From Psococerastis gibbosa (Eukaryota > Arthropoda > Insecta > Psocodea > Psocidae): a stretch of DNA of 64,000 nt. Position numbers and translations under genes: made by a program. Every line of letters begins with the position of its first letter. Position 1 is the first letter of the stretch. Below are positions 1 to 64,000 of this stretch, one piece after another. The notes below the pieces were generated by a model, which was not told the origin of the DNA, did not search any database, and worked only from the letters and a program-made list of their open reading frames with translations. The DNA is taken from positions 15,984,151 through 16,048,150 of the forward strand of contig OZ020492.1 of NCBI GenBank assembly GCA_963971405.1, in the 5' to 3' direction.

Positions 1-153
1 CTTATCTTCTATATATTCTATATAATTATTCCATTCCTTGTGTTTGGTATTTTTGTGTGTGTGGGCGGTATAGGTAGTTGAGTAAGCCAAATATGAGGAC
101 CTCATTCTGTAAATAGTTTTCAACTCAGAAAAGCTTGCAGATTATGATTCTCG

Positions 154-402
154 ACAAGCACGTAGCCAGGATTATATTTCGTGAGAGGCTAACTACCAGG
201 GGGTCGAGGGGGTATAAACCCCCCCGGGAAATTTTTAAGAATTTACATGCAAAACACACAGTTTTAGTGTTTTTAGAGGGAGAAAAAAGAATACAGGTGA
301 AATATCAAACAGAACAATGCAAGTTTTTTATATATTTTTTTACAATTCGGGGGGGGGGGGGCTTCAGCCCTCAAAGCCCACTCCCTGGCTACGTCCCTGA
401 CT
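154..402. mobile_element. hAT-type MITE with 8-bp target duplication
   Basis: Imperfect inverted ends around GTAGCCAGG (left, near 162) and CCTGGCTAC (right, near 384) enclose about 250 bp of non-coding DNA with a G run near 350. The 8-mer GATTCTCG lies directly outside both ends (146-153 and 403-410). An 8-bp duplication with CAGGGACGTAGCCAGG-like ends is typical of hAT transposons. There is no transposase, so it is non-autonomous. Confidence 0.7.
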
Positions 403-410
403 GATTCTCG

Positions 411-969
411 GTTTGTTGGTTTTTTTATTATATATATATATATATTTTTTTATACCTCAATTAAAAGGACTAAAAAAATCTTTTAGACCCATTTCAATGA
501 TTGTTTTATTGGCAATATTCAATCTTTTCTTATTTTGACAGTCATTATTATTATTACATTTGCATCAGCATTTATCCATATACAGTATATACTGTATTTG
601 TGCCAGTGAGGACCCCAGGGGTGAAGACTAGATGAACTTCCCACGTAAAACAATTCAAATAGTTACTATAGCATGAAACTGCACCCCCACCCTCCCCCCC
701 CCCCTAGAGAAATATTTCTGATATTTCTGGGTACCCCTTGGCGTGTGGTGTAGCTCTGTCACAATTGAAAATGTACTAGAGCATCCGATGTGTCAGTAGC
801 GCCATTTGGGTCTTTGGGGGGGGGGGGGTGTCGAATAATATGCACTGTGTACCTATTTTAACCGTTCTTGCCCCCCCCTCCCCCAAAGCCACCCTTAAGG
901 AAATTCTGCAATAACGTCACTGTTTGAGGTCCACCTACTGTAAGTAGAAGTGCTGGGACAGCAGGGTTT
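411..969. other. Intergenic, no gene seen
   Basis: AT-rich DNA with a TA microsatellite (about 428-449), a C run near 690 and a G run near 817. No convincing open frame, RNA gene or element boundary was found. Confidence 0.6.
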
Positions 970-1362
970 TAGGGCTGTTCCACGACCTCAGCTTATTCTA
1001 GGCTAAGCCAAATGCCATAAGTTAAGCATGGATAGGGATGCCAACTTGAGCTTAGGACCAGGTTAAGCCGAGGTCGGGGTGGGACAGCCCCTTACTGGGT
1101 TCGTGATGGCCAGAATCTGAGGAAAAACATGCTTATGCATGCATTGCAATTCAGTGGTCGTTGGCCACAAAAAGTATAGCAGTCCAGGCGGTTATTACAA
1201 TAATATAATGCAACCATGCCTATTTGAAAACCGAGACTCTCGAGACTTTCGAGACGAGACCGAGACCAGGTCATTTTTTAGAGACCGAGACCGATACCGA
1301 GACCATGCATATCGAGACCGAGACCGAGACCCCGTAGTCTCGTCTCGGTCTCGGACGAACAA
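970..1362 (+). repeat. GAGACC dispersed repeat, copy 1, with hairpin head
   Basis: Positions 970-1092 form a foldback (GGGCTGTTCCACGACCTC against GAGGTCGGGGTGGGACAGCC). It is followed by a block ending in many GAGACC/GAGACCGAGACC words and then the complementary GTCTCGTCTCGGTCTCGG, so the 3' end can also fold. Positions 1040-1362 align with 10270-10555, and the GAGACC part recurs at 22405-22503. It is probably a non-autonomous element; I do not know the family. Confidence 0.6.
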
Positions 1363-1959
1363 TAGGGTGACCCCCCCCCACGCTGCGCACATGGCATTAA
1401 GGGAGAAGAAGAAGTAGAAGAAGCCAAAGAATATAACATTCAATTCGATAATTCTGATTATTCCAATTAAAAAGCCTTTAAACAGAACATATGACTAGAT
1501 TAGGTAATAAATTAATAACCATCGAGAATCTATTGCCGTCTCGATAGATTCGAAGCCAACTATTGCAAACTTAGGCGCCAGTAGCAAAAAATTTTCATAA
1601 GTAGCGTAGTTAGTATTGGAACATGTAATGTCAAGAACGTAACCAGAGATGCTGTTTAAACTGGACAACAATGGGAACCGCTCCTAGCAAAAACCATCCC
1701 CAGCAAATTGTTTGTTTGTTTTCCAGCGCCTGTTTCAGCATTTCTGCTTGAAGCACCCCTGTCAGCCTGGCGGGGGGAGTGAGTCTGTTTATTAACATGA
1801 GGGCAGACTCCTTCACCTGGGGGAGAATGGGAGTTGACTGACAGGGTGGACCTCCTGATTATAGTGGATTCTGAACCACTAGGAGAACATAGTAAAGTCA
1901 CACGATTAATTCGGAGGTGACCAGGACTCGACACGCACTTAGACTCGCTGGTCTAGTCA

Positions 1960-2720
1960 CAGCACGTTATCATGTCCCACCATGTTCCCCTGCCAACCCC
2001 TGCCAACGCTGGGCACACTACCAAGTTTGCCACAGAACAGGCTCTCTTCTCGTGGCCTCAACTTGGTCAATGGTATTGCCGTTGGCATCCACAGCAACTT
2101 GCGCCGGGACATCCCTTTGGCAGCGTTCCTAATGGCCACAGGACACGACTACCTCCAGAGCCACCTCCACAGAAATGGTACCGCTGATTCATCCGAATGC
2201 CCCCTCTGTTTCCAAGGGGAAGGAAACGCCTATTTATATCTATAAGGCGCCCATTCCACCGACCGGCTAGGGCTATTTACAAAAACCGTGACGTGGTAGA
2301 CATTCATGACTTAGGCGGGGTTTCCACCGACCTCGCATTGCAGAATTGACGGAAATGTTTATTTTCCTCTACGCCATAGTTAAAATTGATCAATGATCAT
2401 ACAGTAAAATCACAAACAAACAAACTAAAATTAAAAAAAGGCGTCATGGGATATGTTAAGTACAAACATTTTAATAGATTTCTATAAAAAGAATTTCCGT
2501 CAATGTCACTTGCATTCTGCAATGCGAGATCGGTGGAGACGCCACCTAAGTCTTGAATGTCTGCTACCACGTCACCGTTTTTGTAAATAGCCCTAGCCGG
2601 TCGATGGAATGGGCGCCTTAAGCTGCAATAGCGTAGGGGTAGAGCACCAAGGGAATGGCTCAACTCTACTATGTAGCACGGCGCCAAATGGCCTACCAGC
2701 CAAGGACGGGCGATGGCTGA
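1960..2720 (+). mobile_element. LINE relic: C-terminal end after RNase H, split by a MITE
   Basis: The translated stretch TGHDYLQSHLHRNG then ADSSECPLC (about 2140-2205) is the conserved tail of LINE ORF2 proteins, where a TGH...LHR...C-P-x-C cysteine motif follows RNase H. The frame is cut at 2243 by a MITE (2246-2617). It seems to resume at about 2650-2710 with YYVARRQMAYQPRTG followed by a stop, resembling the W-x-AR-x-x-M end of such proteins. Only the last ~200 codons survive. I-, Jockey- or CR1-like, clade not resolved. Confidence 0.6.
2246..2617. mobile_element. Foldback MITE (GGC...GCC family), copy 1
   Basis: Begins GGCGCCCATTCCACCGACC and ends with its complement GGTCGATGGAATGGGCGCC. 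The arms continue for ~120 bp (GTGACGTGGTAG, then TTTCCACCGACCTCGCA) around an AT-rich centre. Flanks are TAA on the left and TTA on the right, suggesting a 3-bp target duplication. Other copies are at 7064, 7754, 8553 and 16362, with a small relative at 35579. A 3-bp duplication suggests PIF/Harbinger, but no transposase is present to confirm it. Confidence 0.7.
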
Positions 2721-2906
2721 ATAAGAAGATTTTTCTTAGTTACATATTCCTAGCTAAATATTAATAAATCGCAATAAAAAACGGGTATGACCATAGCATA
2801 TCCTATTACAATAAATATAAAAATGATAACAAAAGCAAAAGTATAAATAAATCGTTCTAAAATAATTATTTAAATAGATTAAAGCTACCTACACATTAAG
2901 CCCGAA

Positions 2907-3043
2907 CAAGGGCGGATACAAATTTATTAAGTCTTTTGAAAGTTAATTAATTACCTACGTTATAATTTAATCGATACTAAAAGAGTTTATTCTATGTTGA
3001 CGCACCAGAATCCCTCCAAAAAAATGGGCTGGATCCGTCACTG
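2907..3043. mobile_element. hAT-type MITE
   Basis: Ends CAAGGGCGGATACA and TGGATCCGTCACTG are inverted and hAT-like. The flanking 8-mers AGCCCGAA and AGTGCGAA match at six of eight positions. A similar element lies at 15553-15692. Confidence 0.5.
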
Positions 3044-3485
3044 AGTGCGAATAAAATGCTTGGCGCGCTTTCGCAGAGGCAGGATATCAGGGTTTGTCGC
3101 ACAACGACTGAACGACAGCGACAACCCGGCGCGCGTGGCACTGTTGTGCTTCAGTCGGTAGCCATTGTTCTTTGCGGTTAGATGTGAATTTTTAATCGAT
3201 TTTAATCTCTTACAAATTGGCGCGCACAGGCTAATTAGCATCGAGTAAGTCAAATTTAATCAACATATTTGCTTGTTTAAGGTTCTAATTATATATTTAA
3301 TTAGTTTAAATTACTTTAATGAATAATCTAACAGCCAAAGCAACCCTTTTGGGTAATTATTTACTTAAAGGCTTAGATAATAAATAATGATCGATTATGA
3401 TTTTACGTTTAGTATGCATTATGGTTTACGTTTTGATGAGGAATTAAATTTATATTTTATGCCGAAATGTTACATTGGTAGGTAG
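3044..3485. other. Intergenic, no gene seen
   Basis: A GC-richer patch (about 3050-3230) rich in GCGC words, then AT-rich DNA. No supported gene. Confidence 0.5.
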
Positions 3486-4069
3486 CAGTGCCGGGCTTGG
3501 CCTTGGATGTGGGGGCCCTGGGGCCGGAATTTTGTGGGGGCCCTTCCTCGGGCCGAAAAGTCTTATACCCTTAAACGAATATTCATTCCACTAGGCCTAT
3601 CAATTTAATATAAAATGGAGACAGAGTAATCAGGATGCCAGGCAAGCCCGTAGCCAGGATTATTTTTCGGGGGTGGCTGTGGCGATTGTAATCCTATCTA
3701 GTGTACATTTTTTCTTGAAAATTCAATTGTATCTAGTGTATTATTTACAAGTTATGGTGTTACTCGTATATGAGTGTGTGATAGCATCAAGCATGGGCAC
3801 ATCAAACGTCAACTTATTGGCCGATTTAGCTGTGGTGCGAACACAGGCTTATATTTTGCGGATATGCGGACTAAATCGTAATGTTTACACATTACAACTG
3901 TTGAGAATGTATAGGAATAATATTGCATTTAGCCCCCCCGGGGGGAAAATTTGAAAATATAAGTGCAAAATAGTTGGGTTTTAAACATTTTAACAGCAGT
4001 AAAATATAGATTTTTTGTGGGGGCCCTTTTCTTGTGGCCCCGGTGGCTCCATAGCCAATCCCGGCACTG
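3486..4069. mobile_element. hAT-type MITE, CAGTGCCGG subfamily, perfect 8-bp TSD
   Basis: The left end CAGTGCCGGGCTTGGC and right end GCCAATCCCGGCACTG are inverted repeats. The 8-mer GTAGGTAG flanks both sides exactly (3478-3485 and 4070-4077). The interior holds GGGGGCCC blocks and no transposase. A second hAT-like head (GTAGCCAGGATTATTTTTCG, near 3650) may be nested inside. Relatives lie at 6398, 15913, 28925 and 63862. Confidence 0.8.
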
Positions 4070-4085
4070 GTAGGTAGGTACATGT

Positions 4086-4641
4086 TAGAGGTGCGACGAG
4101 CGATACATCGGCCTGTATCGACTCATTTCGACTCGGGTAGTGAAATGAATCGATTCTTTCTTTCGATACAATGATACACCGGGCTTCTGATGCAGCCCAT
4201 AATCACAGTATAAGAAGATATAGCTTTGCACCTAGCTTCGCTGAGCTGCTAGTTATTCGATTCCGTTAATGCTCGATTGCTCGGAGTCTCGAACTGGATT
4301 GCATTTAAAAGACAGGAAGATCTATTAGTCTGCCTCTTATTTCTCTACCATCTTATGGTTATAACAAGCCAATCGCAAAATAAGTTGACACGCCATGATT
4401 TCTTTCGGGTAGCAAGGAAATTTTATTCTACAAGCCGCTATGCACATTGGCATAAGAAGGTATGTTTTAATAAATATATAAATTAAGATATCTCAGGCAT
4501 CTTATGCTGAAAAAGGGAAAAATACTGATACTTCATAATAAGTTGAGAGATAGGATATACAAATTGTCCGAGTTAAGCGCTCATTTTAAAATTTTAATTT
4601 TTGTGAGTTGGTGTATCGCTATTTCGCTCGTCGCACCTCTA
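4086..4641. mobile_element. hAT-like non-autonomous element
   Basis: Inverted ends TAGAGGTGCGACGAGCGATA and TCGCTCGTCGCACCTCTA enclose 556 bp without coding capacity. The flanking 8-mers GTACATGT and GTACGTAG share only part of their bases, so the target duplication is uncertain. Confidence 0.55.
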
Positions 4642-4667
4642 GTACGTAGTACATCATACATGTGGGT

Positions 4668-4853
4668 TAGTCGTATGGACGCCACGAAACGTTGGTTCGA
4701 GTCCCACACTTACTACATTTTTAGGCCACGCTTCAAAGGTCATGCAAAGCAGGCGGTCATGCTAGTTGAATACAAGAGAGAGCTCCGTTATGTTGGCTTA
4801 GTAGATGAACAAATAGTCATTATTTATGTATTTATTTATTTATCTAGGTAGGT
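4668..4853 (+). mobile_element. tRNA-derived SINE, copy 1
   Basis: The head contains a B-box-like GGTTCGAGTCCC (4693-4704). The body runs through GGCCACGCTTCAAAGG and AAGCAGGCGGTC to TTATGTTGGCTTAGTAGA and an AT-rich tail. The body words recur at 25940, 27518 and, reversed, at 62205, which defines a family. Transcription would be by RNA polymerase III. Confidence 0.6.
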
Positions 4854-5224
4854 GCTCGTTGATTTTGAGCAAATTCAACAATTTAGAACGATTTGAGAAG
4901 CTTTTAAAAGATGTTATGGATGTTTTACATGGTTACATGGGTTATTATGGTCAGTAATTGCTCAGTTGGTAGAGGACTCGACAATGACACGGAAGGTAGG
5001 GTATCCAGACTCGACATATTAGCTAGTTTTTCCTCAGGCTTACACCCACATCAGGCTGTCGTGGCACTAGGTTTTAATGCATGCTACTCGTACAGATATA
5101 AAAGTTATCTGTTGCTCTAATAGGGTTTCATACAACATAACGAAGGGAGGTGTAGTATAATGTGTTCTAAATTGAAATCATATGGTAGCCTATTCTTAAA
5201 AGTTAGGCAATGTAGGTAAGCAAT
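4854..5224. other. Intergenic with an isolated tRNA-like A box
   Basis: GCTCAGTTGGTAGAGGA at 4958-4974 matches a tRNA A box, but no proper T arm follows, so this looks like a SINE or tRNA head fragment. Nothing else is supported. Confidence 0.4.
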
Positions 5225-5337
5225 TAAGACCGTGGCCAGGTTTTTGTTTGGGGGGGGGGGGGGGAGGTCCACATTTTTAAAACTTATTATATTAATGGAA
5301 GTCCATTACAGGGACCACCCCCCTGGGCACGGCCTTG
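5225..5337. mobile_element. Short hAT-type MITE
   Basis: Ends AGACCGTGGCCAGG and CCTGGGCACGGCCTT are inverted, with a 14-base G run inside. Flanking 8-mers TAAGCAAT and CATGCAAT match at six of eight positions. Confidence 0.5.
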
Positions 5338-5685
5338 CATGCAATTGGCCTTTCTTTGTCATTATTTAGCCCTTGCCTCATGTGACCTTCATTTCTTGAA
5401 GACTGAATAGCCGATGGAGTATGCCCTTTGGATTCCTAATCGTTGGTTTGGCTTCTGTGATTTTTTTTTTTACTTTTTGTGACCGCCAGTGACGACAGGG
5501 CTCATGTTGTCCGCCGGTCATAATTTTCCAGAAGTAGAGAAAGTTTCACATAGATAGATAATTAATTAGCAGGCCAGCAACATGTCCAGACCCCCTCTCT
5601 CTGAAAATCTACGACCAAGTCACGTCTTGACCAGGAGATAAGCGGCCATTCAAGTCTCTTCTGCCCCACGGAGGCTTGTCCTGAG

Positions 5686-6200
5686 TTTGTCCATCTATGA
5701 AACCATGCTCGTTTCCTCCCATTAGGCTGGATACGGGATAATAAGGTTGAGCTTCCACCCCACGCCAATGTATTTGCCAATCCTGCATGCTTTCTCCTTG
5801 TAGTGCAGCTAAAACGAGCACACGTGCTGAGGACTCAGGTAGAGCATGCCCCCCCCCCCAATCCTCCGGTACAGCCCACAGCCTACATACCTAGTCTATA
5901 CAAATGGGACGGAGTTGTAGTGTGACTCAAGCGTATTCTAATAAGGTTTGCCAGTATCGAGTTTGAGTATAACAGCCAGTCTCAAGTCTTTGTCTCGAGT
6001 TTGTCCAATTATGGAACCATGCTCGCTTCCTTCCATTAGGCTGGATACGGGATAATAAGGTTAAGCTTCCACCCCACGCCAATGTATTTGCCAATCCTGC
6101 ATGGTTTCTACTTGTAGTGCAGCTAAAACTAGCATACGTGCTGAGGACTCAGGTGGAGCATGCCCCCCCCCCCAAGCCTCCGGTACAGCCTGGCTGCCAG
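5686..6200. repeat. Direct duplication of a ~190-bp unit
   Basis: 5686-5880 and 6003-6190 are near copies. Both contain TAGGCTGGATACGGGATAAT, the CACGCCAATGTATTTGCC word and a C run followed by CCTCCGGTACAGCC. The offset is about 317 bp. The spacer shows no features; short frames in either copy are not gene-like. Confidence 0.7.
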
Positions 6201-6254
6201 CCCTCTCAATCAAAACGGGCCTTTCTGATCTTTCCAATTTCGAGAGGTCATGAC

Positions 6255-6325
6255 AAGTTGAGAAGTGGTATGGACACTGACTTTCACGTGAAAGGTTGCT
6301 GGTACGAGTCCCACATTAGCATCAT
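6255..6325 (+). mobile_element. SINE head fragment
   Basis: GGTTGCTGGTACGAGTCCCA resembles the B-box region of the SINE at 4668. Only the head is present. Confidence 0.35.
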
Positions 6326-6397
6326 TTTCTGAGCTGTTGTCCTGGTTATTTTAACTCTCGATTGATGAGATATTTGACTTCTACTATATGGCTTTCC

Positions 6398-6735
6398 CAG
6401 TGCCGCATTTGGCTATGGGGCCAGGAGGGCCTGACCCCAGGGCCTCCGCAGAAAAGGGGCCCCACAACAAGTCGTAAAATACAAAATCGCCATAGATTGA
6501 AAAACTAAACCAAATAAATAAACTTGTTGAAATGTTTGGCGGGAAATTGGAACGTGCCGTGGCATTAATGACTACTCTATTCAATTCTATTCTATTTTGC
6601 ATCCTGTGTTTCTATTTTATAAATGGTAGTGGTATATTCATGTAAGGGACTAAGGGTGCAAGCCTTTTTCTGCCCGAGAAAGGGCCCCCACACAATGCCG
6701 GCCCAGGGGTCCCCACAAGGCTCTGGGCTTTCCCC
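6398..6735 (-). mobile_element. hAT-type MITE, CAGTGCCGG subfamily
   Basis: Starts CAGTGCCGCATTTGGCTATG. Its interior (GGCGGGAAATTGGAACGTGC) is the reverse complement of the copy at 15913-16254. The right border is diffuse, and no target duplication was seen. Confidence 0.5.
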
Positions 6736-7060
6736 CACCAATTCTCATGGCAACTACTGTATCATAACTAATTTCTAGATTTAAAAAATGTTTTGACACG
6801 GTCCCACACATTATCTTAGAGATAAAACTAGATAAAATTTGAGTAAGAGACCCCCCTATTCCTCTTACCCAGTCCAGAACTAGATATTTGCTCATTTTGG
6901 GAGGCAGAAAATTTTTAATTCAAGTTTCATCATGCCAAACTGACGTAACCATTGTAGTATTACCACTTAAAGACCTAGCTTGGCTGAAAAATGACCCAGG
7001 GGCAGTTTCGCCCGAGACCGAAAGTGCATTATTGTATGATGACAACCTCGTTGATTTTTT
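6736..7060. other. Intergenic, nothing recognised
   Basis: Short open frames only, with no family motif. Confidence 0.5.
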
Positions 7061-7063
7061 TAA

Positions 7064-7440
7064 GGCGCCCATTCCACCGATCGGCTAGGGCTATTTACAA
7101 AAACAGTGACGTGGTAGCAGATATTCAAGACTTAGGCGGGGTTTCCACCGACCTCGCATTGCAGAATTGACGGAAATGTTTATTTTCCTCTATGCCATAG
7201 TTAAAATTGATCAATGATCATACAGTAAAATCACAAACAAACAAGCAAAAATTAAAAAAATGGCGTCATGGGATATGTTAAGTACAAACATTTTAATAGA
7301 TTTCTATAAAAAGAAAAATTCGTCAATGTCATTTGCATTATGCAATGCGAGGTCGGTGGAAACGCCACCTAAGTCTTGAATGTCTGCTACCATGTCACCG
7401 TTTTTGTAAATAGCCCTAGCCGGTCGGTGGAATGGGCGCC
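7064..7440. mobile_element. Foldback MITE (GGC...GCC family), copy 2
   Basis: Complete copy: GGCGCCCATTCCACCGATCG on the left, its complement on the right, and TAA directly flanking both sides (7061-7063 and 7441-7443). This is the clearest 3-bp target duplication of the longer members of the family. Confidence 0.75.
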
Positions 7441-7753
7441 TAAGCAAGCAGTATATTGTACCGTACTGTGGTCATAATGGTATCCAGACTTATGCGCAGG
7501 CTTTGTCCAATAAATGGGCAGACTGGGCATTAGCCCAGGGCACCAAGCTTTGGGGGGGGGGGGGGGAGGCAGTTAGGTCACCCCTTTTGCTTGGCGAGCG
7601 ATTTCAATTCTCATTCACCCCTCTGGTTCACAACCACCTCTTCCTCGGATTCTCTGGGGGAAGATATTGGGGCCATAGTAGAGGCCTTCTCGCTCCAGCT
7701 TTTAAATGACGGGACACCCACACACCTTTCTACCTAGTCTGCTATTGATCTAT

Positions 7754-8023
7754 GGCACCCATTCCACTGACCGGCTAGGGCTATTTACAAAAACGGCGTT
7801 TCCACCGACCTCGCAGTGCAGAATGCAAATGACATTGACGGAAATTAGAATTTTTCTTTTTATAGAAATCTATTAAAATGTTTGTACTTAACATATCCCA
7901 TGACGCCATTTTTTAATTTTAGTTTGTTTGTGATTTTACTGTATGATCATTGATCAATTTTAACTATGGCATAGAAGAAAATAAACATTTCCGTCAATTC
8001 TGCAATGCGAGGTCGGTGGAAAC
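7754..8023. mobile_element. Foldback MITE, copy 3, inside the LINE endonuclease
   Basis: Shares the GACCGGCTAGGGCTATTTAC arm and the AT-rich centre with copy 1 but in the opposite orientation. It lacks the outer part of one arm. It interrupts the LINE between the IDL and DHNPIV motifs. Confidence 0.7.
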
Positions 8024-8552
8024 TTGACCACAACCCAATTGTAATTAAATATATGACGCGAACGCCAGTCTCCAATAATTATACATTTTCGCCAGCATGG
8101 AAACTTGGTGCTGCTGATTGGGTTGCATATCAGAAAGCCCTGCCCCCCCCCCCCTCCATCCCTCCAACCCGATGCTCCCTTGTTGGATATACGAGTAGGT
8201 TCTATAGCCACTCGGTTCGAACAGAAAATTATTTTGGCTGCCTCATCAACTATCCCCCGGACAAACTCCCAACGGGGCAAAAGACCTACTGTCCCATGAT
8301 GGACACGGGAATGTGCTTTAGCCGTCAAACTAAGATGCCAATTATAGAACCGTTTCAATCGTGCCCTATCCACTGCGAACCTATTAGAGTACAAGAAACA
8401 GGAGGCAACTGCCAAAAAAAACCTAAAAATTACTAGATTAGAATAACGGCGTAATAATGTTTCTACCCTTACAGCATCCACCCCTCCTTCAACCGTTTGG
8501 AAACATATTTGGAGTATACGTGGCCGAAACTCCTCCCTTTTGTCACCCCTTA

Positions 8553-8930
8553 GGCGCCCATTCCACCGACCGGCTAGGGCTATTTACAAAAACGGTGACG
8601 TGGTAGCAGACATTCAAGACTTAGGTGGCGTTTCCACCGACCTCGCAGTGCAGAATGCAAATGACATTGACGGAAATTAGAATTTTTCTTTTTATAGAAA
8701 TCTATTAAAATGTTTGTACTTAACATATCCCATGACGCCATTTTTAATTTTAGTTTGTTTGTTTGTGATTTTACTGTATGATCATTGATCAATTTTAACT
8801 ATGGCATAGAGGAAAATAAACATTTCCGTCAATTCTGCAATGCGAGTTCGGTGGAAACCCCGCCTAAGTCTTGAATGTCTGCTACCACGTCACCGTTTTT
8901 GTAAATAGCCCTAGCCGGTCGGTGGAATGG
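8553..8930. mobile_element. Foldback MITE, copy 4, inside the LINE linker
   Basis: Starts GGCGCCCATTCCACC after TTA. The right arm stops at GGTGGAATGG, lacking the terminal GCGCC. Its sequence is nearly the same as copy 3. The LINE continues immediately at 8931. Confidence 0.7.
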
Positions 8931-10267
8931 ACTTCTAATTCTGGATGGGACGACATACACCAACCCTGCAGACCTTGTCAACCAGTTAGCATTGCATTAT
9001 TTTTTCAGAATTGCCCAGTGAAGACATTCTACCTTTAAGTAGTCTAAAAATTAAAGAGCGTTTAGATAAAGAGCCGGTCTCATTTGATGGGGGTGAAAAT
9101 GAAAGTTAAAATGTTCCCTTCACTATGGCCGAATTTACTCAAGCTCTGTTGCCAGTTAAACAGAAAACCAGTACCGTATGCCTTTCTAATTCACCTTCCT
9201 GACTCTCATTTAACCTACCTGCTTTTTCTTTATAATTATTTGTGGGAAACGAGTGAAATCCCTTCGACTTGGAAGCATAGCCTAATTTTTCCAGTGCTCA
9301 GACCCTTCTTCTGCATCATTCTATGGGCCTATATCCTTAACAAACACCCTAATAAAACTAATGGAACGGATGGTTAATGCACGTTTCAGATGGGTTTTAA
9401 ATCAAAGAAAGCTGTTGTCCCCATTCCAATGAGGAGCCCGGAAAGGCCACTCAACTACCGATCACCTACTCCGCATTAGTAACTACAAACAGGTTAGCAT
9501 GAAGGTTTTGAACAAAGAGCGCACATAATAGGCATATTTTTTGATATACCTGTATCTGAGGCCTATGACCGTACATGGACAGTCCCTGTACTCCATCAAC
9601 TTCTAAAATGGGGCTTAAGCCATCATTCATCCGAATATTTTTGTATAATCGAACTTTTGCAGTGAAATGTGGCTCTACCATCTCCTTAACACACACCTTA
9701 GGCTTAGGCACGCCTCAAGGATGGGTCTTGAGCTGCAAGTTATTTTTAATAGTGTCCTAAACACGGTCTCTGAGCTTATACCACCAGCAGTTGTAGCCTC
9801 ATTTTATATTGATGGTATGTGTCTCATGTACAGGGCAAAGTGTCTTAGGAATATTGAACATGTGCTCAGACATATATTACTTTCACTGGAGCAATGGTCC
9901 CAAGGCTCTGGGTTCATCTTTAATCCACTTAAAACCAAGATAGTCCATTTTTGCAGAAAACATTGCAATGATGACCCAGTACTTTCTTTCCACAATTTAC
10001 AAATACCAGTTGTGACCTCTCATCCGTTTCTCGGTTTTGTTCTTGATAAAAAGTTAACCTGGAAGGAGCACGTTATACAGTTACGAGCTAAATACACAAA
10101 CAAACTTAACTTACTCCAGGTTCTCAGCGGTAATGATTAGGGTGCGGACCGTAAAACACTGCTTCTGTATCGAGCCTTGATTCGGCCTCGTTTAGATTAC
10201 GGCAGTATAGTGTATGGAGCCATTATGAGGCCCTTCGAATCTGCACCGGTCCAGCCCCACAATGAGT

Positions 10268-10555
10268 TTATGTCTGGATGCATATGAGCCACCAACTTGA
10301 GCTTAGGACTAGCCGAGGTCGTGCTGGGACAGGCCCTTACTGGGTACGTGATGGCCAGAATCTGAGGAAAAAACATACAACATGTTTAGGGTCTTACGCA
10401 AGCATTGCAATGCAGGGGGCGTTGGACACAAAAAGTGTAGCAGTCCAGGCGGATATTACAATAATATAATGCAACCATGCCTGTATGAAAACCGAGACTT
10501 TCGAGACGAGACCGAGACCGAGACTCCCTAGTCGCGTCTCGGCCTCGGACGAACA
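10268..10555 (+). repeat. GAGACC dispersed repeat, copy 2
   Basis: Aligns with 1040-1362: CAACTTGAGCTTAGGA, GTGATGGCCAGAATCTGAGG, CAGTCCAGGCGG and the terminal GAGACCGAGACC / GTCTCGG hairpin. It sits right behind the LINE relic. Confidence 0.65.
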
Positions 10556-13059
10556 CTAAATTCCTGCTCAACAAGCACGCATCCAAGGGGGAGGGGGGCA
10601 CACAGAGGACATGTCCCCCCACCCCAAAATTGGAACGAATGGCTAAAAAGAGTAGCAGGAAAATTGTTTTGTAAACGGTCTGATCAGATTGATCACCCAT
10701 TTATTTATAGTCATTAATTGTTATCGGATACTTTTTACATCTTTTATTCACGGTAGAAAGGGTTAAAAAAATTTTTGCCCCCCCCCCCCCCCAAGGCAAA
10801 ATGCTGGATACGTGCTTGCTGCTCAACTAGTCTATTGTTGACCTATTTATGGCTCTGTTCCACTGGGCTCATAGCGTCTCTTACGCTTATCTTTATCAAG
10901 TACTGTACCTTCACTTCGCCAGGCCGTATTCTTTTCTTGTTACCCCTTTTGGGGACATACATCGAGGGTTCAACCCCACCACGTCCAGATTTTTCTTTAA
11001 ATTTCGTCTAATTTCCATTATAACGCGGAGGTAACCTCTTCGGCCCAGGGGCGTCACGAGGGTATGGTGATAGGGGGGGGGGGGGGGGAGGACTCAGCGA
11101 TTTGCCAACTCTGGTATGCGAATATTCCAACTCAATATTCTAATCAATTATCATACACAAATTATACACTGATGAGATGTCTTTCTTGGGCAATAAGTAT
11201 ACCAAGAATTAATTTCCCTTTCGTTATTGTGAATGCTATGCCTTTCGCCTCCATAACGTCTTTGTCACCAGAAATCCTGGGAGGGGGGGGGGCTACGGCC
11301 TACGGGTGCCCCTGGACCCATCTATTTACGCCAATGGACCCCCGCCCCCCACTGCGCTAGCTGGTTAGTTACCAGTTTCCACGGAGGCACGTAGGCACGA
11401 GACCCTTATAGACTACCTGCTTTTAGTTAGGCACCTATATTTTAATTCATCAGTAAAGTCCATATAGGCCTAGTTTTTTTACTTTCAAAATTCATAAAAC
11501 CCCAATATTTTGCCCCCGCATCTTAGAAATTCCCCCCCCCCCTAATTCTTGGTTTGTAAAACGTATATTTTACATCTATCAAAATGCCTCACCATTCCCC
11601 GCCGCCCTGCACAAACGTTTTGCAAACTCCCTCCTCCCCTGAAGAGGAATTCTACATAACTTATACATACAGTACGTGCTTCATTTTCCGGCGCGAAAAA
11701 ACTTAGTGCAGGAACATTTCAATTCATAATTGCCATTATTATTCATGCCGCATCCTGAAGAAAATCCTGGTCTCTGGATCCACCTATGCGGAGTAGGGTA
11801 ATTAATTTTGTATTCTGGCCAAAATAACTTATAGTGCCATTGGTATCTGATGTAAACAATAACTTACCACCTCAGGCTGCGTTGCATTATTGCTATGATT
11901 TATATCCAAAACTATCCTATTTCTAAGTCACATCATTCACCATCACACACAGATCCAAAAAAAAAAAACACAAAATTCTTCAGGAGGGTATCAACAAACA
12001 AAAGAGGGAAACTATAAATTTAATAATATGGATTAAACTCACGACGGGGTTCATGGGGGTTCAAGCCCCCCCCCCCCCTGAATAACACCTAACACACATT
12101 AAATAAATCAAAGAAACATCGCACGGGAACCTTCACGGTCACCCTGAACTCGAACAACCCTACCGAGCCCTATTTGAGTCATTCATATCGGCCTTTTTTA
12201 TTTAGGCTACTTTATTATGCTATTTAGGCCCCCCTCCTTCGACGTTAAGCCATTATAACACATATGTTTCTTTGTTTCCTCGGCTAGACCATTTAGCATC
12301 GGTTACTATATGACACGGCCCATTAGAATTTACGATGTGGACTCTCGCCAGACCTATGCAATGACAACAGCTGCCATCTGAATGAGCTACACATGGAATA
12401 AAGAAACACGCAATGCTGAGGTTTTTGGTGCATAGATGCTTTTTACCTCCCCGTACCCTAACATAACAATAGAATATCCGTTTGATATGGGTCCAATGCC
12501 CTTCTGGACAGACACACCCAAGGTGCTTCCGCTTCCCAGACCTCATAAAAGGGGGAGACACTTGACAGTGGCGTTACGATAGGTTTTCGAAGGGGGCGGT
12601 GTATAATTTGGCGCCCCTCTACCCATTTTCATAATAGTGTATAAAATGGGGAAAACCGTTCCCATTGACGTACGCAGCATTTAAATTAATCACCTTAGTG
12701 TTCTTTGCGCATGAGCCACTGGGTTCGGAGGATATGAAGGGGGCCCGGAAGTCCCCCACGGGGGAGAAGTTTAGCCAAAACAGACTTGAAATAGTTTGAT
12801 TTTACGCATTTTGATAGCAGTAACATTGAGATTTTACAGTTACCCATAACACCAGCCTTTTTTAGGAATTGTGCAAAAACATGGACTGTAAGCATGTCTT
12901 CGAATTTCTATGAAATGAATTTTTGACTAAATAAACCTTTTGGATACGCATACCATTTCTTATTTCTTCATTAAATAAATCACCTTCTTATATAAATGCT
13001 AGTACATACAGTCAACACCCCCCCCCACCCTACACACACACATACGAGTATATGGGTAG
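10556..13059. other. Intergenic; MITE debris and homopolymers
   Basis: Contains C or G runs near 10768, 11076, 11282, 11531, 12067 and 13018, and hAT-like scraps (GGGGCGTCACGAGG near 11047). A dispersed repeat at 12660-12850 is listed separately. Short frames have no recognisable motif. Confidence 0.5.
12660..12850 (+). repeat. Dispersed repeat, GACGTACGCAGC copy 1
   Basis: Shares GACGTACGCAGC, GATATGAAGGGGG, a CCCACGG...GGAGAAGTTT block and ATTTTGATAGCAG with 58050-58215. A related unit, with TTTTACGCATTTTAACAGCAG, builds the inside of the hAT element at 43392. Probably hAT-derived. Confidence 0.5.
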
Positions 13060-13119
13060 CCAACCTTACGTTAAAAAAATTGTTAAGAAGCCACCGAACA
13101 TTTTTCCTGAGAACTCCTG

Positions 13120-13390
13120 TTGTATGCTGGGACACGTCGTAAGAATGTCAAACGACCCCATGCCGACAAAGATGTACAAAGCAAGAATAAGAGTCCAAGA
13201 CGACAGGGCGAACGTCCTCGAAAATGCCGGAAGAATGAGTAGGAAGCTGAATTTCGCGAGTTGGGAGTCCGTAGATGGTGGAGCGTTGTATACAAAGCCG
13301 AGATGACTGGAGGAGTGTTGTCGAGCAGGCCAAAGCTCATCAAGGGCTGTAGAGCCAGAATAAGAAGAAAAATCATAATAATATATCTGT
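13120..13390 (+). mobile_element. LINE 3' end relic (RTE/CR1-type C-terminus)
   Basis: LGHVVRMSNDPMPTKMYKAR (about 13126-13185) matches the G-H-x-x-R-M segment near the end of many LINE RT proteins. About 100 bp later, in another frame, RDDWRSVVEQAKAHQGL precedes a stop near 13349, the usual terminus of this class. A short AATAAGAAG/ATAAT tail follows. Earlier coding parts are absent. Confidence 0.65.
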
Positions 13391-13597
13391 CCTCTGACTT
13401 TTATAATGCACGAGCAACTACTTGTCTTGCCGATACCTGCTCTAAAAAGCTGGCAAAATCTTCAACGCTTATCTGAGCCATTTTGAAAACGATTAGTACC
13501 TAAACAGATTACAGCAAAGACTTAAGTGGCTTACACCTTTAAAAGTTGGCCAACCAGTCTTACTTAAAGACTAATGTATTAAACCAATAAACCATTA

Positions 13598-14475
13598 TTG
13601 CTTTCCAATTTATACGTACTATAAGGAAAGCTTTGTGATGGTCGAAATTTTCGATTCCGAGATTTCAACGGATTTACACGTTTTGAGGTCCCAGGAACCC
13701 AAAAAAGTGGTTTTTACGAAATGTCTGTCTGTCGCTCTGTCTGTCTGTCTGTCTGTCTGTCTGTCGGTCTGTTCATCGATTTCCAGGCAAACTACTCGGT
13801 GGATTTGTGTGAAATTGGACATGTAGGTTCACAAAAATCATACCTCGGGACTATTTTTTTTATTTTGGGCTAACTCAATTTGGGGGGGTTTTATTTTCAA
13901 AAAACTCCAAAAAAACGTATAAAAAAATTATTTCTCAAAAACGGCTCCAGCGATTTCTTTTAAATTCACATATATTCTTGTCGTTGTTAATGTTGATAAA
14001 ATGAAGGGGGTCGCTTACCCCTTGATAGTTTGCTTCTGGGGGTAAAAAAATAAAAATAACTTAATTTTAATGAAAAATGACTAAAAAATAATTTTTCTGC
14101 TAAACCTTTCTATCGATGATTTCTACCTTCAGGCATGTTTTAGGTGTTAAATTGAGTAACGGAACCGGACAGTTTGCTTTCCCAAAAAAACCAATTTGAT
14201 TTTGTGCAAAAAAAAATTTTTTTTTTAAATGAAAACAAATTCACGCTGAAATGCATTGCGTGCCCTGCCATTATTGCTGTGTGGTAATGTGTTGGTCTGT
14301 CCTATCTAGAATTTACGCCACCTCCAGTGACGTCAGGTGGACGACCCCCCCCCCCCCCCCCGTGATATCCAAAATTTAACCATAGGAAAATTATTTACCA
14401 TGAAATTAATCATTTTCTCTCCCTACTAATTCATAAATTGGAAAGCATGTTCGAGTAAACTCGGACCGGTTCTTT
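13598..14475 (+). repeat. GCTTTCC-family repeat, copy 1 (full length, ~0.88 kb)
   Basis: The 5' end is a near-perfect hairpin (GCTTTCC ... TATAC-GTA-CTATAAGGAAAGC). The 3' end has the inverse ATAAATTGGAAAGC followed by the palindrome CGAGTAAACTCG and GACCGGTTCTT. Inside, in order: CGATTCCGAGATTTCAACGG, a (TCTG)n microsatellite (about 13723-13772), AAAAACGGCTCCAGCGATTT, GTGACGTCAGGTGGACGACC with a long C run, and GATATCC. It has no coding capacity. Other copies are at 15256, 33259, 50828, 52839, 59797 and 63030, with fragments elsewhere. The superfamily is unknown to me. Confidence 0.8.
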
Positions 14476-14479
14476 TGGA

Positions 14480-15255
14480 CATTGGGTCACATTGTAGAAG
14501 TTCACGAAGGTGAATGTGGCCTTGTGAGATTCACTGTAATAAACACATCGAAAAGCATGCTTAAAAAGAAGTCCCCTACCTCTAGATTAATGTTTTTACG
14601 ACGTTACCAGACAAAGATGCACCAACTCACGCTGACAAACAACAACGCCCTAGGGTCTAGATAGAGAGCTGTGAAGCTACCAAAGACGTACCGCCGACCC
14701 CCTGTAGGGAATTAGGTGCAGAAAAGTGCAAATAGAGTTGTTTTCCATCGTCTTGTACGTATTCTGCGCACAGCATGGCTCCACCAGCCCAATCAGAGCA
14801 TGCATTGTAATTTGCTTACCCTCAACATGTTTTTGCCGTATTTCAAAATATACACTTCTTTACTGGACAAGAGGCCTATTGTACGTTCAGCTAACTAAAA
14901 TGTAACAGAGAGTACGCCGCTCTTTTGTTAATGTTTGCCAACAACCATAAAAGAATGGTTCCCATTTATCTGATGTCACACTTTTAAAGTAAATGAATTA
15001 CATGGGCTATATTTGTAGAAAAACATTCATTGTTACATTTGTGCAAACGCAATAAACAAGTCTCATTGACAACATTTCTATTTATTGGCATATTTGCCAA
15101 AACAGGTACCTGGCTATATATACCTGCCTGTTTCATGAAAAAGATTTCTGTCTATTCAAAACATTTTGCAACCATTTGCAAACATTCAAAGCCAGGCGCA
15201 TGACGTAAACAGTCATTTCATTTTAATTGGCTGTACCTCTATAGCCGATATATTT
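14480..15255. other. Intergenic, no gene seen
   Basis: Several ~60-codon open frames without motif or splice support. No RNA gene recognised. Confidence 0.5.
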
Positions 15256-15474
15256 TTGCTTTCCAATTTATACGTAGTATAAGGAAAGCATTGTCACGGT
15301 CCAAATTTTCGATTCCGAGATTTCAACAGAATTACACCTTTTTGAGGTACCAGGAACCCGAAAAAGTGGTTTTTGCGAAATGTCTGTCTGTCGCTCAAAT
15401 TACTTACTTTCTCTATCTACTAATTTTGATAAATTGTAAAGCATGTTCGAGTAAACTCGGACCGGTTCTTTACA
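15256..15474 (+). repeat. GCTTTCC-family repeat, internally deleted copy 2
   Basis: Keeps the 5' hairpin through ATGTCTGTCTGTCGCTC, then jumps to the 3' end (CTATCTACTAATTTTGATAA to CGGACCGGTTCTT). About 650 bp of the middle is missing, so only the two ends remain. Confidence 0.75.
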
Positions 15475-15552
15475 TTTATTTCCCATTTCATAAACACCAA
15501 GTTTTATGTTTCTCACTGTATACAGGCTGCACATTCTGGAAACAATTCCAGG

Positions 15553-15692
15553 GGCATGGACGCATACAGGGGGGCAGGGGGGGTAGCTGCCCCCAAATCT
15601 ATTGCAAGTTAATTTTTTACGCTCTGATTTAATCGATACTACATATGCTTTCCTACCCCCCTCCCCCCCAAATGGGCTGGATACGTCCCTGC
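15553..15692. mobile_element. hAT-like MITE
   Basis: GACGCATACAGGGGGGCAG on the left and GGGCTGGATACGTCCCTG on the right are inverted. The interior shares TTTAATCGATACTA with the element at 2907-3043. Confidence 0.45.
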
Positions 15693-15912
15693 CGGAGGTG
15701 GGGGGGGGGGGGCAAGATGTCAAAGTCTTGCCTTCGTTCATCGACATTACAGTAATTAGGTAGCTGCAGGTAGGCGCTGTACCGCCCAGATGATATCATC
15801 GCATCCACCGTTACATAATTCTATGATACATAGCCTACTTTAACGTTGAGTTAACAACTTGCAAGGCTAGGTATTCATTTTTTGGAAATGCTGGCTGGTA
15901 GATTAGCCCTTC

Positions 15913-16254
15913 TAGTGCCACGTTTGCATTTGTGGCTGTGGTGGCTACTAGGCCGGAGTTGCTTGGGGCCCTTTCTCGGGCAAGAAAGTCTTGCAATCTT
16001 ACACGAATATTCCACTATCATTTAAAAAATAGAGACACAAGATGCAAAATAGAATAGAATAGAGTAAGGCAATTTCTCATAATATAATGCCACGGCACGT
16101 TCCAATTTCCCGCCAAATTTTTCGGTTAGTTCATTTCATTTGCTTTAGTTTGTTGTTTTTGTTTTTGTAACCTATTGTAATTTTGTATTTTATGGGTTTT
16201 ATGGGGGCCCTGGGGCCATGCCCCTCTTTGGCCCCATAGCCAAACCCTGCACTG
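15913..16254. mobile_element. hAT-type MITE, CAGTGCCGG subfamily
   Basis: Starts TAGTGCCACG and ends CCAAACCCTGCACTG. The flanking 8-mers AGCCCTTC (15905-15912) and AGTCCTTC (16255-16262) differ at one base. The interior has GGGGCCC blocks and no coding capacity. Confidence 0.65.
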
Positions 16255-16361
16255 AGTCCTTCGGGGCTAAAGCTCGCTCGTAAGCTCGTAAAGGTCCGAG
16301 TCAACTTTCGAAATCATCATTCGTCACTAGATCATTAATTTATAAGTACGGCAAGTGTTAA

Positions 16362-16755
16362 GGCAAGGTTTCCATCGACCTGCTAGTCCTAAATACAAAT
16401 ACGGTGACGTGGTAACAGACATTCAAGACTTATGCGGGGTTTCCACCGACCTCGCATTGCAGAATGCAAATGACATTGACGGAAATTTGAATTTTTCTTT
16501 TTATAGAAATCTATTAAAATGTTTGTACTTAACATATCCTATGAAGCCCTTTTTTAATTTTAGTTTGTTTGTTTGTGATTTTACTCTATGATCATTGATC
16601 AATTTTAACTATGGCATAGAGTAAAACAAGCATTTCCGTCAATGTCATTTGCATCCTGCAATGCGAGGTCGGTGGAAACCCCGCCTAAGTCTTGAATGTC
16701 TGTTACCACGTCACCGTATTTGTATTTAGCACTAGTAGGTCGGTGGAAACCGCGC
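16362..16755. mobile_element. Foldback MITE (GGC...GCC family), diverged copy 5
   Basis: The outer arms begin GGCAAGGTTTCCATCGACC and end GGTCGGTGGAAACCGCGC, with TAA on both sides. Inner arms and centre match copies 1-4, but the outer arm differs, resembling the inner GGTTTCCACCGACC word. The arm therefore consists of two related sub-repeats. Confidence 0.65.
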
Positions 16756-16783
16756 TTAAGGCCAACTTCCAGCAGGAATTGGC

Positions 16784-17065
16784 CTAACATACAAACTCAT
16801 ATAATATGATTAAATTAGTGAATGTGGCGGGCCTTAATCCGCCCACTGTCTTCTCCACTGACGTAGTGGTTGGGGTTGCACTGGAGTTAGGGACCAATCG
16901 GCTCACAGTACTGTACTTGGGGCGTCTGCCCATGTAATTGTAAAATATATGAGACGAGTTCTTGAATCCAACCTGTGTGGTTCCTTCTCTCCAACACCAA
17001 GAGCACAACCCTTCCCCGTACGCCGAGTACGAGCGGAAACAGCAGCAAGATAGGGGAACGTTACC
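16784..17065. other. Intergenic, unrecognised open frame
   Basis: A minus-strand open frame of 74 codons (17008-16784) has no motif or splice evidence. Nothing else is seen. Confidence 0.3.
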
Positions 17066-17541
17066 CGTTGCCGTAGGATGGCCAGATTTTCAAAACCAAA
17101 AAAAGAGTATGTTCATCCATATGTTAGAGCGAAGCGGGGGTGTGTGTGTGTGTCAGTGTCACACTCTCGGCTCTCCTCTTTAACTCACTGAAAGATGGGG
17201 TAGAGTACAACTATTTCTTCACAAAAAAAATCGTAGGATAACAAGACAATTTATTCGCATAACCCGCCCCATTACATTTTTACAATTGTTAACAAACGTT
17301 GAGTGAAGCAATAGCTACTTGAATAATAAAACTATTATTATTTTTCCCGACCTAAGTTACTTGTATTTAGCTGAAGAGTGCCCTCCCTCTAACAAAGCTC
17401 TTGGCGAAATTCTGTAAAAGAGTAGGATCTGATTTAAAAAGAGTATATTTGCATTAAAAACACAAAAAGAAAGAGTATGTCAAATTTGGAACACAAAAGA
17501 GTATAAATACTCTTGAGAAGAGTATATCTGGGCACCCTACC
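17066..17541. mobile_element. Probable hAT-like MITE
   Basis: TAGGATGGCCAGATTTTC on the left mirrors ATATCTGGGCACCCTA on the right. AAAGAGTATG words appear just inside both ends. No clean target duplication was found, so the call is tentative. Confidence 0.4.
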
Positions 17542-17746
17542 GTTATGGGCTTGGTAAAGAGGTCAGCCCACCCCGGCGAGGTGGAGATTTGGGTTTGTAT
17601 TCCGCTTCCGTTAGCCACCCCTAGGTACCTGTCAAGTGTCAAGCACGCCCCCCCCCCTCCCCAAATTGATTGAATAAACGAATAATAAAAAATACGATAG
17701 TTTTTTTCTTAGAGCATACCATTTTTTTTTTTTTTTAATTTACTTA

Positions 17747-18134
17747 AGAGTGTACAGCCCGTAGGAAATTGGCAGCCCGAAATGTAATACTTGTTATTTT
17801 TTATTTAATTAACTAAGCAAGTTATTAAAGATTTGGCTCATTTAAGTTTTAAAAGACTACTTCATGCATCATATCATAAGGTATTTTCAATTTTCGACAT
17901 TGTAGTTTTTCCATAAACACGATAATAACTTATAAACAATAAGTTTTCGCGTGTAATAGATACTATGAAAAAACTTCCAAAATTATAAATACTTTTTTAT
18001 ATGATGCATGTATTAGGTAGTCTTCTACAACTTAAATGAGCCAGATCTTTAATAACTTACTTACTTAATTAATTAAATATCATATATAAAGTATTAAATT
18101 TCGGGCTGCTAATTTCCTACGGGCTGTACACTCT
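17747..18134. mobile_element. Foldback element with ~125-bp arms, copy 1
   Basis: AGAGTGTACAGCCCGTAGG at the left is the exact inverse of CCTACGGGCTGTACACTCT at the right. The arms extend through GCAGCCCGAAAT and ATTAAAGATTTGGCTCATTT to GATGCAT words. A relative at 34350-34739 has the same inner arm but a different tip. Confidence 0.75.
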
Positions 18135-18635
18135 AAAGCGCGAAAATTCGACTGCCGCGCTATTTCGCATTGTTCTTTTGTCAATAGTAAAGTTTGAATC
18201 TGAAATTGATATTATTGCCTTAATGTTTTTGGGGTTCTAAGCCTCCACCCCACCCCCGGTATTTTGAAAATTAGGAGCACGTACCACATGGGGTCCTAAG
18301 ACTCCCCCCAGGTATTTTTGCTTTTTACGCCAATGTTCAAACTTAATGTCTGACCACGAATAAAAACTTGATGGAGGGTGGATCAGAGACCGGCACTACG
18401 GGCATTTGCCCCCCCCCGCCCTTTGGAAGGCAGTTATATTCTTTGCCTCTAAAATCTAAGTATTACTGCACTCAAAATGCGTAAAACCCCACTATTTCAG
18501 CCCTATTAAAAAATATATATTCCCATATATACATTATAGGGAATTAATACAGGCTCAGGGTTCAAAAATGTAATAGAGTAAGGCGATTTACTATCATAAT
18601 GTCACGGCACGTTCCGATTTCCCTCCAAGTAACAG
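18135..18635. other. hAT debris, no gene
   Basis: Scraps with GGCACTACGGGCATTTGCCC (18378), GCGTAAAACCCCACTATTTC (18480) and GGCACGTTCCGATTTCCC (18605) resemble hAT pieces at 16060 and 43640. No element could be closed. Confidence 0.4.
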
Positions 18636-18639
18636 GTGC

Positions 18640-19990
18640 AAGAAAGAATGACTTTGCTAAGTTTACGTTTTCCTTTATATTCTGAGCTAGGCACAGTTGA
18701 TTTGTTTTTAGCTTTTTTAAAGATACGTCAGCCAGTTTTGATCCGACTTCGTTTAAAAAAAAATGGTTAAAATGATCTGCGATTATTTTTCAGTCGTTTT
18801 CGATACAGTTATTAATTTTTAATTCATGTGAATAACTCCTGTTTTTGGTGTTTTTACTAGTAGCGTCTTTAATAACATTCCAGGTTCCTTTAATGTCCTG
18901 ATCTTCATTTATTTTATATTTTTATAAAAGTTAGCCTTGGCACTTTTTATTAATTGTTTCAATTTATTTTTATATTTTTTATAATGTGTTGAGAGTTATT
19001 TATTCATTGGGTGTTTTACAACTCGCGCGTGGAGTTTGTCTCTTTTGTGAATTGATGTAACTAGCCCAATTGTTGCCCAAGGAGTCAGTTTTTTCTGTCT
19101 GTGCTTTGTCCGCAATGTAACTGTGTTAGTTTGAACGTGAGGTTCAAAATTATGCAGAAACATTTTATATTCTTCATTTAAGTCCGTTTAACAGTACACT
19201 GATTCCCAGGTTTCTCGAAAAAGACAAAGTTTTGAGTTATTGTAGTCTGTTGTTTGCAATTTGTTGAAGTTTGTTTTCTTAATATTGATCTGTTTAGGTT
19301 CAGTTAGTTTGATTTCTGTGGCTATCAGATAATGATCAGTAATGGCGGTCTGAATTTTATTTTTATCTGATTCGATAGAAATGTAATCAATACAAGTTTT
19401 GCTAAGTTGAGCAACTCTTTCTTGTTGGCTTATGTGTTCAGGGTACCAAATTAACTTAAAACATCTTGATATTAGTTTATCTGGTTCTGTAAATTATTTC
19501 CGAATTTATTTATGTTAACATCTCCAGCAAGAATGCATCCATTGTTATCTGCTACCAGCAGCACTTTGTAGTGCATCTTGCGACTTGCAGTGATTCTAAA
19601 AATGGCGTAAGGTTTAAATAGGAGGGTGATCTATATACTCCAAAAAAATTATACTCTCGTTTATGCATATAAAATTTCGCTTTGAGCCCATTTCCTTCCT
19701 GTAAGTTAATTTCCGCTATGCTATGAGTGTGGTTATTTTTTTATATAAATAACAACTCCATCGTTTTGTAATTTGTTTTGACGAGTGCAGCAAGCGCTAT
19801 AGTTTGGGATTTCTATTGGTTCATTAATCCAACATTCCGTTAAACAAATTATATCGAAATTGATTGTAAGGGAATCTAAGAGTACTGTCAATTCGGTAAT
19901 GTTCCCGTTATAGGACCCTATATTGATTACCATAATTTTGAAGCCAGAGCCAAATAAGTTATGTTTTCAAAGTCTCTATGTTGGGAAAAA
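18640..19990 (-). mobile_element. LINE relic: AP-endonuclease domain (5' part of ORF2)
   Basis: Reading the minus strand from 19933: MVINIGSYNGNITELTVLL, then FDIICLTECWI, the early strands of an exonuclease/endonuclease/phosphatase domain with the catalytic Glu in TE-x-W. Further on, IDYISIESDKNKIQTAI and ITDHYLIAT carry the D-H motif of its C-terminal end (about 19310-19400). RT-linker sequence continues to about 18640. Frames change and the RT is missing. CR1/Jockey-like. Confidence 0.7.
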
Positions 19991-20154
19991 CTCTGGTCTG
20001 TTATATCCTGGTACCTGTCAATCTCACATTGTAAATGCATTGGCTATATTGTGGGTTTTTGTGCAAAGAGCAGAGTATCGCAAATGCATTTTATGATTAA
20101 AGTTTAAATAAACGCACCTACGCAAAACATAGCTGGGGGTGCTTTAAATATATA

Positions 20155-22041
20155 AAACGTAGGCCTACTAAAAAAGAGCACAGTTTGATACACAGTAATA
20201 TAGTAATTAAACAGAGCAAAGATATAAGATCGAAAATAATATGTTATTAAATATATAATTTTATAATTTTTGTTTTCAAGCCATGTTTAAGCATTAAGAA
20301 AATAAAAGGGCTTTTAGACACATATAAATAAAATATTTTGCGGAATACTTTAGTACAATCATTTGGTAGTTTTACCTGGAAAGTATTCCGGGAGTTTTGA
20401 AAATTGGCGATTTTATAGATTTCGATGTGCTCTTTACGAATTTCAACTTTGCCCCCTAGTATCTTTGCCGCTTGAGCCGCCATCTTGGAAAAATGGCGTC
20501 TAAAAAGAGTTTTTTGACAATATCTCCTTTTCGACTCATTTTACGATAAAAATACCTATGCAACAAATTAAACTGGAGAAAATTTCCTATAATTTTTGTA
20601 CAAATCTTTTTTTTGGAAAATCAATAGTTTTAGCGTACGAGCGCCGCAAAGTCTACTCCAACATTCGTTCCGGCCAAAAACTCGTTTCCACATCACCATG
20701 AGGTAGAGTGAGTAGAACGTTTTTTGACGTGACAACGTCTAATAAATAGATGACCGCTGGCTGGAATACTGGGTGCATGTACGAAAAAGTGTTACTCCGA
20801 TGGGTGACACTCATCCGTGATGTTCATCCGTTACGCGGGCTTAAAGCAACTTTTCAGGCAGATGTAGAAGGTTTATCGCAATTTAAATTATACCGATGTC
20901 TTCGTCTTTTCTTCCTCTTTCAGGCCATGCTATATTTGTTGTGATAGGGCAAGCGGTTCGACTTTGGGGGGTGGAAACGTGAGGAGGTGCACCCAAATTT
21001 GACGATTTTAATCGAAAATAGGCTTTTGTCTGCAGCGTTTTTGGGGGTGTTAATATCAATTTGAAAACTTAAAACTACTTTAGTCCTTTTTCACTATTCT
21101 TATTCTTTCTAGACATATATTCAGTTTTACTATCCGTCTCTTAGTTCAGGTTCAGTGAGTGTATAACCCATCCGTGTTTCGGCGGAAAACAGGTTGAAGG
21201 GGTACTTTTCCAATTACATGCATAGAGTAAAAATATTCTACAGCCTGCAATTTTCAACAGAAATGAATTTTCAATGTCTCATTACAAGCAGTATGAAATA
21301 AGGTTTCAAACGAGTATAAAAGCATAGTTTCAAGGTCACCCCTTCACCCCTTTAACACGAGTGGAACCTGCGAAACGGATGAACATCACGGATGAGTGTC
21401 ACCCATCGGGGTAACACTTTTTCGTACATGCACCCGGTATTCCCGCCAGTGGTCATCGATTTATTAGACGTTGTCACGTCAAAAAACGTTCTACTCACTC
21501 TACCTCATGGTGATGTGGAAACGAGTTTTTGGCCGGAACGAATGTTGGAGTAGACTTTGCGGCGCTCGTATGCTAAAACTATTGATTTTCCAAAAGAAAG
21601 ATTTGTACAAAAATTATAGGAAATTTTCTCCAGTTTAATTTGTTGTATAGGTATTTTTATCGTAAAATGAGTCGAAAAGGAGATATTGTCAAAAAACTCT
21701 TTTTAGACGCCATTTTTCCAAGATGGCGGCTCAAGCGGCAAAGATACTAGGGGGCAAAGTTGAAATTCGTAAAGAGCACATCAAAATCTATAAAATCGCC
21801 AATTTTCAAAACACCCGGAATACTTTCCAGGTAAAACTACCAAATGATTGTACTATAAAGTATTCCGCAAAATATTTTATTTATATGTGTCTAAAAGCCC
21901 TTTTATTTTCTTAAGGCTTGAAAACAAATTATAAAATTTATATCTTTAATAACGTATTATTTTCGATCTTATATCTTTGCTCTGTATAATTACTATATTA
22001 CTGTGTATCAAACTGTGCTCTTTTTTAGTAGGCCTACGTTT
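20155..22041. repeat. 1.9-kb inverted repeat (foldback), ~680-bp arms
   Basis: Left arm 20155-20840 and right arm 21364-22041 are near-perfect inverse copies. Both include GTAGGCCTACTAAAAAAGAG at the outer end, GCCGCCATCTTGGAAAAATG, GAGCGCCGCAAAGTCTACTC and GTGTCACCCATCG. The ~520-bp loop is single copy. Each arm contains an open frame starting at ATGGCGGCTCAAGCGGC (minus at 20483, plus at 21723), but see the rejected list. This could be a foldback transposon or an inverted duplication of an older element. Confidence 0.8.
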
Positions 22042-22044
22042 TTG

Positions 22045-22190
22045 GCGGCTCGAGCGGCAAAGATACGAGGGGGCAAAGTTGAAATTCATAAAGAGCACAT
22101 CGAAATCTATAAAATCACCAATTTTCAAAACTCCCGGAAAACTTTCCAGGTAACCTCATTTTTTAGCACCAAATGACTGTACTACTTACT
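22045..22190 (+). repeat. Third partial copy of the foldback arm
   Basis: GGCGGCTCGAGCGGCAAAG to CTTTCCAGGTAACC repeats arm positions 21725-21860 in direct orientation, with about ten differences. It lies immediately outside the right arm, suggesting tandem growth at the border. Confidence 0.65.
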
Positions 22191-22300
22191 AATATTAGCT
22201 GTACTACATTGAAGAGACATGGAGACAGGTGTTTATAATTTAGGATGAGCCGCCATGGTGTTGTATACTGTTCTTTGTAAACTTTGAAAGGGGACGTAAC

Positions 22301-22310
22301 TATATATAAA
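22301..22310 (+). promoter_or_regulatory. TATA-like candidate for the repeat-protein gene
   Basis: TATATATAAA lies 277 bp upstream of the start codon at 22588. It is the only strong TATA match close upstream, but the DNA is AT-rich and no initiator is evident. Confidence 0.25.
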
Positions 22311-22404
22311 ACTGTTGCAGTTTATTCCACTTTACTACAAAACAATCACGCCCAAGAAATGTTAGGCCTACGCCAAACTTTCTAAAAATTCAGAAAACTT
22401 TGGA

Positions 22405-22503
22405 ACCGAGACTTTCGAGACTGAAACCGAGACCAGGTCTTTTTTTTCGAGACCGAGGCGATCGACTGACACGGCGAACCTAGTCTCGGTGTCGGTCTCT
22501 GGT
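22405..22503 (+). repeat. GAGACC repeat, partial copy 3
   Basis: GAACCGAGACTTTCGAGACT ... CCGAGACCAGGTC and the inverse CTAGTCTCGG ... GTCTCTGG. It is the 3' hairpin part of the repeat at 970 and 10268, and lies in the 5' leader or promoter of the gene at 22588. Confidence 0.6.
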
Positions 22504-22587
22504 ACCATATGGGGCAACAATACGATATGACAATAATGACATCATTGTCTGACTGTTACTCGATATTAGTTTCAGATCCTGTGCACC

Positions 22588-24924
22588 ATGGCTGACTCTC
22601 CGCCCAAGATGAAAGATGAACCACCCTCCATGGACTTAATGACCCAGGAGACGGAAGAGGAGATGGTTGTGGCAGAGGGGATGCCGGAGGAGACAGTTGA
22701 GGAGACGTCTGAGGAGCCGGCAAGTAGACCTGTGCAAGTTCCACCGCCCATTTTGTCGCTGGATGACTTTTTCTCTGATACATTTGAATCGTCATCCTAT
22801 GCCATTTTCGGCAGCTCACAGCAGCCGTCAGCTTCCGCTTACGATTGTATAAGACCATTCAGTCGTTATGCTCCAATGCTACCTCATCCAGAAGAGGAAA
22901 GGGTTGTCGCTGAGGAGATACCGATGGAGTCAGCTGAGGACACGCTTGTGAAGGCGGCTGAGGAGAATGCACCGAGACCGGTACGAATTCCTACTCCCAT
23001 TTTGTCACTGGATGACATGTTCTCGACGATTTATCAATCGTCATCCGCTTCCTCGCTCGACAGCTCACAGCCGCAGTCAGGTAGGCCCAAAGCTTCTTCT
23101 CATACTACTGCCTACGTTTGGGCAAGACCATTCAGTCCTACTAATGCAATGTTACCTCATCCAGAGGAGGAGATGGTTGTGGCACAGATGATACCGGATG
23201 AGCCAGCTGAGGAGACGCTTGTGAAGACAGCTGAGGAGAATGCACCGAGACCGGTACGAATTCCTACTCCCATTTTGTCACTGGATGACATGTTCTCGAC
23301 GATTTATCAATCGTCATCCACTTCCTCGCTCGCCAGCTCACAGCAGCTGTCAGGTAGGCCCGAAGCTTCTTCTCATACTACTGCCTACGTTTGGGCAAGA
23401 CCATTCAGTCCTACTAATGCAATGTTACCTCATCCAGAGGAGGAGATGGTTGTGGCACAGATGATACCGGATGAGCCAGCTGAGGAGACGCTTGTGAAGA
23501 CGGCTGAGGAAACGGTAACGAGACCGGTACGAGTTTCACTTCCCATTTTGTCGCTGGACGACATTCACTGTGAGACATATCGTTCGTCGTCGCATTCCTC
23601 CCTCGACAGCTTACAGCAGCCGTCAGCTAGGCCCGACGCTGCGTCTCATACTTCTTCCTACAATTGGACAAGACCGTTCATTCCTTCCGTTGCAATGTCA
23701 CCTCGTTCAGAGGAGGAGATGGTTGTGGCAGAGAAGATGCCGGAGGAGTCAGCTGATGAGACGCTTGAGGAGATGGCAATTTCACCAGCACGAGTTCCAA
23801 CTCTCATATTGTCAATGGATGACATATTCTCACAGATGACTCGTTCGCCAACCTCTTCCTCTCTTGCCAGCTCACAGCATCTGTCATCTAGGTCCGAAGC
23901 TTCGGCTTATGCTTCTGCCTACGATAGTGTAAGATCGTCCAGTCGTCCCTTGGCAATACTACCTCGTCCAGAAGAAGAAGAGATGGTTGTTGCTGAGGAG
24001 ATGCCGGAAGAGTCCGCAGAGGAGGCACTTATGGAGACGATTCTGGAGATGGCTGAAGAGACGGAAACTACACCGGTACGAGTTGGTACTCCCATCTTGA
24101 CGATGGATGACATGTTCTCTCAGATATCTCATACGCCATCCACTTCCTCCCTTGTCAGCGTACAGCAGCCGTCAGCTAGGTCCGATGCTTCGTCTTATAC
24201 TTCTGCCTACGATTATGTAAGACCATTTAGTCGGCCCCTTCCAATGCTCCCTCGTCCATGGAGTCCCAGGTTTCCTCCTCACCCTCCGTCGGACTCACCA
24301 AGAGATTCCGTCGTCCCGCCTTGTCCTTTCCTGACTCCTTCTGAAGACGAGCTACCCACGCCGGCTCCGATTGTAGTGAGAGCTTCAGGTATAGTTGAGA
24401 TTCAAATCTTCCCGGGTTGTACGCCTCCTAACCCGATCGTGGTTTGTCCATCGCCCATGACCGTGCCAAAAGCTCCTGTCTCGAAACGGCCACGTTTAGC
24501 GTATCCGGTTCGACGTCCAGCACGTCCTCCACGTCCATCTTCGTCGTCACTTATTCCATCGGCGCTGAACCGGTCCAGTCTAGATGACGAGCACAGTGCA
24601 CAAGTTCGTCCACGTGGTCTAAAGTTCTCGTCACTTATTCAGTCAGCGCTGGATCGGTATAGTCCAGCTGCCGACTGGAAGCCAAAGCAGCGTCCACCTT
24701 CTCCAAGCTCATCTTCGTCGTCACATGTTCTATCGGCACGGGACCTGTACGATCAACCTGTTGACCCCAGTGCACTACAAGAACAATCAGAAGCTGTTAT
24801 GTGGCCCATACCCTGTAACATCGAACTATTGGCTAGTGCGCCGATTCCGATTCCACCTCCACCCCCAAAGAGAGCCACAAGTGTGTGTCGTAATCGTCAT
24901 AGGAGGATTATCCAGATGGCTGGG
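22588..24924 (+). CDS. Exon 1 of the repeat-protein gene (779 codons)
   Basis: A single open frame of 2.3 kb in a region where other frames rarely exceed 100 codons is strong evidence of coding. The frame would run on to a stop at 24946-24948. However, GCTGGG|GTAAGA at 24924/24925 is a good donor and exon 2 begins in the same phase, so I end the exon there. If the donor is not used, a 786-residue protein ending HYYLA results. GC content is visibly higher than in the flanks. Confidence 0.85.
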
Positions 24925-27900
24925 GTAAGACATTACTATCTTGCATAAATGTGTTGCAAATTTTAGGAAAGAATCACATCCCACTAGTCGTTTTTTGTAC
25001 AAAATCAAATTTTTCATAAACCATAGAGCTTATAAATGAGATGCCATATATGAAATGAAACTCTCCTTTAATACGCATATAGGAATGGAATAACTAATTT
25101 ACCATGTGGGCGGTATTAACACCGTTTTGCTACATTTCTCGAAAGATATGATTATTGTGATTTGTGAACCTACATACAGCATTTCATCAAAATCCACTGA
25201 TTAGTTTGCCCACAAATCGATGAACAGGCGGACAGATATTTCGAAGAAAAAAAAAACTTTTTCGGGTTCCTGTGGCCTCAAAACGTGTAAATCCGTTGAA
25301 ATCTTGGAATTTATTTTTATTGCCGGCTTTATCAGTCTATATGCTTTACATTGTATTGCAAACAAATAGACCTTCTGTTATCATTATTATATTTTATATA
25401 TATTAATTATAATTTTACATTCGATTATCATTGGTATAGAGGCAGAGCTTCTATTAAGACTACCTGACTACCGGAAGGTATGACCTTCGTGGCACCCCCT
25501 TTCAATACTGTTTACGGGATTCTGGAACCTTTTCTTATAAAACCAACTGTGTGTTTTATGAGATTTCTCCCTGTTTTATCGAAGCTTAGACACTTACATG
25601 TTACCGCTACAAAGGCGCTCCTTTTTATTCAAAAGGAATTTGGGCCAATTTATGGCACCATTGAGGCGTGCATTATTATGAGATTTCATCCTGTTTTAGC
25701 GAAGCTTCGACGCTGCTACTTGTTACCGTTGCAAAGCGGTTCCTTTTTATTCAAAAGAAATTCGGGTCAATTTAGGGTGTTGTTGTTTCGTGCAAAATAG
25801 TGGATTCATACAACAGTAACAGTTCTTCTTTATTGCGTGTTCATTTTATTGTGGTAATGGCGCCGACTAAGAAACAACCCGTAAGAAGCGACCCCGATTT
25901 GTTTAATTGCAGCAGCAGTGTGCAAGCCTCGCTAAACAAATGAGAGGGCGTGTAAAGCAGGTGGTCCTGGGCCTTTCTAGTTGAGTGTAAAAGAGGGCTT
26001 TATAGCCTTAAATCCGCTATGTTGGCTTAGTAATAGAACAAAAAATCAAAATTTATTTAAACAAACGAGAAATGATCATTAACGGTGTGAAGTCCATTTT
26101 ACCATATTTGAAATGCACCACTTCTCTTACGCCCGCGGCTCAAAAGACGAATATCAATTCCGGAATTTCCAGCTTTCTCCAGCGCATTAGATATGCAAGT
26201 TACAGATTTAACGGAATTTATCTTTTTCAATCGCTCTACGGCAAGTAGGGCATTTGGCCGTCAACTTAAAGACAGTAAGGCGCTATGCAATGTTCATCAC
26301 CTAATGAAATTCCTACGGGCACAAGTACAAACTTCTGACCAGTGGTAGACACAGAGGCCACGGGGTCATGACCCCCTCCCCCTAAATTTAAAAAGGGCCG
26401 CTAAATGGCAAATTAATTATAAAAAGAAATCATGAAATATTAAAAGTGTTACTGTAATACTTTTATAAATGGTTCTGTATGTACCGACCTCAATTGTTGA
26501 GAAAAACCAAATCAGCTACTTAAATCAAATACCTTTTCGTTTTTATTCTAAGTGTATACCTGAGGCGGCATTTTGAGGGATGACCGCCCAAAATAAATAG
26601 CTGGGTCCACCACTTTTGACCTAGATAGCGACATAGCCAAACCTTTTAAAGCTAGTTTCAGCTGAAGTCAGTTCTTCTGGCGGACACTGTGGACACTCCA
26701 CCAATGCAGTAAAACAGACCTCCGAATTAACAAGCATTGCCCAGTTTGCAATGGAAAGGCATAAATTATGGGTTTGAGCCAGAAAATATCAGATTTTTTG
26801 GATTCTCTTTCATAAATATACCTGTAGTGCCCAGAGGAGGTTTCACTGTATTTTATACTATTTACAGTATATATAGTACGGTGCAGCAACAAGAATTGCT
26901 AACGCAATAATGAGTTTTGTAATAATTACAAAGGAACGGCCACGGCCTATCATCCCGGATTCTACTGATTCACCAAATAAAGAGTTTGTTTCGAGAGTCG
27001 TGGGTTCTCTACAGGTTGTTCTAACAGATGTGGTCTTTTTTTGCAGCCTGGAGAAGTGCAATACATACCACCGGAACTTTTGAACTTCCAGTATCAGATT
27101 GGAGTAACTCAGACAATTATTTTGGCATTGAGCTTCGACGAAGCATCGCGGCCGTTCTTGGAGGAAGCAATTCAAAAAATGCGTGGCTTATTTATAATTT
27201 GGAGGGACGTTTTCATGAAGGTCGTCACTGCCCTTTATGAAACTTTCGAGAAGGTTCTCGATGGTAGAAAAGGGCGCAAGCGTAGAATTCGAACGGCCAC
27301 AAAAGAAATGGACCGGCTGCGGGCTCGGGTATGTACTTTATATCAAAAATATGCCAAGCCATGTGTCAGTGAACTAAAAAAAGGAATCCCACAGTGAGTC
27401 CACTCAGCAGTTTTCCCCTGGACCAGGGGTATCCAACTTATATTAAAAGCGAGCCAGAAAGACATTTTTCTGTTAAGTCGCACGTTACTTATACCACCGT
27501 TAAGCCTAGAAGTCAGGACATATGTAGAGTAGTAGTACAGACTCCGACTTTTACTCGAAAGGTTGTTGTTTCAAGTCCCACATTTGTTATATCTTCTGGC
27601 CATGCTTCGGAGGGCATGTCAAGCAGGCAGACCCGGGTTTTCCTAGTTGAGTGCAACTCCAACAAAACATACCAGCTAGCATTCAGCTTCGAGGGCAAAT
27701 TTATCTTTCTTCTTAAATCTACTTACTGATAATATTGTTGGACGCCAAAATGGATTGCGAGGCCTGAGGCGAAAAGTTGGTGTGAACCCCAAGTTATAAG
27801 TCGGGCGAAATAAAAAGGAATTGGGGCGAGTGGTCTCATTGCACAAACATAAAAAATGGCCCGAAAAGAAAATTTCTTTCGGGTCAACCTGACCCGTTCT

Positions 27901-28795
27901 ATCAACTTAAGGGTTAATTCCAGTTGCATTGCATTTACTTCAAGCACCTGTGTCACGATTTGAATATTTTCTGCATCATACTCTCTCCTGTCAACTTGTT
28001 GGGCACTGACCTAGACATGTTAAGTGTTTTTAGTTTAGTTATAATTGTATTGTATTACTGTATCCAATATAATTCATTCATTCATTCATTCATAGCAATA
28101 GGTTAAACCATTTTGGGGGCATGCAGTCGATTGTAGGACTGCCCATAACATGCCATAAAACGAAAAAACACCCTCAACATTGTGATGCAAAGTACGAATA
28201 TGTAGCCGCCATTAACGCAATTTGTCCGCTATTTTGGAAGGCTTCCTAGCCAAACGGCCGGTGTTAGTGGCGACTGTATATCAGAATGTAGAGGAACAAT
28301 TTTTCTAGTTTATGCCATGTAATTGATAGCTATTAATGATTTAGATCGGTGCATAAAAGGATAGTGTGTGCGATTGTTTGCAGTATAAACTACCAGGGAT
28401 TTTGTAGATGCGGGAACATCAACACTGAGATGCACATTTTTTTGTTCCAGGGAGAAATACCGGATGAACGTTTCGTTCATCGTGAAGAAATGCAGCAGGA
28501 TTTGCAATATTTGACTAGTCAACTGGAACGATATGTAATGGCCTCGGCCGATGAGATGGCTGAACTGCATCTGTATCGTGTGTTCCCGGGTTTCGTGGCG
28601 GTTCAAAACATGAATGCGACAAGGGATTACTTCAGAGCCCTCATCCAAGAAATGGAGATGAGCCGAGAGGACACTTTTGGTCCGATTGACGAGGAAGAAG
28701 AAGAGGACGATGAGGAGGAAACTGATGAAGAAGAAGAGGACGATGAGAAAGAAACCGATGAAAAACCTAATGAGGAAGAGGGAGACGACGATTGA
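22588..28795 (+). CDS. Unknown three-exon gene: six-repeat acidic/Ser-rich protein with Glu/Asp tail
   Basis: Exons 22588-24924, 27047-27328 and 28451-28795 join through two phase-0 introns (GTAAGA...TTTGCAG and GTATGT...TTCCAG) into a predicted 987-residue protein. The start sits in a strong context (CACCATGG). Residues 23-556 hold six repeats with a PILSLDD-type core. Residues 557-779 are Pro/Ser-rich with a basic stretch (KRPRLAYPVRRPARPPR, ~633-649) and three SSLIxSALxR-like copies. Exon 2 (780-873) is mostly helical with GRKGRKRRIR near its end. Exon 3 (874-987) is helical, then nearly all Glu/Asp from ~953. There is no signal peptide or clear membrane span. I recognise no family. The basic clusters and acidic tail would suit a nuclear protein, which is inference. 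No AATAAA was found within 300 bp of the stop. Confidence 0.82.
22654..24257 (+). repeat. Six in-frame coding repeats, units of 237-291 bp
   Basis: Unit starts are 22654, 22891, 23164, 23437, 23710 and 23971; units 2, 3 and 4 are exactly 273 bp. Each reads E-E-E-x-VVA, then PxESAEETL-like, then R-P-V-R-[IV], then P-I-L-[ST]-[LM]-D-D-[FMI]-[FH], a Ser-rich stretch, SAY-like and R-P-F-S, ending P-M/I-L-P-[HR]-P. Long tracts of units 2-4 are nearly identical in DNA, while units 1, 5 and 6 have diverged. This points to recent unequal exchange or conversion in the middle of the array. Confidence 0.88.
25940..26055 (+). mobile_element. SINE body, copy 2 (3' part)
   Basis: GTAAAGCAGGTGGTCCTGGG, CTAGTTGAGTGTAAAAGAGG and CTATGTTGGCTTAGTAATAG match the body of the SINE at 4668 and 62205. 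The tRNA-like head is absent, as in typical 5' truncation. Confidence 0.6.
26340..26612. mobile_element. hAT-like MITE in intron 1
   Basis: CAGTGGTAGACACAG on the left and GCTGGGTCCACCA on the right are imperfect inverse ends. CTTCTGAC and CTTTTGAC flank, seven of eight matching. The terminal CTG on the right appears lost. Confidence 0.5.
27047..27328 (+). CDS. Exon 2 of the repeat-protein gene (94 codons)
   Basis: The acceptor is CTTTTTTTGCAG|CCTGG and the donor is GCTCGG|GTATGT, both canonical and both in phase 0. The encoded segment begins PGEVQYIPPELLNFQYQIGV. It includes amphipathic stretches (FLEEAIQKMRGLFIIWRDVF) and the basic run GRKGRKRRIR before KEMDRLRAR. It has no match that I recognise. 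The frame would hit a stop at 27395-27397 if unspliced. Confidence 0.78.
27518..27675 (+). mobile_element. tRNA-derived SINE, copy 3, in intron 2
   Basis: GTTTCAAGTCCCACATTTG (B-box-like), then TCTGGCCATGCTTCGGAGGG, CAAGCAGGCAGACCCGGG and CTAGTTGAGTGCAACTCC. It lies between exons 2 and 3, so the open frame running through it is not coding. Confidence 0.65.
28451..28795 (+). CDS. Exon 3 of the repeat-protein gene (114 codons and stop)
   Basis: The acceptor TTTTTTTGTTCCAG|GGAG is followed in phase 0 by GEIPDERFVHREEMQQDLQY. A helical segment (LTSQLERYVMASADEMAELH) comes next, then RDYFRALIQEMEMSRED. Glu/Asp runs follow to a TGA at 28793-28795. The acidic tail of about 35 residues is encoded by GAG/GAA/GAT repeats, so its length may vary between individuals. 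Confidence 0.78.
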   Translation, partial: GEIPDERFVHREEMQQDLQYLTSQLERYVMASADEMAELHLYRVFPGFVAVQNMNATRDYFRALIQEMEMSREDTFGPIDEEEEEDDEEETDEEEEDDEKETDEKPNEEEGDDD

Positions 28796-28924
28796 AGGAA
28801 CAGTTTTTAAATGTTGGAGGACTTCTTCAGAACATTTTTCAATACCCTTTTCTAGGGGCAATGTATTATGGCCTTTCCCACCATCGTTTGAATAGTCTCG
28901 GTTAGGAATCTTGCATAGCACAGG

Positions 28925-29011
28925 CCCAGTGCCGGGTTCGGCCTTGTGGTGGCTCGGGCAGAAAGGCTTGTAATTTTGTATTAGGCTGCTTTTTGTGGGG
29001 GCCCGGCACTG
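28925..29011. mobile_element. Very short hAT-type MITE
   Basis: CAGTGCCGGGTTCGGCC and GGGGGCCCGGCACTG are inverse ends only ~85 bp apart. Flanking AGCACAGG and AGCACAGC differ at one base. It lies in the 3' region of the repeat-protein gene. Confidence 0.6.
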
Positions 29012-29089
29012 AGCACAGCTACGCATTGGTATTGGATGTGCCGTCCAGTATTCCTTAAAGTTCTTTTCAAGCGATGGTGGACCTATTGT

Positions 29090-32000
29090 TTATGCTCTAC
29101 TAGTTTACTCCACGCCGCAAAATGCGAGCTATTTGAGTTCCTTTTTACATTTGAGTTCTGCATATATCAAAGGAGAAATTGGAGTACTTAAAATTTTTAG
29201 TGTTAACATTTGTAGTTGCGGTTCCTTGAATTTAATGTACGGTACATTATGATACAGGTACTTACGTTTTGTTCGGGACAACCGTTCAAAGACGTAAATG
29301 GTTCACAAGCAGCTAGTTGGCTGCTCAAAATATTTACCTAGAGGTCCTAACACCTGGCAGCAAAGGGTTGTGACCAATTTTTGGGTGCATCATTTTTTAA
29401 GTTGGCCTATGTGTTTCTTTAATTTTATTTAATTGCTAACACTTTAGTAGTTTACTCCATGCCGCGAAGTGCGAGCTATTGGAGTTCCATTTTTACATTT
29501 GAGTTCTGCATATTTCAATGGAGAGATTGGAGCAAATCTAAGACATTTAGTGTTGAAATTGTAGTTGCGGACTTACAATTTCCTTGAATTTCGTGTACAA
29601 TATGGGGGATATACTTACGTTTTGTTAGGTAGCCTACAACTATTCAAAGACGCAATGGTTCACAACCAGCTAGTTGACCGCTCAAAAAATTTACCTAAGA
29701 GTCTTAACACCTGACAGTCAAGGGTTGTGACCACTTTTTTTCGGTGCATAATTTTTTAAGTTGGCCTACTTGTTTCTTTAATTTTCTTTAATTGTTAACA
29801 CTTTACTAGTTTACTCCATGCCGCGAGGTGCGAGCTATTGGAGTTCCTTTTTTACATTTGAGTTCTGTATATTTCAATGGAGAGATTGGAGCAAATCTAA
29901 GACATTTAGTGTTGAAATTGTAGTTGCGGACTTACAATTTCCTTGAATTTCATGTACAATATGGGGGATATACTTACGTTTTGTTAGGTAGCCTACAACT
30001 ATTCAAAGACGCAATGGTTCACAACCAGCTAGTTGTGACCAATTTTTTTCAGTGCATAATGTTTTTAAGTTGGCCTATGGTATGTGTTTCTATAATTTCC
30101 TTTAATTGAAGATACTTTTGTAATTACCTACTTTTTATATTTGTGTTCTGCATATTTCAATGGCGAAAATGGAGAGCATTTAAAATATTTAAGTGTTAAA
30201 AATAATTGTAGTTGGGGACTTGCAATTTCCTTGAATTTCATATACAATATGGAGCATATACTTACGTTTTGTTAGGTAGCCTACAACTATTCAAAGACGC
30301 AATGGTTCACAACCAGCTAGTTGACCGCTCAAAATATTTACCTAAGAGTCTTAACACCTGACAGTCTAGGGTTGTGACCATTTTTTTTCAGTGCATAATG
30401 TTTTTAAGTTGGCCTATGGTATGTGTTTCAATAATTTCCTTTAATTAAAGATACTTTTGTAGTTACCTACTTTTTATATTTGTGTTCTGCATATTTCAAT
30501 GGTGAAAATGGAGAGCATTTAAAATATTTAAGTGTTAAAAATAATTGTAGTTGGGGACTTGCAATTTCCTTGAATTTCATATACAATATGGAGCATATAC
30601 TTACGTTTTGTTATGCAGCCTACAACTATTCAAAGACGCAATGGTTCACAACCAGCTAGTTGACCGCTCAAAAAATTTACCTAAGAGTCTTAACACCTGA
30701 CAGTCTAGGGTTGTGACCAATTTTTTTCAGTGCATAATGTTTTTAAGTTGGCCTATGGTATGTGTTTCTATAATTTCCTTTAATTGAAGATACTTTTGTA
30801 GTTACCTACTTTTTATATTTGCGTTCTGCATATTTCAATGGTGAAAATGGAGAGCATTTAAAATATTTAAGTGTTAAAAATAATTGTAGTTGGGGACTTG
30901 CAATTTCCTTGAATTTCATATACAATATGGAGCATATACTTACGTTTTGTTAGGTAGCCTACAACTATTCAAAGACGCAATGGTTCACAACCAGCTAGTT
31001 GACCGCTCAAAAAATTTACCTAAGAGTCTTAACACCTGACAGTCTAGGGTTGTGACCAATTTTTTTCAGTGCATAATGTTTTTAAGTTGGCCTATGGTAT
31101 GTGTTTCTATAATTTCCTTTAATTGAAGATACTTTTGTAGTTACCTACTTTTTATATTTGCGTTCTGCATATTTCAATGGTGAAAATGGAGAGCATTTAA
31201 AATATTTAAGTGTTAAAAATAATTGTAGTTGGGGACTTGCAATTTCCTTGAATTTCATATACAATATGGAGCATATACTTACGTTTTGTTAGGTAGCCTA
31301 CAACTATTCAAAGACGCAATGGTTCACAACCAGCTAGTTGACCGCTCAAAAAATTTACCTAAGAGTCTTAACACCTGACAGTCTAGGGTTGTGACCAATT
31401 TTTTTCAGTGCATAATGTTTTTAAGTTGGCCTATGGTATGTGTTTCTATAATTTCCTTTAATTGAAGATACTTTTGTAGTTACCTACTTTTTATATTTGC
31501 GTTCTGCATATTTCAATGGTGAAAATGGAGAGCATTTAAAATATTTAAGTGTTAAAAATAATTGTAGTTGGGGACTTGCAATTTCCTTGAATTTCATATA
31601 CAATATGGAGCATATACTTACGTTTTGTTAGGTAGCCTACAACTATTCAAAGACGCAATGGTTCACAACCAGCTAGTTGACCGCTCAAAAAATTTACCTA
31701 AGAGTCTTAACACCTGACAGTCTAGGGTTATGTGTTTCTATAATTTCCTTTAATTGAAGATACTTTTGTAGTTACCTACTTTTTATATTTGTGTTCTGCA
31801 TATTTCAATGGTGAAAATGGAGAGCATTTAAAATATTTAAGTGTTAAAAAAAATTGTAGTTGGGGACTTGCAATTTCCTTGAATTTCATATACAATATGG
31901 AGCATATACTTACGTTTTGTTAGGTAGCCAACAACTATTCAAAGACGCAATGGTTCACAACCAGCTAGTTGACCGCTCAAAAAATTTACCTAAGAGTCTT

Positions 32001-32150
32001 AACACCTGACAGTCTAGGGTTGTGACCAATTTTTTTAAGTGAATAATTTTTTTAAGTTGGCCTATGGTATGTGTTTCTATAATTTTCTTTAATTGAAGAT
32101 ACTTTTGTAGTTCCTTTTTATATTTTGTGTTGGGCATATTTCAATGGTGT
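29090..32150 (+). repeat. Satellite-like tandem array, ~339-bp monomer, about ten units
   Basis: The word GTTCTG(C/T)AT recurs at 29155, 29503, 29862, 30144, 30483, 30823, 31162, 31501, 31793 and ~32129. The five intervals from 30144 on are 339, 340, 339, 339 and 292 bp, with near-identical sequence (e.g. GTTCACAACCAGCTAGTTGA). The first three units are 348-359 bp, diverged, and carry an extra CTAGTTTACTCCATGCCGCG block. The array has no coding capacity. The order, with older units at the left and homogenised units in the middle, is typical of unequal exchange. Confidence 0.9.
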
Positions 32151-33258
32151 TTCATTAATATACTATTACGAGTATGTTTACTGAACTTTATTTGTTCTAT
32201 AATTACTTAAAACGATAAAATTAATCCTCTACTTTCCTAAATAGTTTCGGCACCCCTTTACGGAGGTGCTCTCTTGCCGAACAACCTATAGGCTTATGGT
32301 ATTGGATGGCAGTAAATTAATTTCGTACGCCAAAAAAGGGTTTTTGTTTGTCAAGTAGGTTGTTCGCCCCTACGCATAGGATATGGTTATACGCATTTAA
32401 CGAGTATGAAAATAAAACATTATATGATGGCCGAAAAAAATAATATAAAAAGAACTTACTAGGCTGATTAACTAAGAGTGGACTGGACGTGTCAACGTCT
32501 TGCCTCACAAATATTTCCTACTATCCCAAGTCACTATTATTATAATGTAAATAGCAGCATATGTATTTTTTTTTCATTGAAGATTTGGTATAATTGAAAA
32601 TAAATGCATATCATGCATCAAAATATAGGCCTATATATGACCTCATTGATGGCACTATATGACGGTTGTTCCACATGGAGTTTAATTTGCACACCATTTA
32701 TAGTGAGGGGTCCTATTTGCTATTTCAATCTTTTATATTATTAGATTACTATGCGCTTACCTTGGGCCTAAACAAGTCTAAACGAGTTGATAAGGAGCAG
32801 ACACCAGAGAGACACATTGCAGTTGCATACTACAGCTATCGCTAGTCATTTCGGTTATCTATTAATACATAACTTAAATATAACCACCAGCCCGTACTTA
32901 GTAACTGAGTCAACACTGACGGCAAGAAGACCATCACAAAAAGCGGTTTACGAGAGGCCACTCAGCACCAGCGCCGAACCAGATAAGAGGAGTAATGCAG
33001 TGTTATAGGGCGTCACCAGGTACGGCCGGTTACTATTTTCTATATAGTACTCATTACTAGGGCCAGTCGATAGAGGTTTGACGGGCTAGCAAAATCTATT
33101 TCGCCTCTTCTTTCCTAACAATGACATACTTCGTGTAAAATAATAATAAAAAAATAATAAAATAATAGTCAGTAGTTAGCGCTTAGTACTGGTTGGCGTT
33201 GGCTTGAAATATCAGCCAATAAGATAACTAGTGAAAGTTAAGCAACTCAACCGAAATT
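32151..33258. other. Intergenic, no gene seen
   Basis: AT-rich. The longest frame (32787-33008) lacks motif or splice support. Confidence 0.5.
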
Positions 33259-34095
33259 TTGCTTTCCAATTTATACGTAGTATAAGGAAAGCTTTGTCTA
33301 AATTTTCGATTCCGAGTTTTCAACGGATTTACATGTTTTGAGGTCCCAGGAACCCAAAAAAGTGGCTTTTACGAAATGTCTGTCTGTCGTCGATTTCCGG
33401 GCAAAGTACTAGGTCGATTTTGATGAAATTTTTCATGTAGGTTTACAAAAATCATTCCTCGGGACTATTTTTTTATATTTTCGGCTAACTCAATTTGGGG
33501 GGGTTTTATTCTCAGAAAACTTCGAAAAAACGTCAAAAAAAATTATTTCACAAAAACGGCTCCAACGATTTCTTTTAAATTCACATATATTGTAGTTGTT
33601 ATTAATTTTGATAAAATGCGGGGGGGGGGGGGGGGTCACTTGCCCCTTGATAGTTTGCTTCTGGGGGTAAAAAAATAAAAATAACTAAATTTTAATGAAA
33701 AACTACTAAAAAATAATTTTTCTGCGAAACCTTCCTATCGATGATTTCTACCTTCAGGCATGTTTTAGGTGTTAAATTGAGTAACGTAACCGGACAGGTT
33801 GCTTTCCCAAAAAACTATTTGGTTTTGTGCAAAAAATTGTTTTTTGAAAAAATGTTAGAAAATTCGTGTGTCCTGCCCCTGCCATTATTGCTGTGTGATA
33901 ATGTGTTGGTCTGACCTATCTAGAATTTATCTCACCTCCAGTGACGTCAGGTGGACAATACCCCCCCCCCCCCCCCCCCGAGATATCGGAAATCTAACCA
34001 TAGGAAAATTATTTACCATGAAATTACTCATTTTCTCTATCTACTAATGTTGATAAATTGGAAAGCATGTTCGAGTAAACTCGGACCGGTTCTTT
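33259..34095 (+). repeat. GCTTTCC-family repeat, copy 3
   Basis: Complete from TTGCTTTCCAATTTATACG to CGGACCGGTTCTT. It has only a short TCTG run and long G and C homopolymers (33619 and 33961). Confidence 0.8.
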
Positions 34096-34349
34096 AGGCT
34101 GTTTTCGGGTATTAGTCCGTCTCGCGATTAGGTGCCTGTTCACGGTATTTCATCCCTCCAATTAAGGGAAAATGGGTATGATTAATGGGTCTAAAATGTT
34201 TGGAGAATAATATTAATTGAGCATTACTATTAATGCGGGCAATAGGCTCACAAGAGACTATATAAAGCATGGGATGAAACATGAAACTCTGAAAAAATTC
34301 ATCTTACAACGTGGGAATGACATAACAGGACTTATAATTAGAGGCCCAT

Positions 34350-34739
34350 TTAGGAGGATATGCTACGTAGCAAATTGGCACCCCAAAATTAAATACTTTT
34401 CATTTTTTATTTAATTAACTCAGCAAGTTATTAAAAATTTGGCCCATTTAAGTTGCAGAAGACTAGGCTACTTTGCGCATTATATAATCGGGTATTTTTA
34501 ATTTTCGGTTTTGTAGTTCTTCCAAAAATTCCAAAATACGCGAAATTTTAGTCCTGTCTGGTATTTATGAAAGAACTAAGGTACCAAAAATTTGATATTT
34601 CCTATTATATGATGCATGAAGTACAACTTCCATGAGCCAAATCTTTAATGACTTGCTTTGCTAATTTAATAAAAAATAAAAAGCCAATAAAAACAACAAA
34701 TTTTGGGGTGCTAATTTCTTACGTAGCATGTCCTCTTAA
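34350..34739. mobile_element. Foldback element, copy 2 (relative of 17747-18134)
   Basis: TTAGGAGGATATGCTACGTA and TACGTAGCATGTCCTCTTAA are inverse ends. The inner words ATTTAATTAACTCAGCAAGT and TATATGATGCATGAAG match the earlier copy, but the tips differ (AGGACATGC versus GAGTGTACAG). Confidence 0.65.
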
Positions 34740-35578
34740 CAAAGGATTAGTTGGAATTGCATTGCCTGTTGTGTAAATAGTCATTAGAGGCATGAGCCTT
34801 ACTGGACTTACCATTTATGGAACGGTCTAACGCAACAGTCCTCAGTTCTCCACCAAGAAGATTCTTTCCCCTATACGGATCTAATGCCGGTTTCACGTTA
34901 TAGAATTCTAAAATCTTTACATCAAAGTAGAAACTACCCCCTTCTCCCATGCACATACATGGGTAGCGGAACTGGGTTCCAAGGGGGTGTAGAAAGAAGC
35001 CACAGACTACAGCAGCACTGCAGAGATTCCGGGTATCCAACAGTTCGTGTATAATTTTCACATGACTGGTCATCGGAACCGGTTTCAGAAATTTCATTGG
35101 ATATTACATTGTGGTTTTTATTTTTCCTCTCAAAATCCTATTCTATCTAGTATCAAGCCATTTCTTTTCGGGGGGGAGGGGGGGGGGGGGGGTTGAACAC
35201 CCATGAACCCCTCCTTGGCTACGACCTTGGGTATAATTGAACTGGGTTCCAAACGGGCGAAGACTTCTAACATTACATGGGCTATTTGTTTTTCCCTCCT
35301 ATGCAGAAGGTACGTACATATTGTGTATGATACATCCTGTACCTTTAGTTGCGGGGCGTACGAACGGTATAGCAAGATCTTTGTTCATTTACGAGCATAC
35401 TATAATAAGAAGTATAACAGTGTAATTGTGTTAGAGAACCCAAAATGATTAGCGGCTGGAGTTAGCTACCGTTTCCGCTGATGGCTATATATAAATTAGT
35501 CCCAAAAAGGATCAGTTTTATGTATGCACCAGTCATGAAGTGACAACACGAGTGAAGAACACGTCAAGCATACACTGA
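34740..35578. other. Intergenic, no supported gene
   Basis: A 116-codon minus frame (35097-34747) has no recognisable domain. A G run near 35166 and CCTTGGCTACGACCTTGG near 35212 mark the end of a hAT-like scrap. Confidence 0.4.
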
Positions 35579-35717
35579 GGCGGGGTTTCCACATACGTCA
35601 ATGGTCAATCAATGGTAAATATGATATTGACGTTTTAGCAGACATTAAAGACATACTAAAAATGTCTGCTACCACGTCAAAACCATATTTACCATTGACG
35701 TATGTGGAAACCCCGCC
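35579..35717. mobile_element. Small foldback MITE (GGCGGGGTTTCCAC tip)
   Basis: The arms GGCGGGGTTTCCACATACGT and ACGTATGTGGAAACCCCGCC are exact inverses and the whole 139 bp folds on itself. TGA flanks both sides (35576-35578 and 35718-35720). GACGTGGTAGCAGACATT is shared with the longer family at 2246, so it looks like a reduced relative. Confidence 0.8.
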
Positions 35718-35720
35718 TGA

Positions 35721-36785
35721 GAGAAATGCTCCATATATGATATCGGAATTAATAAGATAAATACGTCTCAATGCGTAGTTGGCACGGTAAATTAACGCAT
35801 GGGTTCTCCAATAAACACCCTCCGTTAACTCATCGCCATGTATAATTCTGATACTTATGCTGCTATGAGTACGTCCTATAATTCAGTACCAAAACTTGTA
35901 TGATTTGAAACTTCTTGAATTTATCGGACCCTAAATTTTTAAGGACAGTAGCTGCGGTAATCTATCGTTTTATCGTAGGCCTAGACATTCTCCGATAATC
36001 CATCGATTCCTATTTACCGCATTGTCCTGCTTCTCTTACGATACCCACCGCATCCGGGGGGGGGGGGCATATATATATATATATGCGTTCAATATTAATA
36101 TATGATACGCATGTAAGAGTATATATGTAAATACGAGAGCCCCCTAAATATATACCCAAACGCCGCCTCCCCTCCCCTCCCTATAAATGCAGCACATTGC
36201 AATGCTGGGCACTATCTACTAGTATATATACGTACATTTCATTGCTTCAGTGCGAACCCTGTAGCTATGTGACAGGAAGATTTCAATAATATAATACAAT
36301 GTATAAGATAAAAATAACTATAATGCCTATAAACAGTGAAATACATCAATAAACACATTTAAGAAAACCTACTTGAAATGCCTAATTCGCCTCCATACCT
36401 CGTGAGTGTCGTGTCGTAAATTATTATTATTATAATTGAACAAACATACTTGGTTGATTGATTATATTTATAAATATATTCCTTCGGTGCGGGGGAGAAC
36501 CGGCCGAAGAAGAAGAAGATTGTTATTATAAAATCATAAAAATTAATTGTGGAAACTAAAAAAATAGCATTAATTTTAATTTACAAATTACATAAATAAT
36601 AATACTCACAGAAGTATGCAAGCACATAACACATAAAGCCGTACTCAGGACTTATTTTAAGGGGGGGGGGTTCGGTTTTTTTTAGTCTATTAACAACAAC
36701 AAAAAACCTGAAGTTAATAGAAAGCATTGATACAAGCGTTCCACAGGAAATGTTTTTTTTTAGTAATTTTTCATGAGACTTGAGC
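35721..36785. other. AT-rich intergenic DNA
   Basis: Contains G and AT runs (36057-36084), AT microsatellite and no supported gene. Confidence 0.5.
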
Positions 36786-36789
36786 CTTA

Positions 36790-36935
36790 TTTATTTATTT
36801 TTGGTCCAGAACCTAACCATCAAGGGGCAAGCGACATTTTGTGTTTTTTTTTTTACTTTTTTTGATGACTAAAATAAATTTGAATTTATATATAATTGTT
36901 GCAGCCGTTTTTGAACAAAAATTGTTAGTTCCAAA
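36790..36935 (-). repeat. GCTTTCC-family fragment
   Basis: Reversed words of the family, such as CAAGGGGCAAGCGACATTTT and TTGCAGCCGTTTTTGA. It begins ~45 bp beyond the stop codon of the zinc-finger exon, so it probably forms part of the 3' region. Confidence 0.5.
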
Positions 36936-36978
36936 ACCTATCTCTGGGCCCATTTCCTGCGGAGCTATAATTTCTCCT

Positions 36979-37281
36979 TCAGTGGTCCGAACGAAATGTT
37001 ATCCCGTTATCGCAAGAAACCTTTGTCCAATAGCTGTTCTCCCGCTGCAGACATTTCAACAAGTGTCGATGCTTCGAAATGGCATGTTGCTTCGCCGAAT
37101 CACTAACGTAGAACGGCTCGTCGCAGACAACGCATGAATACAGCACGTACGTCAACTCCATTCGGAAGTGCGATCTGAATTCAGCAATACTTCTCGTGCT
37201 GAATCTTTTGCATAATATACAGGAATCTTTGTTGTCGTCGCGACTGGTTAATTCGGCGGCTATCGTCGTGCTGGCCGTCAA
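36979..37281 (-). CDS. C2H2 zinc-finger gene, last recognised exon
   Basis: On the minus strand TATTTATTTTCAG|TTGACG is a good acceptor at 37282/37281. It opens a phase-0 frame of 100 codons to a TGA (36981-36979). The frame encodes CILCKRFSTRSIAEFRSHF, a finger lacking its last His, and CVVCDEPFYVSDSAKQHAIS-KH, a standard C-x2-C-x12-H-x4-H finger. Such domains usually bind nucleic acid in the nucleus. The phase matches the exon at 38140-38301. A different 3' exon remains possible. Confidence 0.68.
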   Translation of the reverse strand: MTASTTIAAELTSRDDNKDSCILCKRFSTRSIAEFRSHFRMELTYVLYSCVVCDEPFYVSDSAKQHAISKHRHLLKCLQRENSYWTKVSCDNGITFRSDH

Positions 37282-37436
37282 CTGAAAATAAATATTTATT
37301 TGTTGACTGCTATAACTTAATTTTTTTATATCGTTGACATCATCAAATTCAGCTATTCTTATAAGGGTAAACATTAAATATCTCATGAAATATCAATCGT
37401 AGGGGTACAGTTGTCAAAAATATCAGGACAAACAAA

Positions 37437-38110
37437 AAAGAATACCTGGGCACTTTGATTAAGTAAGTGACTGATCCAACCAATTGATCTATTCTATTAA
37501 CATAACACAGTTGAATCATACAAGTACTGATTAAGTTAGCCCAAGCTTGTTAAAATACTGTGTGTCAATCGTCAATAAAACGTCATTAAAATAACAAACA
37601 CAACACAACAACAATTGATAAGATACAGCAGAATCCAGACTGTTAGCAAAAAAAGAATACCCGGGCACTCTGAGTAAGTAAGTGACTTATGAAACCGCAA
37701 TGGATCTATTCTATTGTCATAGAATAAAATACAGTCGACTCATACAAGTACTGATTAAGTTCACCCAAGCTTGTTAAAATACTGTAGGTATGTGAATCGT
37801 CCATAAAAAATAATTAAAATAACACACTCAAAACAGTAACAATTGATACAACAGAATCCAGCTATTCAATTTCTTATTAGGATTCTACTATACCAACACC
37901 TTCACCCTCTCCCTCCACTTCTGATCAACAATTAATTGATGCAACAGAATCCAGACTTTTGGGTGTTTAAAGCGTACTTATAAACGTTTCGACAACTTCA
38001 GAGGCAACTCAAGAGTTACAACTGAGTCCAACTAGTCAATTTCTTATTAGGATTCTACTTTACCAACATTTTCACCCTCTCCCTCCATTTCTGATCATTA
38101 AACGCTACTT
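37437..38110 (-). repeat. Diverged direct repeats in a zinc-finger intron
   Basis: 37437-37640 and 37660-37865 are ~222-bp-offset copies (AAGTACTGATTAAGTT, CCAAGCTTGTTAAAATACTG). 37868-37930 repeats at 38037-38100 (TCAATTTCTTATTAGGATTC). 37975-38100 repeats again at 38402-38530, on the other side of the exon at 38140-38301. Confidence 0.65.
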
Positions 38111-38139
38111 CCGGTTCCAGCCCCCCCCCCCCCACTCAC

Positions 38140-38301
38140 CTCCGATCCCCAAATGTGGTCACTACATGACGCGAGGCTGGTCTTCCCTTTGAATTCACAC
38201 TTTCTCGGACAGGGTACTGAGTTTGTGGGCACGACGAAACGGAGACCGCCTTCTTCTGCCTCCTTGTAAAAGCGTGATTTTCGAGCTATATTATTGCGCA
38301 C
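38140..38301 (-). CDS. C2H2 zinc-finger gene, internal exon (54 codons)
   Basis: On the minus strand the acceptor is CTTTTTCTGGCAG|GTGCG at 38302/38301 and the donor is GGATCGGAG|GTGAGT at 38140/38139, both near consensus. Exactly 162 bp in phase 0 encode VRNNIARKSRFYKEAEEGGL and, further on, CPRKCEFKGKTSLASCSDHI. The latter is a Cys/His-rich stretch that does not fit the standard finger spacing. The phase agrees with the exons on both sides. It is flanked by direct repeats. Confidence 0.7.
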
Positions 38302-39547
38302 CTGCCAGAAAAAGGTAAATGTCATGAGTTTCTGGATCGGGAATGGCTTGCAGATACAAATTAAGTCAGTGGTGGTTCAGCAAAGAATGGGCGTCTATTC
38401 AAGCGCATTTACAAATGTTTCGACAACTTTAGAGGCAACTCAAGAGTTACAATTGAGTCCAACTATTCAATTTCTTATTAAGATTCCGCTTTATCACCAT
38501 TCCACTCGACTCCTCCCTATCCCTCATCTTCTGATCATTACACATTTCACTAATTATGGTCGTTTCGGAGTAGCTTATTTCAATATGATTCATATGATTT
38601 GACCACGGCGAAGTATGTGCTATCCGGAGCCTTATTGCAGTTTCTTTGATAATATAGGTTTGAAATAGTGGGGTTTTACGCAGTTCGTAAACAAAAAGAG
38701 GATTTGGTTAACCAAACTGGAAGCAGGAAGGGGTCTCCCCCGGGGGAGTTAAAAAAATAAATTGCGCAAAATAGTTAGTCTCTACAAAAGCCGGGGGTCA
38801 CCTTATTCGGTTGATGGATGGGATGTCCCTGGACAAAAGAGAGTTCAACCTTCCTTGAGACATTGTGGTTTGTTAATAGTTTTATATTTTGTTGTTAATT
38901 TTCATTCAGACAAAAATTCTGAGAAACTAACATGTGGCAACGATAGAGAAAATGTCCAAAAGTTTATAAACCAGCCTTATTGCAGGTAGGCATCTGCCCA
39001 TATGCCCTCAATGAAATCCAAATAATTACAGTGTATTTTGTTATTTTTATTGTTATACGTTTAAATAGTTTTATGTTGTAATTTTTTGTTACATAATATG
39101 AATGTTGATTATTTTTTTGTCCTCTTTAGCTCCATGTGACGCCCAGTAACTCGATAACTTTACCGTTACGAATGCTCTTACCCTAATAGCCAAATGCCAA
39201 TTGGAAGATATATTATAGACCTTCTAGGGTAGATTTGAATATCTAATATGAATATATATTCAATTATTCACGTCTTCTAGATATCATACAGATAACTTGA
39301 GTCAACCCGCGCGTATACATCTTGACATCTATCAAACGTCTTATTATTTCCATTGACGTCTACAAAACGTCTACAACCTATATTATAAATATTTGAGATG
39401 TAGATATTCATATCTAACTCTAGATATCTATGTGTCCGCTGTCGATGTGGGTAGTCTCCGGTTTAGCGTGATCTAATATATTTTATTATCCATGGTTTGA
39501 ACACACACTCACCAATTTAAGAATCAAGCACTTTACTAAGAACGTAC

Positions 39548-39713
39548 CTGCTCCTCCACCGCATGAATCACGAAACAATTAGGTAGACCATTGGTTTGCG
39601 TGTCGTCCATGGGAAAAATGGTGGTGCGTATCACGTTGTGTACGGACATCATATGCCGAGTATTGTGACGTCGCGTGCTGAAAATTCCACAGACGCCGCA
39701 CTTATTCCTCAAC
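39548..39713 (-). CDS. C2H2 zinc-finger exon, downstream half (beyond the copia insertion)
   Basis: Reading the minus strand: LRNKCGVCGIFSTRRHNTRH followed by MMSVH, a C-x2-C-x11-H-x4-H finger of the C-x-x-C-x-x-F type. It continues NVIRTTIFPMDDTQTNGLPN to HAVEEQ and the near-perfect donor GAGCAG|GTACGT at 39548/39547, phase 0. The left border of a Ty1/copia element lies directly upstream. The other half of the exon appears on the far side of that element (44149-44230), in the same frame across one copy of the GTTGA duplication. Whether the gene is still expressed is unknown. Confidence 0.7.
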
Positions 39714-41385
39714 TTTTATCTTTTTGGGGAAAAGAGATTAGGCAGTCATTGTGCATTCTTAATATAATAACAGACTTTTTTTTAATAATAACGTGTCAAT
39801 AGTAATAAATGTAAGTTTCCCGCAATAAAGTTTTATCCTACTTTGTTTCAATTTCAATTGGAATTAAATTATTAATAAAAAGTAATTATTTCAATATTCC
39901 CCCCTCAATTGAAACATTAGAACATTTTATGAAATACAAAAAAAAAAACTTAGAAACATCTCAATACATTACATGAAACAAAAATCAGAAATTAATATAA
40001 ATTCATTTCTTTAGTAAAATAACAGGATTTTGCTCTTGGCAACCCTTTCGTTAAGATATCGGCAATTTGCTCATTTCTGCGAATATACTTTAATTCTAAA
40101 TTCTCACACTGAAAAATATCATATAAAATTTTTAACTTTATGTCAAGTATTTCACTCTTTTTATTTTGGATGGATCATTTACTAGAGCTATACAAGCTTG
40201 ATTGTCTTCAAAAATATTTATCTTCAGATCCATTGTTATATCAAAGTCAACTAATAATTTTTCAATCCATAAGATCTCTACTACGCAAAAATTTTAATTT
40301 ATCAACTCTGCTTCTGCTGTAGATTACGCAACACATGACTGTATCTTACTTTTCCATGCAATCAAGTTATTATTTATCATAATGCAGTATCCACTCACGG
40401 ATTTTCTATCATTGAAATCTTGACCCCAGTCAGCGTCAGCAAATGCATCTACAAAGTATTATCATTATTATCAGTTCTATAATAAAATAAACCAAACTCT
40501 TTAGTTTTCTTCAAATATTTTAAAATTCTAGTTAAATATTTCCAAAACTATTCAGACGGTTTAAATAATGAAATTAATATTGTCTGGTCTAGTTACAAAC
40601 TAAGTACATCAAACAACCAATTAGTTCTTTTCATGGTTTATCAGTATTCTCAACAGTCTTTTCTTCAAAATGAAGATTAGTTTCATTAGACGTATCAGCA
40701 CCATAACAATTTTCAAATCTAAATTTCTTTAAGAGTTTTTCCACATAATTGGTTTGGTTTATTTTTAAATAACCATTTTCCTTATCATAATCGATATTCA
40801 AACCAAGAAATTTCTTAAGATTTCCTTTATCTTTCATTTTAAATCGAGTCATCAATAGATTTTTCACATCAACAATAGCTTTATCGTCAAGACTACATAA
40901 AATTATGTCATCTACAAATAGTAGTAAGTAAACAGAATTATTTTTATACAAACATAAATCATCATTACATTGCAAAAAGCCTTATCTTTTGACAAAGTCA
41001 TTAAATTCCATATTCCAGCATTTAGCTGCCTGTTTAAGTCCATATAGAGCTTTGTTAAGTTTAAGAACATGATTCGGTTTATATTCGTGCCCCCAGGAGA
41101 ATAAATATATAGGCCTAAGGAGTTGGCAATTTACCATTCAAGAAAGCTGAATTGACATCTAACACTTGAAAGTTGAACCCTTTCTGATTCCCTATTTCAA
41201 GAAAAAAAATCTTATTGTGGTCATATTTGCAACCGGAGTATAAATTTCGCTTCTATCAAAACTTTCTCTCTGTTCAAAACCTCTGCAAACAAGTCTAGCC
41301 TTGCATTTGTTTCACCGGTTTCATTATTCATTTTTGTGAACACCCATTTGGTACTCAAAATTTGATCTTAAACACTAGGGTTTTC

Positions 41386-42596
41386 AACAAAGTAAAAAAG
41401 TAAAGTAAGTAAAGTAAATGTATTTCAAAATTTTCCTTCGTAATACATTAATAAACATATGGGGCCCGTTAGGCTAGGCCCGTGATGGGCCCCTGAACAG
41501 TTTGCAATACAAATAATATTTAAATGCACTAGTTACACTATAATAATGTATGTTTAAATCATGTAAAAATCACAGAAAAAAATATTAATAAGAAGCAGAA
41601 AGATAAAATAATAATAATAATGGTAGGATTGTACAATATATGTCAGTAGATAGCTTAAATTAAATTAAATTAACAGCTTGAGCAAAAACTGAGGCTGTTA
41701 TTCGGCTAATTGGGTGAAAATAGGTTTTTTTATGGTGCGGTCGAAAAGTTTAATATTGTTTAGTTGTTTAATTGATTCTGTAAGACTGTTGTATGGGGAA
41801 ATGGATCTATATATGTGTGATGTTTGAAGTAGGGATGTTTTTGGGGCAAAATATTTTGAGATTGCGGCCCACTCCAAGTCTTGTGTTTAGTCCATGTTGT
41901 ATGTAGTCTGTCTGGCCGTCTAACGTCATGCTGCGTTTGTATCTGTATAGTAGTAGTTGTCTTGTGTAAAGTAGTGTCAATGGATGAACCTGGAAGTCAT
42001 TATATAGTTGGAGGGATGGGAAACGGCGTGGTCTGCGCATTGCGACCCGCAGGACACTTTTCAATGCAACCTCAAGAGGTTGTAGGTGAGTGCAGTAAGC
42101 TCCCCCCCACGCTAATAAGCCATATTCTGCTATTGACTGCACAATTGCATAGTACGTCTGTCTGAGGAAGTCCCGGTCAAGTATGTGCCTTAAACGTCGA
42201 AATTTGTATGTAGTCTTTCGTACCCGTGTCGATGTCAGTAGTATGTGCGTGTTCCATTTAAGGTGTTGGTCAATAGTCACTCCTAAGTATTTGTACGAGT
42301 CAGTCTTTGCTATTGTATGTTGGTTTATTGTTATCGTTAGGTTGTCAGGTTGTCCAGCTGAGTTGGGGCTGAATGTCATAAATTCGGTTTTAAGTACATT
42401 AAGAGTGAGTCTGTTTTCCTGTAGCCATTTTTGTACTTTTTTCAGTGCTAGGTTTGTCTTATTTTGCACATCATTCCATGTCTCTCCATTAATATGTAGG
42501 GCGGTGTCGTCAGCAAAGCCAATCAAACTACCGTCAATATCTAGTTTCAAAAGTTCATTAATGTAGATAAGGAACAAGAGTGGCCCACAATATCCC
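41386..42596 (-). mobile_element. 5'-truncated LINE inserted in the copia RT
   Basis: The minus-strand frame from 42596 to a stop at 41807 begins GPLLFLIYINELL, in the middle of RT. It has the catalytic FADDTAL box (about 42500-42520), KTEFMTFSP and YKYLGVTIDQHLKWNTHI, then the thumb and C-terminal part. This ~260-codon frame is uninterrupted. About 400 bp of 3' UTR ends in TTTAC-type repeats at 41390-41415. The upstream RT, endonuclease and ORF1 are absent. CR1/Jockey-like. It is younger than the copia it sits in, since copia sequence resumes on both sides. Confidence 0.85.
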
Positions 42597-43391
42597 ATGT
42601 GTTGTTTGTTTTTATAGAATTCAATTCTCGTTTTATAGCCTTTAACCACAAATTATTTTCTTCACAACATATAGCTTCATTGTAATTCATAGGTACGCCA
42701 TTCACAAACTCCTCTGCACATAGTGCCATATTTAATTCATAATATTTTAAATTCTCTGGAATTCTGATTGTTCTCTTAGGTCTACCACTTTCAATTACAT
42801 TTGTCTTACTTTCACACACAGTTTCGTTTTCAATAACGGCATTTGACGATTTCATGATCTGATTCTGATTTGTCATATTCAATGCTGATTTTAGGATCTT
42901 TAGATTTAAATACAAATTGATTTTCATTGAAAATTATATCTCGTGCCACAAATATCTTACTTGTTTTTAAATTAAGTAATCTGTATCCAACAGCTGCATA
43001 TCCTAACATTATACATACGAGTAGATCAGCTTTTGAGTCAAGTTTCTTTCTTAGTTCTTTAGGAATGTGAGTGTATGCCATTGAGCCAAATACACGTAAA
43101 TAACTTACATCTTGTTTTTCTCCATACCAGATTTCTGCTGGAGTTTTATTTTCTTCAAGAACTGAAGTTGATAACCTACGGTTCAATGTATACGCGGCAC
43201 ATTTTACAGCTTCATGCCAATATATTTTAGGAACTTCAGATTTTTCCAGCATGGTGCGAGCTTTCTCAACCAAAGTCCTATTCATACGCTCGCTTTTACC
43301 ATTTTCTTCTGGTGTGTATTTTACAGTAAAATCCTGAATAATTCCTTTTTATAGCAAATTTTTTTTTATGAAATTAGACTAGTACTCCTTG

Positions 43392-44050
43392 CAAGGGCGG
43401 GTCCAGGACAGATTTTCGGAGGGGGCCATTCCAGGGAACGTGGGTGTAGCCTACCAAGCCAAATTAATTTTTAGCGATGGTGCAATTGGTGTGTTTGTCA
43501 GCGAAACAAGGTTCATTAATTTACAGTGCATTACTTGAAAAGCCCATGCGCCTGATGCAGATAGGTACCAAATGGGGGGGGGGGGGCGGGGGTCTCCCCC
43601 GGAGGAAAAATTTGAAAATATAATGGCAAAATAGTGGGGTGTCACGCATTTTAACAGCAGTAATAATGCTTATCCATATTGCTGGAAACAGGGAGGCCCG
43701 GGGGTTCTCCCCCGGAGGAAAAATTTCATAAAATAAAGGCCAAATAGTAGGGTTTTACGCTTTTAATAGCAGTAAAGTATTGATTTTTTAAAGCTTACCA
43801 AGGAATGCTTATTTGCTTATTCATACTGCTGGAAACAAGGGGGCCAGGGGTCACCCCCGGAGGAAAAATTTGAAAATATAATGGCAAAATAGTGGGGTTT
43901 AACGCATTTTTACGGCAATAAAATTTATAATTTAAACATGGAAGACAGAGTTATGTTACCATACTAAGGTTTTTGTTTTTATTTTATAGTGTACGCAAAT
44001 TTTCTCGGGGGGGGGGGGGGGGCATGGCCCCCTCTCTGGACCCGCCACTG
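43392..44050. mobile_element. hAT-type MITE inside the copia, perfect 8-bp TSD
   Basis: Ends CAAGGGCGGGTCCAGG and TCTGGACCCGCCACTG are inverse. ACTCCTTG flanks both sides exactly (43384-43391 and 44051-44058). The interior is three ~120-bp tandem units, each with CCCCCGGAGGAAAAATTT and AAATAGT-GGGTTTTACGC words. No transposase. Confidence 0.85.
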
Positions 44051-44148
44051 ACTCCTTGTCTCTTATCTTTTTGGGGAAAAGAGATTAGGTAGGCAGTCAT
44101 TGTGCATTCTTAATATAATATTAATAATAAAAAGTAATTATTTCAATA

Positions 44149-44230
44149 TCAACGGCTCGTGCTTGCTCGCTAAATGTTTCTGGTAGGATTCTTTGGATTT
44201 CGGTTGATACTCCCAATACAGACAGTGTAA
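44149..44230 (-). CDS. C2H2 zinc-finger exon, upstream half (interrupted by copia)
   Basis: The minus-strand frame reads YQPKSKESYQKHLASKHEPL up to the copia border. Counting back, C-x2-W-x12-H-x4-H fits a C2H2 finger whose second Cys is replaced by Trp (TGG). The frame is closed by a stop just upstream, and no clear acceptor is visible (GGGAG|TATCAA at 44210 is weak). The true 5' border, and further upstream exons, are unresolved. Confidence 0.5.
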
Positions 44231-44460
44231 ATTTTTTTATATATATGTAAATTGTATAAATTGTGAGTTGTAATGCAGATGTTGGAGATACTGAAATTTC
44301 TTGAACTATTATAATTCGAACGTGAACTTACTCTGTTATTACTTTACTATTTGTATATTTATAATTTATTATATTCTAAACTCTCGGCTACTTTATATTA
44401 AAATATATTTGCTTTACTTTATTTAAGTATTAAATTACTTATTAGACTTATATTGAATTA
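44231..44460. other. AT-rich DNA, nothing recognised
   Basis: No open frame or element. It would be intron or upstream DNA of the zinc-finger gene. Confidence 0.4.
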
Positions 44461-46010
44461 CTCCAAAGCGAACACCGCCCCTAGTACCTCGCAGGTGACA
44501 GGGTTTTTCCCAACTATCTAGCTCAGAATAGCAATGCGAACATGCAGTAGGGGCGGCCTACGCGCGCTGGCAAAAGCCATGAGACTACCTTAACTAAAAC
44601 AAAAATCAGGGTGATGCGGAAGAGAAAGTCGGCCTCTCCTAGATTGGAATAGTCCACAGGAAGACAGCACTGCTCAGAGAACGCAGTAGGCCCTCCCGTG
44701 GCCTACTCCAACCCAAGGACTCTCCTATAACCCCTTGCCGAGACCCCTCTTCCACATCAGGACGTGGTTCTACTTCGTCAAAAGAGGAGTTCCGGTTATT
44801 TGATCCACAACAGCGGTTATGTTAAAGTATTAATATATTTACGGAATAAACACCAGTGCCTGGAAACTATCCTCAACAGGTGAGGTACAGGGTCTGTCAG
44901 CGGACCTACCAAGACGCTCGTCACTGATCCACTCCTGGGGGAAAGAATGTACCCTAGTCCATTGAGGGAGGAACTTCCACCCAAAATCGACCAGTATACA
45001 CCCCAACTCCCAGGACAGGATCAGCCACGAACGCCCTAATAAGGCCGCTGACTAGACAAAAACAAAAGTACATAATAATACGGCGAAGTAACATAAGTTA
45101 CAAAGAAAGGATGCGATCTCCTATAGTGAGATGATCCCTGGCCATGGAAAACTTCCACTTGACTTGACACAAGTGAGGGCTTCTGAGAGAAGGCAGGAAA
45201 ACGCATACAGCCGAAAAGTTCACTATAAATGTCTATACAGGTGCCACTGGCCCAAGCAGTCTTCTTAAACTAAATCACAAAATTCTAATATCCCGGCAAT
45301 GGCCAGAATGCCAGGAACGACGCTAACGTCTCCCTACACGATACCTAACCTCCTCGCAGAAGCCCACACAAGGTCAAGGAGGGTAGCTAATTAATGAACA
45401 AGTTAATAATGCTGCTGGGTAGGACGCAGACTAGCTGCTCCGCCATTTTGGAAATCTACAAAGTGCTTGAAGAGCAACAGAACATGCCTACCCGGCTTTG
45501 AAAAAAACTGGACGATAGACAGATATACTAAACTGGCTGGATCTTACTTGAATGTGAATATACTGCGGTGTATAAAGATGGCTGGCTCTAGGTCTGCGAG
45601 TGCTGGTTCATGAGCTCAGCGCAGGTCCGGCAGTCCATCTGCCCGCCTGGTACTGCAACCCCCCCCCCCCAACTCCTGGTTTTTACGGTAATATGCTGCT
45701 CAGTCTCTCTTCTTGGGGCCATCCTCCGCCCAATCCTGGTGTGGCGCCGTAGCCACCCCGCCCAAGGGCGACTCCCTTTCACCACATCATTGCAGAAAAC
45801 TCATCAAAGCGATTCCAAAAAAAAGACTTTCTTACACAGCATCGCCAGGAAAAACACAGGTCCACCGCTGTCAACTGACACCACGTCATCACTGTTGTCA
45901 CCAGACAGGGTCCAGTACATTATATTAGAAGTTCCTTGGGTCCAGCTCCATGTTAAAGGTAGTATTTTTATTTGTTTACTTATGGCGGATCCTGACCGCG
46001 TGACCTGATT
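44461..46010. other. GC-richer block of unknown origin
   Basis: About 1.5 kb of balanced base composition within AT-rich DNA, with sharp borders near 44460 and 46010. The longest frame is 132 codons (45610-46008), without motif. There are no rRNA or tRNA signatures. It could be a solo LTR, a non-coding exon or an unrelated insert. No matching second copy occurs in the window. Confidence 0.4.
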
Positions 46011-46014
46011 ATTT

Positions 46015-47010
46015 CATAATAGATACTGGAGACTGCGCTAGTGTCGCGTTTCTGCCTTAACCACAAAAAAACAAACTTTCATTTTAAATTAATTTTATTT
46101 TGTTTATTTAAATGCTCATTTAAATATTCACAATTTACAAAGCATTGAATTTGTTCAGATAAACAATTTAGTTGTTAATTAATTATTGAAAATAGTGCTG
46201 TTAAACACGTAGTAAAACACAAACAAACATGGCTGATTAACTAAGTTTCTTTTATTTTCAGATAAAATGTAGCCTGAAGTTTAAAAAATGGTCATTGTTT
46301 ACAATCAATATAATTAAATTTATGGAAAATATTAAAGTTGCTTAGATAACCAATTTAATTGTAATTAATTATTAAAAGCAGTGCTTTTGACTTTCGTATT
46401 CAGATTATATTTCATAATAGATCCTGCAGATAGCGCCTTAGACAAGGAACGAATGGGGTTCATTTGTGGCGTCATTTCATAGATGGCAGCACCAGTTGCA
46501 GTGATATCAAAGCGTTGATTTTTCCATAAGCCTCAATACTAATTTAAAATGATTTTTAATTACGTATTATTTTAAAGTGATATTTTTCTATAAATCATGG
46601 AGAATATATATATATTAAATTATATGCAGCGAAATAAGGTCCAGGAATAGTAAAAATATTATAAAAAATATTAAAAGAATTAATTAGATGCTAAGAGCTT
46701 AATTTTCGCATACAAACGGTGGCAATTTTGAATAATATGGATATCGGTTTGTCGTCAGCGAACCTAGTGACCAAAACTGTCCCTACAGAACCTCATTTAG
46801 CGGTTGCAGTCGTTGACTGTCCTTAGATAAAATAAATACTTCAATTTGAGGACAAAATGGATCCTTGCTTATATTAAATATATTTAAATTTATAAAAAAA
46901 ACTAAATGTGCTTCGGTAAATAATTTTATTGTAATTAATTATTTAAAACAGTGCTTTTGACTTTCGTATTCAGACTATACTTCATAATAGATCCTGTAGG
47001 CAGCGCTGCG
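46015..47010. repeat. Three diverged direct repeats
   Basis: TTCATAATAGAT(A/C)CTG followed by an AGCGC-like word recurs at 46012, 46411 and 46980. Each is preceded by TAATTAATTATT and a GTGCTTTTGACTTTCG word (second and third copies). No gene. Confidence 0.55.
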
Positions 47011-47113
47011 GGCGGAAATACTGTGAGCGCTATCTTCTGGACCATCTAGTTACTTCTTTATCTAAGGTTGCCACTTCGCGCCAAAATTCAAACTTTTGTC
47101 CATAATAATACTC

Positions 47114-48130
47114 ATAAACAAAAAATAACAAAAACTTAGAGTTTTAGAAAAACCCGAATTAGTAAAACCCAAATAATCGTTAAGAAATCAACTTTGTCTA
47201 AGAAACCCACTTGTGTTAGTATAAAACCCTGAGCACTTTCGGCAAGAACTGCTATCTACAGAGGGAAGCCCACTAGCACAGTTACACCTTATCTGCGATT
47301 TGAGACTTGCTCAACTCAAGGAGAAGATGCAAATGTGACTAGGGAGAGGAAACCTTGGTTTATATAGGACTGGGAGCGGGGGGAGGAGGTGGTGGGAGGG
47401 GGTGTGGCTGGTTACCTGTTGCTAACCTACTTGCTAGATCTATTAGAGGGGATGATTGTGTGAATGTTATGTCGTTGTTAATTTTTCCCTATTGTATAAA
47501 GCTCTTTTGATTTCAACATTTTCAAACAAATTTGAAGTGTAACTTTTCTTTATTTTGTGTAGGGCTGTCCAATTGTGAGGATCGAATGTGTGATTTTCCG
47601 AGTTAAGGTGTTTCGCGAATGTGCTGTTGGCGTTGGTGTCTCCTATACCTGTTATATGTTCTCTGACCCTAGTTTTAAAGCTTCTGCCTGTTTGGCCTAT
47701 GTAAATAGCGTTACAATCGTTACAATTTAGACGATAAACTCCATTGCCTTTTTCCTTTTCTGGTTTGGTTTTGCAGTTCATGAGTTTATTGGCCAAATTG
47801 TTGCGGTTGTACAGGGCTGGTGTTTTGTCTGTTGTAGAAGAAATGAGGTTACTTATTTTTTCTGTGATTTTTTCTATGTATTATATCCTGAAATATGATT
47901 TATTGGTTTCCGGGTTTTCATTATTATAGTTGGTTTCATTCATAGGGATGTTAAGGAGTCGAAAAATCATACTATGGATGCAGTTCTTGCCGAAAGCGCT
48001 CAGGGTTTTATACTAACACAAGTGGGTTTCTTAGACAAAGTTAATTTCTTAACGATTATTAGGGTTTTACTAATTCGGGTTGTTATAACAAGTTTTTCGA
48101 AAACTCTAAGTTTTTGTTATATTTTGTTTA
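47114..48130 (-). mobile_element. Penelope-like element fossil (GIY-YIG part) between inverted repeats
   Basis: The minus strand 47796-47467 encodes a GIY-YIG endonuclease segment: GVYRLNCNDCNAIYIGQTGR, then R-x-R-EH and a downstream FAKHLNSENH. This is the C-terminal domain of Penelope-like retroelements. Nearly identical inverted repeats of ~140-150 bp flank it (47114-47252 and 47980-48130; both contain GTGGGTTTCTTAGACAAAGT or its inverse). Inverted pseudo-LTRs are known in this group. The RT is missing, so it is an incomplete fossil. Confidence 0.75.
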
Positions 48131-49110
48131 TTAAAATGAAATACCACGAAGTCACGAGTAATCTAATTATTTATAATAATACTCATTACAACAGGCTATA
48201 TGTTTAGGTCCACGCTTAAAGCCACCACCAGGGGTATCTGGAAATAAAAATAACGCCAATTACCTTACTTACTTAACTTAATGTGTCCACGTCACGTTAA
48301 TTTGTAGTCCACTAGGTAGCAACCGGGAGGGCAGGACACGGAAGCAGGCTCCTAGAAAATTCTTATACCACCAGTGCTACCATCATCAACAACCATTGTT
48401 GGGCATCGCTGATTTTATTATTATTATTTAGATAATTACATTGTATAACAATTTTTTTTCAACATATTGCACCTAGTCCAGGGTTACTGGACAAGGATAA
48501 AAAGTGAGGTTGTTGTTGTTGAGCTGACATAACTTAGGTCTTGGGACCTTTAGAACAGCTGAAGTATTGGGTTCACATCAGTATATTACAATTATTCATA
48601 CTCTTCGCCACAGCCAATATAATCAACTGTTGAAAAACAGTGAATTAACCTTGTTAGCAAGTTCACAGCTTCACAGGCAAGTCAATCAGATATACATTGT
48701 CAATGCTGGCAGCCCCAAGACAGTCTAACAGCGCCCACCAGTGCTGGACAGTGGCGTGTACCGCGGTTTCTTCGTACTCATTGCTTTGCTGGTAGATAAA
48801 GTATGACCTCCAGGACCAGGTGTGGCCGTATAGGTTCTGAACAGACCAGGACTAGTAACCAGAGCTACGGTCACTCGAGTTGCCTCTCTACTGACATTCA
48901 GTCTATGCAACCAACTTCTTAGGGGAGATAAATCATTTCGATTCACGCATTTCGGCCGATAGCCACCATACCATTTCAATGGCTCTATATAGGCTGTTGT
49001 CAAGATTACTCTTCAAAACTGCCAATTCTAAAGAAAGAATTGGTCCATTGGTCATTGGCCTATTCTGCCTAGTTCATCAGCCTGCTAGTTGCCGTCGATT
49101 CCTGCTGTGA
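48131..49110. other. Intergenic, no gene seen
   Basis: No motif-bearing frame. A 92-codon minus frame (49003-48725) has no support. Confidence 0.45.
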
Positions 49111-49385
49111 CAGTACATCGCCAGACAAATCTCTTTTCTTACATTAAATCCAATACGGACAAGGCATCGCCTTTATGCAAATTTCGGTCACTGCATCGCC
49201 GGTCATTACCTCGCTGACAAGTACATCGCCAAAATTGAAATATCGGGCGTTACATCGCCAGACAAGTCTCTTTTCTTACAATAAATCGAATACGGACAAC
49301 ACATCGCTGTTTATGCAAATTTTGGTCATTGCAACGCCGAGCTTCTCATCTCAACCACCAGGTGGCGACACTGCCCTCTCTTCTT
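49111..49385 (+). repeat. Two-unit tandem repeat, ~138 bp
   Basis: ACATCGCCAGACAA(A/G)TCTC, TCTTTTCTTACA, AATACGGACAA and TTTATGCAAATTT occur in both halves. The word (A/G)CATCGC recurs at short spacing throughout. Confidence 0.65.
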
Positions 49386-50581
49386 ACATTTTTTTTTAAA
49401 CAAGGGCTGTCGCACGATTTTGGATCATGGCAGTCTAATCCTAAGCCAAAACATGCACGTAATGTTGTCTTCTTATAATGTTTCATAACTCCATACCGGG
49501 AATATACTTGGGATATATCAGGTTTTCATTTTAGGGGGCATCCATAAATGGCGTAACGCTTCTGGTGGGGGGTCCCATTAGGGTTATGCTTCGTTACGAT
49601 AGGGTCTTCAATTATGAGCGACTCGCGATGCTATTTTAATCATATTATGCTGCTAGTATGACCCTCTCTTGACTATAATGTGTACCTATTCTAATCGCTT
49701 TCCGAGCCTGCCTTAATCCTGTCATGCAGATGGTAGGATTTTCAATAACTACAAAAAACTGTCGAAACATGGTTTTATTACGGTATGCAATAAAAAATCC
49801 CTTTCGGCTCTGGCCGATCAGGAGTAGTGAGATTCCGCAGACCCTGCTTTTCTTCTACGCTACCTACTGTACGCTATGTATGCAATAAAAAATTAAAAGT
49901 ACTTCATTATTTTCCCGACCACAACATAAACACACAAATCACTCTTGTGCTCCAAACAATGACGACTACGAACTTTTACTTATTAAATTATTTTTACTTT
50001 GAATGGACGTCATCTTGAAATCGTTGATGTCGTAAAAAGTGTTGATAACCATTATCGTAGATAATAATACAGGCTTCTGTCAGATTTTAGTTCATTCCTT
50101 TGCGACCAATATTAACTGAGATATAAATTATATGAGGTTTCAATCGGCAACCATCTTGTAACTTAATAGTGGATCTACTGTAGCTGGTTAACAAAATCCA
50201 TCAAGACATTTGTATGATCAATTTTTGTGCCAAGTTTCCTCAAAGTCAGATAATATTTTCGGAAGTTAGAGTGTTTCCGAAACATACATATACAGTAAGT
50301 ACATATTATATAGACTGTATATAACATTTTTGGACGGAGGGTGGTTTTAGGCTCAGGGGGTCATGAAATGAAAAGTTGTGATGATATTTTTGGAAAGTCG
50401 AACATTGGTCGCCATCTCAATAGGTAGATAAATCTCCCTAAAACAGATGAAGCCTACATAACATTTTAATATTCAATATATACAAATAAATAGAACCTGA
50501 AATACTGAAATAAATCTTACTTACAGTATATACAGCAGCATAAGCTCTTACATAGCAGCATTGAATATATAACTTTATAGA
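49386..50581. other. Intergenic, no gene seen
   Basis: AT-rich. GCATCCATAAATGGCGTAAC (49540) and other words may be MITE scraps; none could be closed. Confidence 0.45.
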
Positions 50582-50827
50582 ATGGTCACGACGGTCAAAT
50601 ATTGCAACAGAACAGGCTTTTCTGGTGAAAAACCTACAAACTAGAAAAAAGGTCGGACGTCCCGCTGGTGTCAGCCCATTGTGCAATTCGTCAGGGTCCA
50701 ACTCGTCACATCTTTACCAGGGACGGTCTAAATACCCTCACTATGCAATACTCTCAATTTCTTCCTGCCCCTTCAATTGGCTGCCTACTTTAATAATGGC
50801 CAGTGGTATATACTGTATATATTTTAT

Positions 50828-51822
50828 TGCTTTCCAATTTATACGTAGTAAAAGGAAAGCTTTGTGATGGTCGAAATTTTCGATTCCGAGATTTCAACGG
50901 ATTTACACGTTTTCAGGTCCCAGCAGCCTGATCGGGGCGTTTATAAGACCGGTATTTATTTAATCCACTGGTAAACAAGATAATTTTATAATGGAAAGTG
51001 CTATTCAAAATTTGTTTGTTTACAGTCATAATCCTAGGGTATTTATTTAACCCCGGTATTATAAACGCCTCGATCAGACTGCAGGAACCCAAAAAAGTGG
51101 TTTTTACGAAATGACTGTCTGTCTGTCTGTGTCTCGATTTCCGGGCAAACTAAGCGGTCGATTTTGATGAAATTTAGCGTGTAGGTTTACAAAAATCCTA
51201 CCTCGGGATAGTTTTTTTTATTTTGGGCCAATTCAATTTGGTTTTATTCACAAAAAACTCCCAAAAAACGTCTAAAAAAATTATTTCTCAAAAACGGCGC
51301 CAACGATTTCTTTTAAATTCTCATACATTGTAGTTGTTGTTAATGCTGACAAATTGCGGGGGGTCGCTTGCCCCTTGATAGTTTGCTTCTGGGGGTAAAA
51401 AAATAAAATAACTAAATTTTAATGAGAAATGCTAAAAAAAATAATTTTTCTGCGAAACCTTTGTATCGATGATTTCTACCATCAGGCATGTTTTAGGTGT
51501 TAGATTGAGTAACTAAACCGGATAGGTTGCTCCCCCAAAAAACACTTGATTTTGCACAAAAAATTATAGAAAATTCGCGCTCAAATGCCTTGCGTGTCCT
51601 GCCATTATTGCTGTGTGGTAATTAATGTGTTGGTCTGACCTATCTAGAATTTATCTCACTTCCTGTGGCGTCAGGTGGACAACCCCCCCCCCCCCCTCCC
51701 GAGATATCGGAAATTTTACCACTGGAATATTATTTACCATGAAATTAGGCCTACTCATATTCTCTATCTACTAATGTTGATAAATTGGAAAGCATGTTCG
51801 AGCTAACTCGGACCGGTTCTTT
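50828..51822 (+). repeat. GCTTTCC-family repeat, copy 4, with nested MITE
   Basis: Both ends are present (TTGCTTTCCAATTTATACG; CTCGGACCGGTTCTTTT). A 158-bp MITE interrupts the 5' part at 50924. Confidence 0.8.
50924..51081. mobile_element. 158-bp MITE with CAG target duplication
   Basis: CAGCCTGATCGGGGCGTTTA and its inverse AAACGCCTCGATCAGACTG form the ends. The host repeat reads GGTCCCAGGAACCC elsewhere, and here CAG is present on both sides (50921-50923 and 51082-51084). The same insertion is at 59894-60051, so it predates the segmental duplication. Confidence 0.75.
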
Positions 51823-52099
51823 TAGAATTGCAGATGATTTAATTAGACTTAATGGATCTACTATAAAATACTAAATCTACCTATTATTATTTTGAAGCCG
51901 TATATGAGAGCTTCTTCAAATTCAAATTGGAATAATGCTAAGCCGGCTATTCCACTGGTCAATAAATACTTCAAATTTGATTTTGTCATTGACGGAAAAT
52001 CATCAATGATGCTTTATTTATTTTTACAACACTTTCCACTGGTTTTCAACAATTGATAATTTTTGTTTTCAATTTTTTCCAAATTTGTAAGTTTGCCCG

Positions 52100-53617
52100 C
52101 AGTCTTTCTCAAAAAACTAAAAAAAAACGTTTAAAAAAATTATTTCTCAAAAGCGGCTCCATCGATTTCTTTTAAATTCATATATATTTTAGTCAATATT
52201 AATGTTAATAAAATGTGGGAGGTCGCTTGCCGCAAGATAGTTTGCTTCTGGGGGTAAAAAATATAAAAATGTCTAAATTTTCATGAAAAATGACTATAAA
52301 AAAAAAAAAAAATCTGCTAAACCGTCCGGAACCCAAGGCAATTGCCTAGGTTATCACCTATCCCAAGGCACTGAATTAATCGATGGCATTGCGTATTCTA
52401 GACCGGTCAGACAACACATTACCCCACAGAAATAATGGCAGGGCACGCAATGCATTTGACCGTTAATTTTCTATCATTTTTTTCAAATAAAACTTTTTTT
52501 GGGAAAGCAACCTTTCCTGTTTTCTTTACTCTTTTTAACACCTAAAACATGCCTGAAGGTATAAACCATCGATTGAAAGGTTTAGCAGATTTTTTTTAGT
52601 CATTTTCATTAAAATTTAGATATTTTTATTTTTTTACCCCCCGAAGCAAACAATCATGGGGCAAGCTACCCCCCACATTTTATTAACATTAATAAGGGCT
52701 ACAATATATGTGAACTTAAAAGAAATCGTTGGAGCCGTTTTTGAGAAATAATTTTTTTAGACGTTTTTTTTTTGGAGTTTTTTGAGAATTTTGAGATTGA
52801 GTTACCCAAAATAAAAAAAATCGCCCCGAGGTGTGATATTTATACGTAGTCTAAGGAAAGCTTTGTGATGGTTGAAATTTTCGATTCCGAGATTTCAACG
52901 GATTTACACGTTTTGAGGTCCCAGGAACCCAAAAAAGTGGTTTTTACGAAATGTCTGCCTGTCGCTCTGTCTGTTCATCGATTTCCGGGCAAACTATTCG
53001 GCCGATTTTGAATAAATTTTGCATGTAGGTTCACACAAATCATACCTCAAGACAGTTTTTTTTATTTCGGGCTAACTCAATTTGGGGGGATTCATTCTCA
53101 AAAAACTCTAAAAAATGATTTCGCCAAAACGGCTCCAACGATTTCTTTTAAATTCACATATCTTGTAGTCGTTATTAATGTTAACAAAATGCAGGGGGTC
53201 ACTTGCCCCTTGATAGTTTGCTTCTGGGGGTAAAAAAATAAAAATAACTCAATTTGCGAAACCTTTCTATCGATTATTTCTACCTTCAGGCATGTTTTAG
53301 GTGTTAAATTGATTACCGAAACCAGCCAGGTTGCAATCCCAAAAAACCATTTGGTTTTGAGCAAAAATTTTGTTTTTTGAAAAAATGATAGAAAATTTAC
53401 GCTTAAATGCATTGCGTGCCCTGCCATTATTGCTGTGTGGTATTGTGTTGGTCTGACCTATCTTGAATTTAACTCATCTCCAGTGACATCAGGTGCTACA
53501 ACCGCACCCCCCCCCCCCCGAAATATCGGAAATGTAACTATAGGAAAATTATTCATTTTCTCTACCTGCTAATTTTGATAAATTGGAAAGCATGTTCGAA
53601 TAAACTCGGACCGGTTC
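52100..53617. repeat. Composite of three GCTTTCC-family pieces
   Basis: A plus-strand internal fragment (52100-52328) is followed by a minus-strand piece (about 52380-52838). A nearly complete plus copy comes next (52839-53617, from ATACGTAGTCTAAGGAAAGC to CGGACCGGTTCTT). The head-to-head arrangement arose by nested insertion or rearrangement before the segmental duplication. Confidence 0.65.
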
Positions 53618-53884
53618 TTAGAGATGTAAAGAAAAAAACACACAAAGTAATGAACGAGGCCCGTGAACTGCTCAGTGCTTTCTAAATGAGTAAATGCTGT
53701 ACCTGGCCCTGTTCTGAAACAGGGATAAGGAAGTGTACAATGTGACTTGCAACCCCTAGCTGGACCCAGGTATGATGCTTGCGTTGAGCAACAGTTCGCC
53801 GCCAAGTATCATCTTAGTTCGCGTTTCTATAGAATGGATGGAATCGTAAATGCAGGGGCCTTTCTATAGTGTTATATATTCAAT

Positions 53885-54980
53885 GATAGCAGGTACGAGA
53901 AATAAGCATGCCATTTGTTTGACAATAAATTATTAAAGGTAGGCTATACCAGTGACGGTAAAACATGACATAATGAAGATGACAGATGTTATACTTAAAA
54001 CGCAAGGCTACTGAATTGCTATAATGATTCTCCCACTTCCAAAGTTTCATTTTAGCTGATTTCCCACTTTGCCACATGGGACTCCATTTAAATATTATTT
54101 AATTGGATATATTAGCCCAGAGTGGAAATGAAATAATATTGAGCTTATTTGCTTTTTGAGTTCTATTTGAACTACCGATTGAGTTTTCCACGTCATCATA
54201 GTAATCATAATAGACTGCCTATGAGCTATGAGCCTATGGCCCTCTCCTTCACCTAACTGTACATATCAACAACAGTTTAAAATTGCAATATAGGTTATAG
54301 GTTAATAATAATACAATAAGTTTTGTATTGTTCATGAACTAAATAAATAAACATGAGTGTCTTAGCTGTCGATTACAAAAGTCAGAACGCCAACAGACAT
54401 CCGATTACTACTTATAATAATACGAGTACTGCTAATCGCGGCATCACTATACATGAAGTTACATTCTACTGTCATTTTTCACCCATTTTAACAAACAAAT
54501 TTAAATTCATGGGAAGAAATCTTTCTTTTCCATACTACTAACAATGACATTTTTATTAAAAAAATAATTTTAAGGGGATAAAATAGATTTTCAAACATTG
54601 TCAAGTAGCCTCTTTGTTAACATTACCCTCACTACTGCTGTTTTTTTTCTATTCAAATATATTCTTAAATTCCCCTTGTTTGCCATAGATACTGTAAATA
54701 GTGCAAAAATGCATTCTTATAATTCTGCGGTATATTATATTGTAACATACTGTATGTTTGTTGTTTTGACTGGACCTACCTATACCAGAGCGTAAGGTGG
54801 CCTACATAAGTTCAATTTGAGCAACCTAAAAATATACTGAACAGAAACAAGAATAACAAGATATATCATCAGGCAAAGGTGGGTAGAAAGTATATCATAC
54901 ACCTTACAAAAATACACTCGTTCTGTGACGGCCGCATAAAAGTCTGACACGATTTTTTTCAGGAGACTAGATTCTTGAGT
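53885..54980. other. Intergenic, no gene seen
   Basis: AT-rich single-copy-looking DNA with no motif-bearing frame. Confidence 0.45.
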
Positions 54981-54984
54981 TGCA

Positions 54985-55510
54985 ATCTAAGGATTGGTCA
55001 GCAGCGAATGTTTTATTTTTCTCCTCCACTCTTGTCTGTTTTGTGCGGTCCTTTTTAGTTCTTTGCAGGTGGCGCACCCTAGGTCCTTCATGACATCTTC
55101 TAGGTACTCCTTCCTCTTTCGTCCTCTTGAGTTGGTGCCTTCAACCAAGCTCTTGAGGAGCCCTTCGTGTCTCAGAATATGCCCCATCCATTTGCCTCTT
55201 CTTGTTGAAATGGTGGCCATAATAGCTCTTTTTTCGTTTATTCTATAGAGCACTTCTTCGTTGGTTATGTGGTTCCTCCATGGGATTTTCATGATTCTTC
55301 TGTATCAACCCAACCCATAGGCTTTCAGCTTTTTTTTCATGTTCGTAAATGCACCATGTCTCACTTCCGTACAAGAGCACACTCTACACTAGAGTTTTGA
55401 GAAGTCTTTTCCTTATTTCCAAGTCGATGTTGTTAGATTCGAATATCTTTGACTTTATGTTAAAAGCTAGTCTGGCTAAGTGAGACTTGATAGGGTACCC
55501 AAAAACACTT
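54985..55510 (-). mobile_element. LINE relic: RT C-terminal end
   Basis: On the minus strand, SVLLYGSETWCIYE (about 55395-55350) is the conserved Y-G-S-E-T-W box after the RT thumb. It is followed in another frame by ITNEEVLYRINEKRAIMATI, RRGKWMGHILRHEGLLKSLV and a stop near 54987. The G-H-x-L-R-H segment and terminal EWRRKI are typical of RTE/CR1-like LINEs. 5' truncated and frameshifted. Confidence 0.75.
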
Positions 55511-57683
55511 CAACTTTACATGTTAAAGACAATTACATAGATTATACTGTTGGCTAAACAGCTCATTATAAAAAAAAATACTGCAGCAAAAAAGATTTAC
55601 CTAGGCCTATTCTGCCGTGCTAAACTTAACCTAACACTAACCATAAAAACGAAAAAAACGTTTTTGTTAATATGAATCATTGATTTGACACTTGAGAGGA
55701 CTTTTGGTTGGTGGAAATAGTTTTCTAATCATGAATGTACTGTTTTTTTTTATAACAAAATGGAGTTAGGGTACTTTGACTGAATTTTTGTACAATTTCC
55801 GGCTGCGAGATATGGACTGAACAGTGAACACACTACCCATGATTTTTTAATGCAATGTCGATGCAGGGGAGAATGCGCTAACTCAACTATAACCACGCTA
55901 AATGAGAAAGAAGCCCCATGTATCGGTCATTCTATTTGAAATGAAAATATCTGATTTATTTATAAAAGTTTTGTTAGGAGTTGGTTTTAAATTATGATTG
56001 CTTCAATAATAATCAGCGGTTTAGCTTAATGACCCTTAATTTAAAGCGCCTGAATGTATTCCCGGTCTCAAACAAAAGGTGTCTATGCGTTGTTTTTGAT
56101 TCATAATGTATTCTTTCAACATTAACAATCTGATACTCATGTTAGGGCAAACAAAAATTGTCGAATGTGTCAGGAAATAATTTTATTTATGGCCTACTAT
56201 TGCGCGTTGGAGAGATGTGTATACCTCATCGGAATTAAAAGATGCCAAAATATAAAATGGAAAATAGATCAGGGTCTTTTAGCTGAGCACGGCAGTATTG
56301 GCCAGCTCTTACGTTATTGCGTTCACCTAGTATACAAAGTAGGCTATGCCATTTTAGAAAGAAATAACATTATTTTTAATTTCATTATAAGCGCATTTTT
56401 GTCCTTTCCGCCCACTCTTACAATTAACTGATTTTAATGCATGATGTATAATTTAACCAACTTCTCAACTTATTAACATAGAAAAAAAGTACCTAGCAGG
56501 AAGATATAAGTGAACTGTTTTAGACGGGCCCAGTGCGCTACGGATAACAGTTTGTTCAAAATAACTTAGAGTAAACAGGTTACACAAAGAAATGGTGATG
56601 GCGGTGTATCCCCATTCCTCTTTCAAAAAAGCGTACAAAAATATTTCAGGCCACTTTGTTCAAACAATTTCTCCAGGGGCACCATCGGGCATCGGGCCCT
56701 CGTGTTTGCAGTTATACAAATCTTCATTTGTTAGAAATTAAACCTCACGTTACTGCTTCAAAATGAGTAAAACACAATCAGGTTTAACATGTGTATCAGT
56801 TACTTATACTTGGAACTTGACTACATAGGCTATAATTTTACAACATTTCGTATAAGTATTGTACTATTGACAGATCCCCCCTTTCCAAATTCCTGGGCAA
56901 GGCATTGGATGCCTGCTTAATTTTATTCTACGGGGTAATGGCTAGTCTTAAGCAACTCAGAAGTCTCATAATATAACTTGTTTAAAGTTAATACACCCTT
57001 CGGGTAATTGTTCATGGCGCGCAAATTTAATTTGTAGTTTAATTATACATTAGTTTTCATTCGGTATACCGCATTGGCTAATAACAATAATATTTTTTAA
57101 AATTTCAGTAGTCCTATCCAATATTTTACTCATAACTTTGGTCTGATGGTTTCTACAATAAAATAAAAATAGCTGATACTGAAATCTTTTGACGGTCACA
57201 TTCCCCTTCGTCTCTCCACAGGTTCCGTGGTCTTCCTTGCCGCCTTCTAGCTCTAAAATGAGAATCCAAGTATCTGAAACAATTGCAATTCCAGCATTAT
57301 TAATGTCAGTATAGCCTATTTCAATGGACGTAAGCAGTATACCTAATAGCAAAGTTTCAAAAAGTTCACCTTAATTGTTAGCGGTGCCATTGTGATGTAG
57401 ACCTATTTATAAGGTTGCAGTAAAATTAGAAAAATCAAATTTCACTCTTTTTTTTTACACCCATAGCAAAAATACACTAGCTTAGAGAATTTCACCCTTT
57501 TCGAAGTACGGTACTGTTCGTCGTGAAAGAAAATGTAAGACAGCATCTATGGATATGGCATACTAGCCTATACTTTTTAACGTAATGACAATAAATGCAG
57601 CCTTATTGGGATAATAGGGTGAGAGTAAGAATTTTGAATGTGTATTGCAGTGTAAGCATCTAAGCTATTAGCCTACAGTATAT
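55511..57683. other. Intergenic, no supported gene
   Basis: Open frames of 88-100 codons (56165-56431 plus; 57352-57050 minus) lack motifs. No element borders recognised. Confidence 0.45.
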
Positions 57684-58532
57684 CAGTGGTTCTCTTTTTT
57701 GAAGGCGGTGCCCTTTTTTACAGGAATTTAGTAAGCGGTGCCCAGCATGGCCCGAATGCATATATTCTTCGTCGTACATGTAGGTCTACATACGAACAAA
57801 TCCTACCGACCCTACCTTTTTGAACCTATCCTAAATACTTGTAACACCTCGATATCATGAACTTGGGCTTAAATAATAATGAAAATAACAACAAATCGTC
57901 TATATTCAACAGCGTAGATAGCGCCAATGGCCCTTTCTTACACTAAACTGCATTTGCAAGTTGGAAAGTATAATTATTTCTATTCTCACAAAACTATATT
58001 GTCACAAAACCATTTAATTTTATCAAATTTTAATGGGATTTACGAGCCTCATGGACGTACGCAGCTTTTAAATTAATGTTCTTAGTGTCCTTAGCGCAGG
58101 AGCCAGAAGGTTCGGGAGATATGAAGGGGGTCTCCCACGGCGGAGAAGTTTGGTGAAAACAGACCTGAAATAAATTAGTCAGATTTTAAGCATTTTGATA
58201 GCAGCAATAACATCATTTTACAGGCAAATACTATAATTGCGAACGAGGGGGGGGGGGGGGGGGGGTCGCCCGCGGGTGATTTTTTTTGTAAAATAGGGCT
58301 GTGATATTGGGTTTTTACGCATTTTGAGTGCAGTAACACTTTGATTTTAGAGGCAAAGATTAAGGGAAAAAGAAAATACTTTTATATTTTTAAATTATCG
58401 ATTATTAATGTTTCACCTATTCTAAATTCTAACATTGGAATTAAATTTATCTCATGGCGCCGCGGTGCCCCTAGCAAGTTGTCGCGGTGCCTTATAGTTA
58501 GGGCACAGCGGTGTACAGTTTGGGAACTACTG
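57684..58532. mobile_element. hAT-like non-autonomous element with inner repeat
   Basis: CAGTGGTTCTCTTTT on the left and GTTTGGGAACTACTG on the right are inverse, as in Charlie-type hATs. The repeated words GGCGGTGCCC and GCGGTGCC lie near the ends. The flanks CAGTATAT and GCATATAT match only partly. The 58050-58330 part is the repeat also seen at 12660, with an 18-base G run at 58248. Confidence 0.6.
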
Positions 58533-59457
58533 GCATATATCAATGAAAATGCTAACATCAAATATTGAACAAAATAATTGTGTAAGCAATTTATGCAGTT
58601 ATACACAATAGCCACCTTATTAACTTTATGAAACTTAATGTCACTCGTTTTATTTTGAAATACGTTGGGTCCCATCTGAGGACTTGTTAATGTTTCGCTC
58701 ATCACTTACCCGTTAATGTTAACCTGTATATATTTTGTCCATTCACTCTCTCGCGGGCAAGGTGGGGGCTTGGCTGTTAGAATTCCAATCTGGCCCCAAA
58801 TTTTTCATATCTTCATTTCCCTAAATAACTTGTTCGTATGTTCGTAAGCTATCGCCCGAACAGGTAGTATTAATTTCTTCAACATTGAGGAAAACAATCA
58901 TGTCCTGGTCGCTTCCGGTGATTCCTGCAAGCAACAGAAAAATAAATTAGGTATACCGAGCAGTTTTATTTAATAATTTTTGTACAATAATGTGTTTGAT
59001 AATAATTATGGTTACAGTAATCAAATTAATTAATGACGGTATTTACAATTAACACGACCCCCCCCCCCCACCTTAATGATTTGACGAGTTAACACTAGAT
59101 AGAATTATTGGGTTTCTTTGATGAATTTGCCCAAATTTGGTGTTCATTAAAAAAGAATTTTTTGATGAAATTATGGATAATTCATATGACATAGCCTACC
59201 CTGGCTTGCTGTCACTGTGTATTATCATTACGTATTATTACATTGATCTGCTCGTCTATGTACAATAATATCGTGATTCAGTGATTTAAGGATATAGGGA
59301 ATTGAGGCAACCGAACTTTATCTCAAATGCAATATTATTTACCATGGAACTACTCATATTATGCATTACATTTACGGTACCAACAGTATACTAATTGATG
59401 TATAGGAAAGAATGTACGGGTTCAATCGAACTCGTTCTAAGTGTAGAATGAAAAAAT
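58533..59457. other. Intergenic, no gene seen
   Basis: AT-rich, with a C run at 59060. No supported gene. Confidence 0.45.
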
Positions 59458-59545
59458 TGCCCTAAAGGGACTCGAACTGCCCTTCTGGTAGGCAACCATG
59501 CGGCATGCGTATATTACGAATGAACTAATCGGTCAGTCGACCCCA
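59458..59545 (-). other. tRNA-like sequence (SINE head or tRNA pseudogene)
   Basis: On the minus strand ACCGATTAGTTCATTCG resembles an A box, and GCAGTTCGAGTCCCTTTAGG holds a good B box. The T stem and acceptor stem do not pair properly, so a functional tRNA is unlikely. Confidence 0.4.
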
Positions 59546-59796
59546 TGTTTACTGTTTGGTCACGACGGTCAAATATTGCAAACAGGCTTTTCTGGTGAAA
59601 AACCTACAAACTAGAAAAAAGTTCGGACGTCCCGCTGGTGTCAGCCCATTGTGCAATTCGTCAGGGTCCAACTCGTCACATCTTTACCAGGGACGGTCTA
59701 AATACCCTCACTATGCAATACTCTCAATTTCTTCCTGCCCCTTCAATTGGCTGTCTACTTTAATAATGGCCAGTGGTATATACTGTATATATTTTA

Positions 59797-60805
59797 TTGC
59801 TTTCCAATTTATACGTAGTAAAAGGAAAGCTTTGTGATGGTCGAAATTTTTGATTCCGAGATTTCACCGGATTTACACGTTTTCAGGTCCCAGCAGCCTG
59901 ATCGGGGCGTTTATAAGACCGGTATTTATTTAATCCACTGGTAAACAAGATAATTTCATAATGGAAAGTGCTATTCAAAATTTGTTTGTTTACAGTTATA
60001 ATCCTAGGGTATTTATTTAACCCCGGTGTTATAAACGCCTCGATCAGACTGCAGGAATCCAAAAGTGGTTTTTACGAAATGTCTGTCTGTCTGTCTGCCT
60101 GTGCATCGATTTTCGGGCAAACTAAGCGGTCGATTTTGATGAAATTTAGCATGCAGGTTTACAAAAATCATACCTCGGGATCGTTTTATTTTTATTTTGG
60201 GCCAATTCAATTTTGGGGGGTTTTATTCACAAAAAACATCTAAAAAAATTATTTCTCAAAAACGGCTCCAACTATTTCTTTTAAATTCTCATATATTGTA
60301 GTTGTTGTTAATGCTGACAAATTGCGGGGGGTCGCTTGCCCCTTGATAGTTTGCTTCTGGGGGTAAAAAAATAAAAATAACTAAATTTTAATGAAAAATG
60401 ACTAAAAAATAATTTTTCTGCGAAACCTTTCAATGGATGATTTCTACCTTCAGGCATGTTTTAGGTGTTAAATTGAGTAACTAAACCGGATTGGTTGCTC
60501 TTCTCAAAAAAATATTTGATATTGCACAAAAAATTATTTTTTGAAAAAATGATAGAAAATTCGCGCTCAAATGCCTTGTGTGTCCTGCCATTTTTGCTGT
60601 GTCGTAATTAATGTGTTGGTCTGACCTATCTAGAATTTATCTCACTTCCAGTGACGTCAGGTGGACAACCCCCCCCCCCCCCCGAGATATCGGAAATTTA
60701 ACAACTGGAAAATCATTTATGCTTACCATGAAATTACTCATATTCCCTATCTACTAATGTTGATAAATTGGAAAGCATGTTCGAGTAAACTCGGACCGGT
60801 TCTTT
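59797..60805 (+). repeat. GCTTTCC-family repeat, copy 5, with nested MITE
   Basis: Counterpart of 50828-51822, with both ends intact. The CAG-flanked MITE is at 59894-60051. Confidence 0.8.
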
Positions 60806-60946
60806 TATTTGACCTAGCATTGTACTTCGGCTCAGCATAGGCTTTCCAACAATAGCTTATTTTAGAATTGCAGGTGATTTAGTTAGACTTAATGGATCTA
60901 CTGTAAAATACTAAATCTACCTATTATTATTTTGAAGCCGTATATG

Positions 60947-61407
60947 TGTGCCGTATGCACACAATACACGCGCCAACCAAGGAGACACAACCCCCGTTCA
61001 TAAGGGGCAATTCAGGTATCTGCACATCGGACTCCACAACTCGCGAAATAATAATATCCAGACGAGAATGTATTTATCCAACACAACACAACAAAACGGA
61101 TTAAATATACAAAATAGATTACTACGAGAAACTAACGTTAAGATTGACCGAATTGCACTGACCCTGCAGACCCTCTCTCAGCGTTTATAAAAGCCCGTAG
61201 AAAAATCTGGAAGCAACTGGATTTTGCAGGAAATATCATTTCTTCGCTAGAACAGGATGGAGACTTCCATGTCCATAAGCTAAGTACAGAGGACTGTTCT
61301 AGAGGGGTCGCGAGTTGTGGAGTCCTATGTGCAGATACCTGAGTTGCCCCTTATGAACGGGGGTTGTGTCTCCTTGGTTGGCGCGTGTATTGTGTGCATA
61401 CGGCACA
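60947..61407. mobile_element. 461-bp inverted-repeat element, no target duplication
   Basis: TGTGCCGTATGCACACAATA begins and its inverse TATTGTGTGCATACGGCACA ends the element. The arms are ~100 bp with about two mismatches. The duplicate locus reads TATATG|AGAGCTTC at 51901-51914. Here TATATG precedes and AGAGCTTC follows the element, so the two halves of the empty site meet exactly without any duplicated bases. The interior has no transposase. Confidence 0.8.
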
Positions 61408-61599
61408 AGAGCTTCTTCAAATTCAAATTGGAATAATGCTAAGGCGGCTTTCCACTGGTCAATTATACTTCAAATTTGATTCTGTCATTGACGGAAAATC
61501 TTCAATGATGCTTTATTTATTTTTACACCCCATTCCACTGGTTTTCAACAATTGATCATTTTTGTTTTCAATTTTTTCCAAATTTGTAAGTTTGCCCGC

Positions 61600-62190
61600 A
61601 GTCTTTCTCAAAAAACTAAAAAAAAACGTTTAAAAAAATTATTTCTCAAAAGCGGCTCCAACGATTTCTTTTAAATTCATATATATTGTAGTCAATATTA
61701 ATGTTAATAAAATGTGGGAGGTCGCTTGCCGCAAGATAGTTTGGTTCTGGGGGTAAAAAATATAAAAAAAAATTAAGGAAAAATGACTATAACAAATAAT
61801 TTTCGATGATTTCTACTTTCAGACATGTTTAAGGTGTTAAATTGAATAACGAAACCGGACAGGTTGCTTTCCCAAAAAAATATTTATTTTTGTGCAAAAA
61901 ATTATTTTTTTAAAAGATAATAGAAAAAAACGGTCACGAGGAATGATTTTTGTGAACCTACATGCTAAATTTCTTTTAAATTAACCGAGTAGTTTGCCCA
62001 GAAATCGATGAACAGAAAGAGTGGCAGACAGGCGGACAGAGCGATAGACAGACATTTTGTAATAACCACTTTTTTGGGTTCCTGGGACCTCAAAACGTGT
62101 AAATCTGTTGAAATCTCGGAATCGAAAATTTCGACCATGACAAAGCTTTCCTTATATAGGTACTACGTATAAATTGGAGAGCAATAAATA
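61600..62190. repeat. GCTTTCC-family pieces in opposite orientations
   Basis: Plus-strand fragment 61600-61910 (AAAAGCGGCTCCAACGATTT). It is joined to a minus-strand piece 61928-62190 that ends at the family 5' hairpin (GTACTACGTATAAATTGGAG). Confidence 0.6.
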
Positions 62191-62204
62191 AAGACGTTTG
62201 TTGT

Positions 62205-62345
62205 TGTTTCTATGACTAAACCAACCTAGCGGAGTTAGGGCTATAAAGCCCTCTCTTACACTCAACTAGGACAGCCCGGGACCGCCTGCTTCACATGCTC
62301 TCCGAAGCATGGCCATCCACTCATTACATCACCTTTCAGTTACCA
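62205..62345 (-). mobile_element. SINE body, reversed copy 4
   Basis: The minus strand reads GGCCATGCTTCGGAGAGC, GAAGCAGGCGGTCCCGGG, CTAGTTGAGTGTAAGAGAGG, GGCTTTATAGCCCTAACTCC and GGTTGGTTTAGTCATAGAAA with an AACAACAAAC tail. It is the best preserved 3' end of the family. It is absent from segment copy A. Confidence 0.65.
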
Positions 62346-62439
62346 ACAGATTTTTAGCAATTATGAGTTAAACCAAAAAATATATATATACAAATATACA
62401 ACCAAATAATTCTATTGTAAGTAATGACAATTAAAAAAA

Positions 62440-63447
62440 AACCGGTCTGAGATTACTCGAACATGCTTTCCCATTTATCAACTAATTTCATGGTAAATAA
62501 TTTTCTTTTGGTTTAATTTCGCATATCTCGGGGGGGGGGGGGGGTTCACCTGACGTCACTGGAGGTGAGGTAACCTCAATAAATTTAGAAATCTATAAAA
62601 CTCCATTCTATCTAGTGTACGCTGTAACCATTTGGGAAGGGCAATCGCCTAGGATATCACCTATCCCAAAGCACTGAATTAATCGATGGCATTGCATATT
62701 CTAGACCGGTCAGACAACACATTACCCCACAGGAATAATGGCAGGGCACGCAATGCATTTGACCGTGAATTTTCTATCATTTTTTTCAAAAAAACAAGCA
62801 ACAATCAAGGGGCAAGCGACCCCCCGCATTTTGTTTACATTAATAACGACTACAATTTTATTAACATTAATAAGGGCTACAATATATGTGAACTTAAAAG
62901 AAATCGTTGGAGCCGTTTTTGAGAAATAATTTTTTTAGACTTTTTTTTGGAGTTTTTTGAGAATAAAATCCCCCCAAATTGAGTTAGCCCAAAATAAAAA
63001 AAATCGTCCCGAGGTGTGATATTTAATTATTAAAAAATTATTAAAAAATTATTAAAAAATAATTTTTCTGCGAAACCTTTCTATCGATTATTTCTACCTT
63101 CCAGCATGTTTTCGGTGTTAAATTGATTAACGAAACCGGACAGGTTGCTTTCCCAAAAAACCATTTGGTTTTGAGCAAAAATTTTGTTTTTTGAAAAAAT
63201 GATAGAAAATTTACGCTTGAATGCATTGCGTGCCCTGCCATTATTGCTGTGTGGTATTGTGTTTGTCTGACCTATCTAGAATTTAACTCATCTCCAGTGA
63301 CATCAGGTGCTACAACCCCCCCCCCCCCCCGAAATATCGGAAATGTAACTATAGGAAAATTATTTACCATGAAATTATTCATTTTCTCTATCTGCTAATT
63401 TTAATAAATTGGAAAGCATGTTCGAATAAACTCGGACCGGTTCTTAA
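62440..63447. repeat. GCTTTCC-family composite (minus, minus, plus)
   Basis: A reversed 3' end (62440-62590, ACTCGAACATGCTTTCCCAT) is followed by a reversed middle (62675-63025). A plus-strand 3' half (63030-63447) ends CTCGGACCGGTTCTT. It corresponds to 52380-53617 of segment A, but the copy B version has lost the 5' half of the plus copy. Confidence 0.6.
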
Positions 63448-63861
63448 AGATGTAAAGAAAAAAACACACACAGTAATGCACGAATTGGACTTATAATTAT
63501 CTTGAAACATTTAAGTATAAATGAACGAGGCCCGTGAACTGCTCAGTGCTTTCTAAATGAGTAAATGCTGTACCTGGCCCTGTTCTGAAACAGGGATAAG
63601 GAAGTGTACAATGTGACTTGCAACCCCTAGCTGGACCCAGGTATGAAGCTCCGCGGGTGGTGCTTGCGTTGAGCAACAGTTCGCTGCCAAGTATCATCTT
63701 AGTTCGCGTTTCTATAGAATGGAATCGTAAATGCAGGGGCCTTTCTATAGTGTTATATATTCAATGCTAATACCTACTGTACTCTACATCTGCAACAGTG
63801 AAGGAAAGCCAATGGAGCTGCTTCTTTTGGGAGGGCCCCCGCAGAGAACTGTGCCTAGGGG

Positions 63862-64000
63862 CAGTGCCGGGCCGAGGTACTTTAGCGCTGGGGGCAAGTT
63901 GAAGAATTTGCGCCCTCGAATATATTCGCCTTCTTTTAATGCCTCTTGCCAGGAGGATCAGTTCGAGCCAAGGCCGTAACTAGGAATTTTTGCCATTTTG
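63862..64000 (+). mobile_element. hAT-type MITE head(s), cut by the window end
   Basis: CAGTGCCGGGCCGAGG begins a CAGTGCCGG-subfamily copy. At 63970 a second hAT-like tip, AAGGCCGTAACTAGG, starts. The right ends lie outside the window. Confidence 0.45.

Follow-up and report, generated by a model that had tools for sequence, protein, structure and literature searches.

The question raised by this locus on the X chromosome of the barklouse Psococerastis gibbosa (X:16,006,738-16,012,945) is whether a long, repetitive open reading frame and two short candidate exons downstream of it form a functional gene and, if so, a gene of what kind. It was addressed within a window of 64,000 nucleotides (64 kb; X:15,984,151-16,048,150), the whole stretch of DNA analysed, to which all coordinates below refer. 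From its sequence, the locus very probably encodes a protein through a spliced transcript.

Gene model and predicted product

The predicted gene comprises three exons and two introns, all on the plus strand:

22588..24924, plus strand: exon 1, 779 codons; a short N-terminus, six tandem repeats, then a Pro/Arg/Ser-rich segment
24925..27046, plus strand: intron 1, GT-AG, carrying dispersed-repeat fragments at approximately 25944-26059 and 26335-26617
27047..27328, plus strand: exon 2, 94 codons, phase 0/0, of helix-like composition
27329..28450, plus strand: intron 2, GT-AG
28451..28795, plus strand: exon 3, 114 codons plus TGA; a helix-like segment, then a Glu/Asp tail

Translation of exons 1, 2 and 3 joined in this order gave a product of 987 amino acids followed by a stop codon, with both joins in phase 0. 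This reproduces the exon coordinates, the 779-codon first exon and the product length put forward in a preliminary description of this DNA, as well as its claim of phase 0 joins through canonical splice sites. The exon 1 start codon lies in a good context (CACCATGG). The donors of introns 1 and 2 (GGG/GTAAGA at 24924/25 and CGG/GTATGT at 27328/29) rank 23rd and 33rd among the 3464 plus-strand GT sites of the window and the corresponding acceptors (tttttttgcag/CC at 27047 and tttttttgttccag/GG at 28451) rank 10th and 5th among its 3349 plus-strand AG sites, the ranks being those given by a generic splice matrix that was not trained on P. gibbosa. Exon 2 was the sole plus-strand stop-free internal-exon candidate of 150-450 bases in the 64-kb window and the same scan returned one such candidate on the minus strand (38140-38301); the cut-offs were placed just under the observed site scores, so that the scan controls for rarity but does not amount to a blind prediction. 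An additional 5' exon, untranslated and spliced to an acceptor at 22576, is not favoured, as this acceptor ranks only 364th of 3349. From the stop codon to 30444 the sequence contains none of nine polyadenylation hexamers searched for, namely AATAAA, ATTAAA and seven variants. We hold the three-exon model to be right with high confidence.

Two regions can be distinguished in exon 1 downstream of the short N-terminus:

22654..24258, plus strand: six tandem repeats, each with an acidic arm, an ILSLDDMF-type core, a Ser tract and an AY...RPFS tail
24259..24924, plus strand: Pro/Ser/Arg-rich segment, residues 558-779, net charge +9, with the short basic clusters KRPR, RRPAR and RNRHRR

The repeats correspond to residues 23-101, 102-192, 193-283, 284-374, 375-462 and 463-557 (79, 91, 91, 91, 88 and 95 codons, respectively), and the same array was found by TRF at 22851-24232 with a period of 273, 5.1 copies and 79% matches. 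The repeated acidic and Ser-rich N-terminal half of the preliminary description is thereby confirmed, as is its Glu/Asp tail, since 28 of the 35 residues from position 953 are Glu or Asp. The same description had proposed a basic helical middle. This runs together two different segments, since residues 558-779 are basic and not helix-like, and residues 780-873, encoded by exon 2, are helix-like in composition but only mildly basic (net +5). Basic clusters are located at residues 633-646, 674, 698, 768 and 853-873. The charge-hydropathy rule, which is applied to whole regions, gives a narrowly ordered outcome for both the repeats and residues 558-779 and a disordered one for residues 874-955, so that the disorder previously ascribed to the repeats is to be regarded as a guess. 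The helical hydrophobic moment of the repeats was above that of column-shuffled repeats, with 4 of 500 shuffles reaching the observed value, and exons 2 and 3 had helical moments no different from those of shuffles (P = 0.21 and 0.16, respectively).

Searches for relatives

When the P. gibbosa genome (68 contigs, 409,210,807 bases) was searched, each coding segment had one significant place, itself, indicating that the gene is single copy. A second copy was present on none of the contigs, and hence not on the Y chromosome, provided that the searched contigs include it. The Pro-rich part matched 15 further places at E 0.095-0.85, with 30-33% identity over 43-89 residues. A single long open frame, itself repeated, accounts for most of these places, and we attribute the 15 matches to composition noise.

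Relatives outside the genome itself were sought in Pfam, PDB, NCBIfam and PHROG together with non-insect collections, and neither Pfam nor NCBIfam gave a match at its curated cut-off. The C-terminal part showed weak similarity, over approximately 30 residues of exon 3, to two coiled-coil families, XRCC4_CC at E 0.0094 (16.5 bits, cut-off 27) and SKA2 at E 0.12 (12.7 bits, cut-off 30.1), which we take to be the kind of match that a helical stretch produces. Other sub-significant Pfam matches were to RPA43_OB, TPR_TTI1_C, CDC45 and Astro_capsid_p (E 0.41), with Herpes_pp85 (E 0.31) matched by one of the six repeats only. The best PDB match was to a tape-measure chain (E 0.014), followed by a designed bundle (E 1.3); PHROGs gave two weak matches (best E 0.063), further PDB and PHROG searches gave no match, and NCBIfam gave a weak match to casA_cse1. 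Searches of viral contig and prokaryotic collections produced 13, 37 and 60 pattern matches, none of which was confirmed by tblastn. LisH, Treacle, SRP40_C, nucleoplasmin and NAP are not among the four Pfam families that a scan of the whole protein listed at E values up to 10, a list from which the HMMER filters drop most matches above E 0.1. That the preliminary description recognised no family is in agreement with all of these searches. The absence of matches does not show restriction to barklice, because the collections searched are not insect genomes.

The composition of these collections is also what lends weight to the view that the gene is no orphan but the orthologue of some ordinary insect gene, whether nuclear, cytoskeletal or reproductive, that has diverged rapidly. 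A match would then have been missed because the protein is mostly of low complexity and its helical part has diverged past the reach of HMMER, and the helical or coiled-coil nature of the weak best C-terminal matches would fit such an origin. No match at a curated Pfam or NCBIfam cut-off, however, and best E values of 0.014 (PDB) and 0.063 (PHROGs) elsewhere are against it, and we consider a hidden orthologue of this kind to be unlikely, if deserving of serious attention. A literature search found no published account of orphan genes in Psocodea.

Coding signal and constraint within the array

The open frame of exon 1 is far longer than chance allows. The chance of 779 stop-free codons is approximately 6e-20 from the stop frequency of the window and approximately 2e-15 from that of the complementary strand of exon 1, and the next longest ATG-to-stop ORF in the window encodes 263 amino acids. 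Of 30 protein-kinase loci in the P. gibbosa genome, 23 served to train a full codon score, one near-duplicate having been left out together with six loci that had stops, frame problems or a missing kinase motif. By this score the predicted frame ranked first of all six in exon 2 and, with the acidic tail set aside, in exon 3 as well, and its value was reached by none of 276 and none of 452 equally long open-frame windows, respectively; these comparison windows come from elsewhere in the 64-kb window and overlap, so that they are not independent. For exon 1 the score in the predicted frame was 0.108, a value reached by none of 2000 random window segments of equal length, against 0.17 and 0.14 in two antisense frames, and for the part of exon 1 after the repeats it was 0.03 against 0.29 antisense. 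A synonymous-only codon score (15 training loci) did not single out the predicted frame of any exon, giving 0.031 and 0.024 for exons 2 and 3 and 0.122 and 0.333 for one antisense frame. The full codon scores thus support exons 2 and 3, and exon 1 only weakly, and the codon evidence derives mainly from amino-acid make-up because the synonymous-only score favours the predicted frame of no exon.

These scores bear on whether exon 1 alone might be a real gene of 786 codons, with exons 2 and 3 part of another transcript or products of chance. The exon 1 frame does continue into intron 1 as far as a stop at 24948, making it a complete ORF, and the synonymous-only score gives no preference to the predicted frame of exon 2 or exon 3. 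The strengths of the donors and acceptors, the phase 0 joins, the full codon scores of the two short exons and the occurrence of a single plus-strand internal-exon candidate of such scores (150-450 bases) in 64 kb nevertheless make a gene ending within intron 1 improbable.

The in-frame repeat array is a stronger coding argument than the codon scores. All six repeats keep a single frame without stops, although pairs of repeats diverge at up to about one quarter of their bases. In a neutral simulation that assumed a star tree, repeat 3 as ancestor and substitutions only, the probability that all five other copies stay open was approximately 5e-5. Pooled over the 15 repeat pairs, dN/dS for the whole unit was 0.84, which is near neutral, and the values for individual segments were 0.37 for the acidic arm, 0.28 for the ILSLDDMF core, 0.54 for linker plus core, 1.91 for the Ser tract and 1.16 for the tail. 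The corresponding pN/pS was 0.48 for arm plus core (bootstrap 0.27-0.83) and 1.37 for Ser tract plus tail (bootstrap 0.91-2.30). The contrast between these two parts had a permutation p of 0.003 and was equalled by 0 of 94 circular shifts, where the segment boundaries were set after viewing the alignment, the repeat pairs share ancestry and are not independent, and ten of the 95 columns, those lying between arm and core, are omitted along with one further column for a single extra residue in repeat 5. The interval for the core alone was 0.24-1.21 and that for the Ser tract 0.87-4.88; positive selection on the Ser tract is not shown because the latter interval includes 1. Taken together, these comparisons are suggestive of repeats in which a fixed arm and core motif is carried on freely varying Ser linkers.

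The value of 0.84 for the whole repeat would also fit a gene in decay, or one of recent birth, on which selection is weak, that is, an open frame with little protein-level function. Such a gene could equally be single copy, lack a polyadenylation signal near its stop codon and lie close to repeated sequence, which here ends approximately 330-435 bases before the start codon and is also present as fragments within intron 1. Less easily explained in this way are 987 codons without a stop or frameshift, repeats whose lengths are all whole codons in one frame and an arm and core that look conserved, and we regard decay or recent birth as an improbable account of the locus.

Genomic setting and candidate function

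The chromosome containing the window is given as the 22.82 Mb X of P. gibbosa in the genome paper, which reports 17,010 protein-coding genes in the Ensembl annotation of assembly GCA_963971405.1 and whose Table 1 has PacBio and Hi-C runs only (PMC12559846). The gene is flanked by repeated sequence on both sides:

20154-22042: element with inverted arms (20154-20839 and 21367-22042, 96% identical), with many copies genome-wide
22043-22153: further piece of inverted arm
approximately 29013-29080: dispersed repeat, downstream of the gene
29085-32085: tandem array, downstream of the gene

Sequence with copies elsewhere extends to 22259 on the upstream side, while the 44 matches listed for the 29085-32085 array (40 of 56 candidates scored) all lie at this place on the X. 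The window contains 60 other open frames of at least 90 codons. Thirty of these were scanned against Pfam, and five matched element domains, namely RVT_1 twice (once below cut-off), RVT_2, SH3_retrovirus and GIY-YIG; no conserved host gene was seen among the 30. Neither an Rfam scan nor a tRNA scan of the window gave a hit. Mobile-element sequence is frequent in the window, but an origin of the protein as a domesticated or resident product of a mobile element or virus is rejected as highly improbable, the coding segments having no significant second genome copy, no reverse transcriptase or integrase match, only insignificant viral-family matches (Astro_capsid_p and, for one repeat, Herpes_pp85) and no confirmed relative in the viral contig or prokaryotic collections.

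The explanation that we favour, tentatively and with somewhat less than even confidence, is that the locus is a functional gene, X-linked and present once, whose product is an acidic protein of modular build, fast-evolving and for the most part extended, probably a nuclear scaffold with six docking motifs. In the predicted spliced product, a single weakly structured module would be repeated six times to form the N-terminal half, each copy consisting of a Glu-rich arm followed by the ILSLDDMF core as a putative short linear motif, with the freely changing Ser-rich linker as a spacer. All six modules may then offer a docking site to the same partner. Nuclear entry could be mediated by the basic Pro/Arg segment, the helix-prone part encoded by exons 2 and 3 (residues 780-950) may serve in self-association or in binding a second partner, and the Glu/Asp tail might interact with basic partners, for example histones, protamines or ribosomal proteins. 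Transcription, splicing and any disorder of the product, like its nuclear location, helical association and every partner named here, are inferred from sequence features.

Several known systems offer comparisons with such a scaffold. Nucleolar phosphoproteins of the Nopp140/treacle type combine tandem acidic Ser-rich modules with basic Pro-rich stretches and are represented in Pfam by LisH, Treacle and SRP40_C. They resemble the predicted protein in that arrangement, as a likeness of working only, and unlike them the barkfly repeats carry a hydrophobic-acidic ILSLDDMF core and have no alternating Lys-rich blocks; a literature search returned no paper on this comparison. Acidic-tailed histone chaperones, which include nucleoplasmin, NAP and SET, share with the barkfly protein a C-terminal Glu/Asp run. 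The barkfly protein, however, has no listed nucleoplasmin or NAP match, and a tail of acidic residues is by itself too common to be diagnostic. Orphan repeat proteins are common in insect genomes, and the gene is like lineage-restricted repeat orphans of this kind in being single copy, without a recognised family, internally repeated and surrounded by mobile elements.

A more specific and very improbable reading takes the gene as a new family, X-linked and single copy with no Y copy detected, whose six ILSLDDMF docking modules stay fixed while the Ser linkers diversify, as would be expected of a protein in evolutionary conflict. The arena might, for example, be the packaging or transmission of sex chromosomes, Loensia, a relative in the same family, having been assembled with an X and no Y. 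As a candidate scaffold, the gene is plausible as an orphan of an ordinary kind, adding to the known orphan repeat proteins from an under-studied insect order, and by itself it opens no long-standing question; restriction to barklice or a sex-linked role would set it apart. If expressed, it would add one more family for this poorly studied order, and the repeats of a single gene would hint at which part of the module is constrained.

As a separate observation, the mitochondrial tRNA order has trnM and trnC displaced from their usual places, in agreement with the translocations reported for Psococerastis albimaculata (PMC3632521).

Repeats and an antisense frame around the gene

Three features lie close to, or overlap, the three-exon gene:
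20154-22153, element with inverted arms of approximately 680 bases that are 96% identical, present in many copies genome-wide
28313-29089, minus strand, open frame of 259 codons, antisense to exon 3
29085-32085, tandem array with periods of approximately 359, 339 and 292

The multi-copy sequence at the inverted-arm element extends to 22259, placing its end approximately 330 bases 5' of the start codon of the gene. The antisense open frame produced no match in a Pfam scan and probably mirrors the acidic tail encoded by exon 3. In the downstream array the 339-base part consists of five copies with 98% matches, and among the matches listed for the array all were at its own site on the X chromosome. 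The P. gibbosa assembly contains both X and Y (PMC12559846), whereas the assembly of the confamilial barkfly Loensia variegata, derived from a male, is listed as having nine chromosomes, with an X but without a Y.

Mobile-element fragments

Three minus-strand features were observed further downstream:
40634-43348, fragments matching RVT_2 and SH3_retrovirus (Pfam), presumably Copia-type
41810-42652, RVT_1 open frame, between the RVT_2 and SH3_retrovirus fragments
47470-47880, open frame with a GIY-YIG domain (Pfam), which we take to be Penelope-like

Mitochondrial sequences

Many COX1 matches in the P. gibbosa genome were located outside the mitochondrial contig C68 (42 of 43 listed), and 26 of these 42 exceeded the Pfam cut-off. 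Among the matches listed, one long copy, split over two frames, was present on contig C14. On the mitochondrial contig the trnV-trnM interval is approximately 3.2 kb, within which we expect the small rRNA gene to lie. With that gene allowed for, the control region still appears to exceed by far the length reported for Psococerastis albimaculata, 911 bases (PMC3632521).
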